Assembly: GCA_943788235.1 (NCBI GenBank)
Contig: CALSPM010000005.1
Span: 372,001-436,000, forward strand
Origin: an uncultured Cyclobacteriaceae bacterium
GTDB taxonomy: Bacteria > Bacteroidota > Bacteroidia > Cytophagales > Cyclobacteriaceae
Direction: 5' to 3'
DNA: 64,000 nt
Shown here: positions 1 to 64,000 of the stretch, one piece after another
How the letters are laid out: each line of letters opens with the position of its first letter
Numbering within the stretch: the first letter of the stretch is position 1
The notes under the pieces: model-generated
The model's database searches: none
Seen by the model: only the letters and a program-made list of their open reading frames with translations
What the model was told of the DNA's origin: nothing
Made by a program: the position numbers and the translations under genes

Positions 1-720
1 CTCGACTAAAAAAGCAAGGGGATGTCTTAACCAAGTAGTTTCTGATATTTTTTTAAGTTGAAGTTCTTCAGCGATGGTTTGAAAATAGGTAAAATTATCA
101 TCAAAGAATCCATACTTGTGTTGGCTTTGCCGTGCAGGAACCTTTTTTGACGCACTGCTCAAAGGATATTTAGTAAAGGTAGCCAAGGTTGAGTAGGTCA
201 AACTCAGACCTCCCTGATTGGGATTGGTCAGAATCCTAAATCCCTGTGCATTTCCTTCAAAATTAATTAAATCGGACCATTCAGTGGGTTTGACCATTGA
301 TTCAAAAAACCGTCCTCCTTCGGTATTTAAAAAGAAAGAGGAGATACTTTGTTCTCCGGAATGCCCAAAAGGAGGATTACCAAGGTCGTGCGCCAGACAT
401 GCAGCGGAGACGACATCTCCAAAATCTTGGTACTTAATACCCGAGGCTCGTAGCGCTTCATTTTTGGACAAAATGATTTTACCTGCTTCTTTTGCCAATG
501 ACCGGCCCACACTCGCAACTTCTAAGCTATGGGTAAGTCTACTGTGAACAAAGTCATCTTCAGGCATAGGAAAAACCTGTGTTTTATCTTGAAGTTTCCG
601 GAAGGGATGTGAGAAAATAATCCGATCGTAGTCCTGCTCAAATCGACTTCTTGTTTGGGCGAGAGGTACTGATTTAGATATACCAAATCGTTTTGCTGAA
701 AATAAATTAAGCCAATTCAT
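1..720 (-). CDS. dgt: Deoxyguanosinetriphosphate triphosphohydrolase-like HD protein (3' part off the left edge)
   Basis: The 240 residues in the window are the N-terminal half of a dGTPase-family HD-domain hydrolase, which cleaves dNTPs to nucleoside plus tripolyphosphate. The frame is open to the left edge, so the C-terminus is missing. Seen: an N-terminal NWxNLFSAKRFG stretch typical of the family, a first metal-ligand His in RLTHSLEV (about residue 64) and the HD pair in AHDLGNPPFGHSGE (about 111-112). The ATG at 720 starts MNWLNLF and suits family N-termini. An in-frame ATG at 738 would add six residues. The gene is cytoplasmic and points the same way as glyS behind it. Confidence 0.9.
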   Translation of the reverse strand, partial: MNWLNLFSAKRFGISKSVPLAQTRSRFEQDYDRIIFSHPFRKLQDKTQVFPMPEDDFVHSRLTHSLEVASVGRSLAKEAGKIILSKNEALRASGIKYQDFGDVVSAACLAHDLGNPPFGHSGEQSISSFFLNTEGGRFFESMVKPTEWSDLINFEGNAQGFRILTNPNQGGLSLTYSTLATFTKYPLSSASKKVPARQSQHKYGFFDDNFTYFQTIAEELQLKKISETTWLRHPLAFLVE

Positions 721-774
721 CGATGTGTGCTGAAACATTTTGGTGGAACAATGAATATATACTCGTTGGATAAT

Positions 775-975
775 TTATGAGTTATCATGAAATATTTCTT
801 GGATGGCCTCAATTTTTTTTTCTACTGAGACGGCAAAAAAAACTTTGATATGGGTGCCTCCATAAGTTCTAAAAAAGGAATTTTGACCCTTTTGGATCCA
901 TTTCATTTCAGAAAAAGCCAATAGTTCCCAAGTTTTAATGGCAGGCACCGAGAAAAGATCAGCTAAATAGAACAT
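775..975 (-). CDS. Small uncharacterised protein, 66 aa, behind glyS
   Basis: Product not recognised. The ATG lies three bases past the glyS stop on the same strand (TAG, TAA, then ATG), so translation could be coupled to glyS. The protein is mixed in composition, with Trp and Phe in its first half (TWELLAFSEMKW) and a Lys/Glu-rich C-terminal helix ending in IFHDNS. It has no signal peptide, membrane segment or metal-binding cluster. It lies between glyS and dgt, with 54 bases to dgt. It may be a real small gene or a chance open frame; the close spacing is the main argument in favour. Confidence 0.45.
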   Translation of the reverse strand: MFYLADLFSVPAIKTWELLAFSEMKWIQKGQNSFFRTYGGTHIKVFFAVSVEKKIEAIQEIFHDNS

Positions 976-978
976 TTA

Positions 979-2526
979 CTAAATGGATTTCAATAACTTT
1001 TTCAAGGTCACATTTTCCTCTAAAATACGTGCGATGTCTGTTATGGGGATACGTTCTTGCTTCATCGAATCTCGTTCTCTGATCGTGACGGTGTCATCTT
1101 CAAGAGATTGGTGGTCAATGGTGATGCAATAAGGAGTGCCCACTGTATCTTGCCTTCGATATCTACGCCCAATCGCATCTTTCGCATCATATTGTGCTGT
1201 AAAATCGTATTTAAGTCCCTTGAAAATTGCTTGAGCTTTTTCAGCAAGCCCATCTTTATTCATCAAAGGGAGCACCGCTACTTTTGAAGGGGCCAAGGCC
1301 GCAGGCAATTTCAAAACAATACGCTCAGAATTATCTTCGAGTACTTCTTCTTGATAGGCTGCAGATAGAACGGCTAAAAACATACGGTCTAAGCCTATGG
1401 AAGTTTCCACTACATAAGGGACATAAGATTCATTTTCCTGTGGATCGAAATAGCGGAGCTTCTTTCCAGAGAGCGCTTCATGAGCCAGCAGATCAAAATC
1501 TGTTCTCGAATGAATTCCTTCAAGCTCTTTGAATCCCATGGGGAATTCAAATTCAATATCACAGGCCGCATTGGCATAATGGGCAAGATTGAGATGATTA
1601 TGGAATCGGTATTTCGCGGTACCTAATCCCAATGCGTTGTGCCAACGCATACGCTGGAGCTTCCAGTGCTCATACCATTGCATTTCTTCACCTGGCTTAA
1701 CAAAGAATTGCATTTCCATTTGCTCAAATTCGCGCATTCGGAAGATAAATTGTCGGGCAATGATTTCGTTCCTAAAAGCCTTACCTATTTGGGCAATTCC
1801 AAAAGGAGGCTTCATCCTATTGGATTTCTGAATATTAGAAAAATTCACAAAAATACCTTGAGCGGTCTCTGGGCGTAAATAAATAGTATTTGCCCCTTCC
1901 GAAACAGATCCCATTTCAGTGGAAAACATTAAATTAAATTGCCTTACATCCGTCCAGTTTTTAGTACCTGAAACAGGATCTGAAATTTCTAGATCAACAA
2001 TTAAATTTTTAAAAGACTCGAGATCGTCTTCTGCAATCGCTGTTTTCATTCTATTTTCTATAGACTGAATTTGTTCGCGATAGTTGACTACTCTGGGATG
2101 GGTACTTATAAATTGAGCCTCGTCAAAGTCCTCGCCAAATCTTTTGCGGGCTTTTGTTATTTCCTTATTTATCTTCTGCTCAATTTTTGCTAGGTGATCT
2201 TCGACAAGGACATCGGCGCGGTAACGTTTTTTAGAATCTTTATTGTCAATGAGGGGGTCATTAAAGGCGTCTACATGTCCTGAGGCCTTCCATGTACTGG
2301 GGTGCATGAAAATAGAGGCATCTAAACCCACAATATTTTCATTCATTTGCACCATTGATTTCCACCAAAATTCTTTGATATTATTTTTTAATAACACGCC
2401 GTTGGGCCCATAATCATAGGCGGCACTCAAGCCATCATAAATTTCACTAGACCCGTACACAAAACCATATTCTTTGCAATGTGCTGTGATTTTTTTTAAG
2501 GTGACTTCGTTTTCTTTTGTAGACAT
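979..2526 (-). CDS. glyS: Glycine--tRNA ligase, single-chain (dimeric) type
   Basis: A class II aminoacyl-tRNA synthetase of the homodimeric GlyRS type that charges tRNA-Gly. The chosen ATG at 2526 gives MSTKENEVTLKKI and 515 aa, the usual length. The frame is open to 2592, but the extra 22 residues are hydrophobic and not GlyRS-like. Seen: the N-terminal YGFVYGSSEIYDGLSAAYDYGP block, RPETAQGIF, the motif 2 arginine in FRNEI, motif 3 near ETSIGLDRMFLAVL, and a C-terminal anticodon-binding domain from about residue 420. The 66-aa ORF follows directly. Confidence 0.97.
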   Translation of the reverse strand: MSTKENEVTLKKITAHCKEYGFVYGSSEIYDGLSAAYDYGPNGVLLKNNIKEFWWKSMVQMNENIVGLDASIFMHPSTWKASGHVDAFNDPLIDNKDSKKRYRADVLVEDHLAKIEQKINKEITKARKRFGEDFDEAQFISTHPRVVNYREQIQSIENRMKTAIAEDDLESFKNLIVDLEISDPVSGTKNWTDVRQFNLMFSTEMGSVSEGANTIYLRPETAQGIFVNFSNIQKSNRMKPPFGIAQIGKAFRNEIIARQFIFRMREFEQMEMQFFVKPGEEMQWYEHWKLQRMRWHNALGLGTAKYRFHNHLNLAHYANAACDIEFEFPMGFKELEGIHSRTDFDLLAHEALSGKKLRYFDPQENESYVPYVVETSIGLDRMFLAVLSAAYQEEVLEDNSERIVLKLPAALAPSKVAVLPLMNKDGLAEKAQAIFKGLKYDFTAQYDAKDAIGRRYRRQDTVGTPYCITIDHQSLEDDTVTIRERDSMKQERIPITDIARILEENVTLKKLLKSI

Positions 2527-2665
2527 GGGGGTAAAGAGAAAGGGATTAAAGGAGAAAATAAAATAATTACAAATTAAACTTGCTGGTTGCACTTAGCTAT
2601 TACATTAAAATCGGACTTAGATGTATGCTAAAAGATTGTATTGAGATGAATTGAAATAGCAGATT

Positions 2666-4603
2666 TTATTTAATAAATTTAAACTCGAGGTCATCAAGAC
2701 TTTGGTTCAGTCCCACCACCGTTACCGTGTCATGTATACGCAAACGGGTATAACCATGAGAAATGATGGTTTGTCCTCCTCTTATGACAGACAAAATAAT
2801 AACGTCAGAGGGGAGTCGAAGATCTCTCAAATGGATTCCGTGGAGGTTCGGGTTCAGTATTTCTATGTCTCTTGTATCTTGATTTTGATCCATACCCAGC
2901 AGCAACGAAGTGGCTTGAGGGGATCTCACAAAATGATCAAGTAAGCTGACCATTGCTGTTGATGGGTCAATTACTTTGGCTTCCAGATCCAAGAATTTTT
3001 TGGAATTGTAGCGATGATTTAGGCGGACGACTAATTCTCTAGTACCAAATTCATGGTAGGCATATTCACAAATCAATAAATTAGCATCATCTGAAAGTAA
3101 GGTGACGACTATTTCTACATTGCTGAAATCAATTTTAGAGAGGTCATCCTTGCCAAGGGATTTTAAATAGAGAATACTAATATCGGTCGGATCATCAAAA
3201 GAATCTTTGTCTTTCAGGGTCGCGAGTTGGACCCGATAATTTTTTTTCATGAGTTGTTGAGCAAGCGATACGGATTGGGGCTCAAAGCCAAAGATTAAAA
3301 CTTCTTTGGTGATTTCATTGTTTTGATGCCCCCTTGTTCGGGCCTCATTGATCTGATAAATGGCCCATTTGAAGAGCGGAGGTCCTATAAATTGATTGAT
3401 CAATATCAATGCGAGTACGGCCGTTGAAAAAATAGTTCCCCATTCGGGGAATTGATTGCTGACGACGGTAGCCAACCCCAGGGTAACTCCGGCCTGGGTG
3501 ATGTAAGACATCCATCCAATGCTGATGTGTTTTATGGGGTCTCCAGCGATGAGCCCACCTCCAACAGAACCAAAGATCAATGCAACTAACCTTAAACTAA
3601 ACAGTAAAAGGGTAACAGAGAGGACTTCTACAAATACAGATATATTTAAAGAAGCACCGGTCAAGGTGAAAAAGGCGACAAATATGTATAACTCTAAACT
3701 CCTGATTTGATTGAGAAATTCAGCTCTAAACTTAGAAAAATTAGTGACATAGAAACTGGCCAATATGCATATTAATAGGGGTTCTAAAAACAAGGCATGA
3801 CCCCATTTTTCCAAGCTAAATACGGCCAGCCAGTCACTTGTCCAATAAGTACTGTAACCGATTAAAAGAATGAGGAAAGATTTGGTTCTTTTATGAATAC
3901 CCAGTGAAAGAGCAGTTTTTAAGGCATAGCCAACGACAAAAAATCCCAAAATGAACGAGGTGACGAACTCCGCCAAAACAATGATTATTTGAACAAAGTC
4001 AAAAGCGCTCTCCTTCAAGGCAGATTGGGTAAAAGACAGGCAGATTGAAAACATGATCACTACCAGGAAATCTTTCACCACGGTAACGCCCATCACCGTT
4101 TGGGTAAAAGGTCCTTTAGATCGAAGTTCATTGATAATGGCAATGGCTGAAGCGGGTGAGCTGGCGATGAAAATAGTGGCCATTAATGAAGAGATGGCCA
4201 ACACTACTTTGGTTTCTTTATTGGCTAAAAAAGGAATATAGTCGGCTGCCAACCAAAGGGCGCCTACACCGAAAATAAAAGTAATGAACAATTGGCCAAA
4301 CGAATTCCATTTAATGCTGTTAATTTGTTTTTTAAGTTCTTTAAGATATAATTCTGCTCCTGCTGCAAAGGCAATAAAGCCTAAAGAAATATCGTTAATG
4401 TATTTGAGTTGAAAAGGTGCGGTAATGGGAATTAAGTTCAGTAAGTAAGGACCCGTTAAGATACCCACTACGATGAGACCAGTGATTAAAGGTAAATGGA
4501 TTTGTTGGAATAAGCGGGCAAGCTGATTCGCAGAAATTGCTACGATTACAAATCCAATGGGTAGAGTGAATAACTCCTGATATTTAGTGAATAATTCAAG
4601 CAT
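2666..4603 (-). CDS. Kef-type cation:proton antiporter (CPA2) with TrkA/RCK domains
   Basis: A 645-aa inner-membrane monovalent cation/proton antiporter. Residues about 1-400 form a Na+/H+-exchanger domain with about 12 hydrophobic segments, including an ASSPASAIAIINEL stretch characteristic of CPA2 exchangers. Residues about 415-530 are a TrkA-N (RCK) domain; its glycine loop is replaced by FGFEPQSVSLAQQL, so nucleotide binding is uncertain. A TrkA-C domain fills about 560-645. The family exports K+ or Na+ in exchange for protons under cytoplasmic control; the ion cannot be read here. Its start lies 31 bases from the divergent DUF547 lipoprotein, so the promoters must overlap. Confidence 0.9.
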   Translation of the reverse strand: MLELFTKYQELFTLPIGFVIVAISANQLARLFQQIHLPLITGLIVVGILTGPYLLNLIPITAPFQLKYINDISLGFIAFAAGAELYLKELKKQINSIKWNSFGQLFITFIFGVGALWLAADYIPFLANKETKVVLAISSLMATIFIASSPASAIAIINELRSKGPFTQTVMGVTVVKDFLVVIMFSICLSFTQSALKESAFDFVQIIIVLAEFVTSFILGFFVVGYALKTALSLGIHKRTKSFLILLIGYSTYWTSDWLAVFSLEKWGHALFLEPLLICILASFYVTNFSKFRAEFLNQIRSLELYIFVAFFTLTGASLNISVFVEVLSVTLLLFSLRLVALIFGSVGGGLIAGDPIKHISIGWMSYITQAGVTLGLATVVSNQFPEWGTIFSTAVLALILINQFIGPPLFKWAIYQINEARTRGHQNNEITKEVLIFGFEPQSVSLAQQLMKKNYRVQLATLKDKDSFDDPTDISILYLKSLGKDDLSKIDFSNVEIVVTLLSDDANLLICEYAYHEFGTRELVVRLNHRYNSKKFLDLEAKVIDPSTAMVSLLDHFVRSPQATSLLLGMDQNQDTRDIEILNPNLHGIHLRDLRLPSDVIILSVIRGGQTIISHGYTRLRIHDTVTVVGLNQSLDDLEFKFIK

Positions 4604-4634
4604 ATTTGTACCAAGTAAATTTAAAGATAAAATA

Positions 4635-5426
4635 ATGAAATTATTCCACGGCGTCTATTGGGTAAGAATTTTCAAATTCTTACCTTTCCTTTTAATATTA
4701 GGAAGTTGTGAATCAAAGCAAACACACCAAGCGGGAACAGAGCCGGTAAGTCATAAACTTTGGAATGAGGTGTTGATAAACTCTGTCAACGTCTCAGGAA
4801 GCGTAAATTATCAAGGCCTTAAAGAGAATCCTCAAATTCTCCTAGATTATTTAGAGCTTTTGCGTACTAGTAGACCCAATGACGCGCGCTGGGATGAGAA
4901 AGAAAGACTCGCTTATTGGATTAATCTTTACAATGCATTTACCTTAAAACTAATCATTGACCATTACCCATTAAAAAGCATTAAGGATATTGGAAGCACA
5001 ATTCAAATCCCGTTTATCAATTCACCTTGGGATATTGAGACTATTGATTTTGGGAATGAAAAAATATCCCTTAATTATGTTGAGCATCAAATCCTGAGAT
5101 CCTTTGGGGAACCCAGGATTCATTTTGCCATTAATTGTGCTTCGATTTCTTGTCCCAACTTGAGGAATGAAGCATATGTAGCTGCCAAAATTGATGCGCA
5201 ACTGGCAGACCAAGCCCAAAGATTTTTAAAGGATTCCACTAAAAACATCATTACTTCTGAGGCTTTGTATTTATCCAGAATTTTTCAATGGTTCTCAGGG
5301 GATTTTGATGTACATCAAACCCTACATGAAAATCTTTCGATTTGGTCAGGGGTCTCCATAAATAATTCAGCGACTACACAATTTATGGATTATGATTGGT
5401 CACTAAATGAACAATCTAGACCTTGA
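4635..5426 (+). CDS. DUF547-domain lipoprotein
   Basis: A 263-aa predicted lipoprotein with one DUF547 domain. From the ATG at 4635 the N-terminus is basic, then hydrophobic, then a lipobox ending LGSC (Cys about residue 25). A frame extension to 4587 would put 16 polar residues before the signal and is unlikely. Family-type blocks include AYWINLYNAFTLKLI and HFAINCASISCPNLRNEAY, the latter with the conserved Asn-Cys and Ser-Cys pairs. DUF547 proteins lack a firm biochemical role; a cysteine-protease-like fold has been suggested. It starts back to back with the Kef antiporter and converges on ugd with a 6-base gap. Confidence 0.88.
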   Translation: MKLFHGVYWVRIFKFLPFLLILGSCESKQTHQAGTEPVSHKLWNEVLINSVNVSGSVNYQGLKENPQILLDYLELLRTSRPNDARWDEKERLAYWINLYNAFTLKLIIDHYPLKSIKDIGSTIQIPFINSPWDIETIDFGNEKISLNYVEHQILRSFGEPRIHFAINCASISCPNLRNEAYVAAKIDAQLADQAQRFLKDSTKNIITSEALYLSRIFQWFSGDFDVHQTLHENLSIWSGVSINNSATTQFMDYDWSLNEQSRP

Positions 5427-5432
5427 AAGGAT

Positions 5433-6743
5433 TTAGTTTTCGATGAATTCGCGCCCAATACTATAGTAAGTATAACTTAATTTTTTCATTTGATTCAGGC
5501 CATACAGATTGCGCCCATCGAAAATGGCTTTATTTTTCATTTTTGAGCCAACAATACTGAAATCTGGTGTACGAAAAACAGGCCATTCAGTCATGATCAT
5601 TAAAGCATCAGCATCCTCTAGAGCATCATATTGATCCTCAGCAAAATAAATTTGATCTCCCATTAACTCTCGGACGTTCTTCATAGCTTCAGGATCATAA
5701 ACCCTAAGGATCGCTCCTTTTTCCAATAAGAGGTCAATATTGGCTAAGGCGGGCGCTTCTCTGATGTCATCGGTATAAGGCTTGAAAGCAAGGCCCCAAA
5801 TCGCAATGGTTTTGCCTTTTAGGGATTCTAAATAGGATTCGATGGGTTCGATCAATTTTATTTTCTGTTGGTCATTGACTTTGATAACGACTTTAAGTAT
5901 ATCAAACGCATACGCCACCTCTTGGGCTGATTTGGATAAGGCTTGGACATCTTTTGGGAAACAACTTCCGCCATATCCTGTACCCGCAAACAAAAACCGC
6001 TTTCCAATCCGGGTATCTGTACCGATACCCTGCCTCACCGCATCCACATCTGCACCCAGGAGTGAACATAGATTGGCAATTTCATTCATGAAGGTAATTT
6101 TGGTCGCCAAAAAAGCATTGGCAGCATATTTAGTCAATTCTGCAGATTTTATATCCATAAAGATGATGGGATTACCTTGCCTCACAAAGGGCGCATATAA
6201 TTGCTGCATCATGGCTTCGGCTTGGCTTGAAGCGGAGCCAATCACCACCCGATCCGGCTTCATAAAATCATCAACGGCCACGCCCTCACGTAAAAATTCG
6301 GGATTAGAGACCACATCAAAAGAGACTTTTGCTTTTTTGGCAATGGCTTGGTTGACTTTAGCTGCAGTTCCAACAGGAACGGTGCTCTTATCTACAACTA
6401 CGGTGTAATGGTCTAATAACCCACCAAGCTCATCTGCGACTTTTAAAACGTATTGTAAGTCTGCAGACCCATCTTCACCAGGAGGCGTGGGAAGGGCTAG
6501 AAAAATGATTTCTGCATCTTTAATACCTTCTGCTAAATTAGTAGTAAAAAAAAGACGTTTTTGATTGAGATTTCGCTGAAAGAGAGGTTCTAAACCGGGT
6601 TCATAAATCGTAATATTACCCGCCTTTAAATTTTTAATTTTGTTTGCATCTATATCAATGCAGGATACTTGGTTACCTGTTTCAGCAAAACAAGTACCTG
6701 TCACCAAGCCTACGTATCCGGTTCCTACTACAGCTATCTTCAT
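5433..6743 (-). CDS. ugd: UDP-glucose 6-dehydrogenase
   Basis: Oxidises UDP-glucose twice with NAD+ to UDP-glucuronate, a precursor for acidic surface polysaccharides. The 436 aa match the bacterial family. Seen: the N-terminal Rossmann motif VVGTGYVGLVTG, central substrate loops NPEFLREG and YAANAFLATKITFMNEIANLC, the catalytic cysteine in GYGGSCFPKD (about residue 257), and a C-terminal UDP-binding domain (IWGLAFKPYTDDIREAP). It stands alone on the minus strand, about 52 kb from the polysaccharide genes at the right edge, which could use its product. Confidence 0.97.
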   Translation of the reverse strand: MKIAVVGTGYVGLVTGTCFAETGNQVSCIDIDANKIKNLKAGNITIYEPGLEPLFQRNLNQKRLFFTTNLAEGIKDAEIIFLALPTPPGEDGSADLQYVLKVADELGGLLDHYTVVVDKSTVPVGTAAKVNQAIAKKAKVSFDVVSNPEFLREGVAVDDFMKPDRVVIGSASSQAEAMMQQLYAPFVRQGNPIIFMDIKSAELTKYAANAFLATKITFMNEIANLCSLLGADVDAVRQGIGTDTRIGKRFLFAGTGYGGSCFPKDVQALSKSAQEVAYAFDILKVVIKVNDQQKIKLIEPIESYLESLKGKTIAIWGLAFKPYTDDIREAPALANIDLLLEKGAILRVYDPEAMKNVRELMGDQIYFAEDQYDALEDADALMIMTEWPVFRTPDFSIVGSKMKNKAIFDGRNLYGLNQMKKLSYTYYSIGREFIEN

Positions 6744-6950
6744 ATACTTAAAGTTTTGTTTTGCAAGTTTAACAGAAACAACGGTTTATTAATAATTGCC
6801 AGAATAAATTAATAATTTTAATCCATAAAGTTTTGCCACGAGGGCTAAAAATTGTAAGAGAAAGGCCTTAGGCTAGATTCAGAATTTGTAAAATTCATCA
6901 TTAATCAATAAAACAGTTGCTGTCTAAACTTCTATTTTTCGTGAGATTCT

Positions 6951-6980
6951 TTTGCAGGCATATTAATTTTTCTATATTTG
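6951..6980 (+). promoter_or_regulatory. Bacteroidota-type promoter for rpsU
   Basis: A TTTG at 6951-6954 and TATATTTG at 6973-6980 are separated by 18 bases, close to the known Bacteroidota primary-sigma pattern TTTG-N19-TAnnTTTG. They lie 25 bases before the rpsU ATG, leaving a short leader. Nothing else in the 262-base gap between ugd and rpsU looks like a gene. Confidence 0.7.
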
Positions 6981-7005
6981 CGCTCCTTTTAGTAAATAGA
7001 AAGAT

Positions 7006-7200
7006 ATGATTGTTATTAACATAAAAGACAACGAGTCCATCGATCGAGCCTTAAAGAGGTTTAAGAAAAAATTCGAGAAAACAGGTGCTTTGAGAGAGCT
7101 CCGATCTAGAACTTTTTTCACTAAACCTTCGGTGGTTCGTCGAGAGCAAATAAAAAAAGCAGCGTACATCCAAAATTTACGCGACCTTGAATCAAAATAA
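7006..7200 (+). CDS. rpsU: 30S ribosomal protein bS21
   Basis: A 64-aa basic protein of the small ribosomal subunit. The start MIVINIKDNESIDRALKRFK and the following basic helix (FEKTGALRELRSRTFFTKPS) are characteristic of bS21 in Bacteroidota. It heads a plus-strand block with xerC and hpf, a common order in the phylum. The leader before the ATG (AATAGAAAGAT) contains no clear GGAGG-type Shine-Dalgarno. In several Bacteroidota rpsU is reported to keep a strong one for autoregulation, so its lack here deserves a check against this organism's 16S 3' end. Confidence 0.97.
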   Translation: MIVINIKDNESIDRALKRFKKKFEKTGALRELRSRTFFTKPSVVRREQIKKAAYIQNLRDLESK

Positions 7201-7276
7201 GTCAAATTATTTCTAATTTTCTGGCTTTTTGTCAGTAAATTTAAAAGAGAATATTCGTTTTCTTTTAAATTCATGG

Positions 7277-8152
7277 ATGGTAGACAAATTTCTGAAATTT
7301 CTTGTTTACGAAAAAAGGTTCAGCCGACACACTTCACTGGCTTATGAAAAAGATTTAAATCAATTTTTTTCTTTTTTAAAAGTACAATTCCAAATCCACA
7401 CCGAGCAATCGATAGCCCATATTCACTTGCGAGCTTGGGTCGTTTCATTGTTAGAGGCACAACTCAATCCCATTTCTGTCAACAGAAAAATTGCGTGTCT
7501 CAAATCTTATTTTAAATTTTTAAATGCTCGGGGCCTGCTTGTAAAAAATCCGGCCTCAAGAATAAAACCCCTTAAGACAGAAAAAAAACTTCCCTCTTTT
7601 CTTAGATTGAGCGAAACTACCTCTTTGCTCGATCATATTGAATATGACAATTCTTTTTCCGGAAAGCGAGATCAATTGGTCATCGAGCTTTTATATGCCT
7701 CAGGGATCCGACTTTCTGAGTTGATTAATCTGAAGGAAGAAGACGTCAACACCTATGATGGGACTTTGAAGGTATTAGGTAAGAGGAACAAAGAGCGATT
7801 GGTCCCCATAAATGAGTTTTTGATCAAGATGATCCAGTCTTATCTTAAAACCTACAAGTCTACCGGTGAATTAAAAGCTTATTTGTTACTCACCGATAAA
7901 AGAAAGCAAATGTATCCCATGTTTGTTTATCGCTTGGTTCAAAAATATTTAGGTCAAATTACAACCTTAAAAAAACGGAGTCCACATGTACTCAGGCATA
8001 CCTTTGCCACGCACATGTTAGATAGAGGAGCTGAATTGAATGCAGTAAAAGAACTTCTGGGGCACACGAGTTTGGCAGCGACCCAGGTGTATACCCATAA
8101 TTCTATGGAAAAACTTAAAAAAACCTTTGACCAAGCTCATCCAAAAGCATAA
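7277..8152 (+). CDS. xerC: Tyrosine recombinase XerC/XerD family
   Basis: A 291-aa site-specific tyrosine recombinase of the type that resolves chromosome dimers. The N-terminal SAM-like DNA-binding domain (about 1-90) is followed by a catalytic domain with Arg in YASGIRLSEL, Lys in the LGKRNKERLVP hairpin, HVLRHTFATHM (His and Arg), a late His in LLGHTSL, and the nucleophile Tyr in TQVYTH. The ATG at 7277 gives MVDKFLKFLVYEKRFS, the usual start. An upstream TTG at 7229 would add 16 residues without family resemblance. The rpsU-xerC-hpf order argues for a housekeeping Xer protein, not a phage integrase. Confidence 0.93.
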   Translation: MVDKFLKFLVYEKRFSRHTSLAYEKDLNQFFSFLKVQFQIHTEQSIAHIHLRAWVVSLLEAQLNPISVNRKIACLKSYFKFLNARGLLVKNPASRIKPLKTEKKLPSFLRLSETTSLLDHIEYDNSFSGKRDQLVIELLYASGIRLSELINLKEEDVNTYDGTLKVLGKRNKERLVPINEFLIKMIQSYLKTYKSTGELKAYLLLTDKRKQMYPMFVYRLVQKYLGQITTLKKRSPHVLRHTFATHMLDRGAELNAVKELLGHTSLAATQVYTHNSMEKLKKTFDQAHPKA

Positions 8153-8175
8153 TTATTAACTTAAATCTAAACGAT

Positions 8176-8475
8176 ATGAAACTTCAAATACATTCTATAC
8201 GGTTCGATGCAAATGAAAAATTGATTGACCTCATCAAAAAAAAACTTAACAAGCTTGAGACGTTTTATGATCGAATAATAGATGGTGAAGTTTTCCTTAA
8301 GATTGAAAATGATGAATCTAGAGTCAATAAAATTATTGAGATAAAGTTAAATATTCCTGGAGATCAATTATTCGCCAAAGTGCGGGCACGGTCTTTTGAA
8401 ATAGGGGCGGATGAGGCTACTGAAGCTTTACGACGACAGATCAAAAAATTTAAAGAGAAGCAGATGATTCATTAA
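8176..8475 (+). CDS. hpf: Ribosome hibernation-promoting factor, short HPF/RaiA family
   Basis: A 99-aa protein that binds the 30S subunit decoding region and promotes inactive ribosomes in stationary phase. It has the single beta-alpha-beta HPF domain: a MKLQIHSIRFDANEKLIDLIKKKL start, a central strand region ending in IPGDQLFAKVRARSFE, and a C-terminal basic helix ALRRQIKKFKEKQ. The long C-terminal dimerisation domain is absent. It lies 23 bases after xerC. In many relatives the next genes are tRNAs, tuf, secE and nusG; here cysS on the opposite strand follows. Confidence 0.94.
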   Translation: MKLQIHSIRFDANEKLIDLIKKKLNKLETFYDRIIDGEVFLKIENDESRVNKIIEIKLNIPGDQLFAKVRARSFEIGADEATEALRRQIKKFKEKQMIH

Positions 8476-8493
8476 TGGTGGGAACTCTTCAGA

Positions 8494-9975
8494 TCACTCA
8501 TTGTAGGCCCACCCTAAAGAATCTTTCATATCTTTTATGGTGATGCCCTCTTCCTTGAGCCGCTGTCTAAGAACATCTACTTTTTTGTAATCCCTGGTCG
8601 CTTTCGCTTCAGCGTAATCTTCCAATAAAATATTGAGTAGGTTTTTGCCATTGATGTACGTCTCGGGTTTTATTCCTAGTATGTCTTCTGTGAAGCTTAA
8701 CAATGTGGTCTTCATGCGATCAAATGTCACTTTATCTATGGCTGCGAAGGCGATTTGTTTTGCGTACAATGAATTTACTTTTTTAAGCAAGTTAAACAAG
8801 TGACCTATGGTCAGGGCCGTATTAAAATCATCATTCATAGCGTGATGACAATTATCACACATTTTATTAACCTGAGCAACGAGTGCAGTGTCTACATTTA
8901 AGGGCTCATTCTCTGGATAAACCATTTCTTTGAGTATTCTTATACCATTGGCTAGCTTTGTGTAACCTTTCAAGGATCCATTTAAGGCATCATTAGAGAA
9001 ATCTAAGGTGCTTGCATAATGAGATTGGAGCATAAAAAAGCGGATGGACATGGGAGAGTGGCCGCGATCGAGCATTTCATGATCTCCAGAAATGAGCTGC
9101 CAGGGTAAAAATGAATTACCCAATGATTTAGACATTTTTTGACCATTGACGGTGAGCATATTTGTATGCAACCAATATTTGGCAGGCTCTTCATTGGTTG
9201 TACCTATACATTGTGCAATTTCACAATCATGATGCGGAAATTTAAGATCCATTCCACCGCCATGAATATCAAATTGTGTTCCCAAGTATTTTGTACTCAT
9301 CACCGAGCATTCAAGATGCCAACCGGGGAATCCATCACTCCATTTTGTTTTCCATCTCATGATATGGTTGGGTGCTGCTTTTTTCCATAAAGCAAAATCT
9401 AGCGGATTTTTTTTATCCTCTTGACTATCTAAGACCCTACTTTGATTGATCAGATCTTCAATTTTTCTGCCACTTAACCGTCCATATTCATGTGATTTAT
9501 TGTATTTGTTGAGATCGAAATAAACTGATCCATTGGCTTGGTAGGCAAATCCCTTATCCAAGAGCGTTTCTATCATTTCAATTTGCTCTAATAAGTGGCC
9601 GATAGCTGAAGGTTCAATGTCTGGAGCCAGCGCATTGAAGGTTTTCATTACGTCATGAAAATCATTGGTATATTTTTGTACGATCTCCATGGGCTCGAGC
9701 TTATCTAGCCGAGCTTTTTCGGAAATTTTATCTTCACCCGTATCTAGTAAATGGCCTACATCCGTAATATTCCTTACGTATCGTACTTTATAACCTAAAA
9801 ATTTTAGGTATCTATTGATAATATCAAAGCTAATGAAAGTTCTTACGTTACCCAGGTGAACATCGCTGTAGACCGTTGGACCACAGACGTACATACCTAC
9901 ATTCGGCGAGTTAATAGGCTCAAAAAGCTCCTTCTTTCGAGTCAAAGAGTTGGTTAATCTAAGTTTTCCGATCAT
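8494..9975 (-). CDS. cysS: Cysteine--tRNA ligase
   Basis: A class Ia aminoacyl-tRNA synthetase of 493 aa that charges tRNA-Cys. Seen: the zinc-ligand Cys in MYVCGPTVY, the HIGH-equivalent VHLGN, GWHLECSVMS and HGGGMDLKFPHHDCEIAQ (further Zn ligands), and KMSKS in GQKMSKSLGN. The ATG at 9975 gives MIGKLRLTNSL, matching family starts. A TTG at 9987 would add four residues. It converges on hpf with an 18-base gap and diverges from rimP. Confidence 0.97.
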   Translation of the reverse strand: MIGKLRLTNSLTRKKELFEPINSPNVGMYVCGPTVYSDVHLGNVRTFISFDIINRYLKFLGYKVRYVRNITDVGHLLDTGEDKISEKARLDKLEPMEIVQKYTNDFHDVMKTFNALAPDIEPSAIGHLLEQIEMIETLLDKGFAYQANGSVYFDLNKYNKSHEYGRLSGRKIEDLINQSRVLDSQEDKKNPLDFALWKKAAPNHIMRWKTKWSDGFPGWHLECSVMSTKYLGTQFDIHGGGMDLKFPHHDCEIAQCIGTTNEEPAKYWLHTNMLTVNGQKMSKSLGNSFLPWQLISGDHEMLDRGHSPMSIRFFMLQSHYASTLDFSNDALNGSLKGYTKLANGIRILKEMVYPENEPLNVDTALVAQVNKMCDNCHHAMNDDFNTALTIGHLFNLLKKVNSLYAKQIAFAAIDKVTFDRMKTTLLSFTEDILGIKPETYINGKNLLNILLEDYAEAKATRDYKKVDVLRQRLKEEGITIKDMKDSLGWAYNE

Positions 9976-10035
9976 TGCTATTGACAAAATTTCTTAAAAG
10001 ATACAAAAATGCATGATGCTTTTATAACAATCGAA

Positions 10036-10066
10036 TTTGAATTGAGTTTTTTTTGAATTACTTTTG
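10036..10066 (+). promoter_or_regulatory. Consensus Bacteroidota promoter of the rimP-nusA-infB operon
   Basis: TTTG at 10036-10039, exactly 19 bases, then TACTTTTG at 10059-10066: a full match to TTTG-N19-TAnnTTTG. Transcription should begin near 10072-10075, about 20 bases before the leader hairpin at 10091. Confidence 0.78.
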
Positions 10067-10090
10067 TACATGTAAATAGGAAAAAGAAGA

Positions 10091-10117
10091 GAGGGGACTT
10101 GTGTCCCCTCTTTTTAT
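10091..10117 (+). terminator. Terminator-like hairpin in the rimP leader (possible attenuator)
   Basis: GAGGGGAC at 10091-10098 pairs perfectly with GTCCCCTC at 10103-10110 around a TTGT loop, and a T-rich run (10111-10117) follows. This is the form of an intrinsic terminator, yet it lies between the operon promoter and the rimP ATG at 10128. It could attenuate the operon, or form a 5' structure that affects RNA stability or rimP translation. As nusA lies in the same operon, feedback by NusA on this site is an attractive but untested idea. Confidence 0.7.
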
Positions 10118-10127
10118 TAAAAAACCG

Positions 10128-10577
10128 ATGATAACACTCGTTCATAAACTAACCGCCGAACTAGAGAGCATAATCAATGAGTTTCCGGAATTGTTTTTGG
10201 TAGACTTAACGGTGACAGGCGTCTCGGGCAACCAACGCGTTTTAGTACTTATTGACGGTGAGGCAGGACTTCCTATCGAAAGTTGTTCACTGATCAGTAG
10301 AAAACTTTTAAATAGGATTGAAGAAGAAGACCTTATTGATGGAGCGTTTAATCTTGAAGTGTCTTCGCCTGGGATCGACAGGCCGCTTTCCCTGCCACGA
10401 CAATATAAAAAGAACATTGGCCGGAAATTGAAAGTAGAAACTTTAGAAGGGGAAATATTTGAAGGGAAGTTAAAAGAAATTGAAGAACAAACCATCGTTC
10501 TTTCTGTGAACGAAGGAGACGAGACCATGTTATTAGATAAAATAAAAAAAGCGAAAGTATTAATATCATTTAATTAG
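10128..10577 (+). CDS. rimP: Ribosome maturation factor RimP
   Basis: A 149-aa cytoplasmic factor needed for maturation of the 30S subunit. The ATG at 10128 (MITLVHKLTAELES) was chosen; a GTG at 10101 lies inside the leader hairpin and is unlikely. Seen: the N-terminal alpha/beta domain with GNQRVLVLIDGEAGLPIESC, the LEVSSPGIDRPLS motif shared by RimP proteins, and a C-terminal SH3-like domain (GRKLKVETLEGEIFEGKL). It is first in rimP-nusA-infB, the order found across bacteria, and ends three bases before nusA. Confidence 0.95.
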   Translation: MITLVHKLTAELESIINEFPELFLVDLTVTGVSGNQRVLVLIDGEAGLPIESCSLISRKLLNRIEEEDLIDGAFNLEVSSPGIDRPLSLPRQYKKNIGRKLKVETLEGEIFEGKLKEIEEQTIVLSVNEGDETMLLDKIKKAKVLISFN

Positions 10578-10580
10578 AAA

Positions 10581-11822
10581 ATGGAAGCAGGAATATTAAT
10601 TGATTCATTTGCCGATTTTGCCAGAAATAAGAACATAGATCGGCCAACTATGATTAGGATCCTAGAAGATGTCTTCAGGACGATGATTAGAAAAAAATAT
10701 AAAGATGATGACAATTTTGACATCATCATCAACACGGATAAAGGTGATCTTGAAATTTGGAGATTTCGAGAAATAGTTGACGATAATTCTGAAGATATAT
10801 GGGATCATGACAAAATCTGTTTGACAGACGCAAGAAAGATTGAACCAGACTTTGAAATTGGAGAAGAAGTAGCTGAAGAAATCAAACTGATAGATTTCGG
10901 TAGAAGAGCGGTAATGACTGCGCGCCAAACATTGATTCAGAAAATCAAAGACTTAGAAAAAGACATCCTTTTTCAAAAATACAAAGAGCTGGTTGGAGAA
11001 ATAATTACTGGGGAAGTATACCAGACCATGAGCAGAGAAGTGTTGCTTATTGATGGAGAGGGCAATGAGCTTAATATACCCAAGTCAGACCAAATCCCTA
11101 AAGACCGTTACCGGAAAGGAGATTCAGCCCGTGCCATTGTACATCGTGTCGAAATGCATAATGGAAATCCAAGGATTATCCTATCAAGAACCTCTCCTAC
11201 GTTTTTGGAAAGATTGTTTGAAAGTGAAGTACCTGAAGTTTATGATGGGCTGATTACAATTAAAAAAGTAGTCAGAGAGCCAGGCGAAAGAGCCAAGGTG
11301 TCTGTAGAGTCTTATGACGACCGAATAGATCCAGTAGGGGCTTGTGTAGGGATGAAAGGTTCACGTATCCATTCTATTGTTAGAGAATTACAAAATGAAA
11401 ATATTGATGTAATTAACTTTACGGACAACCTTGAACTGTACATTTCAAGAGCCTTAAGTCCGGCCAAAATTTTGAGCATGAAAATAGATGAGCCTCAAAA
11501 GCGAGTTTCTGTTTATCTCAAGCCAGATCAGGTATCTTTGGCTATAGGAAGAGGGGGTCAAAATATTAAATTAGCCAGCCGTTTAGTGGAATATGAAATA
11601 GATGTTTTCAGAGAACTTGGCGCCGTAGAAGATGAGGATGTTGATTTGGATGAGTTTTCAGATGAAATTGAGAGCTGGGTCATTGACGAGTTGAAAAAAA
11701 TAGGTTTAGATACTGCTAAAAGTGTTATAAGATTGGGTCGTGAAGATATGGTCAGAAGAACCGATCTAGAAGAAGAAACGGTTGATAATGTGTTGAGGGT
11801 ACTTTCCCAAGAATTTGAATAA
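10581..11822 (+). CDS. nusA: Transcription termination/antitermination factor NusA
   Basis: A 413-aa RNA polymerase-binding factor that modulates pausing, termination and antitermination. Domain order: N-terminal RNAP-binding domain (1 to about 125), S1 domain (about 130-200, GEIITGEVYQTM), KH1 around DPVGACVGMKGSRI, KH2 around VSLAIGRGGQNIKLASRL, then a short acidic C-terminal helix-hairpin segment. It lies between rimP and infB in one operon and may feed back on the hairpin in the operon leader. Confidence 0.97.
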   Translation: MEAGILIDSFADFARNKNIDRPTMIRILEDVFRTMIRKKYKDDDNFDIIINTDKGDLEIWRFREIVDDNSEDIWDHDKICLTDARKIEPDFEIGEEVAEEIKLIDFGRRAVMTARQTLIQKIKDLEKDILFQKYKELVGEIITGEVYQTMSREVLLIDGEGNELNIPKSDQIPKDRYRKGDSARAIVHRVEMHNGNPRIILSRTSPTFLERLFESEVPEVYDGLITIKKVVREPGERAKVSVESYDDRIDPVGACVGMKGSRIHSIVRELQNENIDVINFTDNLELYISRALSPAKILSMKIDEPQKRVSVYLKPDQVSLAIGRGGQNIKLASRLVEYEIDVFRELGAVEDEDVDLDEFSDEIESWVIDELKKIGLDTAKSVIRLGREDMVRRTDLEEETVDNVLRVLSQEFE

Positions 11823-11843
11823 AAATTAAGAAGCAGACGATAG

Positions 11844-14699
11844 ATGCATAGACTGAGTCAAGTTGCCAGAAAATTAAACGTAGGGAGTACTACCATACTC
11901 GATTTCCTTAAGGTAAAAGGACACGAGGTAGATAGTAGCCCTAATTCTAAAATAACAGATGAACAATTTGAGCTGTTATCTAAGGAATACGCCTCTTCGG
12001 TAATAGACAAGGAGGAAGCTTCTAGTTTGACCATTGGTAGTAAACATTCAGAAGACCTGGTCATCAAAGAGTCTAGTACTTCAGTGGAGAAATCGGCAAA
12101 AGAAGATGACCATATTTTAATCACAGATAATGTAATAAAAGCACCTCAGGAAGAAGCCTCGAAAAAGGCAGATGAACTTATCTCAAAACCTAAATTAGAA
12201 GGTACCAAAGTGATAGGTAAAATTGACCTTGAGACGAATAAACTTGGGGCCAAGAAGATTAAAAAAATAGCAGAGGTTAAAGAGACAACGCCAGTTGAGG
12301 AGGCTCAAGAGCCAGAGGGAGTTTTGAAATCAGAGCGCGAAGCGCCTGTGGTTGACTTGTCCATGGAGCCATTACCAGAGGTAGCTGCTAACGATCAGGA
12401 AGTTGGTGAAGTTTCTGATAAGGTTCCAGAGGATCCGGTGGTCACCGAGGATTCAGTTACACTTGCTCAGGAGGCTCACAAGTTAGCAGACCCATTACCG
12501 CCAAAAATCGAAGTTCCTGAAAAGGGAGCTTCCCAAAAAAGAGAAACGATAAAAGCTAAAGCAGATGCCCTCAAGGGCCTTAAGGTTTTGGGTAAAATTG
12601 AATTGCCTGCTGAAAAGAAAAAACCTATTGCTTCTTCGGATGAGCATAAGGATCGAAAAAAACGCCCACGAAAAAGAATTCAGTCAAGTACGCCGCCCAG
12701 CCACCGACCTCCCTCGGGACAAAAACCGACCGTAGCTGTCGATGCCGGTAGAATCAGAGGTAAGGATATTAAAAAGACGGAGGAGCTCACGGATAAGGAA
12801 ATTCAAGATAAAATTAAAGCAACGCTTGCCAAACTCAGTGGAGGAGGGAACAAAGCAGCAACTGCTAATCGTTCGAAGTACAGAAAAGATAAGCGATCTG
12901 CAAAAGCTGAGGCAGTGGAAGAGCAGATCATTCAAGAGGCTGAAGATGCTAAAACACTGAAGCTAACTGAGTTTATTTCGGCCAATGATTTGGCCTCATT
13001 GATGGATGTATCGGTCAATGATGTGATTTCATCTTGTATGAATTTAGGACTGTTTGTTTCCATCAATCAGAGGTTAGATGCGGAGACCATTACGGTCATT
13101 GCAGACGAATTTGGATTCGATGTGACCTTTACTACCACAGAAGAGGGGATTGATATTATTGAAGAAGAAGACATCACTGAAAATTTGATAGATCGAGCTC
13201 CAATTGTTACCATCATGGGACATGTCGATCACGGTAAAACCTCTTTGCTCGATTACATTAGAGAATCCAAGGTTACTGAAGGCGAAGCGGGAGGGATCAC
13301 ACAACATATTGGTGCTTACAATGTGCTGACCAATCAAGGTAAAAAAATTGCATTTTTGGATACTCCTGGACACGAAGCCTTTACGGCGATGCGTGCCCGA
13401 GGAGCAAAAATCACAGATATTGTTATCGTTGTGATTGCGGCTGACGATGCCGTCATGCCTCAAACAAAAGAAGCATTAAATCACGCCCAGGTAGCGGGGG
13501 TGCCGATCGTTATTGCGATCAATAAGATTGATAGACCCACTTCCAACGTGGATAAGATTAAGGAAGAGCTTTCAGCCATTAACATTTTGGTGGAAGACTG
13601 GGGAGGAAAATATCAATGTCAAGCACTATCTGCAAAAACGGGAGAAGGGATTGATGAATTATTGGAAAAGGTATTGCTAGAGGCAGAGTTATTAGAGTTA
13701 AAAGCAAATCCTGATAAGGCCGCGGTTGGAAGTGTCATTGAGGCAAGTTTGGACAAGGGACGTGGCTATGTGACCACGTTGATGGTTCAGGCGGGCACCT
13801 TGCGCATCGGAGATGTGATGTTGGCAGGCTCTTATTTTGGAAAGGTGAAAGCCATGTTTGACCACCGAGGGAAGAAATTAAAAGAAGTAGGTCCGGCTAC
13901 TCCAACCGTTGTGCTAGGACTCGATGGAGCTCCCCAAGCCGGAGATAAGTTCAATGTGATGGAATCTGATCGTGAGGCAAGAGAAATTGCTAATAAGCGA
14001 GAAATCATCCAACGTGAGCAATCGGTCAGAGCTAAAAAGCACATTACTCTGGATGAAATCGGAAGAAGATTGGCTATTGGTTCCTTTAAAGAACTTAATA
14101 TAATAGTAAAAGGAGATGTGGACGGCTCAATAGAAGCCTTGGCAGATTCGTTATTAAAGTTATCTACAGCCGAAGTACAGGTGAACATCATCCACAAAGG
14201 GGTAGGTCAAATCTCAGAATCGGATGTGCTTTTAGCCTCTGCCTCTGATGCGGTCATCGTGGGTTTCCAAGTACGTCCTTCTAGCTCGGCTAGAAAAATC
14301 GCGGAGAATGAGGAAATTGAGATTAGATTGTATTCAATTATTTATGATGCCATCAACGATGTCAGAGATGCCATGGAAGGAATGTTGGCACCGACCGTTG
14401 AGGAGTTTATTACAGGAAATATTGAGATTCGTGAAGTATTTAAGATTTCTAAAGTGGGAACGGTAGCAGGTTGCTATGTGACGGATGGATTTGTGAAGCG
14501 GAGCAATCAGGTCAGGTTGATTCGAGAGGGGATAGTTACCTATTCAGGTAATATTAATCAACTGAAACGTTTCAAAGAAGATGTGCAAGAGGTGAAGAAA
14601 AATTACGAATGTGGTATCAGCATCAAAAACTTTAATGACATTAAGGTTGGGGATATCATTGAGGGCTTTGAAGAGCGCGAAATTAAACGAACGCTTTAA
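11844..14699 (+). CDS. infB: Translation initiation factor IF-2
   Basis: A 951-aa GTPase that recruits initiator tRNA and joins ribosomal subunits. The first 30 or so residues form an IF2-N helix domain ([19 protein letters not shown]). A long charged, low-complexity region runs to about residue 370. The G domain follows: GHVDHGKT (about 458), a switch region with [18 protein letters not shown] and NKIDRP. Domains II-IV and a C-terminal fMet-tRNA-binding domain (about 860-951) complete it. It is last in the operon, and a strong terminator follows. Confidence 0.98.
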
Positions 14700-14706
14700 T
14701 TTCAAA

Positions 14707-14746
14707 ACATAAAAAAAGGCAAATGTTACTTTGCCTTTTTTTATGT
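14707..14746. terminator. Bidirectional intrinsic terminator between infB and metK
   Basis: A perfect 17-bp inverted repeat (14707-14723 with 14730-14746) with a six-base TGTTAC loop. The core is AAGGCAAA/TTTGCCTT, and seven A's on one side pair with seven T's on the other, so it can terminate transcription from both convergent genes. Confidence 0.9.
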
Positions 14747-14761
14747 TTTTTTAATCTTTAT

Positions 14762-16015
14762 TTAAAGACCAAAAGCTTCTTTAATCTTCTCAACATAGTC
14801 TAGTTTTTCCCAAGTAAATGTTTCTACCTCATGTGTAACTTCCTGATTGGCAGATTTGAATGTCAAGGTTTTCATTTCAGATTTTCTTCCCATGTGGCCG
14901 TATGCCGCAGTTTCTGAGTAAATGGGGGTTCTTAGTTTCAGTCTTCGCTCAATGGCCATAGGACGCATGTCGAATAACTTTTCTATTTTCTTGGCAATTT
15001 CTCCATCCGTAACATCTAAATTGGCAGTTTCATAGGTATTTACGTAAATGCCCATGGGCTCTACGACTCCTATGGCGTAAGAAACTTGCACCAATACCTC
15101 ATCACAAATACCTGCCGCAACGAGATTTTTAGCAATGTGTCGCGTAGCATATGCCGCGGATCGGTCTACCTTAGACGGATCTTTTCCAGAAAAAGCGCCA
15201 CCACCATGTGCACCTTTGCCCCCATAGGTATCCACAATAATTTTTCTTCCGGTCAATCCAGTATCTCCGTGAGGCCCACCAATTACGAACTTACCGGTAG
15301 GGTTGATGTGGTAGGAAATATCGTCATTAAATAAACTTTGTAGTTCGGTACTCAGTCCTTTTTTTACTCTTGGGATCAGGAGATCAACGATATCTGTTTT
15401 TATTTTAGCCAACATTTCAGCATCATTGGCATCAAATTCATCATGCTGAGTAGAAACCACAATGGCGGCTATCTTCTGGGGTTTGTTATCATCACCGTAC
15501 TCAATGGTCACCTGTGATTTGGAATCGGGGCGTAAATATTTTATCTCATTATTTTCCCTTCGAAAAGCTGCAAGCTCTATGAGTATTCTATGAGAAAGCT
15601 CTAATGCCAAAGGCATTAAATTTTCTGTTTCCTTGGTTGCATATCCAAACATAATACCCTGATCTCCTGCACCTTGTTCTTCAGGAATGGCACGATCTAT
15701 TCCTCTATTGATATCTGCCGATTGCTCATGAATGGCAGAAATAATCGCACAAGACTTGGAGTCAAATTGATATTCACTTTTGGTATATCCGATTTTTTCA
15801 ATAACGCTTCTGGCGATTTCTTGAACGTCGAGGTAGGCGCTAGATTTAACTTCTCCCGCCAGCATGACTAAACCTGTGGTGACCAGGGTTTCACAAGCTA
15901 CTTTGGAATTCTTGTCAAAAGCTAGAAAATGATCAATTAAGGCATCTGATATTTGATCAGCTACTTTATCGGGATGTCCTTCTGAAACAGATTCGGAGGT
16001 AAACAAATAACTCAT
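14762..16015 (-). CDS. metK: S-adenosylmethionine synthetase
   Basis: Makes S-adenosylmethionine from ATP and methionine in the cytoplasm. The 417 aa match the family. Seen: N-terminal [20 protein letters not shown] with the conserved His and Asp, the [12 protein letters not shown] loop, the P-loop-like [21 protein letters not shown] and [19 protein letters not shown]. It is last in a minus-strand run after the RsmI-like gene, 81 bases downstream of it. No SAM riboswitch is visible in that gap. Confidence 0.98.
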
Positions 16016-16096
16016 TACATTAAGAAGTATTGAATGACTTTAAATTAGTAATGCGAAATTAGTTTTTTTTATTGAAACATTGTAATTACTTGTTAA

Positions 16097-16804
16097 CTAA
16101 ATACCTATTGAGAAAATACAAGGGATTTTATCTATTTTAAAGTCTTCCTTTTTCCAGACACTTACTTTTTTGGAACGCGTACATTGTTCTTGACCGGTCA
16201 GATCTGCTCCGATAGCCAATACAGTATCTGACCTGAGGACCTTGCATAGCGCGGTTAACATTTGTTGATTCCGATAAGGGGTCTCCATAAAGATTTGACT
16301 GTAGCCATTTTTCAGGACAGTCTGTTCCATGGCTTTGATTTTTTTTTCACGAAGTACGGGATCAATGGGAAGATACCCGTGAAACGTGAACTGTTGTCCA
16401 TTGAGACCACTGGAGATAAGACCTAAAATGATCGATGAAGTACCTTCCAAGCACACCACTTCAAGGTCTTCTTGATGGGCATATCTTACCACAAGATTGC
16501 CTGGATCAGCAATGGCGGGGAGCCCCGCCTCTGAGAGAATACCCATATTTTCTCCAGTTAACAAAGGCTTAAAGAGCTCAGGTAGTGCCTGTTCATTAAA
16601 ACGTTTATCCATAGGTTCAAAATGTATTGTTTCTATATCCAATCCCAAATGAAGTGAAGCGATATATCTTCGGGCCGTTCGGACATTTTCAACCAAGTAA
16701 TAGGACGTCTTTCGGATCACATTTTTGACAGCATTGGTGATGTTGTCTCCATTATTTGTAATTGACAAATAGGTGGGGATTAAATATAATTTACCTTTTT
16801 CCAT
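16097..16804 (-). CDS. RsmI-like SAM-dependent methyltransferase (tetrapyrrole methylase fold)
   Basis: A 235-aa protein of the tetrapyrrole-methylase/RsmI superfamily. Seen: N-terminal GKLYLIPTYLSI, a central ILSEAGLPAIADPG (the RsmI SEAGxPxxxDPG motif), LEGTSSIILGLISSGLNGQQFTFHGYLP and the ETPYRN motif. RsmI 2'-O-methylates C1402 of 16S rRNA. This shorter, divergent form is common in Bacteroidota beside a standard RsmI, so its exact target is not certain. Its start overlaps the end of the alpha/beta hydrolase by 14 bases, which suggests co-translation. Confidence 0.85.
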   Translation of the reverse strand: MEKGKLYLIPTYLSITNNGDNITNAVKNVIRKTSYYLVENVRTARRYIASLHLGLDIETIHFEPMDKRFNEQALPELFKPLLTGENMGILSEAGLPAIADPGNLVVRYAHQEDLEVVCLEGTSSIILGLISSGLNGQQFTFHGYLPIDPVLREKKIKAMEQTVLKNGYSQIFMETPYRNQQMLTALCKVLRSDTVLAIGADLTGQEQCTRSKKVSVWKKEDFKIDKIPCIFSIGI

Positions 16805-17564
16805 ATTTTATAAATTGATTGATGAGGGCCAAGAGTGCTACGGGTTGTTCCGCGTGAACCCAATGTCCAGCCTTTTTAATAGTCATTAAATCGGCATCTG
16901 GGAAATGTTTTTTTAATAATGGCTTATCCTCATTTAATATGTAGTCCGACTGAGCCCCTCGAATAAACAACACTTCGCCAGGGAAGACAGCATGAGATAA
17001 AAGGGGCGCTCCTATGGCCTGTATATTATCTTCGATGGCTTTCCAGTTTATTTTCCAGTAAAACAATCCTTTAGGGTTTCGACTTAAATTTTTTAAGATA
17101 AACTGTCTGATCCCAGCATTATTTATGGTTACCGAAAGCAGATCATCGGCCTCCTTTCGGGTTTTTATCTCATGAAGGGTTAAAGAATGAACGCATTTTA
17201 AAATATTTTCATGGTGGGGGGGATACCCTTTCGGCGCAATGTCTACAATGATGAGTTTGATGATTTTGTCAGGGTATTGAACGGCAAAGTTCATAGCGGT
17301 TTTGCCACCCATCGAATGGCCCAATAGGGTGCATTTTTCTATCTTTTCATCATGTAATAATTCCTTTAGATCATCGGTCATGACTTGGTAATTGAAGTCA
17401 TCACTGTGCGGAGATAAGCCGTGATTTCTTTGGTCGACTAAATAAACCTCGAACGTACTCATCAAGTGGTTGGCTAAGGTTTTCCAGTTATCCGAAGAGC
17501 CAAAGACGCCATGCAAAATAATCAGAGGTGTCCCTGATCCAAATTTTTTAAAATGAAGTTTCAT
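16791..17564 (-). CDS. Alpha/beta-fold hydrolase (YbfF-like esterase)
   Basis: A 257-aa cytoplasmic alpha/beta hydrolase. Seen: the oxyanion-hole region LHGVFGSSDNWKTLA, DQRNHGLSPHSDDF, the nucleophile elbow GHSMGG (Ser about residue 94), a family-type D in FIRGAQSDYI and the catalytic His in KAGHWVHAEQP near the C-terminus. Motifs resemble YbfF/ABHD11 acyl esterases; the natural substrate is unknown. It overlaps pdxJ by four bases and the RsmI-like gene by 14, so the three genes probably form one operon with metK. Confidence 0.87.
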   Translation of the reverse strand: MKLHFKKFGSGTPLIILHGVFGSSDNWKTLANHLMSTFEVYLVDQRNHGLSPHSDDFNYQVMTDDLKELLHDEKIEKCTLLGHSMGGKTAMNFAVQYPDKIIKLIIVDIAPKGYPPHHENILKCVHSLTLHEIKTRKEADDLLSVTINNAGIRQFILKNLSRNPKGLFYWKINWKAIEDNIQAIGAPLLSHAVFPGEVLFIRGAQSDYILNEDKPLLKKHFPDADLMTIKKAGHWVHAEQPVALLALINQFIKYGKR

Positions 17565-18274
17565 TGAAGTTGTCTTTTATACATTTGAATGGTGTTTTCG
17601 ATGCCATAATACAAGGCATCGCAAAACAGCGCATGTCCGATGGAAACCTCTGCTAAAAACGGAATACCCTTTTTGAGATATTTTAGGTTTTGCAAATCTA
17701 AGTCATGACCGGCGTTGACCCCAAGGCCTATTTTTTTTGCGACATCAGCGGCTTCAACAAATGAACGAAGGGCTCGTGCTGGATTTTGAACAAAATCTTG
17801 GGCGTAGGGCCCTGTATAAAGTTCAATACGATTCGCTTCGATTTGGGCAGCACCCTCAACCATAGAAATTTTGGGGTTGCAAAAAACGGAAATGCGGGCA
17901 CCAGACAAGCGGAGCTCCTGGATGATTTCACTCAGAAAATCTTTATTCTTGACCGTATCCCAACCCGTGTTAGAAGTGAGAACCTCTGGTGGATCAGGGA
18001 CTAGGGTTACTTGATCAGGTTTCAGTTCTGCAATGAGTTTCATAAAGCGGGAATCTGGATACCCCTCAATATTGAACTCAGTGGTCACGACGCGGGACAG
18101 GTCATAAGCGTCTTGGGTGGTAATGTGTCTTTCATCAGGCCGGGGATGAATGGTAATACCATCGGCATCAAACCTTTCACAGTCCTGAGCCATTTGGATA
18201 ACATTTGGGTTGCTAGACCCTCTTGCATTGCGTAATGTTGCAATTTTGTTAATGTTTACACTAAGTTTGGTCAT
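17561..18274 (-). CDS. pdxJ: Pyridoxine 5'-phosphate synthase
   Basis: Condenses 1-deoxyxylulose 5-phosphate with 3-amino-2-oxopropyl phosphate to pyridoxine 5'-phosphate, the last ring-forming step of the DXP-dependent vitamin B6 route. The 237 aa match the family. Seen: LSVNINKIATLRNARG, the HPRPDERHI active-site block, LVPDPPEVLTSNTGWD, and the phosphate-binding end GVNAGHDLDLQNL...EVSIGHALFCDAL. It starts a minus-strand operon back to back with yqeY, 42 bases apart. Confidence 0.97.
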   Translation of the reverse strand: MTKLSVNINKIATLRNARGSSNPNVIQMAQDCERFDADGITIHPRPDERHITTQDAYDLSRVVTTEFNIEGYPDSRFMKLIAELKPDQVTLVPDPPEVLTSNTGWDTVKNKDFLSEIIQELRLSGARISVFCNPKISMVEGAAQIEANRIELYTGPYAQDFVQNPARALRSFVEAADVAKKIGLGVNAGHDLDLQNLKYLKKGIPFLAEVSIGHALFCDALYYGIENTIQMYKRQLQ

Positions 18275-18316
18275 TGAAACATAAAATTTATTGAATTACA
18301 AAAATAGTTTTTCTAG

Positions 18317-18769
18317 ATGAGCTTAAAATTAAAAATAGAGCAGGAAATTAAAATAGCCATGCTCCAAAAAAATAAAGACCGTTTGAGAGCCCTGAGAGCC
18401 ATAAAAGCAATGATTTTAATTGCAGAAACTGAAAAAGGGGCTGCCACAGCCTTAAGTGAAGAAGCTGAAATCAAGATTTTATCTAGGGCGGCTAAACAAA
18501 GAAGGGATTCATTGGCGGTTTATCAAGAACAAGGGAGAAAAGATTTAGCAGATATTGAGCGGGATGAGCTTGTCGTAATTGAGGCATTTCTTCCCCAGCA
18601 GCTCAACCGAGGAGAACTGGAGACGGCGGTAAGAGAAATTATAAAAAAAACAGGAGCTACTTCGCCCAAAGACATGGGTAAAGTCATGGGAATGGCCAGT
18701 CAAGAGCTCTCGGGAAAAGTAGATGGAAAGGCACTCTCATCTTTGGTCAAGGCTTTGTTGATGGAATGA
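18317..18769 (+). CDS. yqeY: GatB/YqeY-domain protein
   Basis: A 150-aa protein with a single YqeY domain, related to the tail of the GatB amidotransferase subunit and thought to bind tRNA. Seen: an N-terminal basic helical region (LKIEQEIKIAMLQKNKDRLRAL), EIKILSRAAKQRRDSLAVYQEQGR and a C-terminal SPKDMGKVMGMASQELSGKVDGK typical of the family. It overlaps cvpA by the sequence ATGA, so the two are probably translationally coupled. Confidence 0.92.
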   Translation: MSLKLKIEQEIKIAMLQKNKDRLRALRAIKAMILIAETEKGAATALSEEAEIKILSRAAKQRRDSLAVYQEQGRKDLADIERDELVVIEAFLPQQLNRGELETAVREIIKKTGATSPKDMGKVMGMASQELSGKVDGKALSSLVKALLME

Positions 18770-19287
18770 ACTGTCTTGATATTTTTTTGATTTTTGTATT
18801 GACATTTTCAGCCTATAGGGGTTATCAAAAAGGGTTATTGGTTGCTCTTTTTTCTTTACTATCATTTTTTTTAGGCCTTTTTATGGCGATTAAATTTACG
18901 GTACCAATCAGCGTGAAATTTTTTTCAGAGAGTGCTTATTTTGAATGGATAGCGATTGCTATTTTTATTGCCATTTTTGCCCTTTTAATTCTGGGAATTC
19001 ATTTGTTATCGAAAGCATTGAAAACGATTTTAGATTTTACGCCATTAGGAATTTTAGATAATATTTTAGGGGCGGCATTAAATATTTTTAAAATTGCATT
19101 TGTTTTGAGCATTTTATTTTGGGTTATTGATTCGTTGGGCATTGATTTTTCAAATGAGTATATAGACAATTCACTAATTTTGAGTTATATTATTCTTTTT
19201 GCTCCTAAGAGTTTCGAGGTTATCGGATCTTTTATTCCATATTTCAAGGATATATTTGATATGTTTGACCTATTTAAGAACAATTAA
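18766..19287 (+). CDS. cvpA: CvpA family membrane protein
   Basis: A 173-aa inner-membrane protein with four hydrophobic segments. Family marks are the N-terminal LDIFLIFVLTFSAYRGYQKGLL and the central LILGIHLLSKALKTILDFTPLGILDNILGAALN. CvpA is linked to colicin V production and envelope stress in enterobacteria, but its mechanism is unclear. It starts inside the yqeY stop codon, and a hydrolase gene follows after 36 bases. Confidence 0.9.
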   Translation: MNCLDIFLIFVLTFSAYRGYQKGLLVALFSLLSFFLGLFMAIKFTVPISVKFFSESAYFEWIAIAIFIAIFALLILGIHLLSKALKTILDFTPLGILDNILGAALNIFKIAFVLSILFWVIDSLGIDFSNEYIDNSLILSYIILFAPKSFEVIGSFIPYFKDIFDMFDLFKNN

Positions 19288-19323
19288 AAATTAATTTAGT
19301 CGTCACAGAATGATCGATTCATC

Positions 19324-20070
19324 ATGTTAAAAGACCAAAACGGGTTTAATTTTTTAGATAAAGGGGAAGGAGAACCGCTGATTTTACTTCATGGGCTCAT
19401 TGGAGAATTGAGTAATTGGGATGCGGTAGTAGACTATTTTTCAAAACAATATCGGGTGATTATTCCAGCATTGCCTATTTATTCTATCCCCGTCAGAAAA
19501 TTAGGACTAGAAACGCTCACTGATTTTTTAGAATCCTTTGTTGATTTTTTAGCACTAGATCAAATTAATATAATGGGGAATTCGCTAGGCGGACATATTG
19601 GGCTCATCTATGCGTTGCGGCGCAAAGAAAAAGTAAAACGGTTGATTTTAACGGGCAGTTCGGGCTTGTTTGAAAATTCTATGGGAGGATCCTACCCAAA
19701 AAGGGGAAATTATGAATATATAAAGGAACGGACGGAGTATACTTTTTACGATCCCAAAACAGCTACCAAAGCATTAGTAGATCATGTTTTCGATACCATG
19801 AAAAGTATCCAAAACTGTTTAAGTATTGTGGCCATAGCTAAATCGGCACAACGCAACAATATGTCTAAAGAACTCCACTCAGTGGCCGCTCCTACCTTAC
19901 TGGTATGGGGGTTAAACGACACCATTACCCCGCCTTATGTCGCCCATGAATTTGATAGGCTGATTCCCAATGCTACTTTGCGGTTTATTGATGAATGCTG
20001 CCATGCCCCCATGATGGAGCAGCCCAATAAATTTAACCTAATAGTAGAGGCGTTTTTAAAAAAGGCATAA
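19324..20070 (+). CDS. Alpha/beta-fold hydrolase
   Basis: A 248-aa alpha/beta hydrolase. Seen: LILLHGLIGELSNWDAVVDYF (oxyanion region), the nucleophile elbow MGNSLGGHIGL (Ser about residue 84), an acidic member in VWGLNDTITPP and the catalytic His in DECCHAPMMEQP. The substrate cannot be told from sequence. It lies between cvpA and the CBS-domain gene, five bases before the latter, so it is probably in the same transcript. It is a different gene from the hydrolase at 16791-17564. Confidence 0.87.
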   Translation: MLKDQNGFNFLDKGEGEPLILLHGLIGELSNWDAVVDYFSKQYRVIIPALPIYSIPVRKLGLETLTDFLESFVDFLALDQINIMGNSLGGHIGLIYALRRKEKVKRLILTGSSGLFENSMGGSYPKRGNYEYIKERTEYTFYDPKTATKALVDHVFDTMKSIQNCLSIVAIAKSAQRNNMSKELHSVAAPTLLVWGLNDTITPPYVAHEFDRLIPNATLRFIDECCHAPMMEQPNKFNLIVEAFLKKA

Positions 20071-20074
20071 GAGC

Positions 20075-20734
20075 ATGATTGTGAAGGATTTAATTGATTA
20101 TGGTATTCCTCTCTTAAAAAGTGAAGATAAGGTCTCAAAGGCTTTGGATTTGATGGAAGAATTTGAATGCGCCCGATTGCCTGTGGTGAAGGATGGCTAT
20201 TATGCTGGCTTTTTAGCTGAGGAAATGATTAGAAACCACAATGGTGAGCAGATCAATGATTTTAGTTTGATGGGAAAAAATGGGGAAATTGACCAAAGCA
20301 GTCATTATTATCATTTGATAAAATGTGCCCTAGAATTTGATCTGCCTTTAATTGCCATAAAAGATAATCAAGGCTTCTATTTGGGAGCGGTACCTACCGC
20401 TTCAGCTTTTGAAATGTTTGTCACGGGGTCAGCGCTGCGGATGCCTGGAGGGATTATCGTTTTATCCCTCAACTATAGAGATTATTCTCTCTCGGAAATC
20501 GGTAGAATCATTGAAAATGGCGATGCTAAAATCATCAACAGTCAGATGTCGATGGACCCAAATGATAACAGTAAAATATGGCTTACACTTAAGCTAAATA
20601 AAGAAGACATTTCACATTTAATTTCAATTTTGGAGTTCAGTGGCTATCAAATTGAGCGACATTTTAGTGCGCATTTAAATAATGAAAATACCCAAGAGCG
20701 ATACGATAGCCTGATGAACTATTTAAAAATTTAA
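20075..20734 (+). CDS. CBS-domain protein upstream of nadK
   Basis: A 219-aa cytoplasmic protein. The first 125 residues look like a pair of CBS motifs (DKVSKALDLMEEFECARLPVVKDGYYAGFLAEE and LPLIAIKDNQGFYLGAVP), which often bind adenine nucleotides. The last 80 residues (GGIIVLSLNYRDYSLSEIGRII and LKLNKEDISHLISILE) resemble an ACT-like regulatory fold. This protein stands just before nadK in many Cytophagales, so regulation of NAD kinase by nucleotides is plausible but unproven. It ends three bases before the nadK GTG. Confidence 0.85.
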   Translation: MIVKDLIDYGIPLLKSEDKVSKALDLMEEFECARLPVVKDGYYAGFLAEEMIRNHNGEQINDFSLMGKNGEIDQSSHYYHLIKCALEFDLPLIAIKDNQGFYLGAVPTASAFEMFVTGSALRMPGGIIVLSLNYRDYSLSEIGRIIENGDAKIINSQMSMDPNDNSKIWLTLKLNKEDISHLISILEFSGYQIERHFSAHLNNENTQERYDSLMNYLKI

Positions 20735-20737
20735 TTT

Positions 20738-21613
20738 GTGAAAAATATCGCCATCCATGGTAGAAAAATAAAGGCATCTTCTGTTGTAGAAGTCCAGACC
20801 TTATTGTGGCAGCTGGTTTCGAGAGGGGTTCAATTATCCCTGTCATCAGATTTTTTGAAGCTTAATGAAGCGATGTTGTCTGAATTTTCGCTAGCTGTCT
20901 ATGGCCTTAATCAGGAAAAAAAAAAATTCAATGCCTTTATTAGCATCGGAGGAGATGGTACGTTTTTGGAAACATTGACCCATGTTGGGTCTCTAGAAAT
21001 ACCCATTTTAGGAATCAATACCGGGAGGCTAGGTTTTTTGGCTTCCATTGCACAAGATCAAGTTACAGTGGCCATTGATAAATTATTAACAGGCAATTAT
21101 GAGACCGAAAAGAGGTCATTGATCTCCCTTAGCAGTAACCAAAAGGTATTTAATGGATTTAATTATGCCTTGAATGAATTTTCTATTTTGAGGAAAGATT
21201 CTTCGGCTATGATTGTCATTAAGAGCTATTTAAATGGAGATTTCTTGAATAGCTATTGGGCAGACGGCCTTATGGTTTCGACTCCTACGGGGTCAACGGG
21301 CTATTCTTTGAGCTGTGGAGGGCCTATATTGTTACCGGAGAATGAGAACTTTATCATTACACCGGTAAGTCCACATAATTTAAATATAAGACCCTTAATC
21401 GTTCCCGATACCTCTGAATTTACCTTTGAGGTAGAAAGTAGGACGAATAATTTCTTAATATCACTAGATTCAAGATCACAAACTGTCAATGATTCTATTC
21501 AAATGAAAGTTCAAAAAGCTCCTTTTCAAGCCTATTTAATTAAGGTCGAGGGTGTGAGTTTCATAGAAACTTTGAGGAATAAATTATCTTGGGGATTAGA
21601 TAAACGCAATTAA
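20738..21613 (+). CDS. nadK: NAD kinase
   Basis: Phosphorylates NAD+ to NADP+ in the cytoplasm. The 291 aa match the family. Seen: GGDGTFLETLTHVG (the GGDG catalytic motif), the GINTGRLGFLA loop, NEFSILRKDSS, the conserved DGLMVSTPTGSTGYSLSCGGPI and a C-terminal beta region. The start is GTG at 20738, giving MKNIAIHGRK, which fits the usual NadK N-terminus. It is preceded by the CBS-domain gene and followed, after 66 bases, by the DUF6089 gene. Confidence 0.97.
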   Translation: MKNIAIHGRKIKASSVVEVQTLLWQLVSRGVQLSLSSDFLKLNEAMLSEFSLAVYGLNQEKKKFNAFISIGGDGTFLETLTHVGSLEIPILGINTGRLGFLASIAQDQVTVAIDKLLTGNYETEKRSLISLSSNQKVFNGFNYALNEFSILRKDSSAMIVIKSYLNGDFLNSYWADGLMVSTPTGSTGYSLSCGGPILLPENENFIITPVSPHNLNIRPLIVPDTSEFTFEVESRTNNFLISLDSRSQTVNDSIQMKVQKAPFQAYLIKVEGVSFIETLRNKLSWGLDKRN

Positions 21614-21679
21614 CTTGTGTTCGGCTCGTTTCTATTGATATAAGATTAAAATCATGGGTAATAAAGCAACTAATAAGTT

Positions 21680-22372
21680 TTGAAAAAAGGGATCATCATT
21701 GTTTTTATATTGAATGTAAGTTTGGTGCAAGCCCAGTTTTTGGAATTTGGAACTGGAATTGGTTTTTTTAATTACAGCGGTGATATGGCCCGGGGATACA
21801 AATTTTCTACGATTCAATTTGGGAGTACTTTTTTTAATAGAATGAATTTTTCGAGTCATGTTTCACTCAAAACAGCGCTAGGTTTTGGAGGGCTTAGAGG
21901 ATCAGATCAAAATCCATTGGATCCCGCCGCAGCCATCAGATTGGCCTCTTTTAATCACAAAATAGCTGATTTTTCCTCTGTACTCGAATATGATTTTTTG
22001 AATTACAAGAAAAAAAATTCCGTGGTAAGATGGAGTCCCTATGCCTATTTTGGTTTGGGGTTTCTCACCATTTTCCCCTCGTCTACTTCAACAGAAGATT
22101 TAAGTACGATCCAATTAACAATTCCCGTGGGTATTGGATTTAAACATTTAATAAGAAGACGTTTTATGGCGGGATTTGAAGTGGGGGTTCGAGGGCTCTC
22201 TTTTGATGAAATTGATGGGATCTCAGAGGGAGATTTGTCACAAAAGGATTTTCAGTTTGGAAATCCAAATGATATGGATTGGTACAGCTTTGTAGGTCTT
22301 TCGCTGAGTGTTATGATTTATAAAATACCCTGTCCTTTTCCTTATGATCCCAATCAATGGAGGAAAAATTAA
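21680..22372 (+). CDS. DUF6089-type outer-membrane beta-barrel protein
   Basis: A 230-aa exported protein starting at a TTG (MKKGIIIVFIL), with a signal peptide ending near VQAQF. The rest is strand-rich, with repeated aromatic and glycine pairs (FGTGIGFFNYSGDM, WSPYAYFGLGFLTIFPS, GFEVGVRGLSFDEIDG), as in small outer-membrane barrels. It ends with a short cytosine-poor tail, YDPNQWRKN. Its place before uppS and bamA is conserved in Cytophagales and suggests an envelope role. Its exact function is unknown. Confidence 0.82.
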   Translation: MKKGIIIVFILNVSLVQAQFLEFGTGIGFFNYSGDMARGYKFSTIQFGSTFFNRMNFSSHVSLKTALGFGGLRGSDQNPLDPAAAIRLASFNHKIADFSSVLEYDFLNYKKKNSVVRWSPYAYFGLGFLTIFPSSTSTEDLSTIQLTIPVGIGFKHLIRRRFMAGFEVGVRGLSFDEIDGISEGDLSQKDFQFGNPNDMDWYSFVGLSLSVMIYKIPCPFPYDPNQWRKN

Positions 22373-22459
22373 AAAAAAAAGTTAAATGCATACGATCCAT
22401 TATTATGTTCTTGAAAAAAGTGGCATTTTTGTACGCTTTTTAAAAAAGGCTCTTTTAGA

Positions 22460-23200
22460 ATGATTGTGAAACGAGACGGACGTGAAATCCCCAAACATAT
22501 TGCCGTAATTATGGATGGTAATGGACGTTGGGCCAAAAAACAGGGCGCTATGCGTATTTTTGGTCATCGGAGCGGGGTCCAGGCAGTCCGTGATATCACT
22601 GAGGGTTGCGCGGAGTTAGGAGTTGATCATTTGACGCTTTATGCTTTTTCTACAGAAAATTGGTCACGCCCTCAAAAGGAAGTTAATGGATTGATGAATT
22701 TGTTGATCAAGACGATTAATGGTGAATTACCTACATTGATGAAAAATAGGGTGCGCTTGACAGCGATAGGGGATTTACAAGGGCTTGCGACTGGAGTGCA
22801 TAAAAAATTATCGGTAGCGATTGATGAAACAAAATTAAATAAGGGGTTGAATTTGATATTGGCTTTGAATTACAGTGGTAGATGGGATTTAACCCAGGCT
22901 TTTAAGGTCATTTGTGGTGAGGTAATTAAAGGGACCATCAAACCCGAAGTAATAGATGAGGACTTGGTGTCTGACTATTTGTCAACGAAGAGTATCCCTG
23001 ATCCTGAATTACTGATTAGAACCAGTGGGGAAATGAGGATTAGCAACTTTTTATTGTGGCAATTGGCTTATTCGGAGTTTTTTTTTACCGAGGTACTTTG
23101 GCCAGATTTCAGGAAAGAGCATTTAAATCTAGCGATAGATTCTTTTAATGACCGTGAACGCCGATTCGGTAAAACCAGTGAACAATTAGATTTTCAATGA
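22460..23200 (+). CDS. uppS: Isoprenyl (undecaprenyl diphosphate) synthase
   Basis: A cis-prenyltransferase of 246 aa that makes undecaprenyl diphosphate, the lipid carrier for cell wall and polysaccharide synthesis. Seen: IAVIMDGNGRWAKKQG with the catalytic Asp, the GHRSGVQAVRDITEGCAELGV helix, LTLYAFSTENWSRPQ, and the C-terminal DPELLIRTSGEMRISNFLLWQLAYSE block. Its last codons overlap the bamA ATG by four bases. The polysaccharide transferase at 58180 would need this carrier. Confidence 0.97.
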   Translation: MIVKRDGREIPKHIAVIMDGNGRWAKKQGAMRIFGHRSGVQAVRDITEGCAELGVDHLTLYAFSTENWSRPQKEVNGLMNLLIKTINGELPTLMKNRVRLTAIGDLQGLATGVHKKLSVAIDETKLNKGLNLILALNYSGRWDLTQAFKVICGEVIKGTIKPEVIDEDLVSDYLSTKSIPDPELLIRTSGEMRISNFLLWQLAYSEFFFTEVLWPDFRKEHLNLAIDSFNDRERRFGKTSEQLDFQ

Positions 23201-25869
23201 AGTTAATTAACATTTTTATTCTGTTGTATCTGCTCTCGGTGACGAGCTATGGACAATTAATTTTTGGACAAAATCGCAAAAAAACAAACGAAGCCATTGA
23301 GATAAACTATGCGAGCCCTCGTGAACTAGAGATCGCAGATATCGAAATAAGAGGACTTCAGTTCCTTGACAACAATGCACTGACCTCTCTTTCAGGATTA
23401 AAAGTGGGTGATAAAATCAAGATTCCTGGAGATGAAATTAGTTTGGCGATAAAGAAACTTTGGAAGCAGGGGATCATAGGTAATATTGCTATTTTTGCAT
23501 CCAAAATCGAAGGGAATCAAGTTTGGTTAGTCATTGAGCTTTCAGAAAGGCCTAGATTGATGAAATATGATTTTGAAGGGGTAAGTAAGGGTCATCAAAC
23601 AGAAATAGAGGACGACCTTGAGCTCACTAAGGGCAAAATCATTACTGATGTAGTAATTAAGAATACAGAATTAGCTGTTCGAAAATTTTATGAAGCAAAA
23701 GGGTTTTTTAATGCAGAGGTAACGCTCGGCCAAAGGATTGATACCGTCATTAGAAACAGTGCAGTTTTGATGATTAAGGTGGACAAGGGGAGGAAAGTTA
23801 AAATTTATGACATCAACTTTCACGGCAACGAGCATTTCAGTGATTCTAAGTTGAGGAGTAAGTTTAAGAAGACAGGAGAAACACCGCGGTTTAGTCTTCC
23901 TTCAGCACTTTTAGTTAACGCCATCAAACTAGTAAATCCTAAGCATTTGTTTTATTTTATGACACATAAGGATACCGCAACGACTCAGGAATTTAGAGAT
24001 CAATTGAGCAATGTCGCAAAGTTAAACTTCTTTAAGCCATCAAAATTTGTCAAAGAAGAATTTGTGAATGACAAAACGGCATTGATAAGTTTTCTTAATT
24101 CAAAAGGCTATAGAGATGCAGCCATTATGTCGGACACTAATTATGCGATCAATGAAAAGTATATGAATATCGACATTGACATCTTTGAAGGTCGTCAGTA
24201 TTATTTTAGAGAGATCAAGTGGGAAGGAAATTTTATTTATGACGATGCTACTTTATCGAAGGTATTGGGCGTACAAAAAGGAGATATTTACGATTTGGAG
24301 TTGATTCAGACAAAGTTGAATTATGATCCGACCGGAGTGGATGTCAGCTCTCTGTATATGGATGATGGTTATCTATTTTTTAATATAAATCCTGTTGAGG
24401 TGGGTGTTTTGGGAGACTCTATAGACTTAGAAATGCGAGTTTTTGAAGGGGGACAAGCGACCATCAAAAAAGTTTTGATAACAGGAAATGAAAAGACCAA
24501 AGATTATGTAGTGAGACGAGAACTTCGAACCGTTCCCGGGCAAAAATTTAGTAGAGAATTGTTGATTAGAACGCAGCGAGAATTATCCCAATTGGGTTAT
24601 TTTGATCCTCAGAAGGTGAACCCGATTCCCGTACCCAATATGGTAGATGAGACCGTTGATATTGAATGGGAGCTCGTGGAGCAACCCAGTGATCAAATAG
24701 AATTATCAGGAGGTTGGGGAGGCTATTATGGTTTCGTAGGTACGTTGGGTGTCAGTTTTAATAATTTCTCTATCAGAGAAGCAATGAAGTTCGAAAAGTT
24801 TCCTCCTATGGGAGATGGTCAAAGATTGTCGGTGAGAGCCCAAGCCAACGGAAGGCGCTATCAGAGTTATACAGCGAGCTTTCAAGAACCTTGGTTGGGA
24901 GGGAAAAAGCCAAATAGTTTTGGAATCAGTTATAATCATTCCGTTCAACGCTATTTAAACTTTCAAGACAATACAACGATTGGTTCATTAAGTGTGAACA
25001 GTTTTTCCGTTTCCTTAGGTAGAAGAGTAAATTGGCCTGATGATTTCTTTGTCATCAGCAATGCGGTATCCCTTTCAAAATACTCTCTATATAACTATCA
25101 AGGTTTCAGTTTAGGGTTTGCTACGGGGGATGCCAATAGTTTTGTGTTTAATACGACGGTTTCGAGAAGATCATCCGATAATCCCATGTATCCGCAACGA
25201 GGGTCTGATATTTCATTGAGTTTAAATATAACACCTCCTTATTCGCTATTTAACGATCTCAACTATGAAACAGCGATTCCAGAGGATAAATACAAATGGG
25301 TTGAATATCATAAGTGGAATTTTGACTTTAGATATTATTTACCTATTATTCCTAAGCTTGTATTGGCGCCAAGAGTTCATTTTGGATTTATTGGATCCTA
25401 TTCTGATAAAGCATCTGTGGGTCCTTTTGAAAGGTTCGTTTTGGGAGGAGATGGTTTGACGGGCCAAAATTTCATCTTAGGTACGGACGTTATTGGGTTG
25501 CGTGGTTATCCTAACCCACAACAAAGCGCACGTAAGGAGACATCATTAACACCTTTTGACAGTGAAACCAATATTTTGGGAGGTATTGCTTTTACAAAAT
25601 ACATTTTGGAATTGAGATATCCGGTTTCTTTGAATCCAACGGCTACCATTTATCTATTGACTTTCGTTGAAGGGGGTAACAATTGGAACAACTCGGAGGC
25701 TTACAATCCTTATAAGCTTTATAGATCCGCTGGTATTGGAGCAAGAATTTTTATGCCTGCTTTTGGGCTCTTGGGTATTGATTATGGGTATGGATTTGAT
25801 GCCATACCTGGAACCAATGAGCGTTCAGGGGGCCAATTTCACTTTTCAATTGGACAACAAATCAGATAA
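23197..25869 (+). CDS. bamA: Outer-membrane protein assembly factor BamA
   Basis: An 890-aa Omp85 protein that inserts beta-barrel proteins into the outer membrane. A signal peptide (MKLINIFILLYLLSVTSYG) is followed by about five POTRA domains up to about residue 490 (IADIEIRGLQFLDNNAL, KIYDINFHGNEHFSDSKL, YYFREIKWEGNF, TIKKVLITGNEKTKDYVV), then a 16-strand barrel. The RGYP motif of lid loop 6 is present as GLRGYPN (about residue 770). It overlaps uppS and is followed directly by two Skp-like genes, giving a complete outer-membrane biogenesis set. Confidence 0.97.
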   Translation: MKLINIFILLYLLSVTSYGQLIFGQNRKKTNEAIEINYASPRELEIADIEIRGLQFLDNNALTSLSGLKVGDKIKIPGDEISLAIKKLWKQGIIGNIAIFASKIEGNQVWLVIELSERPRLMKYDFEGVSKGHQTEIEDDLELTKGKIITDVVIKNTELAVRKFYEAKGFFNAEVTLGQRIDTVIRNSAVLMIKVDKGRKVKIYDINFHGNEHFSDSKLRSKFKKTGETPRFSLPSALLVNAIKLVNPKHLFYFMTHKDTATTQEFRDQLSNVAKLNFFKPSKFVKEEFVNDKTALISFLNSKGYRDAAIMSDTNYAINEKYMNIDIDIFEGRQYYFREIKWEGNFIYDDATLSKVLGVQKGDIYDLELIQTKLNYDPTGVDVSSLYMDDGYLFFNINPVEVGVLGDSIDLEMRVFEGGQATIKKVLITGNEKTKDYVVRRELRTVPGQKFSRELLIRTQRELSQLGYFDPQKVNPIPVPNMVDETVDIEWELVEQPSDQIELSGGWGGYYGFVGTLGVSFNNFSIREAMKFEKFPPMGDGQRLSVRAQANGRRYQSYTASFQEPWLGGKKPNSFGISYNHSVQRYLNFQDNTTIGSLSVNSFSVSLGRRVNWPDDFFVISNAVSLSKYSLYNYQGFSLGFATGDANSFVFNTTVSRRSSDNPMYPQRGSDISLSLNITPPYSLFNDLNYETAIPEDKYKWVEYHKWNFDFRYYLPIIPKLVLAPRVHFGFIGSYSDKASVGPFERFVLGGDGLTGQNFILGTDVIGLRGYPNPQQSARKETSLTPFDSETNILGGIAFTKYILELRYPVSLNPTATIYLLTFVEGGNNWNNSEAYNPYKLYRSAGIGARIFMPAFGLLGIDYGYGFDAIPGTNERSGGQFHFSIGQQIR

Positions 25870-26402
25870 TGTTTAGATCCCTTATATTTACGTTATTATC
25901 CTTGTCATGTTTGCCTAATCTGAATGCACAAAAATTTGGCTACATTGACCTGAGTTATATTTTAGGGGAAATGCCAGCCTACGCCGAAGCACAAAATGAA
26001 ATAAATACTTTAGCTAAAGCTTGGGAGCAAGAAATTAGAGAAATGTACGAGGAAGTACAAAATTTAGAAACGAAATATAAGGCTGAGGAGGTATTACTGA
26101 CCGTAGGAATGAAAGAAGACCGGACCTACGAAATAGATGTCGAAAAACAGAAATTAAAGGAATATCAGAAAAAGATTTTTGGATCTGAAGGCTTATATTT
26201 TTTAAAGAAAAAAGAGCTCATAAAACCTGTACAAGATCTTGTTTTTGAGGCTTCGGAGCGCGTTGCAAAGAGCAATAGATTGGCTATTGTTTTTGATAAA
26301 TCAGGTGAAATGGTAATGATTTATACAGATCCTATTCACGATTATACTGATTTTGTTTTAGAAGAGTTAGGTTTGCTGAGCAATGAAGCAACCTCTAATT
26401 AA
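25869..26402 (+). CDS. OmpH/Skp family periplasmic chaperone (copy 1)
   Basis: A 177-aa exported protein with a signal peptide (MFRSLIFTLLSLSCLPNLNAQ). After it comes FGYIDLSYILGEMPAYAEAQNEI, the usual OmpH start, then a long charged coiled coil (about 45-130) and a short C-terminal beta segment (LAIVFDKSGEMVMIYTDP). Skp binds unfolded outer-membrane proteins. It overlaps the bamA stop by one base. The second copy follows after 21 bases. Confidence 0.92.
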   Translation: MFRSLIFTLLSLSCLPNLNAQKFGYIDLSYILGEMPAYAEAQNEINTLAKAWEQEIREMYEEVQNLETKYKAEEVLLTVGMKEDRTYEIDVEKQKLKEYQKKIFGSEGLYFLKKKELIKPVQDLVFEASERVAKSNRLAIVFDKSGEMVMIYTDPIHDYTDFVLEELGLLSNEATSN

Positions 26403-26423
26403 AATTTATTTAATTTATATATT

Positions 26424-26954
26424 ATGAAAATCAAGTTATTAATATGTGCGCTAGCCATGTTCACAATGAGTGTAACAAATGCACAAGAATTGAAGATTGG
26501 CTATACAAATGCAGAATATTTGTTAGGTTTATTACCCGAGGCAAAACAAATTGAGGCTGATTTGAGGGCTTATGAAACACAGTTACAAAATCAGTTGAAA
26601 GCTAAGTATCAAGATTTACAGACCAAAATAGGAGATTATCAAGCCAATGAGGCGAGTTACAACGAGTTGATCAAGGCAGATAAGCAACGTGAGCTTACCG
26701 GCTTGCAGGAGTCCCTGCAACAATTCCAAACTGATGCTGAGCAATCATTGGTGACCAAGCGGAATCAATTATTACAGCCTGCAGTTGAAAAAATAGGAAC
26801 AGCTATACAGGCTGTTGCCGAAGAAAATGGATTTTCAATGGTATTGAGTGCGGGAAGTCCAGGCTTTGATGTATTACTTTATGCAAGTGAACAACATGAT
26901 ATCTCTGAATTGGTTCTAAAAAAGTTAGGAATCGATCCACCATCTGGAAATTAG
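26424..26954 (+). CDS. OmpH/Skp family periplasmic chaperone (copy 2)
   Basis: A 176-aa Skp-like chaperone with a signal peptide ending at MSVTNAQ, then LKIGYTNAEYLLGLLPEAKQIEADL, a Gln-rich coiled coil and the C-terminal FSMVLSAGSPGFDVLLYASEQHDISELV. It resembles the first copy in plan but not closely in sequence, so the duplication is old. The last gene of the envelope string, it ends just before a palindromic terminator. Confidence 0.92.
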   Translation: MKIKLLICALAMFTMSVTNAQELKIGYTNAEYLLGLLPEAKQIEADLRAYETQLQNQLKAKYQDLQTKIGDYQANEASYNELIKADKQRELTGLQESLQQFQTDAEQSLVTKRNQLLQPAVEKIGTAIQAVAEENGFSMVLSAGSPGFDVLLYASEQHDISELVLKKLGIDPPSGN

Positions 26955-26964
26955 GCTTTTAACT

Positions 26965-26989
26965 AAAACCTGGCTAGCCAGGTTTTTTT
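26965..26989. terminator. Palindromic terminator after the second ompH gene
   Basis: AAAACCTGG and CCAGGTTTT flank a CTAG centre, giving a nine-base stem at 26965-26986 (effectively a 22-base palindrome), and more T's follow to 26989. It works on both strands. The stop codon (26974-26976) of the convergent EamA gene lies inside the palindrome. Confidence 0.85.
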
Positions 26990-27867
26990 ATGACTTTTTT
27001 GCTGTTGGAGATAAATATACCGAGCATAATTGCCAGCATACTTGCGAGTTGTAAAAGGCCCAATTTTTCACCATCTATGAAACCCCAAAAAACGGAAATT
27101 ATTGGAATCAGATAAGTGACAGAGGTAGAGAAGACGGCATTGGTAAGTTGGACCATCTTATTAAATAAAATAAGGGCGAGGGCCGTACCAAGAACACCTA
27201 AAATTACGATATAACCTGAAGCCATCAATACTTTTGGTTCATGGATGTGATCTAAAAATGGGGTAAGGAGTAAGAGATAAATAACGGCCAATGGTCCCAC
27301 CATGATTAAAGAGAGACTGGCAATACTGAGAGCTTTTAAGCCACCTAAATAATGTTTAATAATGTTAGCATTGATTCCATAAAATACCGTGGCTATCACT
27401 ACGAAAAAGGTATAATAATTGAATGAAAGCTGGCCATTTTCTCTTGTGGAAATAAGGAAAAGGGTACCCAAAAAGCCTAACGCGACGCCGAAATAAACCC
27501 TTTTATCAGGTTTTACATTAAAGAATAAAACCGAAATAATGATTGTGAAAAAGGGTGTGAGTGCATTCATGATTCCTGTCAAAGCACTAGGTAATTTAGT
27601 TTGAGCCAGTGCAAAAAATAATGCAGGCAGTAAACTGCCCATAAAGCCTACCAATATCAGAGAGGTAATATTTTTTTTATTTATCAGCTTGATTCGATTT
27701 ACCGCAAAGGGCAGAAGCACCAATGAGGCCGATGCGATCCTCAATGTAGCAACTTCTTCAGGGCCTAGAGCCGTCAGTCCCTTTTTTATGAGTATAAAGG
27801 AACTCCCCCATATTGTAGATAAAATTACGAAAAGAGCCCAAGCCAGGGCGGGATGTTTTGTAGTCAT
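26974..27867 (-). CDS. EamA/DMT-family transporter
   Basis: A 297-aa inner-membrane protein with ten predicted helices in two EamA repeats. Seen: FVILSTIWGSSFILIKKGLTALGPEEVATLRI at the N-terminus and MGSLLPALFFALAQTKLPSALTGIMNALTPFF, both typical of the drug/metabolite transporter superfamily. Such proteins usually export or import small metabolites or amino acids, and the substrate is not predictable. It follows dusB by three bases, so the two are probably co-transcribed. Its TAG stop lies within the shared palindromic terminator. Confidence 0.9.
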   Translation of the reverse strand: MTTKHPALAWALFVILSTIWGSSFILIKKGLTALGPEEVATLRIASASLVLLPFAVNRIKLINKKNITSLILVGFMGSLLPALFFALAQTKLPSALTGIMNALTPFFTIIISVLFFNVKPDKRVYFGVALGFLGTLFLISTRENGQLSFNYYTFFVVIATVFYGINANIIKHYLGGLKALSIASLSLIMVGPLAVIYLLLLTPFLDHIHEPKVLMASGYIVILGVLGTALALILFNKMVQLTNAVFSTSVTYLIPIISVFWGFIDGEKLGLLQLASMLAIMLGIFISNSKKVIKKPG

Positions 27868-27870
27868 GGG

Positions 27871-28863
27871 CTATACGAGGGCGATTTCAGAAAATTGAGA
27901 CTTAATTTCGTCTAAAATAGCTAAAATAAGTGCAGGTTCTTCCGTTTCTACCAAGCGTGTTCGATAGGATTTAAAATCCGGTATTCTTTTGAAGTAGTTG
28001 GTATAATGACGTCTCATCTCAAAAATGCCTAATCTTTCCCCCTTCCATTCTAGAGAAAAATTCAGATGTCTCTTGGCAACGTCGACTCGCTCAGAAATGG
28101 ATGGGGGTCTAAGTTCATTTCCCGTTGCGATAAAATACTTAATTTCGTTAAATATCCATGGATACCCGATGGCTGCTCTTCCTATCATGATGCCATCAAT
28201 GCCATATCTATTTTTATAGGCGAGCGCCTTCTGCGGAGAGTCAATATCCCCATTACCAAATATGGGAATATGGATGTTGGGATTTTCTTTAACTTTTGCA
28301 ATGAGCGACCAATTGGCCTCACCTTTATACATCTGTTTTCGTGTACGACCATGTATTGTTAGGGCCTGGACTCCCACATCTTGAAGACGCATAGCAACTT
28401 CTTCTATTTTGATACTGTGCTCATCCCATCCAAGTCTTGTTTTGACAGTAACGGGCTTATTTACCCTTTTGACAATTTCTGAGGTCATCGCCTGCATCTT
28501 GGGCAAGTCTAGTAATATTCCTGCGCCCGCACCTTTGCAAGCCACTTTTTTAACAGGACACCCATAGTTAATGTCAATAATTTCGGGATCAGCATTTTCA
28601 GCAATGGCAGCTGCCTCCCGCATTGATTCAATTTTCTCGCCAAAAATCTGAATACCAATGGGGCGTTCGTAATTGTAAATATCCAGTTTTTGAACGCTTT
28701 TGTCCGCGTCTCTAATTAAACCCTCCGCTGAAATAAATTCAGTATACATCAGGTCAGCTCCATTTTCTTTGCAGACTGCCCTAAAAGGGGGGTCGCTGAC
28801 GTCTTCCATAGGGGCCAGCAGTAAGGGAAAGTCTCCCAATTCTATATTTCCAATTTTCACCAA
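27871..28863 (-). CDS. dusB: tRNA-dihydrouridine synthase (DusB family)
   Basis: A 330-aa FMN-dependent enzyme that reduces uridines in tRNA to dihydrouridine. Seen: PLLLAPMEDVSDPPFRAVC at the N-terminus, the catalytic Cys in INYGCPVKKVACKGAGAGILL, KTRLGWDEHSI, the TIHGRTRKQMYKGEANW loop and the FMN-phosphate-binding GNGDIDSP...GIDGIMIGRAAIGYPW. A C-terminal four-helix RNA-binding domain ends it. It begins 35 bases from the divergent CPBP protease gene. Confidence 0.95.
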   Translation of the reverse strand: MVKIGNIELGDFPLLLAPMEDVSDPPFRAVCKENGADLMYTEFISAEGLIRDADKSVQKLDIYNYERPIGIQIFGEKIESMREAAAIAENADPEIIDINYGCPVKKVACKGAGAGILLDLPKMQAMTSEIVKRVNKPVTVKTRLGWDEHSIKIEEVAMRLQDVGVQALTIHGRTRKQMYKGEANWSLIAKVKENPNIHIPIFGNGDIDSPQKALAYKNRYGIDGIMIGRAAIGYPWIFNEIKYFIATGNELRPPSISERVDVAKRHLNFSLEWKGERLGIFEMRRHYTNYFKRIPDFKSYRTRLVETEEPALILAILDEIKSQFSEIALV

Positions 28864-28898
28864 AACACGATCAATTATTTTGTAAATTTAGGGCAATT

Positions 28899-29852
28899 AT
28901 GGACAATATATTTTCACAAACGAATCAAAATCAAAAATCTATAGGTTGGCTCCTACTTATTTTGGTAGGATATGAGTTGGCAGCGGTCTTTGCTTTCAAT
29001 TTTTTGGGACTGATGATGCTACTTCCTTTTTATGACTTTGACCTTCAAATTGTAACAGCTATGCTTGGGAAACCCACAGCTTATCCTGCGGCTAAAATAC
29101 CAATGTTAGTACTTTTAGGGGTTTCAGCCATAGGGACTTTTATTCTTACTCCGGCATGGGTGATGCATAAATATGCAAAAATTGAGCTGAAAAAATTCCT
29201 AATAATTCCTAAATTTTATTTTAAAGCAGCTTTAATAACTATTATTATGGTTATTTCATTTGCGGGAGTCAATACTGTGATTATTGAGTGGAACAAGGCC
29301 CTTCAATTACCCAATTTCTTGAGTGAATTTGAACATTATGCGCAAGCTCAGGAGTTGAAATTGGAGGAGTTAACTAAGTTTCTCACCCACTTTGAGAGTA
29401 CGGGTCATTTTTTGTTTTGTATGTTGGTGATTGCTATTATTCCTGCATTGGGAGAGGAATTTTTGTTTAGAGGGATATTACAAAATATATTGAGAAGCGC
29501 GTTGAAAAACCCGCATATAGCTATTTGGGCTTCAGCTCTGATATTTTCTTTGTTTCACAATCAATTCTATGGATTAGTACCTCGAATGTTATTGGGAGCT
29601 ATTTTTGGCTACTTATATTATTGGTCAGGAAGTTTATTTTTATCTGTAATCGGCCATTTTATCAATAATGGTTTCACTTTAATTTTGATGTTTTTGTTTC
29701 AAAAAGGCCTGATTTCATTTGATTTATTGCGGGACGAAATCAACTTTGATACCTACATTCTTTTAATTTTCATTATTTTCACGATCTGTTTACTTTTTAT
29801 ACTTCGCAAAATTTATTTAATGAATGAGGAAGGTCTGGCAAAAAGTTTTTGA
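28899..29852 (+). CDS. CPBP-family intramembrane metalloprotease
   Basis: A 317-aa polytopic membrane protein with eight or so hydrophobic segments. The CPBP/Abi motifs are complete: GEEFLFRGILQNIL (motif 1, EExxxR), LIFSLFHNQFYGLVPRMLLGAIFGYLYYWSG (motif 2, FxxxH) and SVIGHFINNGFTLI (motif 3). Members are related to prenyl-protein proteases. Some give immunity to bacteriocins, and many have unknown targets. The last 29 bases overlap the DUF2007 gene, suggesting translational coupling. Confidence 0.9.
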   Translation: MDNIFSQTNQNQKSIGWLLLILVGYELAAVFAFNFLGLMMLLPFYDFDLQIVTAMLGKPTAYPAAKIPMLVLLGVSAIGTFILTPAWVMHKYAKIELKKFLIIPKFYFKAALITIIMVISFAGVNTVIIEWNKALQLPNFLSEFEHYAQAQELKLEELTKFLTHFESTGHFLFCMLVIAIIPALGEEFLFRGILQNILRSALKNPHIAIWASALIFSLFHNQFYGLVPRMLLGAIFGYLYYWSGSLFLSVIGHFINNGFTLILMFLFQKGLISFDLLRDEINFDTYILLIFIIFTICLLFILRKIYLMNEEGLAKSF

Positions 29853-30033
29853 GGATACTTCTGTCCACCGGGTAGAAATTGTAAAAGCCATTCTTGAAGG
29901 TGAGGGCCTCAATCCGGTAATTGTTGACTTAAAAGACAGCTCTTATCATTTTGGAAAATTTGAAGTCAGGGTAGATTCCATGCACGTATTGGAAGCCATA
30001 AGGGTCATTAAAAAAGAAATAAATTTTGAATAA
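29824..30033 (+). CDS. DUF2007-family small protein
   Basis: A 69-aa protein with the DUF2007 plan: KVFEDTSVHRVEIVKAILEGEGLNPVIVDLKDSSYHFGKFEVRVDSMHVLEAIRVIKK, that is, an EIVKAILE helix and a beta hairpin, then a second helix. The family is called a putative signal-transducing protein, with no proven role. It lies between the protease, which it overlaps by 29 bases, and cdsA, which it overlaps by eight, so all three probably share one message. Confidence 0.85.
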   Translation: MRKVWQKVFEDTSVHRVEIVKAILEGEGLNPVIVDLKDSSYHFGKFEVRVDSMHVLEAIRVIKKEINFE

Positions 30034-30844
30034 ATTTTCTGAATTAAAAAGGAGACTTTTTTCTGCTCTCATTGGTGCAGCTGTCATTGTATCCTCCATA
30101 TTATGGAGTGAGTGGAGCTATTTTTTGATTTTCTTTGCGATCTGCATTTCAGCACAATGGGAATTTTACCGATTGGTGAGAATACAAGATTATCTGCCTC
30201 TTCGCTTTTTTGGAGTGTTTATCGGAGGTTTGTTGTTCATATTGACTTTTTTTATTGAAAGAGGAGATCTCGACGGGAAGTATTTGTTTCTCATTTTTCC
30301 CTTGGCCTCAATCATATTTATTTTTAAATTATACAAGAAAAAAGATCAGAATCCTTTTGTAAACATTGCTTTGTATTATTTAGGAATCACTTATGTGGCC
30401 TTACCTTTTTCGCTCATCAATGTAATTGTTTTTGATGGTGGAAACTATGCCTATGAAATACTGTTAGGCCTGATGCTGATCATTTGGGCAAGTGATACGG
30501 GTGCTTATTTTGCAGGTACCGCGTTTGGAAAAACTAAATTATTTGAAAGAATCTCTCCTAAAAAATCTTGGGAAGGGAGTATTGGTGGCACCTTATTTGC
30601 CGTTGGATTTGCTTATTTGGCGATGACTTATTTTGGACAGTTATCTTTATTCGAATGGTTAACGGTGGCGTTCATAGTAGTTGTTGCTGGGACTTACGGG
30701 GATTTGGTGGAGTCTCATTTTAAGCGGACCATGTCGATCAAGGATTCAGGAAATATCATTCCAGGGCATGGGGGCTTCTTAGATCGTTTTGATAGCCTCA
30801 TCTTAACGGTTCCTTTTATCGTTATTTTTTTAAAGCTACTGTGA
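30026..30844 (+). CDS. cdsA: Phosphatidate cytidylyltransferase
   Basis: An integral membrane enzyme that makes CDP-diacylglycerol from CTP and phosphatidate, the branch point of phospholipid synthesis. The 272 aa contain about seven to eight hydrophobic helices and the C-terminal signature SHFKRTMSIKDSGNIIPGHGGFLDRFDSL, including the conserved Asp residues. WASDTGAYFAGTAFGKTKL and SPKKSWEGSIGG are further family marks. The TTG at 30026 is taken as start (MNKFSELKRRLFSALIG). psd, which acts two steps later, lies downstream beyond the glutamate dehydrogenase gene. Confidence 0.95.
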   Translation: MNKFSELKRRLFSALIGAAVIVSSILWSEWSYFLIFFAICISAQWEFYRLVRIQDYLPLRFFGVFIGGLLFILTFFIERGDLDGKYLFLIFPLASIIFIFKLYKKKDQNPFVNIALYYLGITYVALPFSLINVIVFDGGNYAYEILLGLMLIIWASDTGAYFAGTAFGKTKLFERISPKKSWEGSIGGTLFAVGFAYLAMTYFGQLSLFEWLTVAFIVVVAGTYGDLVESHFKRTMSIKDSGNIIPGHGGFLDRFDSLILTVPFIVIFLKLL

Positions 30845-30911
30845 AGTAAATCATTAATAATGCTAGCTTTGCCGTAAAATAAGATTCGTTTGCACCCCAA
30901 CGTTTGATATA

Positions 30912-32186
30912 ATGAGTTACATAGAACCAGCACCGATAAAGGATAAAGAAAATCCTCTTGAGTCTATGATGTCGAGATTCCAGATTGCCGCAGAGCATCT
31001 GGGACTTAATCAGCAAATTTATAACGTCTTAAAATCTCCTGTTAAGCAAGTCATCGTGACTTTACCTATTACCATGGATAATGGGCAGATAGAAGTTTTT
31101 GAAGGATATCGAGTGATTCATTCCAATATATTGGGTCCTTCCAAAGGAGGGATCCGAATGGATATGGATGTCAACCTAGATGAGGTAAAAGCATTGGCTG
31201 CTTGGATGACATGGAAATGTGCGGTAGTAGATATTCCTTTTGGAGGAGCCAAAGGGGGGATTAAATGTGATCCAGGAATAATGTCAGCAGGAGAAATGGA
31301 ACGTTTGACACGGTCCTATACCATGGCTTTGCAAGAAATATTTGGCCCGGATAGGGACATCCCTGCACCAGATATGGGAACAGGTCCACGCGAAATGGCC
31401 TGGTTAATGGATCAATATTCTCGATCTTATGGAATGACTATCAATGCAGTAGTTACGGGTAAGCCGGTTGTTTTAGGAGGGTCGCTGGGACGTACCGAGG
31501 CGACAGGTCGTGGCGTGATGGTGACTGCGCTGGCTGCTATGGAGAAACTAAAATTAAATCCTTTTAAAGCGACGTGTGCCGTTCAAGGTTTTGGCAATGT
31601 GGGTTCATGGGCGGCGCTTTTGTTAGATGAGCGCGGAGTGAAAATTGTGGCGTTGAGTGATATTTCTCAGGCTTATTATAATGAAAAAGGGATTAATATT
31701 TCAGATGCAGTGGCCTATCAACAAGCGCATAAGGGCTCGTTGATAGGATTTTCTGGGGCAGAAGTGATGCCAGCTGATGAATTGTTGTTTTTGGATGTGG
31801 ACGTGCTGGTCCCGGCGGCAGTGGAAGATGTCATTACGGTACACAACGCCAAGGACATCAAGGCAAGATTGATTGTCGAAGGATCCAATGGACCTACGTC
31901 GGCGAAGGCAGACAAAATATTAAATGATTTGGGAATATTGTCGGTTCCTGATATTTTAGCCAATGCGGGGGGTGTTACGGTTTCATATTTTGAGTGGGTC
32001 CAAAATAGATTGGGTTATAAATGGACGGGCGAACGTGTCAATAGGCGCTCGGATCGGATCATGAAGGATGCATTTAATAACGTCTATGAAACGGCATTGC
32101 AATATGATGTTTCACTACGTATTGCAGCCTATATAGTAGCCATTGATAAGGTGGCCAAGACATACACATTTAGAGGAGGATTTTAA
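30912..32186 (+). CDS. Glu/Leu/Phe/Val family amino-acid dehydrogenase (probable glutamate dehydrogenase)
   Basis: A 424-aa dehydrogenase of the hexameric GDH family that interconverts glutamate and 2-oxoglutarate plus ammonia. Seen: GPSKGGIRMD, KCAVVDIPFGGAKGGI with the catalytic Lys region, PAPDMGT, the Rossmann motif CAVQGFGNVGSWAA, and VEGSNGPTSAKAD...PDILANAGGVTVSYFEW. These motifs favour glutamate over branched-chain substrates. A TAGCTTTG (30864-30871) about 40 bases upstream fits a Bacteroidota -7 element, but there is no matching -33. The gene separates cdsA from psd and abuts psd with no gap. Confidence 0.93.
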   Translation: MSYIEPAPIKDKENPLESMMSRFQIAAEHLGLNQQIYNVLKSPVKQVIVTLPITMDNGQIEVFEGYRVIHSNILGPSKGGIRMDMDVNLDEVKALAAWMTWKCAVVDIPFGGAKGGIKCDPGIMSAGEMERLTRSYTMALQEIFGPDRDIPAPDMGTGPREMAWLMDQYSRSYGMTINAVVTGKPVVLGGSLGRTEATGRGVMVTALAAMEKLKLNPFKATCAVQGFGNVGSWAALLLDERGVKIVALSDISQAYYNEKGINISDAVAYQQAHKGSLIGFSGAEVMPADELLFLDVDVLVPAAVEDVITVHNAKDIKARLIVEGSNGPTSAKADKILNDLGILSVPDILANAGGVTVSYFEWVQNRLGYKWTGERVNRRSDRIMKDAFNNVYETALQYDVSLRIAAYIVAIDKVAKTYTFRGGF

Positions 32187-32843
32187 ATGAAATTACATAA
32201 GGAAGGGTATATGATTATACCCTGGTTTGTCATAGGTGTTGTTGCACTGTATTTATTGCTCACATGGTTAATCCCACTGGAGCTATTCAGATTGGTTTTA
32301 GGTAGTTTATCGGCGATTTTTTTAGTTTTGGTGGTTGCTTTTTTTCGTGTGCCTAAGATTCAAGCCCCCGTGGGGGATAATTTAGTCATTGCCCCAGCTG
32401 AGGGGAAGGTAGTCGTTTTAGAAAAAGTTATGGTTGATGAGTTTCTCAAAGAGGAGCGGATACAAGTGTCCATTTTTATGTCTCCTTTAAATGTACACAT
32501 CAATCGAGCACCTGTCTCAGGAAAGATAAACTATTATCAATATCACCCTGGTAAATATTTGGTAGCCTGGCATCCCAAATCGAGTACAGAGAATGAAAGG
32601 ACTTCCATTGCTTTTGAAATGTCAAATGGGGTACGCATTTTTATGAGGCAAATAGCTGGAGCTGTAGCGAGAAGAATAGCATTTTATAAAGAACTGGAGG
32701 ATAAGGTAGATGCAGCAGATGAGGTGGGTTTTATAAGATTTGGAAGCCGAGTAGATCTTTTTCTCCCCTTGGGGGCAGACTTAAAGGTGAAAATAGGAGA
32801 TAAGACCAGAGGGGGAGAAACCATCATCGCTCATCTAAAGTAA
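32187..32843 (+). CDS. psd: Phosphatidylserine decarboxylase
   Basis: A 218-aa self-processing pyruvoyl enzyme that makes phosphatidylethanolamine. The short form has an N-terminal membrane anchor (about residues 10-52), VIAPAEGKVVVLEKV, FMSPLNVHINRAPVSGKI, and the cleavage region FIRFGSRVDLFLP near residue 190, where Gly-Ser is the expected cut site. This short, one-anchor type is common in Bacteroidota. The ATG follows the gdh stop directly. It shares the cdsA neighbourhood, fitting phospholipid synthesis. Confidence 0.93.
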   Translation: MKLHKEGYMIIPWFVIGVVALYLLLTWLIPLELFRLVLGSLSAIFLVLVVAFFRVPKIQAPVGDNLVIAPAEGKVVVLEKVMVDEFLKEERIQVSIFMSPLNVHINRAPVSGKINYYQYHPGKYLVAWHPKSSTENERTSIAFEMSNGVRIFMRQIAGAVARRIAFYKELEDKVDAADEVGFIRFGSRVDLFLPLGADLKVKIGDKTRGGETIIAHLK

Positions 32844-33352
32844 TGATGGCCGAGGTGGATAAAAAAAATTATGCAAGTTTTGGATTGCGTCTTTTAGCTT
32901 ACGTACTTGACGCCTTTGTTTTGCAACTTTTACAAATCATCGTCATCATACCCTTTTTGCTGAGCTTGGGTTTCGCTTTTGTGGATGTACCTTTTGACTG
33001 GGATGCTTATGAACATTATGATGAGGCATTCTTCACAGATTTAGGCCTATGGATAGATCAAGCACGTCCACTTATTTTTGCAGGATTTATTACCCAAACA
33101 TTCTACTTTTCCCTTTTAGAATCAAGCCATCTACAAGCTTCTTTAGGTAAGCTTGCATTCGGAATTAAAGTGGTAGATCAGCAGGGTGCGCGGCTTGATT
33201 TTCTTTATTGTTTGGTCAGAAACATGAGTAAATTCTTATCTAGCTTGATTTTTATGCTGGGTTATCTGATGGCTGCAGTAACTAAAAACAAACAAGCGCT
33301 GCATGACTTGATCGCAGGATCTTATGTTATTCGCCCTGTGCCAGAGTCCTAG
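32843..33352 (+). CDS. RDD-family membrane protein
   Basis: A 169-aa membrane protein with an RDD domain: YASFGLRLLAYVLDAFVLQLLQ at the N-terminus (here RLLAYVLD in place of R-DD), three hydrophobic segments and the C-terminal GSYVIRP pattern. ASLGKLAFGIKVVDQQGARLDF is typical of the family. Some RDD proteins are ion antiporters, but most have no known role. It overlaps the psd stop by one base and so is likely to be translated with it. The minus-strand operon ribD-cupin-msrC ends ten bases beyond it. Confidence 0.87.
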   Translation: MMAEVDKKNYASFGLRLLAYVLDAFVLQLLQIIVIIPFLLSLGFAFVDVPFDWDAYEHYDEAFFTDLGLWIDQARPLIFAGFITQTFYFSLLESSHLQASLGKLAFGIKVVDQQGARLDFLYCLVRNMSKFLSSLIFMLGYLMAAVTKNKQALHDLIAGSYVIRPVPES

Positions 33353-33362
33353 ACTCAATTTT

Positions 33363-33833
33363 CTAGATCAGCGCGATGAACTTGGTTAAATAATGTGCAT
33401 CGATTTCATCGAAAGAATTTAATACATCACTGTCTACATCGAGTACGAAAAGTACGTTATCCTCTTTTATTTTTGGGATCACAATTTCTGATTTTGAATC
33501 ACCACTGCAAGCAATATGACCTGGAAATAACTCCACATCTGGGACAATGATGGGCATTTTTTGCTCCCAGCTTTGTCCGCAAACACCTTGGCCCAGTAGG
33601 ATTCGGGTACAGGCTATGGGACCTTGAAAAGGGCCGAGCACTAGGGCGTTACCTTTGACAAGGTAAAAGCCTACCCAAAAGAAATCAAAAGACATTTTTA
33701 AAACGGCGGCTATATTTGCCAAGTTGGCTATGAGGTCGGTTTCATTTTTTATCAAGGCTTCCAACTGAGGAAGTATGGTTTGATATATTTCTTCCTTTGA
33801 TTTGGATTTATCAATGATGATTTCTTCCCCCAT
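33363..33833 (-). CDS. msrC: Free methionine-(R)-sulfoxide reductase (GAF domain)
   Basis: A 156-aa single-GAF protein that reduces free methionine-R-sulfoxide. The three family cysteines are present at about residues 75, 85 and 109 (ACTRILLGQGVCG and HIACSGDSKSEIVIP). Their spacing of 10 and 24 matches Cys84, Cys94 and Cys118 of the E. coli enzyme. The pattern CSGDSKSEIVIP forms the substrate pocket. It is the last gene of ribD-cupin-msrC on the minus strand, two bases after the cupin gene. Confidence 0.93.
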   Translation of the reverse strand: MGEEIIIDKSKSKEEIYQTILPQLEALIKNETDLIANLANIAAVLKMSFDFFWVGFYLVKGNALVLGPFQGPIACTRILLGQGVCGQSWEQKMPIIVPDVELFPGHIACSGDSKSEIVIPKIKEDNVLFVLDVDSDVLNSFDEIDAHYLTKFIALI

Positions 33834-33835
33834 AG

Positions 33836-34201
33836 TTATATTATTTGAGGATTTTTTACGGTCAATGGACTTTGTTCACCTCCTGTGTTGAGCGTCTCTT
33901 TGGGTTCAAACATTAAGATGTGGGTTTCATCTTCTGCAGAGGGTTTGTGTTCAACGCCTTTAGGTACAACAGTGAAATCTCCTTCATTTAACGTCAGGGT
34001 TTGGTCACGAAGTTCCATTTTCATAGATCCCTTGATTACCCAAAACATCTCATCTTCATCGTTATGTTGATGCCAAATAAAATCACCCTTGATTTTAGCG
34101 ATTTTAACGGCCTGACCATTAAGTTCTGCAATTACGTGTGGGGTCCAGTGTGAAGTGAAATGATTAAATTTTTCTTGAATATTACTTTTAGTTATGCTCA
34201 T
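33836..34201 (-). CDS. Small cupin-domain protein
   Basis: A 121-aa single-domain cupin. Metal-binding motif 1 is visible as WHQHNDEDEMFWVIKGSM (His, His, Glu) and motif 2 as FTVVPKGVEHKPSAEDE (His). The reaction is unknown. Relatives sit in varied operons and are usually annotated only as cupins. It overlaps the end of ribD by 14 bases and lies just before msrC. A link to oxidative damage repair is only guilt by association. Confidence 0.87.
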   Translation of the reverse strand: MSITKSNIQEKFNHFTSHWTPHVIAELNGQAVKIAKIKGDFIWHQHNDEDEMFWVIKGSMKMELRDQTLTLNEGDFTVVPKGVEHKPSAEDETHILMFEPKETLNTGGEQSPLTVKNPQII

Positions 34202-35216
34202 TGTAGTAGGTAGTTAAAGTGTCATTTGAAATTTGGGTACGGTCGTGAGGTAGGACTCCCATTTTCGGTGCGGAAATACCTTTATAAAATTTCTGAGGAC
34301 TGGTAAAAACCCGGGCTTCATCCCAAAGGTTTAAACTAATGAATTTCTCGATGGTATGAGTGCCTCCTTCCACGAGAATGGACTGAATATTTAATTGATG
34401 AAGTTTATCTAAAATAATTGTGATGGGATCCGCTGAATCCAAAGTGTGATAGGTTACGTTTTTCTTGTTCTTTTCCGGAAATTGGGTAAATACATGAGTT
34501 GGTTGAGTTCCATCGAAAATATTGAGGGCTTTATTCAATTGATTCCTTGGATCTATTACTATTCTTATGGGATTTGATCCTTGCCAATCTCGAGTAGTTA
34601 ATCTGGGGTTATCATGTTTGGCTGTATTGTAGCCTACAAGGATAGCCATCTCTTCACTGCGCCATTTGTGCACCATTTGCCTGGAGAGGGGATTACTGAT
34701 CCATTTGGAATTAAAATCAGTTCTGGCGATAAAGTGATCTTGTGTTTGTGCCCATTTTAAAATAATGTAAGGTCTGCTTTTTGATATAAAAGTCAAAAAT
34801 CGGCGATTTAAATAATGCTCTTCTTCTTGCATGCATCCTATTTTAACTTTAATTCCGGCAGCCTTGAGTCGTTTGATACCTGCACCATTGACGGCCTCAA
34901 ATGGATCTTGAGAAGCGATGACAACTTTAGCTACCTTTTGAGTAATGAGTAAATCTGCACAAGGGGGTGTTTTACCATGATGTGCGCAAGGCTCTAATGT
35001 AACGTATGCAGTAGCCCCTGCGATCTCAGTAGTCGCATTTTTAATGGCATTGACCTCTGCATGCGCTGCACCATAAGCTTGATGAAATCCTTCTCCGATG
35101 ATTTTTTCATTTTTCACAATAACACAACCTACCAGTGGGTTAGGAGCCACCTTGCCCCTCCCTAAAATAGCAAGCTCAAAAGCCCTCTTCATATAAAGTA
35201 CATCTTTATCAAACAT
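34188..35216 (-). CDS. ribD: Riboflavin biosynthesis protein RibD
   Basis: A 342-aa bifunctional enzyme for two early steps of riboflavin synthesis. The N-terminal deaminase (about 1-145) has NPLVGCVIV, the zinc site AAHAEVNAI and EPCAHHGKTPPCADLL. The C-terminal reductase (about 150-342) has ILKWAQTQDHFI and RIVIDPRNQL...LVEGGTHTIEKFI. The ATG at 35216 (MFDKDVLYMKRAFELA) is preferred; a TTG at 35231 would add five residues. No FMN riboswitch is visible in the 93 bases before the divergent prmC. Confidence 0.95.
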   Translation of the reverse strand: MFDKDVLYMKRAFELAILGRGKVAPNPLVGCVIVKNEKIIGEGFHQAYGAAHAEVNAIKNATTEIAGATAYVTLEPCAHHGKTPPCADLLITQKVAKVVIASQDPFEAVNGAGIKRLKAAGIKVKIGCMQEEEHYLNRRFLTFISKSRPYIILKWAQTQDHFIARTDFNSKWISNPLSRQMVHKWRSEEMAILVGYNTAKHDNPRLTTRDWQGSNPIRIVIDPRNQLNKALNIFDGTQPTHVFTQFPEKNKKNVTYHTLDSADPITIILDKLHQLNIQSILVEGGTHTIEKFISLNLWDEARVFTSPQKFYKGISAPKMGVLPHDRTQISNDTLTTYYNEHN

Positions 35217-35309
35217 ACTGCAAAGTAACAAACAATATTGAGCAGAAGAAAGTCATCTTCTCCTCCAAATGTTATTTAATTCTGATGGCCTGAATTAGTT
35301 TTACTTCAT

Positions 35310-36152
35310 ATGAGTCTTTCGAGCAAGGTATTATATGATCAATTTGTCCACGAGCTAGAAGCTAAATGGGAGCTAGACGAATCTAAAAAAGTCGCAGAAA
35401 TTGTATTTGACAAACTTTTCGGGTTTTCCAGGATAGATATTTTTTTAAATAAATCAATTCCTCAATCAGATGAGCGATTGGCTCCCATATTACAGCGCTT
35501 GTTGAATGGGGAACCCGTGCAGTATGTATTGAACCATACCGCTTTTTTTGGGCTTTCATTTTTTATCAATTCTGAGGTACTTATTCCAAGACAAGAAACC
35601 GAGGAGTTGGTTGCTTTAATTTTAAAGGAGAATGGCCATACATCACAAAACATTTTGGATATCGGTACGGGTTCAGGAGCCATAGCGCTTGCGTTATGCA
35701 TGCATAGACCCAAGTGGAATATATCAGCTTGGGATCTTTCTCGAGAGGCGTTGGATGTAGCAAAATATAATGCACATCAACTTAATTTAACTGTTGATTT
35801 TAGGTGTTTAGATATTTTGACCAAAGATCCAGATACTGATCAATATCACCTAATCATCAGTAATCCTCCTTACATTCCAAGTGCTGAAAAGTTATTGATG
35901 GCAGGACATGTAGTTAAATATGAACCTGAATTGGCTCTTTTTGTTGCCGATGATCATCCTTTAATTTTTTATGATGCAATTGCCAAATATGCCCTGAAAT
36001 CATTGAAAGAGAAGGGAAAACTCTATTTTGAGATCCACGAAGATTTTGCCCATCAAATACAGGCCCTATTGAATCATCTTGGATTTGAAGAGGTCGTCAT
36101 ACACGATGACCTTAATAAAAAAGCACGCATGGCTTCTGCAACACGTGGCTAA
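35310..36152 (+). CDS. prmC: Peptide chain release factor N5-glutamine methyltransferase
   Basis: A 280-aa enzyme that methylates the Gln of the GGQ motif in RF1 and RF2. The N-terminal helical domain (about 1-85) is followed by a Rossmann methyltransferase with the SAM-binding loop NILDIGTGSGAIALAL (about 115-130) and the substrate-amide-binding NPPY in LIISNPPYIP. IPRQETEELV before the loop is also characteristic. It diverges from ribD. About 270 bases with no secure gene follow before the APH-family kinase. Confidence 0.96.
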   Translation: MSLSSKVLYDQFVHELEAKWELDESKKVAEIVFDKLFGFSRIDIFLNKSIPQSDERLAPILQRLLNGEPVQYVLNHTAFFGLSFFINSEVLIPRQETEELVALILKENGHTSQNILDIGTGSGAIALALCMHRPKWNISAWDLSREALDVAKYNAHQLNLTVDFRCLDILTKDPDTDQYHLIISNPPYIPSAEKLLMAGHVVKYEPELALFVADDHPLIFYDAIAKYALKSLKEKGKLYFEIHEDFAHQIQALLNHLGFEEVVIHDDLNKKARMASATRG

Positions 36153-36183
36153 CAGATGAGTTAAGTTGGTAAAAGAAGTAAAA

Positions 36184-36291
36184 ATGGATTCAATGCATAT
36201 GCATGATTACTCTTCGGCTCACTTATTGACCCATGATTTCTTCCAGCACTATGGGGGCATTGATGTTCATTTTTATTTTGAAAAGTATTAA
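36184..36291 (+). CDS. Short His-rich open frame (35 aa), doubtful
   Basis: An ATG-initiated frame of 35 residues in the gap between prmC and the kinase gene. Six His residues are present (MDSMHMHDYSS, HLLTHDFFQHY, DVHFYFEKY). No clear ribosome-binding site, promoter or family resemblance was found. It may be a remnant or a chance frame. Confidence 0.15.
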   Translation: MDSMHMHDYSSAHLLTHDFFQHYGGIDVHFYFEKY

Positions 36292-36423
36292 TGTACTGAA
36301 CCAATATCTAATTTAAATCAACGATTTTATATAGATTTTTTTTAGAAGATAAGTCGTAAATTAGATACCTATTTCTTTACAAATCCATTCAAGGTGAGCA
36401 AGTATTGTGGTAATCTGATTTAA

Positions 36424-37506
36424 TTAAATCAGGTTGTCAATTCTACTTTTTTTAATGGCCTGTTCAGCGATTAGGCTGATTTGCTTTATGGCGGTGGGCA
36501 AAGAAGCGAATCGAGGGTCTTGGGTAAGTCCTTGCTGATATCTATAATATATTTGCTGGATGATCACGGCAATTTTTAATAATCCGTAGACATAATAAAA
36601 AATGGGATGTTCCATAGTTCTACCAGTTTTTAACTCATATTGATGGATGATTTCTTCTCTAGTGAGATTACCAGCAAGGTGAGTGGGGCTGAATTGAAGG
36701 CCTTTCATTTCATCTGGATCACTTGGATTCACCCAATAGCCTAAACTTGTACCTAAATCCATTAGAGGATCCCCAAGAGTAGCCATTTCCCAATCAAGAA
36801 CAGCAGAGACCTTGGTCCAGTCATCAGGATTAAGTATCAAATTATCATATTTGAAATCATTATGAATGAGACTTGTGTGGCGGGAGGTCATTTGGTGTTC
36901 ATTCAACCATTTGATGATGAAATCTATTTTTGAGAAATCATCTGTTTTGGCTTGGTAATACCTCTTACCCCAACCCGATATTTGTCGGTCAACATATCCT
37001 TGGGGTCTACCTAAGTCACCGAGTCCTGCCTGTTGGGGATCTACTTGATGTAGTTCTATCAGTGTATCTAACCAAGCGGTAGATATTTTTTTCATTTTAT
37101 TAGCTTTAGGATGCATATCTTGAGGCATACCATGCCTTAATATGACGCCTCTTACTCTTTCCATCACATAAAAAGGAGATCCAATAAGAGTGAGATTTTC
37201 GGTATAATAAAATGGGGTGGGTACTTTGTGATCTACAGATTTCAGTCCAGATAGAATACGATATTCACGACCCATGTCATGACCTGATTTGACTTTTGCT
37301 CCGATTGGGGGTCGTCTAAGCACATATTCAGTATCACCCATTGAGATCAAATATGTCAGATTGGAATATCCTCCAGGGAATTGTTTGATCGTTAAAGGCC
37401 CAGAGGTATTGGGTAGATGGTCCAAAAGGCATGCCTGTAGCCGTGAGATAGGGAGTTCCTCTCCTGGACGCGTAGCGATCGCCTTATCGTTCCAATCCAT
37501 ATTCAT
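36424..37506 (-). CDS. APH-family kinase, ACAD10/11 N-domain or LvaA type
   Basis: A 360-aa phosphotransferase of the aminoglycoside-phosphotransferase fold. Seen: the N-lobe YVLRRPPIGAKVKSGHDMGREY, the catalytic loop HNDFKYDNL (His 215, Asp 217, Asn 222) and the metal-binding VLDWEMATLGDPLMDLG (Asp 238). These are the forms found in the kinase half of ACAD10/11 and in Pseudomonas LvaA, which phosphorylate 4-hydroxyacyl-CoAs, and not in antibiotic-resistance enzymes. It lies 34 bases after the acyl-CoA dehydrogenase on the same strand, which supports that reading. The substrate itself cannot be seen. Confidence 0.85.
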   Translation of the reverse strand: MNMDWNDKAIATRPGEELPISRLQACLLDHLPNTSGPLTIKQFPGGYSNLTYLISMGDTEYVLRRPPIGAKVKSGHDMGREYRILSGLKSVDHKVPTPFYYTENLTLIGSPFYVMERVRGVILRHGMPQDMHPKANKMKKISTAWLDTLIELHQVDPQQAGLGDLGRPQGYVDRQISGWGKRYYQAKTDDFSKIDFIIKWLNEHQMTSRHTSLIHNDFKYDNLILNPDDWTKVSAVLDWEMATLGDPLMDLGTSLGYWVNPSDPDEMKGLQFSPTHLAGNLTREEIIHQYELKTGRTMEHPIFYYVYGLLKIAVIIQQIYYRYQQGLTQDPRFASLPTAIKQISLIAEQAIKKSRIDNLI

Positions 37507-37540
37507 TTATCTTTTAATTCTATTGAATGGATTCATCGGG

Positions 37541-38722
37541 TTAACGGTAATTTTTTAAAATCTGTTTAGCTGTACTGCTTTTGTGTACTTCATCAGCACC
37601 ATCGTAGATACGCGCACTTCGTTCCAGTCTAAACCAAGTTGCCAATATCGTATCATCGGAGATACCCAAAGCACCATGCACTTGAATGGCTCGATCCAAA
37701 ATGCTTTGCATTACATTGGCACAATAAAACTTTATCATTGAAATTTCAATTCTAGCCTTGGAAGCACCGATTGTATCAATTTTATGTGCAGCGTCTTTTA
37801 CCATTAATCTGGCCGCATGGATCTCGGCCCTACTTTCGGCAATCCAATGTTGAATCGTTTGTTTATCCGCTAATGTTTTTCCAGGGGAAATTTTTCTAGA
37901 AACGGCGCGCTTACACATCATATCAAATGCTCTTTCACAGATACCGATCCATCGCATGCAGTGGTGAATTCTTCCAGGGCCCAATCTTTTTTGTGCAATA
38001 GCAAAACCATCGCCTTCGCTTCCCAGTATATTCGCGGTGGGCACTCGACAGTTTTCATATTTTATTTCTGCATGACTGTGCCATCCAGAGCCTTTTTCTC
38101 CCATGACGGAAATATTACGAATGAGATTAAAACCAGGGTTATCGGTGGAAACAATTATCTGACTGGCCATTCTATGAGGATCGGTCCCATGGGGATCACT
38201 GACGACCATGACAATGGCAAAAGTAGCACCATCAGCGGCAGAAGTGAACCATTTATGTCCATTTATCATGTATTCTTCACCGTCCTTGATGGCAATGGTC
38301 CCCATGATGGTTGGGTTAGATCCTGGATGATCAGGTTCCGTCATAGAAAAACAGCTCCTGATCTCACCTGCCAATAGCGGCATGAGGTACTGTGCTTTTT
38401 GCTTTTCAGTACCAAATTCGATTAAGATTTCCATATTACCCGCATCTGGAGCTTGACAGTTGAAGCAATAATGCCCGTAAGGACTGCTTCCCAATAATGC
38501 ACTGACTTCACCAAATGCAGCCACAGATAAACCTAGGCCTCCATATTCAGTAGGAATTTGAGGAATCCATAAACCTGCAGCTTTGACCTTTTCTCTGACT
38601 TTGTCTAGATGAGGAACCACTATATCCCACGGTTTACTATGGTATTTGGTCTCTAGAGGAAATATATGCTCATCCAGTGTGGCCTGAACTTTGGCCAAGA
38701 TTTCTTTTAATTGATCATTCAT
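37541..38722 (-). CDS. Acyl-CoA dehydrogenase, ACAD10/11-like
   Basis: A 393-aa FAD flavoprotein with the full three-domain ACAD fold. Seen: YGGLGLSVAAFGE, YCFNCQAPDAGNMEIL, the FAD-binding CFSMTEPDHPGSNPTIM (about 125-140), INGHKWFTSAAD, GPGRIHHCMRWIG and a C-terminal IYDGADEVHKSSTAKQIL. In the last, Asp stands where the catalytic Glu of medium-chain enzymes (YEGT) would be, as in ACAD11-type proteins. Such enzymes work with an APH kinase to remove a 4-phosphate and give an enoyl-CoA. It overlaps the MaoC gene by eight bases. Confidence 0.92.
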   Translation of the reverse strand: MNDQLKEILAKVQATLDEHIFPLETKYHSKPWDIVVPHLDKVREKVKAAGLWIPQIPTEYGGLGLSVAAFGEVSALLGSSPYGHYCFNCQAPDAGNMEILIEFGTEKQKAQYLMPLLAGEIRSCFSMTEPDHPGSNPTIMGTIAIKDGEEYMINGHKWFTSAADGATFAIVMVVSDPHGTDPHRMASQIIVSTDNPGFNLIRNISVMGEKGSGWHSHAEIKYENCRVPTANILGSEGDGFAIAQKRLGPGRIHHCMRWIGICERAFDMMCKRAVSRKISPGKTLADKQTIQHWIAESRAEIHAARLMVKDAAHKIDTIGASKARIEISMIKFYCANVMQSILDRAIQVHGALGISDDTILATWFRLERSARIYDGADEVHKSSTAKQILKNYR

Positions 38723-39203
38723 CTTTTTTAGTATAAGCTTGACCTATGAATTCAGCCACACAAACGGGTTTTTCAGTACCCTGACATTCGAAGACCACTT
38801 TAAACTTGTAGCGACCCCCTCCGTCAAATTCGTTGAATTCCATCAAGGACAACCTGCCCCGCACCTTGCTACCAGAAAGTGTTGGATGAGGGAATCTCAC
38901 TTTATCTAAGCCATAGTTTACGCCCATAGTGACGTCATTTATTTGGTAAGTCTCGTTAGCGAATTTAGCAGCAAAAGAGAGTACTAAGAAACCATGTGCT
39001 ACCGTTTGACCGTAAGGGGAGTATTTTTTAGACTTTTCTTCATCAAGATGAATCCATTGGGTATCTCCAGTGAGTTCAGCGAAAGTGTTGATCTTCTCTT
39101 GGGTGATTACATTCCATTCGGTAAGTCCCAATTCTTTTCCGATCGCATCTTTCAGATCCGTCAAATGATTAAATGAGGTTGCGTAGGGTTTATCTGTCAT
39201 CAT
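38715..39203 (-). CDS. MaoC-like (R)-specific enoyl-CoA hydratase
   Basis: A 162-aa single hotdog-domain hydratase. The hydratase motif is visible as FAELTGDTQWIHLDEEKSKK, with the catalytic Asp and His, followed by the helix YGQTVAHGFLVLSFAAKF. The ATG at 39203 is chosen; a TTG at 39221 would add six residues. Such enzymes hydrate trans-2-enoyl-CoA to (R)-3-hydroxyacyl-CoA. It lies between two dehydrogenase classes (SDR upstream, ACAD downstream) in one minus-strand operon, fitting a beta-oxidation-type cycle. Confidence 0.9.
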   Translation of the reverse strand: MMTDKPYATSFNHLTDLKDAIGKELGLTEWNVITQEKINTFAELTGDTQWIHLDEEKSKKYSPYGQTVAHGFLVLSFAAKFANETYQINDVTMGVNYGLDKVRFPHPTLSGSKVRGRLSLMEFNEFDGGGRYKFKVVFECQGTEKPVCVAEFIGQAYTKKDE

Positions 39204-39210
39204 TTTATAT

Positions 39211-39984
39211 TTATCCTGCAATTAAAAACCCACCGTCTGCAGTAAAGGTTGAGCCCGTACAATAGCTAGATGCATCAGAAGCAAGAAAGAGGGCAAGTCC
39301 TGCAATTTCATCAGGTTCGGCCATGCGATTCAAAGCCAAATGCTTGGTAAACTGAGCCAAGTTTTTTTCATCTGACCACAAGGCTTTACTGAATTTTGTT
39401 TTAATCAAGCCAGGACAAATGACATTGCTTCGAATCCCTTGCTGGCCCCATTCTTTGGCTTGCGTTTTGGTAAGCATAATCAATCCTGCTTTGCTTATAC
39501 TGTAAAGACCTAGGCCTGCGCTGGGTTTAATTCCTTCTACGGATGAGATATTAATGATAGACCCACCCCCTTTTTCAACCATGGAGGGGCGGCACAGATT
39601 ACTCAGTAAAAAGCAGGCACGCAAGTTGATGTTCATTATTTTGTCAAAGACCCCACCATCTGCTTGATCGATAGGTCCATAGACTGGATTGGTAGCCGCA
39701 TTGTTAACCAAAATATCTATGCCACCGAAGTGGGTAATAGTTTCCTCAACCAGCATTTTGAGTTGCGCTTCATCTCCTACATTACATACGATGCCATGGG
39801 CACTTAAACCTGCTGCGGTGAGGCTATTTACGGTCTTGTCAATGCCTTCTTTTTTTCGACTGCTGATTACGACTTTGGCACCTTGCTCGGCCAATGCCAA
39901 AGCAATAGCGGCACCAATTCCTTTACTTGCACCAGTAATGAGTGCAACTTTTCCCTTTATTTTAAATTTTTCTTTTATGCTCAT
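39211..39984 (-). CDS. SDR-family oxidoreductase
   Basis: A 257-aa classical short-chain dehydrogenase. Seen: the cofactor motif ITGASKGIGAAIA, NVGDEAQ, NNAATNP, the catalytic Ser in INISSVEG and the Tyr-x-x-x-Lys of LYSISKAG, then CPGLIKTKFS and the C-terminal FTADGG. It is the second gene of the minus-strand acyl-CoA operon, eight bases behind the first SDR and just before the MaoC gene. It probably oxidises or reduces a hydroxy/keto acyl-CoA; the direction and chain length are not known. Confidence 0.92.
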   Translation of the reverse strand: MSIKEKFKIKGKVALITGASKGIGAAIALALAEQGAKVVISSRKKEGIDKTVNSLTAAGLSAHGIVCNVGDEAQLKMLVEETITHFGGIDILVNNAATNPVYGPIDQADGGVFDKIMNINLRACFLLSNLCRPSMVEKGGGSIINISSVEGIKPSAGLGLYSISKAGLIMLTKTQAKEWGQQGIRSNVICPGLIKTKFSKALWSDEKNLAQFTKHLALNRMAEPDEIAGLALFLASDASSYCTGSTFTADGGFLIAG

Positions 39985-39992
39985 AATTTTTT

Positions 39993-40733
39993 TTAGATAG
40001 CGAGAGCACCTCCGTTGACATGTAGGGTAAATGCGGTTACGAATCCTGCTTCTTTCGAGGCTAAGAACAGATAAGCATGCCCAATATCATGGGCAGTACC
40101 GATTCTCCCAACAGGAATCATGGCAATACCGGCATCGATCACCTTTTTTGGCATGCTGTCTGACATTTCAGACTTAATAAATCCTGGGGCGACGGCATTT
40201 ACGGTAATCCCATATTTTCCCGTTTCCCTTGCCAAAGATTTGGTAAAGCCAACAATACCTGCTTTGGTTGCCGCGTAATTGGTTTGTCCAAAAGCACCCA
40301 TCGTACCATTGATGGAGGAAGTATTGATGATTCTACCATATTTTGCTTCTCGCATGATAGGAACTACTACTTTGCAAGTATTAAATGCACCCGAGAGGTT
40401 GACATTTAATACAGAATGCCATTCTTCATCAGTCATTTTTAGGAACGACTTGTCTCGGATGATACCGGCATTATTGATCAGAATATCAATACGACCGTAT
40501 CGAGTCATGATCTCAGCTACTGCCGTTTCGACTTGACTTCGCTGGGTAATATCGACTTTTTGAAAGAAGATCTCTCCGCCTTGTTCTGTAATTCGAGCTG
40601 CGGTAGGCTGACCATCGAGGACATCCCAAATGACCACTTTGGCGCCTGCCTCGCAAAAAACCTCAGAGGCACCTTCACCAATTCCCTGTGTACCTCCTGT
40701 GATGATGGCGACTTGTCCGTCTAGTTTGGTCAT
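39993..40733 (-). CDS. SDR-family oxidoreductase (FabG/PhaB-like)
   Basis: A 246-aa classical SDR resembling 3-oxoacyl-ACP or acetoacetyl-CoA reductases. Seen: IITGGTQGIGEGASEVF, VDITQRSQVE, NNAGIIRDKSF, the catalytic SSINGTMGAFGQTNYAATKAGIVGFT with Ser, Tyr and Lys, and VAPGFIKSEMSDSMP. The NAGIxRDxxFLKMT pattern is characteristic of FabG/PhaB. It is first in the minus-strand operon and faces the 821-base gap and the divergent arm of the acyl-CoA island. Confidence 0.92.
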   Translation of the reverse strand: MTKLDGQVAIITGGTQGIGEGASEVFCEAGAKVVIWDVLDGQPTAARITEQGGEIFFQKVDITQRSQVETAVAEIMTRYGRIDILINNAGIIRDKSFLKMTDEEWHSVLNVNLSGAFNTCKVVVPIMREAKYGRIINTSSINGTMGAFGQTNYAATKAGIVGFTKSLARETGKYGITVNAVAPGFIKSEMSDSMPKKVIDAGIAMIPVGRIGTAHDIGHAYLFLASKEAGFVTAFTLHVNGGALAI

Positions 40734-41554
40734 ATTTATTTTTTTAATTTTAATATTTCAAATAATTATTATACTTTCAGCTTGATATTATTTCATGCTT
40801 TATCACTAGTGTAAAATTCTATTGGGCGCTATTCTTTTCAGTAGTTAAAATTTTCACATCTTCTGGTAAGGGGTAGCCTATATTCCTAGACTCATAAAAT
40901 CCCAATATGCTCATATTTTTAGAGGGTTTAATTTCTTACAGTCAAATTAAATGATAATTCCGTCAATATGCTCTAGGAAAGTGCCTAATAAATAAATTAT
41001 CTAACGCTTGAATGGCTCTCGAATTAGTAATACCCAAAAGGCATAGCTGAATTAAAGATAATATGATCTGTCTTATCTTACAATGAGTACGGAACGACTT
41101 TGTCTCTATATAAACGCTTGACTTACCTTGAATTAAAATTTGAGTAAGGCCTATATATCAATTTATTAAAACTGTGAGATGGGCATTTTTGACGTTTTCC
41201 AATGGGCTTTAATGGCTTTTCTTTTTCAATAAAACGCAAAAAAATTTGAGGCGTCAGACATCAATTATATCGGTACACACAATCAATATTTTTTGTATCT
41301 GATCGAAATTAACAAAATACAGAAAGAATTAGGTAGTATGGTCTTCGCAAAAAGCTAAAAATAATCAATCGCCATAGGGGTTATAAAAATAAATTTGTGC
41401 GAGTTTGGAACGAAATCTTGAATTAGATTATTTACTTTTAAAAAAAGAGCCGATCAAATAAATGTTTTTAATCTGAGGCATGTAGCGGAAGGACAGACAA
41501 ATCCCGCCTTACAGGTAAAATGGGATTTATAGAACAACAATAAAAATATTATTA
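40734..41554. other. 821-base intergenic region between the two acyl-CoA arms
   Basis: AT-rich, with no convincing gene. A 31-aa frame (40819-40914, minus, MSILGFYESRNIGYPLPED) has no recognised family. A TAAATTTG at 41390-41397 would fit a -7 element for the plus arm, but no TTTG lies 19 bases before it. AAATCCC at 41499-41505 can pair with GGGATTT at 41522-41528 just before the SDR start. The length suits two divergent promoters with operator sites, but no clear long inverted repeat was seen. Confidence 0.5.
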
Positions 41555-42302
41555 ATGTCATTTAAGGGGAAAGTTATTGTAATTACTGGAGCAGGATCCG
41601 GTATCGGAGCAGCAGCCGTGAGGTTTTTTGCCAAAAAAGAGGCTTTTGTAGTACTAGCTGATATCTCAGTGGAAAAAATGGTAGATATTGCCGATTCTAT
41701 TCCTATGGAATGCATGATTCAAGAAACCGATGTATCAAAATATGAGCAAATGCAAAGTTTGGTAGTTGCTGTAATTAAAAAATATGGGCGCATTGATGTA
41801 TGGGTAAATAATGCAGGTATTGGTCCGAATCACATGCTGAAAACAGCAGATCATAGTTTACAAGATTGGGAACGTGTGATTGCGGTTAATCAGTCGGGTG
41901 TATTTTATGGCATGAAAGTAGTACTACCCAGTGATGTTAAAGCAAGGCAACGGAAATATCGTGAATGTCGCTTCACTTGCAGGATTAAGAGCCTCAGGCA
42001 ATAATATTTCTTATGTAGCGAGCAAATTTGCAGTAGTCGGAATGACCAAGGCAGCCGCATTGGAATATGCAAAAAAAAATATTCGAATAAATGCAGTTTG
42101 TCCAGGATATACCGATACGAATATGCTCCGTCAACTGTTGGAGGTAAAGCCTGATATAGAAGATAAATTAAAGAGCCATATACCTATGGGTCGTTTTGGA
42201 AAAACGACAGAGGTGGCTACAGCTATAGGTTGGTTGGCCTCAGACGAAACACAATTCATGACTGGCCAAACCTTGGCATTGGACGGTGGAACCTCGCTCT
42301 GA
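41555..42302 (+). pseudogene. SDR-family oxidoreductase with a single frameshift
   Basis: Together the two frames give a normal SDR of about 248 aa. The first (from ATG 41555) holds VIVITGAGSGIGAAAV, NNAGIGPNH and GVFYGMKVVLP. The second (from about 41931) holds GNIVNVASLAGLRASGNNISYVASK with catalytic Ser, Tyr and Lys, then CPGYTDTNM and LDGGTSL. The join is at CCCAGTG (41927-41933), where one base is in excess. As both halves are otherwise intact, this is a recent mutation or a sequencing error. It heads the plus arm of the acyl-CoA island. Confidence 0.85.
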
Positions 42303-42528
42303 TAAAAAGCGATGATCTCTGACCTGAATTATCCATTGTTTAGTTTTGACAGAGACCTCTTTGGAAGTACTTATCTTTACGAATAGAGTAAGGAAAGTTG
42401 ATGATTTAGTAGCTATGGTTCCGGTTTATAGGTTGATGACGTGATCGATCTAAGTCTTAGTAGAAAAGGGATTAGTATAAAAAATGAAACAAGGGCTATG
42501 AAATGTAAAGTAACCAAACAAGTATTAT

Positions 42529-43308
42529 ATGATAATGGAAACATTAAAGATCACTAGGAAGGAAAATTATGCACTTGTTCAGCTCCGCCGGGGTAAGGCC
42601 AATCCGATCAATCATCAGATGGTTAAAGATTTGATTACGACTTTTACCGCTCTGCAGGAAGAGGCTGAAATGAAAGGAGTGATTCTAACGGGGACACTTA
42701 ATTTTTTCTCAGCTGGTTTAGATGTGGTGGAGCTTTATGATTATGATGAAGATCAGATGAGAAATTTTATGATTGATTTTGACGTCATGCACGTACAGTT
42801 ATCCCGTTTCCCAAAGCCAATGATTTGTGCAATTCCTGGTTATTGCCCGGCGGGCGGAACGGTCATCGCGATTACAGCTGATTATCGCATAATGAACGAG
42901 GATCCTAAGTTTTCTATCGGCTTAAATGAAATGAAGGTGAATGTTCAAATCACGACAAACCTTATTGAAGCTTACACCTATTGGTTGGGTACAAGTCTGG
43001 CCAATAGATATATTCTCGAAGGAAAATTACTCACGCCTCCAGAGGCCCTAAAAGTGAATCTTGTAGATGAGATCTGCCCTGCTGATGAGGTCATGGTGCG
43101 TGCAGAATTGAAGTTGCAAGAATTCCTTCAAGCGGATTCGGATATCTTTGGTTACACCAAATCAAAATTGAGAGAAAAATGGTATGCGGGTCAGGAGTTA
43201 AAAGGTGGATTGGATCTTGAACAAACGCTGAAGATATGGTGGAAGCCTGAAATGAGAGCCAAAATAGCTTCTTTGATTGCGAGTTTTAAAAACAAAAAAA
43301 ATGAATAA
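42529..43308 (+). CDS. Enoyl-CoA hydratase/isomerase family protein
   Basis: A 259-aa crotonase-fold protein. The oxyanion-hole parts are FFSAGLDVVELYDYD and PGYCPAGGTVIAITADYRI. The Glu usual for water activation after CPAGG is not evident, and the sequence looks closer to enoyl-CoA delta-isomerases (ECI type), so isomerisation of an unsaturated acyl-CoA is as likely as hydration. The ATG at 42529 or 42535 may be the start. It overlaps the next gene by eight bases and so belongs to the plus arm with the reductase and thiolase. Confidence 0.88.
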   Translation: MIMETLKITRKENYALVQLRRGKANPINHQMVKDLITTFTALQEEAEMKGVILTGTLNFFSAGLDVVELYDYDEDQMRNFMIDFDVMHVQLSRFPKPMICAIPGYCPAGGTVIAITADYRIMNEDPKFSIGLNEMKVNVQITTNLIEAYTYWLGTSLANRYILEGKLLTPPEALKVNLVDEICPADEVMVRAELKLQEFLQADSDIFGYTKSKLREKWYAGQELKGGLDLEQTLKIWWKPEMRAKIASLIASFKNKKNE

Positions 43309-44296
43309 ACAATTATTATTGATGAAAAGACCTGTTGAATTCCCCTCGGAAGATACGTGGGCATTTACTGAGGAGCAGACGCCGGAGCCTAGAGAAGGTC
43401 AACTGTTGATTCGTCAACATTTGATTAGTTTAGATCCTGCCATGAGGGGTTGGATCAATGCATCTAGATCTTATATAGAAGCGGTAGAACTGGGCGATGT
43501 TATGCGAGCAGGGACGGTGGGTCAAGTGGTCAAGGCAGTGAATCATCCAAAATTTAAAGAAGGAGATTTGCTTTCGGGATGGGGTGGAGTACAACAATTT
43601 ACCCTTACAGATGGGAAAGGATTCCATAAAATTAATACCGAGCTAGCCGATCCAAAAGTCCATATGAGTACTTTGGGGATGCCGGGAATGACGGCTTATT
43701 TCGGTATTTTAGAGGTAGGTAAAATTAAACCGGGGGATACCGTGGTCGTATCAGGTGCCGCGGGGGCCGTAGGCTCTGTAGTAGGTCAAATAGCTAAAAT
43801 TAAAGGCTGCCGAGTAGTTGGAATTGCAGGAGGCGAAGAAAAATGCCATTATCTAAAAGAAGATTTAGGGTTTGATGAGGTCATTGATTATAAGTCAGGA
43901 AATCTAAGGAAAGATTTAAAAAAAGCTTGCCCGGAAGGAATAGATGTGTATTTTGATAATGTTGGTGGTTATACGCTTGATACGGTATTGACCAGAATTA
44001 ATAGGCAGGCACAAATTGTGATTTGTGGGGCCATTTCCCAATACAATGAAAAAGCAATTCAGGGGCCAACAAATTATTTGTCTTTGCTTGTCAATCGTGC
44101 CACGATGGAAGGGATGGTAGTCTTTGATTATGCTAAAAGGTATCCTGAGGCAGTCATACAATTGGCTCAATGGATGAAAGAGGGTAAGCTGAAATCTCGT
44201 GAAGATGTTTACTTCGGCATTGAGCATTTTTATGAAACTTTTTGCCGTTTATTTTCGGGAGAAAAAATTGGAAAACTAATTTTAAATATAAAATAA
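43301..44296 (+). CDS. Zinc-independent NADP-dependent oxidoreductase (CurA/PTGR-like MDR)
   Basis: A 331-aa medium-chain reductase without zinc ligands. Seen: [33 protein letters not shown], the [44 protein letters not shown] nucleotide-binding block split over about 125-175, and YFDNVGG. Relatives reduce the double bond of enones such as 2-alkenals and 15-keto-prostaglandins. The ATG at 43301 ([11 protein letters not shown]) is preferred to a frame extension from 43277. It lies between the isomerase and thiolase genes, so an unsaturated intermediate is its likely substrate. Confidence 0.92.
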
Positions 44297-44325
44297 TAAA
44301 CAAGCCTATAATAATAAGAAAAATA

Positions 44326-45507
44326 ATGAAAGAAGCATTTATAGTATCCACGGCCAGAACACCTATAGGTAAGGCATATCGGGGTGCCTTGAATATGACT
44401 CAAGGAGCCACCCTAGGTGGATGGGTGATCAAGGAAGCTGTACATCGTGCTGGAGTGGCTCCTGAGGAGGTTGAAGACGTCATCATGGGTTGTGCCATGC
44501 AACAAGGAACCACAGGTGGAAATATTGGGCGTCAGGCGGCATTGGCAGCAGATCTACCGGTCACGGTGCCTGGCATGAGTATAGACAGACAATGTTCTTC
44601 AGGTATGATGGCCATCGCAATGGCCGCTAAACAAGTATTGGTTGATGGTATGCAAGTGGCTGTGGGAGGAGGTATTGAATCCATCAGCTTGGTTCAAAAC
44701 GAAAAGGCCAATACCCATATGGCGGTAGATAAAGTATTGGTGGCCAAGCATAATCATATTTACATGCCCATGCTGCAAACTGCAGAAATTGTGGCCAAGC
44801 GTTATGGAATATCAAGAGATCAGCAGGATGCTTATGGACTTGAGAGCCAAAAACGGACGGCAGCAGCACAAGAGGCAGGTAAGTTTAACGATGAAATTAT
44901 TTCGGTAACCACAACTAAGGCATTATTTAATAAAGAAACGAAGGAGTATACTTTTGAACAAGTAACTTTAAATAAGGATGAAGGAAATAGGCCTTCGACT
45001 AATATTGATGGTCTTAATAGCTTAAATGTTGTTATTGAAGGGGGTTGTATTACTGCAGGAAATGCCAGTCAGCTATCAGATGGCGCTTCAGCTTCGGTGG
45101 TCATGGATAGCACATTGGTGATGCAGCGAGGGATCGCACCGCTGGGTGCTTACCGAGGAGTGGCGGTGGCTGGTTGTGAGCCAGATGAAATGGGCATAGG
45201 ACCTATTTTTGCCATTCCTAAGTTATTGAAACAACATGGGCTTACAATCCAGGATATTGGTCTTTGGGAATTAAATGAGGCCTTTGCTGTTCAGGTACTT
45301 TATTGCCAAGAAAAATTAGGGATTCCCATGGAACTCGTGAATGTCAATGGAGGCGCAATTTCTATAGGCCACCCTTACGGAATGAGTGGCGCTAGAATGG
45401 TGGGTCATTCGCTTATTGAAGGTAAGCGAAAGGGAGCTAAGTATGTGGTAAGTACGATGTGTATCGGTGGAGGTATGGGTGCAGCAGGACTATTTGAAGT
45501 ATTGTAA
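44326..45507 (+). CDS. Acetyl-CoA C-acyltransferase (thiolase)
   Basis: A 393-aa thiolase that cleaves 3-ketoacyl-CoA (or condenses acetyl-CoA). Seen: [18 protein letters not shown] at the start, the nucleophile in [17 protein letters not shown] (Cys about 88), [31 protein letters not shown] with the catalytic His, and [13 protein letters not shown] with the second Cys. The ATG at 44326 is chosen; the open frame to 44242 adds 28 residues overlapping the previous gene. It ends the intact part of the plus arm; the decayed nitronate monooxygenase follows after five bases. Confidence 0.95.
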
Positions 45508-45512
45508 AGATT

Positions 45513-46420
45513 ATGAGCAAAGCATCGTTTATTTTGGATATTAACCTACCGGTAGTGGTAGCGTCCATGTTTCTAATTTCAGGCCCACAAATGGTCATAG
45601 AATGTTATAAAAATGGGGTATTAGGGGCTTTTCCTGCTTTGAACCATCGGTCTACGGAAGGGTTTGAATAATGGATTGTCGAAATTAAAACGACTCTGAA
45701 AGATTGGGAAGCAGCAACAGGAAAAAAAAGGAGCCGCTTTTGGAGTTAATTTAATCCTCCACAAAACCAATCCAAGATTGCAAGTAGATTTAAAAATTGT
45801 GGTCAAGCACGAAGTGCCCTAATCATTACTTCCCTTGGCGCTGTCTCCGAGTTGATTGAGTCGGTTCATGGTTATGGTGGCTTGATACTAGTTTCTGCCG
45901 GTGCAGGAGGCCATGCAGGGACGATCAATCCCATCGCTTTATAGGTGAAATTCGGTCTTTTTTTGATAAAACTATTTTACTTATGGGTTGCATCAGTACC
46001 GGACAAGACGTGGCTGCTGCGCTACAAATGGGTGCTGATCTGGCTTATATGGGGACATGATTTATAAATACAACTGAGAGCGAAGCTTTACCCGAATATA
46101 AGCAAATGATTATTGAGTCCAGTGCGAGCGATGTTATCTACACAGCGGTGATTTCCGGAGTACCTGCCAATTTTTTAAGACCAATTTTGGAGCAGATGGG
46201 CATTACAGAAGAGATGTGGAAAAAAACAGTTGAGGTAGATTTTGGTAATGAACTGATCGCCAATGATGAGGCCAAGGCGTGGAAAACCATTTGGTCCGCC
46301 GGACAAGGGATTATCAAAATAGGTGACAGCCTGAAGATATCGATTTTGGTAGCGCGATCGAAAAAAGAGTTTAAGGTCGTCATTGAAACCCATGGTAAAT
46401 TATTGGCACAATTCAATTAA
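45513..46420 (+). pseudogene. Decayed nitronate monooxygenase (2-nitropropane dioxygenase family)
   Basis: Pieces in all three frames add up to an NPD-family FMN enzyme: LPVVVASMFLISGPQMVIECYKNGV, FGVNLILHKTNPRLQ, LIITSLGAVSELIESVHGYGG, AGAGGHAGTINP, MGCISTGQDVAAALQMGADLAYMGT and a C-terminal 105-residue frame from 46106. Lesions: in-frame stops after EGFE and after YMGT (TGA for the usual Arg), at least three frameshifts, and a missing segment of about 22 residues between GYGGLI and SAGAGG. No full product can be made. It probably once completed the plus-arm operon. Confidence 0.9.
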
Positions 46421-47060
46421 TATGAGCTTTTGCCTTATTTTGTATAGAGGCTCCGAGATTAAATAAGGACATTCTGTTGCTTGTATCTCTATGAAACCTT
46501 CACCCTCATAAAGAATATCTAAGGTTTCCAAGGGACTATGATGAGAAATGGGCTTTCCAAAAAGAGTTGCCGTGAGTCTTTGGGATAGGTCAAAAGACCG
46601 CAGTATAACGACCGGATCCAGAAACCCATTTTTTCCAAAGCTTTTTTCTAGACAAAATATGTCTATGTTGTGGACTGATGACCTGCAGGTCAAAATAAGA
46701 GGCATAGGGTTTCATTTGATCGATCAGTTGATGTGCATGGGCCTGGTCGGTGATGAAATAGGCACCTGTTACCTTTAATTTGTTCAGGTATGCGATGATC
46801 CCTTCCTACAGGGTACCCGTAAGGGAAACATATTCAATATGATCTTGAGGATCAGTATGTGTGGACACCTCAAGGTCGAGGCCCATGATGACATCTATTT
46901 TAAATTGATAGCTGATAGCTTGTGGAAGGGCACTGGGCAAACGGATCGCTTGGGGTGCCCAATCCAATAAGTCTTCTAGTTTTGAAAAGGGAAACGCTGT
47001 GAGGTGGTCAATGATGAGGGCAGGTTCCTGGTTTTCCTTGACGAAATGATGGGAAGACAA
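46400..47060 (-). pseudogene. Broken gene, probable thiamine pyrophosphokinase-like protein
   Basis: From a TTG at 47060 the frame reads SSHHFVKENQEPALIIDHL, FSKLEDLLDWAPQAIRLPS and FKIDVIMGLDLEV, to a TAG at 46806. The same frame continues as EGIIAYLNKLKVTGAYFITD. A shift near 46600-46650 then leads to the frame ending at 46400 (TLDILYEGEGFIEIQATECPYL). The start resembles from memory the roughly 210-aa thiamine pyrophosphokinases of Bacteroidota (SSHHIVR-QEPALL...LLEW). It lies behind the TonB receptor whose leader is a TPP riboswitch, which supports that reading. Identity is moderate; its broken state is clear. Confidence 0.55.
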
Positions 47061-47161
47061 TGGGTAAAAAAATTAAAAGTTTACTTAAAGTTTGAATTTA
47101 GCAAATAATTATTCTTTTTTTACGAAAGTATTTTTTGTAATGGAAAAGGGCTGAAAGCCAA

Positions 47162-47202
47162 AGAAAAGCTTGAAAGGAAAATAGCTCCTTTTAAGCTTTT
47201 CT
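47162..47202 (-). terminator. Long hairpin after the TonB receptor gene
   Basis: A 17-base stem with one mismatch or wobble (47162-47178 with 47186-47202) around a seven-base loop, core AAGCTT. On the minus strand a second small hairpin (GGCT/AGCC) and a short CTTTT run follow. It lies seven bases past the receptor stop codon. The terminator role is likely, but the T-tract is weak, so partial read-through to the broken gene behind is possible. Confidence 0.6.
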
Positions 47203-47208
47203 ACATTA

Positions 47209-49668
47209 CTAGAATTTCAATGAAATACCCGTCAGAAAATTGATTCCAGCTTGCGGGTAATAATTATTTTGTTGATAAAGTGATCCATCATAAAGAAAGC
47301 CCCAGGTAAATCCATTTGATTCATAGGTGACATTCAGCAAATTGTTAATTAAGAAGGTAAATTCTATTTTTTGCATTCCAAAGGCTTGCAATTGATAAGC
47401 TAATCTTAGGTCATTGATAAAATAGCTTTCAATCATGCGGTTTTCATTGGACGTATTGTCTAGGAATTGCGCTCCCACAGATTTACTGAGCCATTGTACG
47501 CTGAATCCTTGATGGCTGAAGGTGATGTCATTACCTATCACGACATTGGGACTAAAGGCAATATCGGTATTTGTAAATTCATTTTCTACCATATAGCGGT
47601 CATCAGTGAAGGCATAATCAAAAACAACCTCCGTAAATTTATTGATTTTGTTTCTACTAAAGCCCACATTAAAGCCCCAATTCCATTGGTCAGTTAAATT
47701 CATACCCAAGACCATTTCTAGACCTGCTCGATAACTATCAGGGGTATTGACCCTGATAGATGAGCCAACATCATTGACGGCTCCGGTTAGGATCAGCTGA
47801 TTGGTATAATCCATCAAATATACATTTGTTTCCAAATGGATGTTATCCAAATTACCCCTGAACCCCAATTCTAAATTTTGAAGTTGCTCAGGACTGGGAA
47901 TGTCTCCCACGGGAGCATCTATAAAATCAGTACGTACAGGTTCTCGGTGGGCTACAGCGAAGGATCCGTAGAGCTGAAAATTAGTATTAAGCTTATAAGT
48001 CAATCCAAATTTCGGATTAAAAAAAGTATACTTTTCTCCTACTTGATAGTTTGAAAGGTCATCATCTGTACCTTCAGTTTCGTAATCAATAGTACGTATT
48101 TGAAGATCTCCAAATAGATTAACTTTTGATGAAAGTTGATAATTGGTTTTTAAAAATACGTTAAAATCATTTTTAGTACTTGACCCTTCATAATAACGAT
48201 CCCTTATGGCGCTGGTACTGGCGTATTCGGACCATATAATTTCACCAAAATGACTTCCCTTATACGTGTTGTAACCTCCCCCAAGGGTCATAAGGAGGTT
48301 GTCTTTGTTATAATTGAAGGCATAAGTAAAGCCATAAAAATCATTATCTAGCCATCTTCTCCGGATAAGGTCCGTTTGGGTGATCGTAGAGTCCCCAATG
48401 GTTACATTCCCTAGTCCATAATCAGTAAAGGCATCTTTTGATCGATATTGTTCAAAATAGCCTTCACCATGGGTATAATGCCCAGAAATGGCTAAATTCA
48501 GATCATTGTTGAAGGCATGATTCAAGTGCAACTGAGAATGGTCCTGCTCATAGTGATCAATTTCATTGTCATAGAGATAATAATTGAATCTTCGATCACT
48601 ATTGAGTAGGTTATCTATTTGTTCATTGGTATTATATTCCCCTGAATTATCAATTACGGCTTGCAGCGCCGTAGGGTCATTATTTAATCGGGCTTCCGGG
48701 GTACCATACCAAGACTGATAAGTTTCTTCTTGACCTCCAAAAAGGAGGATCTTAAGTGTAGTTTTTGCTCCGTAATACCCACCCGTTAAAAAATAGGAAT
48801 AAAGGTCAGATTGCGCACGATCTATGTATCCATCAGAAGTGATACGGGATAAGCGACCTTCAAAATGAAAATTATTTTTAATGATACCTGTATTGAACTG
48901 CGCATTGGTTTTTAGGGTATTAAAAGAGCCAATGGTTTGATTAATTTGAGCAAAGGCATCCTTAGAGAGACCGCTAGATTGCAGATTTACTGTGGCCCCA
49001 AAAGCGGCGGCTCCATTGGAGGACGTCCCTATCCCACGCTGAATTTGAATTTTGTCTAAAGAAGAGGATAAATCAGGCATATTGACCCAATACACGCCAT
49101 GAGATTCAGAATCATTGATGGGTATGCCGTTTAAGGTTACATTGATCCTAGTCGCATCACTCCCTCTGATTCTCATACCTGTATAACCCACTCCCGCTCC
49201 AGCATCTGAAGTAGTGACCATGGAAGGCGTAAAATTTAATAATATGGGTAAGTCTAATCCAAGATTCCTTTCTTGAATCTTTTCTTTTGAAACATCCGTA
49301 TAAGTTGTCGGAGTCAATTCATTGGCCTTAGTAGAAAAGTTAATGACCTCATCCCCAAAAATAGTAAGGGTTTTTAGTTTCTTCACTTCGACGGACATCT
49401 CGATGACTACATCGGATTGAGAGCCGATGGCCACTCGTTGCGTCACATAACCTATGGCGCTGACAAGTAACGTCTTTTGCTGTTCAGGAACACTTAGTTG
49501 AAAATACCCATTCATATCCGTGATGGTACCCAAATCAAGATCTTTTATGATTACGGAGGCTCCAGGAATGCCTTCATTATTTTCATCCCAAACAGTTCCT
49601 GAAACCATTCTTTGGGCATAGGATACATAGCTAACCACGAGTAAGGTGGCACATATTAAAATTCTCAT
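47209..49668 (-). CDS. TonB-dependent outer-membrane receptor, TPP-riboswitch controlled
   Basis: An 819-aa outer-membrane transporter. A signal peptide ends at SYVSYAQ. A carboxypeptidase-regulatory-like domain (GTVWDENNEGIPGASVIIKD, about 25-110), a plug domain (GVGYTGMRIRGSDATRINVTLNGIPIND, about 150-220) and a long 22-strand barrel with a C-terminal aromatic end follow. The ATG at 49668 is preferred; the frame extends upstream into the riboswitch region. The TPP riboswitch in its leader makes thiamine or a precursor the likely cargo. This is an inference from regulation. Confidence 0.93.
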   Translation of the reverse strand: MRILICATLLVVSYVSYAQRMVSGTVWDENNEGIPGASVIIKDLDLGTITDMNGYFQLSVPEQQKTLLVSAIGYVTQRVAIGSQSDVVIEMSVEVKKLKTLTIFGDEVINFSTKANELTPTTYTDVSKEKIQERNLGLDLPILLNFTPSMVTTSDAGAGVGYTGMRIRGSDATRINVTLNGIPINDSESHGVYWVNMPDLSSSLDKIQIQRGIGTSSNGAAAFGATVNLQSSGLSKDAFAQINQTIGSFNTLKTNAQFNTGIIKNNFHFEGRLSRITSDGYIDRAQSDLYSYFLTGGYYGAKTTLKILLFGGQEETYQSWYGTPEARLNNDPTALQAVIDNSGEYNTNEQIDNLLNSDRRFNYYLYDNEIDHYEQDHSQLHLNHAFNNDLNLAISGHYTHGEGYFEQYRSKDAFTDYGLGNVTIGDSTITQTDLIRRRWLDNDFYGFTYAFNYNKDNLLMTLGGGYNTYKGSHFGEIIWSEYASTSAIRDRYYEGSSTKNDFNVFLKTNYQLSSKVNLFGDLQIRTIDYETEGTDDDLSNYQVGEKYTFFNPKFGLTYKLNTNFQLYGSFAVAHREPVRTDFIDAPVGDIPSPEQLQNLELGFRGNLDNIHLETNVYLMDYTNQLILTGAVNDVGSSIRVNTPDSYRAGLEMVLGMNLTDQWNWGFNVGFSRNKINKFTEVVFDYAFTDDRYMVENEFTNTDIAFSPNVVIGNDITFSHQGFSVQWLSKSVGAQFLDNTSNENRMIESYFINDLRLAYQLQAFGMQKIEFTFLINNLLNVTYESNGFTWGFLYDGSLYQQNNYYPQAGINFLTGISLKF

Positions 49669-49728
49669 CGTATTATTTATTTTTAAATTAACCAAAATAG
49701 GAGGAGGGGACCTCCATACGGTTATCAT

Positions 49729-49820
49729 ACTTCCCTTCTTGGCATTATCCGAGCAGGTTCAATGGGTATGATCTCAGCCCGAATTTATCTTTTCTTTTCA
49801 GAAAAGCAGGGCACCCCTTA
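49729..49820 (-). promoter_or_regulatory. TPP (thiamine pyrophosphate) riboswitch
   Basis: The minus strand carries the conserved THI core: GGGGTGCCC near the 5' end (49811-49819), GGGCTGAGATCATACCC, TTGAACCTG, GGATAATGCC and GGGAAGT at the 3' end. A variable P3 stem (CTTTTCTGAAAAGAAAAG) is present. About 60 bases remain before the receptor ATG. Within them GGAGG and CCTCC (49703-49715) can form a short stem followed by TCCTATTTT, a possible terminator arm of the expression platform. Thiamine pyrophosphate should switch the receptor gene off. Confidence 0.95.
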
Positions 49821-49844
49821 ACACTACGAAGATAGGATATTATT

Positions 49845-50369
49845 TTAAATATTTTGCAATAGTTTTATGGCACAGGCCAATCTGTCGTCTTCAATACCCT
49901 TTACAATTCCGTAGGGCAGTTGATTGGATTTAAGATAGTTTAAGTAGATTTTAAAAAACTCTTTTCTTCTGTAGGGGTGCTCCCTTTGAGGGTCATTTTT
50001 CCAAGGGATATCGATGTCGGAGAGCAGATAAAAGTCATATTTTCGCTGAGCAATTTGATCCAGAATCCAAGGGTCTGTTCTGCCATATTTATCATGACTC
50101 CAAATCTTTAAAACAATCAAGTTGGTATCACAAAACAGATATTTATCAGCGGAGGTGGCGCGATCGTCTTCCCAAGTAAGTTGTGCTTTTGCAATTTCTA
50201 ATAAGTCAGCCTCTTCATAATCTCTATCTAGGCGATCCAAATAAAATCTAGCATATTCCGGAACCCATTCGGTGTAATAGGAAACCGCTAATTCTTGGGC
50301 TAATTTGCTTTTACCTGTAGACTCAGGACCTATGATTGCGATTCTTTTAATTTCAGTTTTATTTCCCAT
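49845..50369 (-). CDS. NadR-like P-loop kinase
   Basis: A 174-aa ATPase resembling the ribosylnicotinamide kinase half of NadR. Seen: IAIIGPESTGKSKLAQEL (Walker A), a WVPEYARFYLDRLDRDYEEADL stretch and the Walker B-like YDFYLLSDIDIPW, then GIEDDRLACAIKLL at the end. The ATG at 50369 overlaps pnuC by 40 bases; another at 50384 is possible. NadR-type kinases phosphorylate nicotinamide riboside. In Bacteroidota such a gene beside pnuC and a TPP-riboswitch receptor may instead phosphorylate thiamine. Both readings remain open. Confidence 0.85.
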   Translation of the reverse strand: MGNKTEIKRIAIIGPESTGKSKLAQELAVSYYTEWVPEYARFYLDRLDRDYEEADLLEIAKAQLTWEDDRATSADKYLFCDTNLIVLKIWSHDKYGRTDPWILDQIAQRKYDFYLLSDIDIPWKNDPQREHPYRRKEFFKIYLNYLKSNQLPYGIVKGIEDDRLACAIKLLQNI

Positions 50370-50941
50370 GTCATGTAACCCCATATGGCAATTATGGTAA
50401 ATATTAAGAATTGAAAGCTGGTCAAAGGCAAACCTTTGTAAATATAAAGCGGAACAGATATGCTATCCACTATGATCCAAGCAATCCAATGTTCAATTTT
50501 TTTTCTAGCCATCAACCACATACCCGTGATGGCAAGGGCAGAAGTAAGCGCATCCCATCCAGGGACATCACTATCTGTGAGTCCAAGTCCAAATCGGATC
50601 AATAAAAAAGAACTTAGGAACAGCAAAAAAATGATTGTATTTTCTTGCTTATTGTTTTTTGAAATTGGAACTGGGGTGTGAGTTCCTTTACCTTGGGTCC
50701 AAAAGTACCATCCGTACATACTCATGACAAGATAATAGATCTGAATGCCCATATCACCATAGAGCTTGTATTGAAAGGTAATACCGATGTAAATGATGAT
50801 ACTGATGATTCCTGTTGGATACACCCAAATTTGTTCTTTTTTGGCATACCAGACGCTTACTAAGCCGAAAAAAACGGCGGTCATTTCTGCATAAGACGTA
50901 TTGACCAATTGAGAGATAAATAAGCTTTGAAAGTCAGTCAT
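50330..50941 (-). CDS. PnuC/PnuT family vitamin transporter
   Basis: A 203-aa inner-membrane facilitator with about seven helices. Family blocks include TAVFFGLVSVWYAKKEQIWVYPTGIISIIIYI, YGDMGIQIYYLVMSMYGWYFW and IVDSISVPLYIYKGLPLTSFQF. PnuC carries nicotinamide riboside and PnuT thiamine; they share the fold, and the kinase downstream traps the cargo. The TPP riboswitch two genes further on favours thiamine. No TPP element lies before pnuC itself, so it may not be regulated in the same way as the receptor. Confidence 0.9.
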   Translation of the reverse strand: MTDFQSLFISQLVNTSYAEMTAVFFGLVSVWYAKKEQIWVYPTGIISIIIYIGITFQYKLYGDMGIQIYYLVMSMYGWYFWTQGKGTHTPVPISKNNKQENTIIFLLFLSSFLLIRFGLGLTDSDVPGWDALTSALAITGMWLMARKKIEHWIAWIIVDSISVPLYIYKGLPLTSFQFLIFTIIAIWGYMTWEIKLKLKESQS

Positions 50942-50996
50942 ACCGCAATTATAAAATTAATAATCAAACAATCTTTTTATTAAGGCGGAATGTTGA

Positions 50997-51004
50997 TAAT
51001 TTTG
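50997..51004 (+). promoter_or_regulatory. Possible guaB promoter, -7 element
   Basis: TAATTTTG matches TAnnTTTG and lies 32 bases before the guaB ATG. Nineteen bases upstream is TTTT (50974-50977) instead of TTTG, so the -33 match is partial. Confidence 0.35.
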
Positions 51005-51036
51005 CTTTGCAAATAATATCCCTTACTTATTTGCTT

Positions 51037-52509
51037 ATGAATATTAACCAAGATAGAATTATTTTTGAAGCACTTACCTACGATGATGTGCTTCTTTTAC
51101 CTGGTTATTCTGAAATTCTCCCACGAGATACCGAAATAAAAACATTTTTGACGCGAAACATTGAAGTCAATATTCCGTTTCTGTCAGCAGCGATGGATAC
51201 GGTTACGGAATCCAGTATGGCCATATCCATGGCGCTTGATGGGGGCATAGGTCTGATTCATAAAAATATGACCATTGCCCAGCAGGCGATTGAAGTAAGA
51301 AAAGTCAAGCGGTCACAAAGTGGTATGATCTTAGACCCGATCACCCTCAACGAAAAGGCTTTGGCTGGAGATGCTGAGAAAATCATGCGTGAAAATAATA
51401 TTGGGGGGATTCCTGTGGTCAATGATCAAGGGGTTTTAATAGGGATTATTACCAACAGAGATTTGAGGTTTCAGAAAGAAATGAGCAAGCCCATATTAGA
51501 TATTATGACCAGTGAAAAACTCATTACTGCGAACGTTGAGGTGGGCTTAAAAGAAGCGGAAGAAATCTTACAAGAATATAAAATCGAAAAACTTCCAATC
51601 GTCGATGAAAATTATAGATTGACGGGATTGATTACCTATAAAGACATTTTAAAAAACAGAGATCGACCCAACGCTTGTAAAGATAAATTCGGACGCCTAA
51701 GGGTAGGCGCAGCTGTAGGAGTCACTCCTGATGTGACTCAGAGGATTTCAGCTTTGGTGGATGCCGGAGTAGATGTAGTTAGTATTGATACGGCACATGG
51801 ACATACCAAAGGGGTCATTGAGGCGTCGAAAATGGTAAAGCATCAATTTCCTGATTTAGAGCTTATTGTGGGTAATGTGGCTACGGCTGAAGGGGCTTTG
51901 GCCTTGGTTGAAGCAGGAGCCGATGCTGTGAAAGTGGGCGTTGGACCAGGGAGTATTTGTACGACAAGAATTATTGCGGGTGTGGGTGTTCCCCAATTAT
52001 CGGCGGTTTATGAAGCGGCCAATGCCTTAAAAGGGACAGGCGTCCCTGTCATCGCAGATGGAGGGATTAGATTTTCCGGAGATGTAGTCAAAGCATTGGC
52101 AGCGGGTGCCAATGCTGTGATGATAGGATCTTTACTTGCAGGTACCGAAGAGGCACCGGGGGAGGTCATTCTGTATGAGGGTAGGAAGTTTAAGAGTTAT
52201 CGAGGCATGGGATCTGTCGAGGCCATGGAGGAGGGCTCAAAAGATCGCTATTTTCAGGATGCAGAAGACGACATAAAAAAATTAGTACCCGAAGGCATTG
52301 TCGGTAGGGTGCCTTTCAAAGGGATGGTTTCCGAGGTTCTTTATCAAATGGTTGGAGGACTTAGAGCAGGCATGGGTTATTGTGGGGCGCGTAATATTGA
52401 GCAATTGCACCTAGCAAAATTTGTTAAAATTACCTCGGCTGGATCTGTAGAAAGTCATCCACATGATGTCTATGTGACCCGAGAGGCTCCCAATTATTCG
52501 ACCAGGTAA
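51037..52509 (+). CDS. guaB: Inosine-5'-monophosphate dehydrogenase
   Basis: Oxidises IMP to XMP, the first committed step of GMP synthesis. The 490 aa are of usual length. Seen: [17 protein letters not shown] at the start, two CBS domains (about 95-215), [16 protein letters not shown], the active-site loop [20 protein letters not shown] with catalytic Cys (about 305), [21 protein letters not shown] and the flap YFQDAEDD. The ATG at 51037 begins [16 protein letters not shown]; the frame open to 51007 is not needed. It stands upstream of the SurA-like genes, but 28 bases separate them. Confidence 0.97.
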
Positions 52510-52537
52510 TTAAGAAGTTAAAGTTAGATTTATAAAT

Positions 52538-53410
52538 TTGAAAAGATCATATCAAAAGAGTTTATTTCTTCTGTTGTTTTTGGGTTTTTTTTTAAGCTGT
52601 GACTACCTCAATAAAAAGCAGGGACCCACTTCCGGTCCTATTGCTCGCGTAGGAGATAATTTTTTGTTTGGAGAAAATATAGCCCAGGATATGCCTCTAG
52701 GCCTTTCGTTTTCAGACAGTAGTAGACTTGTGGATAAATATGTGGATGATTGGGTAAAGAAGCAGTTGTTAATCATCAAAGCCAATGAGGAATTAAGTAT
52801 TAATGCGATAAACATTGACCGTAAAGTTGAGGATTACCGCTATGCATTGATCATGCATGAGTTTGAGAAGATTTATATAGATTCACATTTAAACACTCAA
52901 GTCACTCAGGAGGAGATCGAATCTTATTATCATGAACGATCAGAAAATTTTTTATTGAAGCAAAATATCGTAAAATGCATTTTTGCTAAGATTCCGCGTA
53001 GTGCACCAGACATTTCCCAGATTCGTAGAAATATTAGAAATTTTCCCAATACGGAAATTGAGGATATTAAAAATTACTGCTATCAATTTGCCGATTTATC
53101 ATTTCTTGATGATTCTGTGTGGATAGATCTTGATGAGTTGGTGATAAACACACCGCTTGCTACTTTACAAAATAAAACTCAATTTTTAGAGAAAACCGTT
53201 TATAGTGAAACTAGAGATGACAGTTATATTTATTTATTCAGAATTGTTGAATATAAAATATCTGATCAGGTTGCACCGTTAGAATATGTCAAAGAAGATA
53301 TAGAAAATATTATCATTAATAAGCGTAAACTTGCACTTAAGAAGGAATTACACGAGACGATTTATGAAGAAGCACTCAAAACGAAGAAATTTGAAGTTTA
53401 TCGCAATTAG
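52538..53410 (+). CDS. SurA-like lipoprotein with a degenerate peptidyl-prolyl isomerase domain
   Basis: A 290-aa predicted lipoprotein starting at TTG. The signal ends in the lipobox FFLSC (Cys about 21). The following helices (VDKYVDDWVKKQLLIIKANEEL and QEEIESYYHERSENFLLKQNIVKCIFAKI) have the SurA/PpiC-chaperone plan. The usual PpiC end motif (GGDLG, FGYHI) is absent, so isomerase activity is unlikely and a chaperone role is more probable. It overlaps surA by 47 bases. The order guaB, this gene, surA, moxR recurs in Cytophagales. Confidence 0.75.
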   Translation: MKRSYQKSLFLLLFLGFFLSCDYLNKKQGPTSGPIARVGDNFLFGENIAQDMPLGLSFSDSSRLVDKYVDDWVKKQLLIIKANEELSINAINIDRKVEDYRYALIMHEFEKIYIDSHLNTQVTQEEIESYYHERSENFLLKQNIVKCIFAKIPRSAPDISQIRRNIRNFPNTEIEDIKNYCYQFADLSFLDDSVWIDLDELVINTPLATLQNKTQFLEKTVYSETRDDSYIYLFRIVEYKISDQVAPLEYVKEDIENIIINKRKLALKKELHETIYEEALKTKKFEVYRN

Positions 53411-54719
53411 CGTTATTTTTTGGCTTTCCCTCAATGCGGTAATTGGTCAGTCTAAAGAGTTATTGGTCGATAGAATTATTGTTAAAGTAGATGATTATAT
53501 CGTATTAAAATCAGATTTAGAGCAGACCTACCTTGAGTATCTTTCTCAAGGAGAAGTAAATAGTGGTGCCTTAAGGTGCCAAGTATTAGAAAATTTAGTT
53601 ATCAATAAGTTATTGGTGGCAAAAGCAGAAATTGATTCGGTCATTGTATTAGATGAAGAAGTACAAAACAATCTAGATCAAAGAATGGCTTATATGATCT
53701 CTCAGATTGGCTCGGCCAAAGAAATAGAAGAGTATTATGGTAAGAGTTTAGGGCAAATAGAGGAAGAATTATTTGACCAGGTCAAGGAACAAAAAATAAT
53801 TGAGGCCATGCAGCGGACTATTACTAGTGATATTAAGGTAACACCCAGTGAGGTAAAAAATTTTTTCAATAAAATACCCAAAGACTCCTTGCCCTATTTT
53901 TCAACTGAAGTCCAGGTCGGTCAATTGGTGATGAAGCCTGAGCCAGGAGTAGAGCAGTTAGGTAAGGTCGAAAGGCAATTATTAGAAATCAGAGGCAAAA
54001 TTTTGAGGGGGACAGAGACCTTTGAAAATATGGCAAGGAGGTATTCAGAAGATCCAGGATCGGGATCTCGTGGAGGTCAGCTTCCGTTTTATAAGCGAGG
54101 TGAACTGGCTCCAGAGTTCGAAGAGTCTGCCATGACCATGGAAGTTGGAGAGCTCTCAATGCCTGTCAAATCAGATTTTGGATATCATTTGATTGAGTTA
54201 CAAGAAAAAAGGGGAAATACGTTTAGGTCTAGGCATATACTGATTATTCCTAAACCTTCTGCCGATGATATTAATGTGGCGGAAAATAAATTGGACAGCA
54301 TAAGAAACTTAATATTGGACAGTATAACAAATTTTAGAGTGGCAGCAAAAGAATTTTCAGCAGACAAGGAAACGGCATCAAATGGAGGTTTCTATACTGG
54401 ATCCGATGGTTCAGTGAGGATTTCAGTTGAGCAATTAGACCCTAACATATTTTTCACTGTCGATACCATGAGCATAGGCTCCTTGACAAAGCCATTGAAA
54501 TTTTCAATGGTCGATGGAACGACCGCTTTCAGATTGATTTTTTATCAAGATAGAATACCCCCTCATCAAGCTAATTTGAATGATGACTATCAAAAGTTGG
54601 CTGAATATGCACTCAATGCAAAAAAGGGAAAATTATTGGATAAGTGGTTTGAGAAGGCCAAAGGTGAAGTCTATGTGGATGTTGATCCTGCCTATAACTA
54701 TTGTGATATCATGAAATAA
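53364..54719 (+). CDS. surA: Periplasmic chaperone/peptidyl-prolyl isomerase SurA
   Basis: A 451-aa exported chaperone for outer-membrane proteins. After a signal peptide (ending at NAVIGQ) comes a SurA-N domain (DRIIVKVDDYIVLKSDLEQ and LEELVINKLL-type helices), then two PpiC parvulin domains. The first is complete (EDPGSGSRGGQLPFYKRGELAPEFEESA ... DFGYHLIELQEKRG, about 190-285) and the second begins at FRSRHILIIPKPS and is more divergent. The ATG at 53364 is preferred. It works with BamA and the Skp-like genes earlier in the window. Six bases separate it from moxR. Confidence 0.95.
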   Translation: MKKHSKRRNLKFIAISVIFWLSLNAVIGQSKELLVDRIIVKVDDYIVLKSDLEQTYLEYLSQGEVNSGALRCQVLENLVINKLLVAKAEIDSVIVLDEEVQNNLDQRMAYMISQIGSAKEIEEYYGKSLGQIEEELFDQVKEQKIIEAMQRTITSDIKVTPSEVKNFFNKIPKDSLPYFSTEVQVGQLVMKPEPGVEQLGKVERQLLEIRGKILRGTETFENMARRYSEDPGSGSRGGQLPFYKRGELAPEFEESAMTMEVGELSMPVKSDFGYHLIELQEKRGNTFRSRHILIIPKPSADDINVAENKLDSIRNLILDSITNFRVAAKEFSADKETASNGGFYTGSDGSVRISVEQLDPNIFFTVDTMSIGSLTKPLKFSMVDGTTAFRLIFYQDRIPPHQANLNDDYQKLAEYALNAKKGKLLDKWFEKAKGEVYVDVDPAYNYCDIMK

Positions 54720-54725
54720 TTAGGT

Positions 54726-55689
54726 ATGAGTGAGAAAAATGAAAAAGAATTAGCAGATGAGTTTTTTGAAAAATGTAACACACTCCGTGAGGAAATAGCT
54801 CGAATAATTATAGGTCAAGACGAGGCGGTTCGGTTATTACTTATTTCTATTTTTTGTAGTGGTCACTCGTTATTGGTTGGTGTACCAGGGCTCGCCAAAA
54901 CTTTGTTGATCAATACGCTGGCTCAAGCCCTCAATTTGGATTTCAGTCGGATTCAATTTACCCCTGATTTGATGCCTTCAGACATCATTGGTGCGGAAAC
55001 TTTTGATCGTGATCGAAATTTCAAATTCATCAAAGGGCCCATTTTTTCCAATGTAGTCTTGGCGGATGAAATCAATAGGACCCCACCAAAAACCCAATCT
55101 GCCTTGCTTGAAAGCATGCAAGAATATACGGTTACCATAGGAGGGACTCAGCATAAATTAGATCGACCATTTTTTGTTTTGGCCACTCAAAACCCGATTG
55201 AACAAGAAGGTACCTATCCCTTGCCTGAAGCACAACTCGATCGTTTCATGTTGATGATTAAATTAGATTATCCTGACTATCAAACCGAAGTAGAAGTCAT
55301 AAAAAACACGACGAAAAATACGCACATAGCAGTGAAAAACGTAATTTCAAAAGACGAAATCCTTACTTTCCAAAATTTGGTCAGAAGTGTACCCGTAGTA
55401 GATAACGTCTATGAATATGCTGTTTCGTTGGTTCACAAGACAAGGCCCGGAAGAGTGGGATCCAGTACATTGGCCAATGATTATTTAGAGTGGGGAGCAG
55501 GTCCCAGAGCCAGTCAGTTTTTAATTCTGGGTGCCAAATGTCATGCCTTGATGACAGGTAAGTATGCGCCAGATATTGAGGACGTTAAGGCGGTGGCAGA
55601 ATCAGTTTTAAGACATAGAATTGTCGAGGAACTTCAAGGCTGAAGCCGCAGGAATTTCAGAAACTCAAATCATTCAAGACTTACTTTAA
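54726..55689 (+). CDS. MoxR-family AAA+ ATPase, frameshifted near its C-terminus
   Basis: A MoxR ATPase of a normal 320 aa if one base is removed. Seen: the Walker A VGVPGLAKTLLINTLA, QFTPDLMPSDIIG, the Walker B VVLADEINRTPPKTQSALLESMQE, NPIEQEGTYPLPEAQLDRF (sensor 1 and lid) and DYLEWGAGPRASQFLILGAK. The reading frame ends at 55643 (RHRIVEELQG), but the next frame continues NFKAEAAGISETQIIQDLL to a stop at 55689, the usual MoxR end. The excess base is in GTCGAGGAA (55623-55631). Truncation costs only about 15-20 residues. MoxR proteins act as chaperones for metal or envelope enzymes. Confidence 0.9.
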
Positions 55690-56711
<1,022 letters not shown>

Positions 56712-56803
56712 GGTATAGCAAAGGGTTTTGGATTATTAAGGGATAAAGATAACTAAGGACATCATGGTAATAAAGAAACTCCTTGTTCTTTGTAAAATAT
56801 GGG

Positions 56804-58180
56804 CTAATATGCTGTATCTTGTCCTTTAATGAGCTCAAAGAATGTGATGAAGATAATCTTTACATCTAAGAAAACAGACCAATTATTTAAATAGAACCGG
56901 TCTAAGGTGACTCTATTTTTAATTGCTCTTAAATCTTTTATTTCACCACGATGTCCCAACGCTTGTGCCAATCCAGTAATCCCGGGCTTGAAGGTATGCC
57001 TTTGAGAATAACTTTTGATTTGATTAATGTATTGCTCATTCAGTTTCACAGGCAAGGGTCTGGGGCCTACGATGGTCATATCTCCTATGAGGACATTAAT
57101 TAATTGTGGAAGTTCATCTAAACTAGTCCTTCTCAAGATTGCACCAAAATAGGTTACTCGGTGATCATTTTTTGTTGCCCATTTTTGATCTGCTTCTTCA
57201 TTTAAATACATAGTACGGAATTTTAAGCAGCGAAAAACTTCATTGTTCTTACCATTTCGATATTGCTTAAATAAAATGGGACCACGAGACTCTAAAAAGA
57301 TTGCGAGGGCAATAATGGGATAGAGCCAACTAAGAACAAAAAGCAACATAATTGATGAGAATAAAACATCAAAAGAGCGCTTTAGAAATCTATTAAAAGC
57401 ATGGTCCAAGGGCAAATAATTAACATCAATGATATTGATGTTGTCAATTAATTTGAGCGTATAAGATTTTAAAAAATCTGTTTTGAAATGAGGCAATAAT
57501 TTTACCTTTACAAATGAGGCATCGGACAGTTCAATAATTTGATTCAATTCTTCTCGCACAATATTTTCACTGACATAAACAAAATCAACCTTCTCTAAGT
57601 CTGAATTAAGAAAGTCCTTCAAGTTTCCTTTGAGGGGATATTTTGTGACTATTTGCGTGCTACTTCCGTAAAATCCAGTACAACGGATGCCTAGATTTTT
57701 ATTTTTATTAATGGCATCAAACAAGGAAAAACCCAATTGATCATAACCGATGATGATGGCATTGCGATAATTTCCACCCCACTTACGATATTTATTAACA
57801 ACTAAGTGGACAATTACTCGTTCAATAGGAATAAATAGAAATAAAACTCCTGCAAAATGCAACACGAAAGTTCTTGAGACAATCTCTTGATTACTGAAAA
57901 TCACAAAAAACGAAAATAATGCTAAGAAACCAGCAATGGTTTTAAAACCTTTAGTCACCGACTTTTCATATCCCGAGGGTCTGCCTATTTTGAAATCTTT
58001 GCCCAGTAAAGATAGGCCTGTCCAACTTACTAGAATAAAAAATAAGGTTTCTATGGTGTAACTTCCTAAAGGGTACGAGATACCAATTACCTTTTGGGTC
58101 GTCAAAAAGGCGATGGAAACTACTGAAAGATCAACCAATACAAATAGAACTGGAAAAAAGAAATAAAACCGCTTTTTCAT
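56804..58180 (-). CDS. Polyprenyl-phosphate sugar-1-phosphate transferase (WcaJ/WbaP-like)
   Basis: A 458-aa inner-membrane enzyme that starts surface polysaccharide units by moving a hexose-1-phosphate to undecaprenyl phosphate. Residues 1-130 hold four hydrophobic segments and about 150-260 a CoA-binding-like fold (YRNAIIIGYDQLGFSLF). The C-terminal catalytic domain (about 270-458) begins with NRFLKRSFDVLFSSIML and has KFRTMY, RRTSLDELPQLINVLIGDMTIVGPRPLP and PGITGLAQALGHRGEI. The ATG at 58180 is chosen over 58189. A TATTTTTG (58199-58206) may be its -7 element. Confidence 0.93.
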   Translation of the reverse strand: MKKRFYFFFPVLFVLVDLSVVSIAFLTTQKVIGISYPLGSYTIETLFFILVSWTGLSLLGKDFKIGRPSGYEKSVTKGFKTIAGFLALFSFFVIFSNQEIVSRTFVLHFAGVLFLFIPIERVIVHLVVNKYRKWGGNYRNAIIIGYDQLGFSLFDAINKNKNLGIRCTGFYGSSTQIVTKYPLKGNLKDFLNSDLEKVDFVYVSENIVREELNQIIELSDASFVKVKLLPHFKTDFLKSYTLKLIDNINIIDVNYLPLDHAFNRFLKRSFDVLFSSIMLLFVLSWLYPIIALAIFLESRGPILFKQYRNGKNNEVFRCLKFRTMYLNEEADQKWATKNDHRVTYFGAILRRTSLDELPQLINVLIGDMTIVGPRPLPVKLNEQYINQIKSYSQRHTFKPGITGLAQALGHRGEIKDLRAIKNRVTLDRFYLNNWSVFLDVKIIFITFFELIKGQDTAY

Positions 58181-58342
58181 TAGATTCATTTATAAAGTCA
58201 AAAATAAGGTTTACGAATGAATAATTCACTATTAATTAAGAACATAAATAGCTGAACCCTACAAATTAATGCGGTGTGGCAATGTTATTATTTCCTTTGT
58301 TGAAATTATTATTTGGTGCTTTCCTCTTTATTTATCAGAGGA

Positions 58343-58373
58343 TTTGCATTTTTGTATTGGATAAGTATTTTTG
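58343..58373 (+). promoter_or_regulatory. Consensus Bacteroidota promoter of the lipoprotein-Wzi operon
   Basis: TTTG at 58343-58346, exactly 19 bases, then TATTTTTG at 58366-58373, a full match to TTTG-N19-TAnnTTTG. It lies 48 bases before the GTG of the lipoprotein gene. Confidence 0.75.
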
Positions 58374-58421
58374 GGCGTTTAATTTTAGACTTGAGTAAAA
58401 AATCCCTTAAAACTCTATTAT

Positions 58422-59069
58422 GTGCGTTGCGTAAAAAAAATCATAAATTTCATCACCTTCAGTACAGTAGTAATCCTCTCGTCTTGTGTTTCAGACATCG
58501 ATCGTGGGATGCTCATTTATGATAATAATTTTGAGACTGTAGATTTGACAAAGATTGAGGGAGGTATTGTCACCTCTTATTTGGGACAAAACATATTGGG
58601 CACTTACAACAATGGAGGGTTTAAACTGACTCTTGAAGGCTTGGGGACACATGATTATGTTCAAATTCAAGCCTTACTTTATGTCCACGACTCTTGGGAT
58701 GGGAATGCGGAGTCCCCTGATGGCACGGATTATTGGGCAGTCATGGTTGACTCTTCAGAAGTAGATGTATTTAAAACCTCTTTCTCCAATTCATCCTGCA
58801 GTAGTACTTATTGTTTGATGCAGTCCTACCCCGAACGGTACCCCTTTTTAACTTTTCCTAGAACTGGAGCCTCAGCCGTTGATCTACCCGCTTTTTGCAA
58901 GTCTGATGGAACAACCTCGGCGTACGAGATCGAGCTCATTTTCCCACATCGTAAGGGGAAGGTTGAAATCGTATTTTGGGACGAATTGAATCAGCCAAAT
59001 GCATCTGACGCTCAATGTGATGAAAGTTGGTCGCTGAATAACATTCAAGTAAAATTGCTATCAACTTGA
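58422..59069 (+). CDS. Predicted lipoprotein upstream of the Wzi pair
   Basis: A 215-aa protein starting at GTG. A signal runs to the lipobox ILSSC (Cys about 22). The body is strand-rich with aromatic patches (YVQIQALLYVHDSWDGNAESPDGTDYWAVMV), a SCSSTYC cysteine pair and two further Cys, and ends SLNNIQVKLLST. The pattern LYVHDSWDG...DYWAVMVD resembles jelly-roll ligand-binding domains of Bacteroidota surface proteins, which is only an inference. It shares a message with the Wzi genes, overlapping the first by four bases, so a role in polysaccharide attachment is possible. Confidence 0.75.
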   Translation: MRCVKKIINFITFSTVVILSSCVSDIDRGMLIYDNNFETVDLTKIEGGIVTSYLGQNILGTYNNGGFKLTLEGLGTHDYVQIQALLYVHDSWDGNAESPDGTDYWAVMVDSSEVDVFKTSFSNSSCSSTYCLMQSYPERYPFLTFPRTGASAVDLPAFCKSDGTTSAYEIELIFPHRKGKVEIVFWDELNQPNASDAQCDESWSLNNIQVKLLST

Positions 59070-60646
59070 GAAGACAAATCACTTTGATTTTTTTTATAAG
59101 TATCGTTTGGATACCGCTGTTGGTCTCATTAGGCGCACAATCGTTGCCCGTGGGTTTTCCCTTGATCGAAGAAGGTTTGCGAAGAGGGCAACTGCTTGGG
59201 ACGGTTGATTCTCTCTTGTCATTTGATATCAGGTCGCTCAATCACATTGAAACACTGCAGCAAAATAAGCCTTCTTTTACTTTTGGTTCTGCGCTCAGAA
59301 AGTCTGAGAATGAGCAATTCAATGTGCAGTTATTACCCATATCGAATCAAACAGAGTATGCTAGCAACATTCCTTATCAGACCAATAATGGGCTCATGCT
59401 GCCGATAGCAGGATTTCAGTCGAGCCTCTCAGCAGGAGTTTATGCTAAGCTAGGCATCTTATCGCTTCAATTATATCCCACCTTCTATTATGGAATGAAT
59501 CGAGAAGTTGACGGATATTCAAATATTAATAAAACGGATTGGGGACAGTCCCAAATAGCAGTATCCTATAAATTATTTACTTTGGCCTTGTCCAATCAAA
59601 ATATGTGGTGGGGACCAAGTAAAAACAACGCCCTGATCCTATCCAACAATGCATCGGGATTTAAGCACATAACCTTTAAATCAAGTCGACCGGTCAATAT
59701 TTTTATTGGTAATTTGGAATGGGAACTCGTAGGTGGGCGGTTGGATAATTCGCTTTATACTTCACATTACCCCACTCAAGGCTATACTAGTATACCCTTT
59801 CTTGGACCGGCCAATCAGGACGTGCGGTACATGAATGGCATCAGTATCTCCTATCAGCCCAAATGGGTACGCGGCTTGTTTTTAGGGATCAATCGTGCCG
59901 CACAAATGTACCGTCAGACAGCGATTGATTATAATGAATATTTTCCGGTTTTTGGAGATCTTTTTAGAGGAGGGGAGGACGACGTTGGGACAGATGGACA
60001 AATATCCATAACGACGCGATACATGATGCCTGCTGCTCGTGCAGAGCTCTATTTTGAGTATGGCAGAAATGATGCGGCGGGGAGCATTAGAGATTTTGCC
60101 CTGATACCCCAACATTCTCGAGCTTATATTTTTGGTATTACAAAGATCGTCGAAGCTAAAAAACCACATAATTTCATTTCTATGGAATTTGAAATGATTC
60201 AAATGGAGCAAACCATTGACCGATTGGTCAGAGGTGCGGGGAGTTGGTATGTACACGGGCAAGTACATCAAGGCTTTACCCATCAGGGCCAAGTACTAGG
60301 TGCGGGGGTAGGGCCCAGTGGCAATCAGCAAGATTTTAAATTTTTGCTGATTAACCAGGAGACCCAATTAAAATATGGATTTTCACTCAGGCGTGTGGTA
60401 CACAACAATGATTTCCTGTATGTCGCTTTTGGAGATCTAGATGAGCGCAAACGTTATTGGACAGATGTATCTATGGGATTGGAAGCTGGAGGCTTTTACA
60501 AAAGATTCATTTTCGAGGGTCAGCTCACCTACATTTATTCCCTGAATTATCAATGGGAGTTGTTAAATGAATTAAACGGATCCTTGACCCATGGGAATAA
60601 TCAATCGAATGCATTTTTAGGTATTAAAACGGCCTATCAATTTTGA
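59066..60646 (+). CDS. Capsule assembly Wzi-family protein (copy 1)
   Basis: A 526-aa outer-membrane beta-barrel lectin-like protein that anchors capsule at the cell surface. A signal ends near VSLGAQS, followed by LPVGFPLIEEGLRRGQLLG. Strong family blocks are NIPYQTNNGLMLPIAGFQS, LSNQNMWWGPSKNNALIL, GNLEWELVGGRLDNS and GISISYQPKWVRGLFLGIN. It starts at TTG inside the end of the lipoprotein gene. The next gene is a full-length paralogue that overlaps it by four bases. A Wzi protein implies export of a capsule-like polymer, in line with the sugar transferase and flippase nearby. Confidence 0.9.
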   Translation: MRRQITLIFFISIVWIPLLVSLGAQSLPVGFPLIEEGLRRGQLLGTVDSLLSFDIRSLNHIETLQQNKPSFTFGSALRKSENEQFNVQLLPISNQTEYASNIPYQTNNGLMLPIAGFQSSLSAGVYAKLGILSLQLYPTFYYGMNREVDGYSNINKTDWGQSQIAVSYKLFTLALSNQNMWWGPSKNNALILSNNASGFKHITFKSSRPVNIFIGNLEWELVGGRLDNSLYTSHYPTQGYTSIPFLGPANQDVRYMNGISISYQPKWVRGLFLGINRAAQMYRQTAIDYNEYFPVFGDLFRGGEDDVGTDGQISITTRYMMPAARAELYFEYGRNDAAGSIRDFALIPQHSRAYIFGITKIVEAKKPHNFISMEFEMIQMEQTIDRLVRGAGSWYVHGQVHQGFTHQGQVLGAGVGPSGNQQDFKFLLINQETQLKYGFSLRRVVHNNDFLYVAFGDLDERKRYWTDVSMGLEAGGFYKRFIFEGQLTYIYSLNYQWELLNELNGSLTHGNNQSNAFLGIKTAYQF

Positions 60647-62331
60647 AAAAAAGATTGTTATATATAGCCATATTAATATTACTTCGGGTTAGTCTATGTT
60701 TGGGGCAAGTCATTGATGTAGGTACGCCCATCGTGGAGGAACAATTGCGGAGACTTCAGTTAACATCAGATTCAGCCATTCATTATTCTTTTTTCAAGCG
60801 GCCCTTGAACTTGAGCTATTTTGATCACGCATTGATCAATAATCATTGGTTTGGAAATTCAATACTGAATCATAAGTCGTTCGAATTGATTTTTCTAAAT
60901 CCACGAGTGGATTTAGATTTCAATTCAAATCATCCCTATGAACGTAATAATGGGAATTTTAATCCTGCGAAAGGCTTACAATATCGAAAATCCATAGGTC
61001 TTTATGCCCGATGGAAATTTATAGAAATACAGGTTAAACCGGATTGGATTTTTGCTCAAAATAAAGATTATGAGGGATTTTCAGAGCTTTCGGGGCCAAG
61101 ACTTTGGTGGACGCGGTACAATTGGTGGACCTATGCAGATCATCCAGAGCAGCATGGAGCTACAGATGAATGGGGACTCAGGCCCGGGCAATCCTATTTA
61201 AAGTTTAATTATCGTAAGTTTTCTTTAGGCTTTTCCAGTCAAAATTTGTGGTGGGGTCCCGGAAAAAAAAATGCCCTACTGATGACGAATGCCGCTGAGG
61301 GGTTTTGGCATCTCTCGCTAGAGACTCAGATGCCGATTGATACTAAAATTGGTACTTTTGAAGGGCAATTCATTGGAGGTATTTTAAATAATTCAGATTA
61401 TAGCCCTCCCGATACGTTACGGCAGTACGGAGGTAAGACCAATTTATACGTTCCCTTTAGAGACGCAGAGCGGTATTTATCTGGAATTCATATCTCCTAC
61501 CAACCTAAATGGGTTGAGGGGCTATTTTTTGGCTTTTCCTATGTCAATCAGCAGTATTTAGAGGATGCCCAAGACGAGGGAGATATGTTGGCTGCTCTGA
61601 CAGATGCCTTTAGTCGAAATGAAGGAATAGATGATCGGATACGACCCGATAGATACGCATCCTTATCTTTGCGTTGGGTTTGGAAGGAGACCCAAGCTGA
61701 AGTGTATTTTGAAGGGGGGAAAAATAAGTTTCAGGGCTTTAAAGAGTTTTTAATGGTCCCTGAAAAAGATGCTGGATTTGTTTTGGGATTCACTAAACTA
61801 TTTAATTTGCCCCGACTGGACAATTTCCTAGAAGTAGGAATGGAACTGACCAAATTGGCCCAACCCACGGATTATAGTCTAGCAGAACTGAACAGTTGGT
61901 ACGTTGATCAAAACATCAGGCATGGATACACGCACAAGGGGCAGTGGATTGGAGCAGGTATTGGATCAGGGAGTAACCTAGCCACTATTGATCTCAGTTG
62001 GCTCAATACAGATCATAAACTAGGCCTCGTTTTGGAGCGAGAGCGTCACAACAGTGATTTCTATTATTTAGCATTTGAACACAATCGGGATTGGAATAAA
62101 TACTGGGTCGATTATATGATAGGTATTCAAGGATATACCCAGGTCAAAGACCTTATGATCCAGGGCAGAATTACGCGTATTACCTCACTCAATTATCAGT
62201 GGGTACATGAGCTAGAACCTGGAGACCCTTATGTCGGACCAGGGAATGACCGGATCAATTGGAACTTTAATTTGAGTGTGATTTATCATCTACCTACCAA
62301 AAGACGGCAAATGAAAGAGAAAGGAGCTTAA
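60643..62331 (+). CDS. Capsule assembly Wzi-family protein (copy 2)
   Basis: A 562-aa paralogue of the preceding Wzi protein, starting at TTG. A signal ends at CLGQ, then VIDVGTPIVEEQLRRLQL. Matching blocks are HPYERNNGNFNPAKGLQYRK, FSSQNLWWGPGKKNALLM, GTFEGQFIGGILNNS and GIHISYQPKWVEGLFFGFS. It is about 36 residues longer than copy 1, with an added Trp-rich insertion (RLWWTRYNWWTYADHPEQHG). Clear homology but modest identity points to an old tandem duplication, perhaps with division of labour. It ends with no strong terminator. Confidence 0.9.
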   Translation: MKKRLLYIAILILLRVSLCLGQVIDVGTPIVEEQLRRLQLTSDSAIHYSFFKRPLNLSYFDHALINNHWFGNSILNHKSFELIFLNPRVDLDFNSNHPYERNNGNFNPAKGLQYRKSIGLYARWKFIEIQVKPDWIFAQNKDYEGFSELSGPRLWWTRYNWWTYADHPEQHGATDEWGLRPGQSYLKFNYRKFSLGFSSQNLWWGPGKKNALLMTNAAEGFWHLSLETQMPIDTKIGTFEGQFIGGILNNSDYSPPDTLRQYGGKTNLYVPFRDAERYLSGIHISYQPKWVEGLFFGFSYVNQQYLEDAQDEGDMLAALTDAFSRNEGIDDRIRPDRYASLSLRWVWKETQAEVYFEGGKNKFQGFKEFLMVPEKDAGFVLGFTKLFNLPRLDNFLEVGMELTKLAQPTDYSLAELNSWYVDQNIRHGYTHKGQWIGAGIGSGSNLATIDLSWLNTDHKLGLVLERERHNSDFYYLAFEHNRDWNKYWVDYMIGIQGYTQVKDLMIQGRITRITSLNYQWVHELEPGDPYVGPGNDRINWNFNLSVIYHLPTKRRQMKEKGA

Positions 62332-62669
62332 GATCGTGCGGAAAGCGATACCTAATATATTACTGATGGGATCGATCCAGTCCCATGTATTTGTTAGAAG
62401 ATTTTTTTGAGTTAAAGGAAGAAAGAATAGGTTTTATTTGAAAGGGGTTACAATAAGAGGACATTCATGGGGGACAAAAAGCACTAATGGCATATATTTG
62501 ACAGAGATACTAAACATTACCTAAAAGTAGGGGACAAGAGTTGTTGAGTTCTTGCTTACATGAACGTTAGAAAAAGAAAAATTTCAATCATATTCATTGA
62601 AGCTTATTAAGACCAAAAATCAATTCATGACTTCTATCATTTCAAAAGGGATCCGCAATCAACTAGAAA
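62332..62669. other. 338-base gap before the flippase gene
   Basis: No gene is evident. ATGGGA and TCCCAT can form a small hairpin near 62370 without a T-run. TATATTTG at 62493-62500 fits a -7 element, but GGGG stands where TTTG should be, so promoter strength is doubtful. The rest is plain AT-rich sequence. Confidence 0.45.
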
Positions 62670-63920
62670 ATGAAGTGGAATAGATTGATTATCCAGAGCG
62701 TGGGTTCCTTGGGTGTCCTGCAAATCACCAATTATTTGGTGCCTGTTTTAGTCATTCCACTGCTTTTGGCTCGTGTGGGACTTGAAAGCTATGGGATGAT
62801 TGTTTTAGCGCAAGGCATCATGAATTTTGCAGTTGCCATTACTGATTTTGGCCTCAATTTGACAGGGACACGCTTGATCAGTCAGGCAAAAGGGAATCTC
62901 AGTTTGGTGTGCACGTTGATCCAAAAAATCTTGGCCATTAAAACGTTTCTATTGTTATTGACGTTTATTGGATTGTGGTTGTTGATAAAAATAGTTTCGC
63001 CATGGCAGCCTTATGAATATCTAATATTGACTTCTTATTTTATTGTCATTGGCAACACTTTGATGCCCGTTTGGTATTTTCAAGGTATTCAAAAAATGAC
63101 ATGGTTGGCTTTGTTGAATTTCCTGAGTAAGGTGTTTTACGTTGGGGCCGTACTTTTTTTTATAGAATCGAGTGAGGATTTGCTGTGGGTGAATGTTTGT
63201 AATGGGTTGGGGTGGTGTATCGCTGCCTTTTTTGGATGGGTGGTATTGTTTATAAAAACGAAATTCCGCTTTGAAAAACAATCATTCAAAGTAATTTATG
63301 AATTTGCCCATCAAAATGTGCCAATTTTCCTCTCGGAAGGGGTGACTACGTTTTATAGAAATATCAGTGTGCTGATGGCAGGATTTTTTCTGAATGCACC
63401 ATTGATGGGAATTTACGTAATTATTGACCGAATCATGATGTTGATAGCTAATTCATACACCTTGGTATACCGGGCTATTTTTCCTATGTTATGCAATTTT
63501 GTGAAGGAATCAGATCGTATTTTGAGAGATTTTTTATATTCGATTTTTTCAAAGCTGTTGATCATGGTATTATTAGGAATGGCTGTCGTCATCTTTTTTG
63601 GGGGGGCACTTATTGAGATGCTTTCCGATGAAATTATCCTCACGGAGATAGGACCTTTTTTATGGATTTTACCCGTCTTTATTTTTTTACTTTTTTGCAA
63701 TCTTCCGATTAGCTTATTAATTATCGCCTTGGATATGAAAAAAAAGTATTTCACTTATCACTTGATAGGTCTGATCACAGTTTTAGGTTTACTCCCCCTT
63801 CTGATACCTTTTTTTGAAATTAATGGATTACTCTGCGGTATAGTTTTAGCAGAATTGGCGATGGTTATTTTTGGTGTAACCGTATTGTATAGAACCTATC
63901 GGATGTCCATCAATCCATAA
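62670..63920 (+). CDS. Wzx-like polysaccharide flippase
   Basis: A 416-aa membrane protein with about 12 to 14 hydrophobic segments, of the polysaccharide-transporter (PST, Wzx) family that flips lipid-linked sugar units to the periplasm. The N-terminus (VGSLGVLQITNYLVPVLVIPLLLARVGLESYGMIVLAQ) and LNLTGTRLISQAKGNL match the family's first helices and the FGxxxxxxRxIA-like region. It is next to a glycosyltransferase on the opposite strand and follows the Wzi pair, so all belong to one polysaccharide locus. Its 3' end overlaps the end of the glycosyltransferase by 25 bases. Confidence 0.9.
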   Translation: MKWNRLIIQSVGSLGVLQITNYLVPVLVIPLLLARVGLESYGMIVLAQGIMNFAVAITDFGLNLTGTRLISQAKGNLSLVCTLIQKILAIKTFLLLLTFIGLWLLIKIVSPWQPYEYLILTSYFIVIGNTLMPVWYFQGIQKMTWLALLNFLSKVFYVGAVLFFIESSEDLLWVNVCNGLGWCIAAFFGWVVLFIKTKFRFEKQSFKVIYEFAHQNVPIFLSEGVTTFYRNISVLMAGFFLNAPLMGIYVIIDRIMMLIANSYTLVYRAIFPMLCNFVKESDRILRDFLYSIFSKLLIMVLLGMAVVIFFGGALIEMLSDEIILTEIGPFLWILPVFIFLLFCNLPISLLIIALDMKKKYFTYHLIGLITVLGLLPLLIPFFEINGLLCGIVLAELAMVIFGVTVLYRTYRMSINP

Positions 63921-64000
63921 ATAGCATCTATATATTGATCGCAGACATGATCCCAAGTATATTTTTTCGAAATACCTGACCTTGCATGATTTTTTAAGTC
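63896..64000 (-). CDS. C-terminal end of a glycosyltransferase (cut by the right edge)
   Basis: Only the last 34 codons are visible. They read DLKNHARSGISKKYTWDHVCDQYIDAIYGLMDIR and end in TAG at 63896-63898. The pattern A-R-x-x-x-x-KKYTWDxVxxQYxxxY is typical of the last helix of GT4-type (group 1) glycosyltransferases. The family call rests on this short end and the polysaccharide neighbourhood, so it is tentative. It runs towards and overlaps the flippase gene. Confidence 0.6.
   Translation of the reverse strand, partial: DLKNHARSGISKKYTWDHVCDQYIDAIYGLMDIR

Follow-up and report, generated by a model that had tools for sequence, protein, structure and literature searches.

An ACAD10/11-type kinase and dehydrogenase in separate genes of a Cyclobacteriaceae bacterium: a probable bacterial relative of the pathway for 4-hydroxy fatty acids

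The mammalian enzymes that remove the 4-hydroxyl group of fatty acids, ACAD10 and ACAD11, were identified recently (PMC11342911, 2024; PMC12440821, 2025), and according to the Discussion of the latter paper, neither the exact mechanism nor the source of 4-hydroxy acids is clear yet. In Pseudomonas levulinate catabolism, LvaA and LvaC are encoded by separate genes for the same chemistry (PMC6692424), and so is an ACAD10-like pair of Burkholderia, which was reported to replace the two parts of ACAD10 in vitro (PMC11342911). A more distant comparison is offered by the 25-hydroxy steroid kinase (PDB 9fsg, 9ft5), which has the same kinase superfamily fold and phosphorylates a hydroxyl for elimination, the phosphate being removed by a separate lyase activity (PMC8449060).

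Here, we describe a gene set within a stretch of 64,000 nucleotides (hereafter the window) from an uncultured Cyclobacteriaceae bacterium, in which a kinase (KIN) and an acyl-CoA dehydrogenase (ACAD) very probably remove the 4-hydroxyl from fatty acids in the manner of ACAD10 and ACAD11, which in mammals are fused, judging from their sequences (Table 1). Both genes are intact neighbours. As their ORFs are separate and do not form one polypeptide, KIN shares the kinase type of ACAD10/11 without being part of such a fusion protein. The motifs quoted in the first-pass annotation were found where it had placed them, HNDFKYDNL and VLDWEMATLGDP in the kinase translation, FNCQAPDAGNME and GPGRIHHCMRWIG in the dehydrogenase, and the MaoC hydratase and two short-chain dehydrogenases (SDRs) that it had adjoining the pair do follow on that strand, spaced by no more than 34 bp or overlapping slightly. 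Pfam scores were 159 bits for KIN (APH), 129 for ACAD (Acyl-CoA_dh_1), 75 for MaoC and 226 and 219 for the two SDRs (adh_short_C2). The listed start of the MaoC gene is TTG, with an ATG a few codons inside. The divergent gene set that had been proposed beyond the intergenic region is present as well, but is not fully intact, since its SDR is split by a frameshift, and the protein encoded at 42529-43308 has an isomerase, not a hydratase, as its nearest solved chain. An Rfam search of the whole window gave zero matches, and an AMP-binding ligase was found nowhere in the window, four full ones being encoded elsewhere in the same genome.

Table 1. Coordinates of the features discussed, as positions in the window
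Feature	Position	Strand	Remarks
KIN, APH-fold kinase of ACAD10/11-kinase type	36424..37506	-	360 aa; catalytic D217, N222, D238; CoA-contact equivalents R80, R174
ACAD, ACAD10/11-LvaC family dehydrogenase	37541..38722	-	393 aa; R246, H254, R257; R251; D374; P92
MaoC-type enoyl-CoA hydratase	38715..39221	-	nearest solved chain Rv0130
SDR35, PRK07035/DHRS4-like short-chain dehydrogenase	39211..39984	-	YSISK; co-occurs with KIN and ACAD
FabG-like 3-oxoacyl reductase / 3-hydroxyacyl-CoA dehydrogenase	39993..40733	-	YAATK
Divergent intergenic region between two gene sets	40734..41554	.	821 bp; no Rfam match
SDR3, third SDR	41555..42302	+	frameshift-split here
ECH, crotonase-fold, probable delta3-delta2-enoyl-CoA isomerase	42529..43308	+	nearest solved chain mitochondrial 3,2-trans-enoyl-CoA isomerase
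MDR, CurA / prostaglandin-reductase / 2-alkenal-reductase type double-bond reductase	43277..44296	+	ATG start at 43301 likely
THIO, acetyl-CoA C-acyltransferase close to PRK07108	44326..45507	+	606 bits, cut-off 615
Nitronate-monooxygenase/FabK-like gene, broken	45513..46420	+	two frames; L017 copy intact, 326 aa

The best solved relatives of ACAD are ACAD11 chains (294, 292 and 287 bits), followed by 4hr3 (256 bits), all others scoring at most 148 bits. All tested catalytic and phosphate-site residues of the ACAD domain of mammalian ACAD11 and ACAD10 (PDB 8v3u, 8v3v, 2wbi) are shared, and every tested residue that mouse ACAD11 uses for 4-phosphoacyl-CoA is kept; R246, H254, R257 and D374 are the counterparts of mouse R626, H634, R637 and D753. 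D374 is the catalytic Asp at the base position of the ACAD10/11-LvaC type, and the other three form the phosphate site, H254 and R257 lying in the HCMR motif; non-conservative changes of R626, H634 and R637 were reported as the most disruptive to ACAD activity (PMC12440821). The four counterparts occur in 97/97 family rows, against 0, 0, 3 and 1 of 22 other ACADs, the rows having first been split using the motif, with two HAMR rows kept as family; the split was recovered in trees too, in which the signature columns were included. P92 of the APD motif, tentatively equated from the motif with the helix-breaking Pro463 of human ACAD11, is Pro in 97/97 family rows and in 4/22 others. In a careful tree of 41 rows (40 hand-picked from the 118, and one further LvaC, from L124), ACAD grouped with ACAD11 and LvaC apart from ordinary ACADs (split 100/99), and a quick tree of 99 of the 118 rows gave the same grouping (SH-aLRT 99). 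Within the careful tree ACAD has its own clade, sister to that of ACAD11, with LvaC more distant; the Pseudomonadota ACAD11-type proteins sampled belong to another clade than that of the window. To our knowledge, this clade has no characterised member.

Residues of the kinase point in the same direction. The catalytic and CoA-contact residues of the mammalian kinase domains are shared by KIN, where D217, N222, R80 and R174 correspond to ACAD11 D220, N225, R86 and R176 and are invariant in 28/28 kinases, so that KIN has both the Asp/Asn pair and the arginines that mark an ACAD10/11-type 4-hydroxyacyl-CoA kinase; R86 and R176 of ACAD11 were placed at CoA by molecular dynamics (PMC12440821). At E<=0.001 the solved relatives of KIN were 9o56, 3dxp and ACAD11, with Rv3168 and 25-hydroxy steroid kinase as weaker matches; no established antibiotic-resistance or choline kinase was among them. 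The top match, 9o56 (317 bits, 45% identity), was named "aminoglycoside phosphotransferase" by its depositors, and a code search of the literature found no paper on it; in the tree it clusters with Bacillota kinases from loci of the same ACAD family. KIN itself falls inside a 29-row clade of the unrooted kinase tree (support 99), and three further APH proteins encoded in this genome, when added as outgroups, fell on scattered branches 8-10 changes per column long.

It is very improbable that an ordinary beta-oxidation ACAD merely stands here beside an unrelated APH kinase of the antibiotic, choline or thiamine type. Such a reading would agree with the generic annotation and with a fold common to choline and aminoglycoside kinases, both of which reached the score of ACAD11 against KIN; ACAD11 itself (Z 20.8 over 229 residues) tied with the choline kinases. 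This may be because only a short part of that chain was aligned, yet the fold by itself does not single out ACAD11. Against it stand the signature residues and tree position of ACAD, the occurrence of both genes in an identical set of genomes (see below), and scores of at most 34 bits with the NCBIfam models for thiamine kinase, LxmK and macrolide kinase, whose cut-offs are at least 299. An antibiotic or choline kinase was rejected on sequence grounds, by these models, the solved relatives and the tree. Two placements had been named in the first-pass annotation as speaking against its proposal, the kinase among antibiotic or choline kinases and the dehydrogenase among ordinary chain-length enzymes, and as far as sequences show, in the solved relatives and unrooted tree of KIN and in the trees of ACAD, neither was found.

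The fold comparison put 3dxp at the top (Z 32.6), with 25-hydroxy steroid kinase (Z 27.1 and 26.6 over 331 and 322 residues, rmsd 3.5 and 3.4) and Rv3168 next; 9o56 was absent among the 50 structural matches listed. This rank, a weak sequence match of 28 bits, and two extra PimC/PimD-like ACAD genes that follow KIN in the congeners G002 and G006 and also in L043 (the first of them in G002 and G006 having Tcur3483 and 4x28 as nearest PDB relatives) could be taken to mean that the target of KIN is a hydroxyl on a bulky acyl chain of isoprenoid or steroid-like type, the phosphate being lost as in 25-hydroxysteroid dehydration. We consider this quite unlikely: identity to the steroid kinase is just 18-20% in structural alignments, against 34-37% to ACAD11 and 3dxp, both the CoA arginines of KIN and the phosphate site of ACAD speak for a CoA ester, and the extra ACADs are not at the corresponding place in the window.

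A levulinate or 4-hydroxyvalerate short-chain pathway, that is, an lva operon of another make, is also unlikely. As in lva, kinase and dehydrogenase are separate, an SDR adjoins them as LvaD does, and the ACAD signature residues are the same. The pair had been likened to both ACAD10/11 and LvaA/LvaC; both likenesses are real, with mouse ACAD11 the nearer (KIN 34% identity, against 28% for plasmid LvaA; ACAD 42%, against 38% for plasmid LvaC). Plasmid LvaC was 37% identical to mouse ACAD11 in our hands, against the 56% published for P. putida LvaC (PMC11342911). Searching the window by tblastn with two LvaB queries at E<=1 gave nothing save a 31-residue, 22-bit chance match, and LvaE also had no match at E<=1. 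The absence of LvaB is not decisive, because a Pseudomonas citronellolis cluster is reported to be without an lvaB homologue (PMC6692424), and the missing ligase is a weak criterion, since lvaE was reported there as not essential. The CoA arginines common to KIN and ACAD11 are missing from the plasmid LvaA compared, ACAD lies outside the LvaC branch, SDR35 resembles LvaD (32% identity) about as much as the other SDRs do (31% and 35%), and the lva operon of L040 has no MaoC, isomerase, thiolase or alkenal reductase. The neighbours look more like a fatty-acid set than a levulinate operon, and with no LvaB or ligase in the window, the tree and the LvaA arginines, a levulinate operon was rejected as the best reading.

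Compared with mammalian ACAD10/ACAD11, the present module differs in having two genes, an ACAD of the sister clade, and MaoC, SDRs and thiolase alongside. At the thresholds used, KIN and ACAD were found in the identical 22/296 Bacteroidota genomes, the window's own included (21/295 each without it), and each in 14/140 genera; since both are in the same 22 genomes, the pairing is beyond chance (hypergeometric p 1e-33, relatedness ignored). The two genes lie within 150 bp of each other in 14/22 pairs and within 3 kb in 18/22. SDR35 exceeded its threshold in 15 genomes, all 15 among the 22 carriers (14/14 without the window's genome), and was below threshold in the remaining 7/22; it is likely a third component of the module. 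Without the window's genome, 4/7 genomes with MDR are ACAD carriers, while ECH did not co-occur with ACAD beyond chance (2/7 genomes, p 0.09; 1/6 without the window's genome). A genome of another family, L134, has most of the set in one run (ligase, MaoC, FabG, PIG3, MDR, an isomerase-like gene, SDR3, KIN, ACAD, SDR35 and a long ACAD), with the ligase and without the thiolase. In the wider contig scan 592 relatives were confirmed and the best 80 of these were kept, so that its sample leans to relatives of the window. Around 88 ACAD anchors, left after dropping eight near-duplicate loci (71 of them having 3 kb of sequence to either side), a kinase lay within 3 kb in 59/88 (50/71 with full flanks), SDR35 at 40% identity or more in 28/88 (24/71), and the other two SDR types in 7/88 (6/71). 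Among 39 clade-B loci, four of them assigned by near-identity outside the tree, 30 included KIN, which lay within 150 bp in 27.

The analysis shows to which families the proteins belong, that catalytic and phosphate-site residues are kept, and that the genes co-occur and are linked; we infer which reactions take place and in what order, what the neighbours contribute and what the substrate is. There is a good probability that a 4-hydroxyacyl-CoA kinase and a phosphate-eliminating ACAD feed an R-type beta-oxidation, the fatty acids being hydroxylated and perhaps also unsaturated. KIN would phosphorylate the 4-hydroxyl of a 4-hydroxyacyl-CoA with ATP, and ACAD would eliminate the phosphate from the resulting 4-phosphoacyl-CoA, using the FAD "rebound" mechanism that has been proposed for ACAD10/11, to give trans-2-enoyl-CoA with no net oxidation. 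MaoC would then form (R)-3-hydroxyacyl-CoA, which FabG would oxidise before thiolase cleavage. DHRS4-like SDR35 probably interconverts 4-oxoacyl-CoA and 4-hydroxyacyl-CoA, and the isomerase ECH and the double-bond reductase MDR may handle unsaturated chains. By these steps such fatty acids would pass the block that a 4-hydroxyl poses to beta-oxidation. The 4-hydroxyacyl-CoA route put forward in the first-pass annotation is therefore well supported as a prediction, as ACAD stands apart from ordinary ACADs and has the ACAD10/11 residues, and as the relatives of KIN agree. Chain length and substrate are not fixed by anything in the sequence. Oleate hydratase was considered as a source of the hydroxy acid and had no match in the window's genome; full-length matches (E below 1e-200) occurred in 7/296 genomes, including one of the 22 carriers, G026, nearly all remaining matches listed being short and N-terminal. 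More tentatively, ACAD may represent a third branch of its family and SDR35 a dedicated third enzyme, for example one that supplies, by way of the 4-oxo form, the 4-hydroxy epimer favoured by the kinase; together with MDR and the ECI1-like isomerase they would compose a self-contained bacterial route for fatty acids that are oxidised and unsaturated, including those derived from 4-hydroxyalkenals, parallel to mammalian ACAD11, DHRS4, prostaglandin reductase and ECI1.

The module is dispensable, as seen from broken or missing genes here and in some congeners. Two genes are broken in this genome, SDR3, which is intact (248 aa) in four congeners, and the nitronate-monooxygenase/FabK-like flavoprotein gene. 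Across nine congeners, KIN and ACAD are both open in five, both broken in G008 and both missing in G001, G004 and G009 (90, 81 and 67% complete). The dN/dS of eight intact genes was 0.05-0.18 against G002 and 0.06-0.30 against the closer G003. The counterpart of the divergent intergenic region is 815 bp long in three congeners and 1080 bp in a fourth.

Finally, a literature search of partial coverage listed no description of this module in Bacteroidota among its matches. Because KIN and ACAD very probably act like ACAD10/ACAD11, we regard the module as a sound new relative, from bacteria, of a pathway that was solved only lately, not as a new kind of system. If the reading is true, each half-reaction could be tested by itself, using a free-standing bacterial kinase and a dehydrogenase of a separate clade, and SDR35, accompanied by the pair in every genome that carries it, would be a concrete candidate for a partner enzyme.

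The genome holding the window (3.25 Mb in 14 contigs, 98.5% completeness; assigned to Bacteroidota by its named relatives) carries on the minus strand a run of five head-to-tail genes, in the order FabG-like SDR, PRK07035/DHRS4-like SDR (SDR35), MaoC, acyl-CoA dehydrogenase (ACAD) and APH-fold kinase (KIN), and 821 bp separate this run from a divergent gene set. The first-pass annotation had read the kinase and the dehydrogenase as separate counterparts of the fused mammalian ACAD10 and ACAD11, and all four motifs that it cited were found again in the two proteins.

Genes of the kinase–dehydrogenase cluster and of the divergent set, with their positions in the window
Feature	Coordinates	Strand or set
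FabG-like SDR	39993-40733	-
PRK07035-like SDR (SDR35)	39211-39984	-
MaoC	38715-39221	-
ACAD	37541-38722	-
Kinase (KIN)	36424-37506	-
SDR3 (third SDR), frameshifted	41555-42302	divergent set
Crotonase	42529-43308	divergent set
Double-bond reductase (MDR)	43277-44296	divergent set
Thiolase	44326-45507	divergent set
Broken nitronate-monooxygenase/FabK-like gene	45513-46420	divergent set, after thiolase

Among solved structures, ACAD11 ranked first for the window's ACAD (294 to 287 bits), followed by 4hr3 (256 bits), the remainder scoring 148 bits or less. PMC12440821 and PMC11342911 describe the ACAD10/11 site as a catalytic aspartate, D753, with R626, H634 and R637 binding phosphate, together with a helix-breaking proline and with R631, an arginine that ACADs generally conserve. 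All six are present in the window's ACAD (D374, R246, H254, R257, R251 and P92), and each is invariant across 97 family members when aligned with 22 other ACADs. The family residue is matched in none of these 22 at R626 and H634, in one at D753, in three at R637 and in four at the proline; R631, unlike the remaining site residues, is common to 16 of them. Since the rows were first divided using the motif, the residue count taken by itself is partly circular; whole-alignment trees gave the same division. A careful 41-row tree, with which a quick tree of 99 rows agrees, sets the ACAD10/11-LvaC family apart from ordinary ACADs (support 100/99). The window's ACAD lies inside a 17-row clade (100/98) of Bacteroidota, Chloroflexota, Planctomycetota, Myxococcota and one Pseudomonadota; the sister group of this clade (99/97) has 16 rows, mouse ACAD11 among them (100/99). 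LvaC, the levulinate-pathway dehydrogenase, from two Pseudomonas operons branches outside both clades, its exact place being weakly supported (83/26). The ACADs of loci L067 and L083 have HAMR in place of the HCMR motif, and the motif cysteine is therefore not invariant in the family.

The top solved match of KIN was 9o56 (317 bits, 45% identity), named by its depositors "aminoglycoside phosphotransferase", followed by 3dxp (162 bits), ACAD11 (145 and 141), Rv3168 (30) and the 25-hydroxy steroid kinase (28). D220, N225, R86 and R176 of ACAD11 correspond to D217, N222, R80 and R174 of KIN and are invariant in 28 aligned kinases, whereas the one Pseudomonas LvaA kinase compared lacks both arginines. 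In an unrooted tree, KIN falls in a 29-row clade (support 99), separate from LvaA and from two further clades, one holding ACAD11 and 3dxp (100) and the other made up of Bacillota kinases and 9o56 (98). The predicted model of KIN, built from 28 sequences (mean pLDDT 92.2), had 3dxp as its top structural match (Z 32.6, with 317 residues aligned at rmsd 2.8), followed by the 25-hydroxy steroid kinase and Rv3168, and its predicted fold supports superfamily membership. ACAD11 scored Z 20.8, on par with choline kinases, and the assignment of KIN therefore rests on sequence.

Among 296 Bacteroidota genomes, including the window's own, the 22 with an ACAD match (E<=1e-60) are exactly the 22 with a KIN match (E<=1e-40); 14 of these pairs lie within 150 bp and 18 within 3 kb, one is 7.8 kb apart and three are on separate contigs. 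In 59 closer relatives, ACAD was found in 20, KIN in 21 and both in 20. In five of the 22 genomes the ACAD shows 40-43% identity, the level of the ACAD11-type clade, with kinases 40-51% identical to KIN, adjacent to ACAD in four of the five. SDR35 (E<=1e-70) occurs in 15 of the 296 genomes, all 15 within the 22 (p 3e-20, relatedness ignored), leaving seven of the 22 without it at this threshold; it still co-occurs where it is distant from the pair or on another contig (for example G308, G026, G046, G334, G342 and G238). Among culturable environmental carriers, Aquiflexum lacus, Lunatibacter salilacus and Mangrovivirga halotolerans each possess KIN, ACAD and SDR35, and Spirosoma terrae the kinase and the ACAD. 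MDR (E<=1e-90) was found in eight genomes, five of them within the 22 (p 7e-5), and the isomerase-like crotonase (E<=1e-50) in seven, with just two inside (p 0.09), relatedness being ignored in both values. Counted by genus, out of 140, the numbers are 14 for ACAD, 14 for KIN, 11 for SDR35, seven for MDR and six for the crotonase.

Genome G195, of another family, holds a one-direction cluster composed of an acyl-CoA ligase, MaoC (45%), FabG (45%), a PIG3-type reductase and MDR (63%), then an isomerase-like gene (49%), SDR3 (59%), KIN (49%), ACAD (42%), SDR35 (62%) and finally a long ACAD; a thiolase like the window's was not found there. In G126 and G218, SDR35, ACAD, KIN, an SDR3-like gene and MDR all lie inside about 9 kb. 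A PimC/PimD-like ACAD pair follows KIN in congeners G002 and G006 and in the distant locus L043, and is absent from the corresponding place in the window. Nearest in the PDB to its first subunit are Tcur3483 and 4x28, which we take to be sterol side-chain enzymes. Such a pair with a PIG3-type reductase lies 3′ of the kinase in L019 (9580-12922) and L020 (3162-6468), in the latter separating the kinase from the gene directly downstream of it in L016-L018. A histidine phosphatase gene lies directly 3′ of the kinase in L035 (9056-9760) and L036 (9074-9769), from a Pseudoalteromonas and a Deinococcus plasmid; PMC6692424 likewise reports one next to the LvaA homologue in Pseudomonas citronellolis. 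An lva-like operon with LvaB annotated was seen on Pseudomonas aeruginosa plasmid p12939-PER (L040, 5518-12693), and an identical LvaB on a second P. aeruginosa plasmid.

By homology, KIN would phosphorylate a 4-hydroxyacyl-CoA and ACAD would eliminate the phosphate to give the trans-2-enoyl-CoA, with FAD redox-active and not consumed; MaoC and FabG would carry this product onward via the (R)-3-hydroxy form, and the thiolase would complete the round. SDR35 would form or remove the 4-oxo compound. An SDR epimerising through the ketone would be a sensible partner because the ACAD10 kinase, according to PMC11342911, strongly prefers the R form. The nearest PDB entries are Rv0130 for MaoC, DHRS4 for SDR35, ECI1 for the crotonase and 4b7c for MDR, the latter ahead of CurA-like, plant double-bond, prostaglandin and 2-alkenal reductases; the crotonase, probably a delta3-delta2-enoyl-CoA isomerase, and MDR would fit unsaturated or alkenal-derived chains. 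For activation, the ligase of the G195 cluster or the four full AMP-binding enzymes elsewhere in the window's genome could be candidates.

Purifying selection appears to act on the intact genes, with dN/dS of 0.05-0.18 against G002 and 0.06-0.30 against G003. The SDR3 frameshift (ORFs 41555-42004 and 41931-42302) may be an assembly error; the gene is intact at 248 aa in four congeners. The nitronate-monooxygenase/FabK-like gene is split into two frames, its halves showing 62% and 90% identity, and is intact at 326 aa in congener L017. In another congener, G008 (L033, 479-2413), stops interrupt both KIN and ACAD, so that some genomes are losing the module, unless the assembly is poor. Three further members of the genus, G001, G004 and G009, gave no KIN or ACAD match, G004 and G009 being incomplete genomes. 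The module is accessory.

Taken as a whole, the cluster is no new kind of system and is confirmed as a well-defined new bacterial branch of ACAD10/11-Lva chemistry, to which the SDR partner, SDR35, adds the most useful new point.
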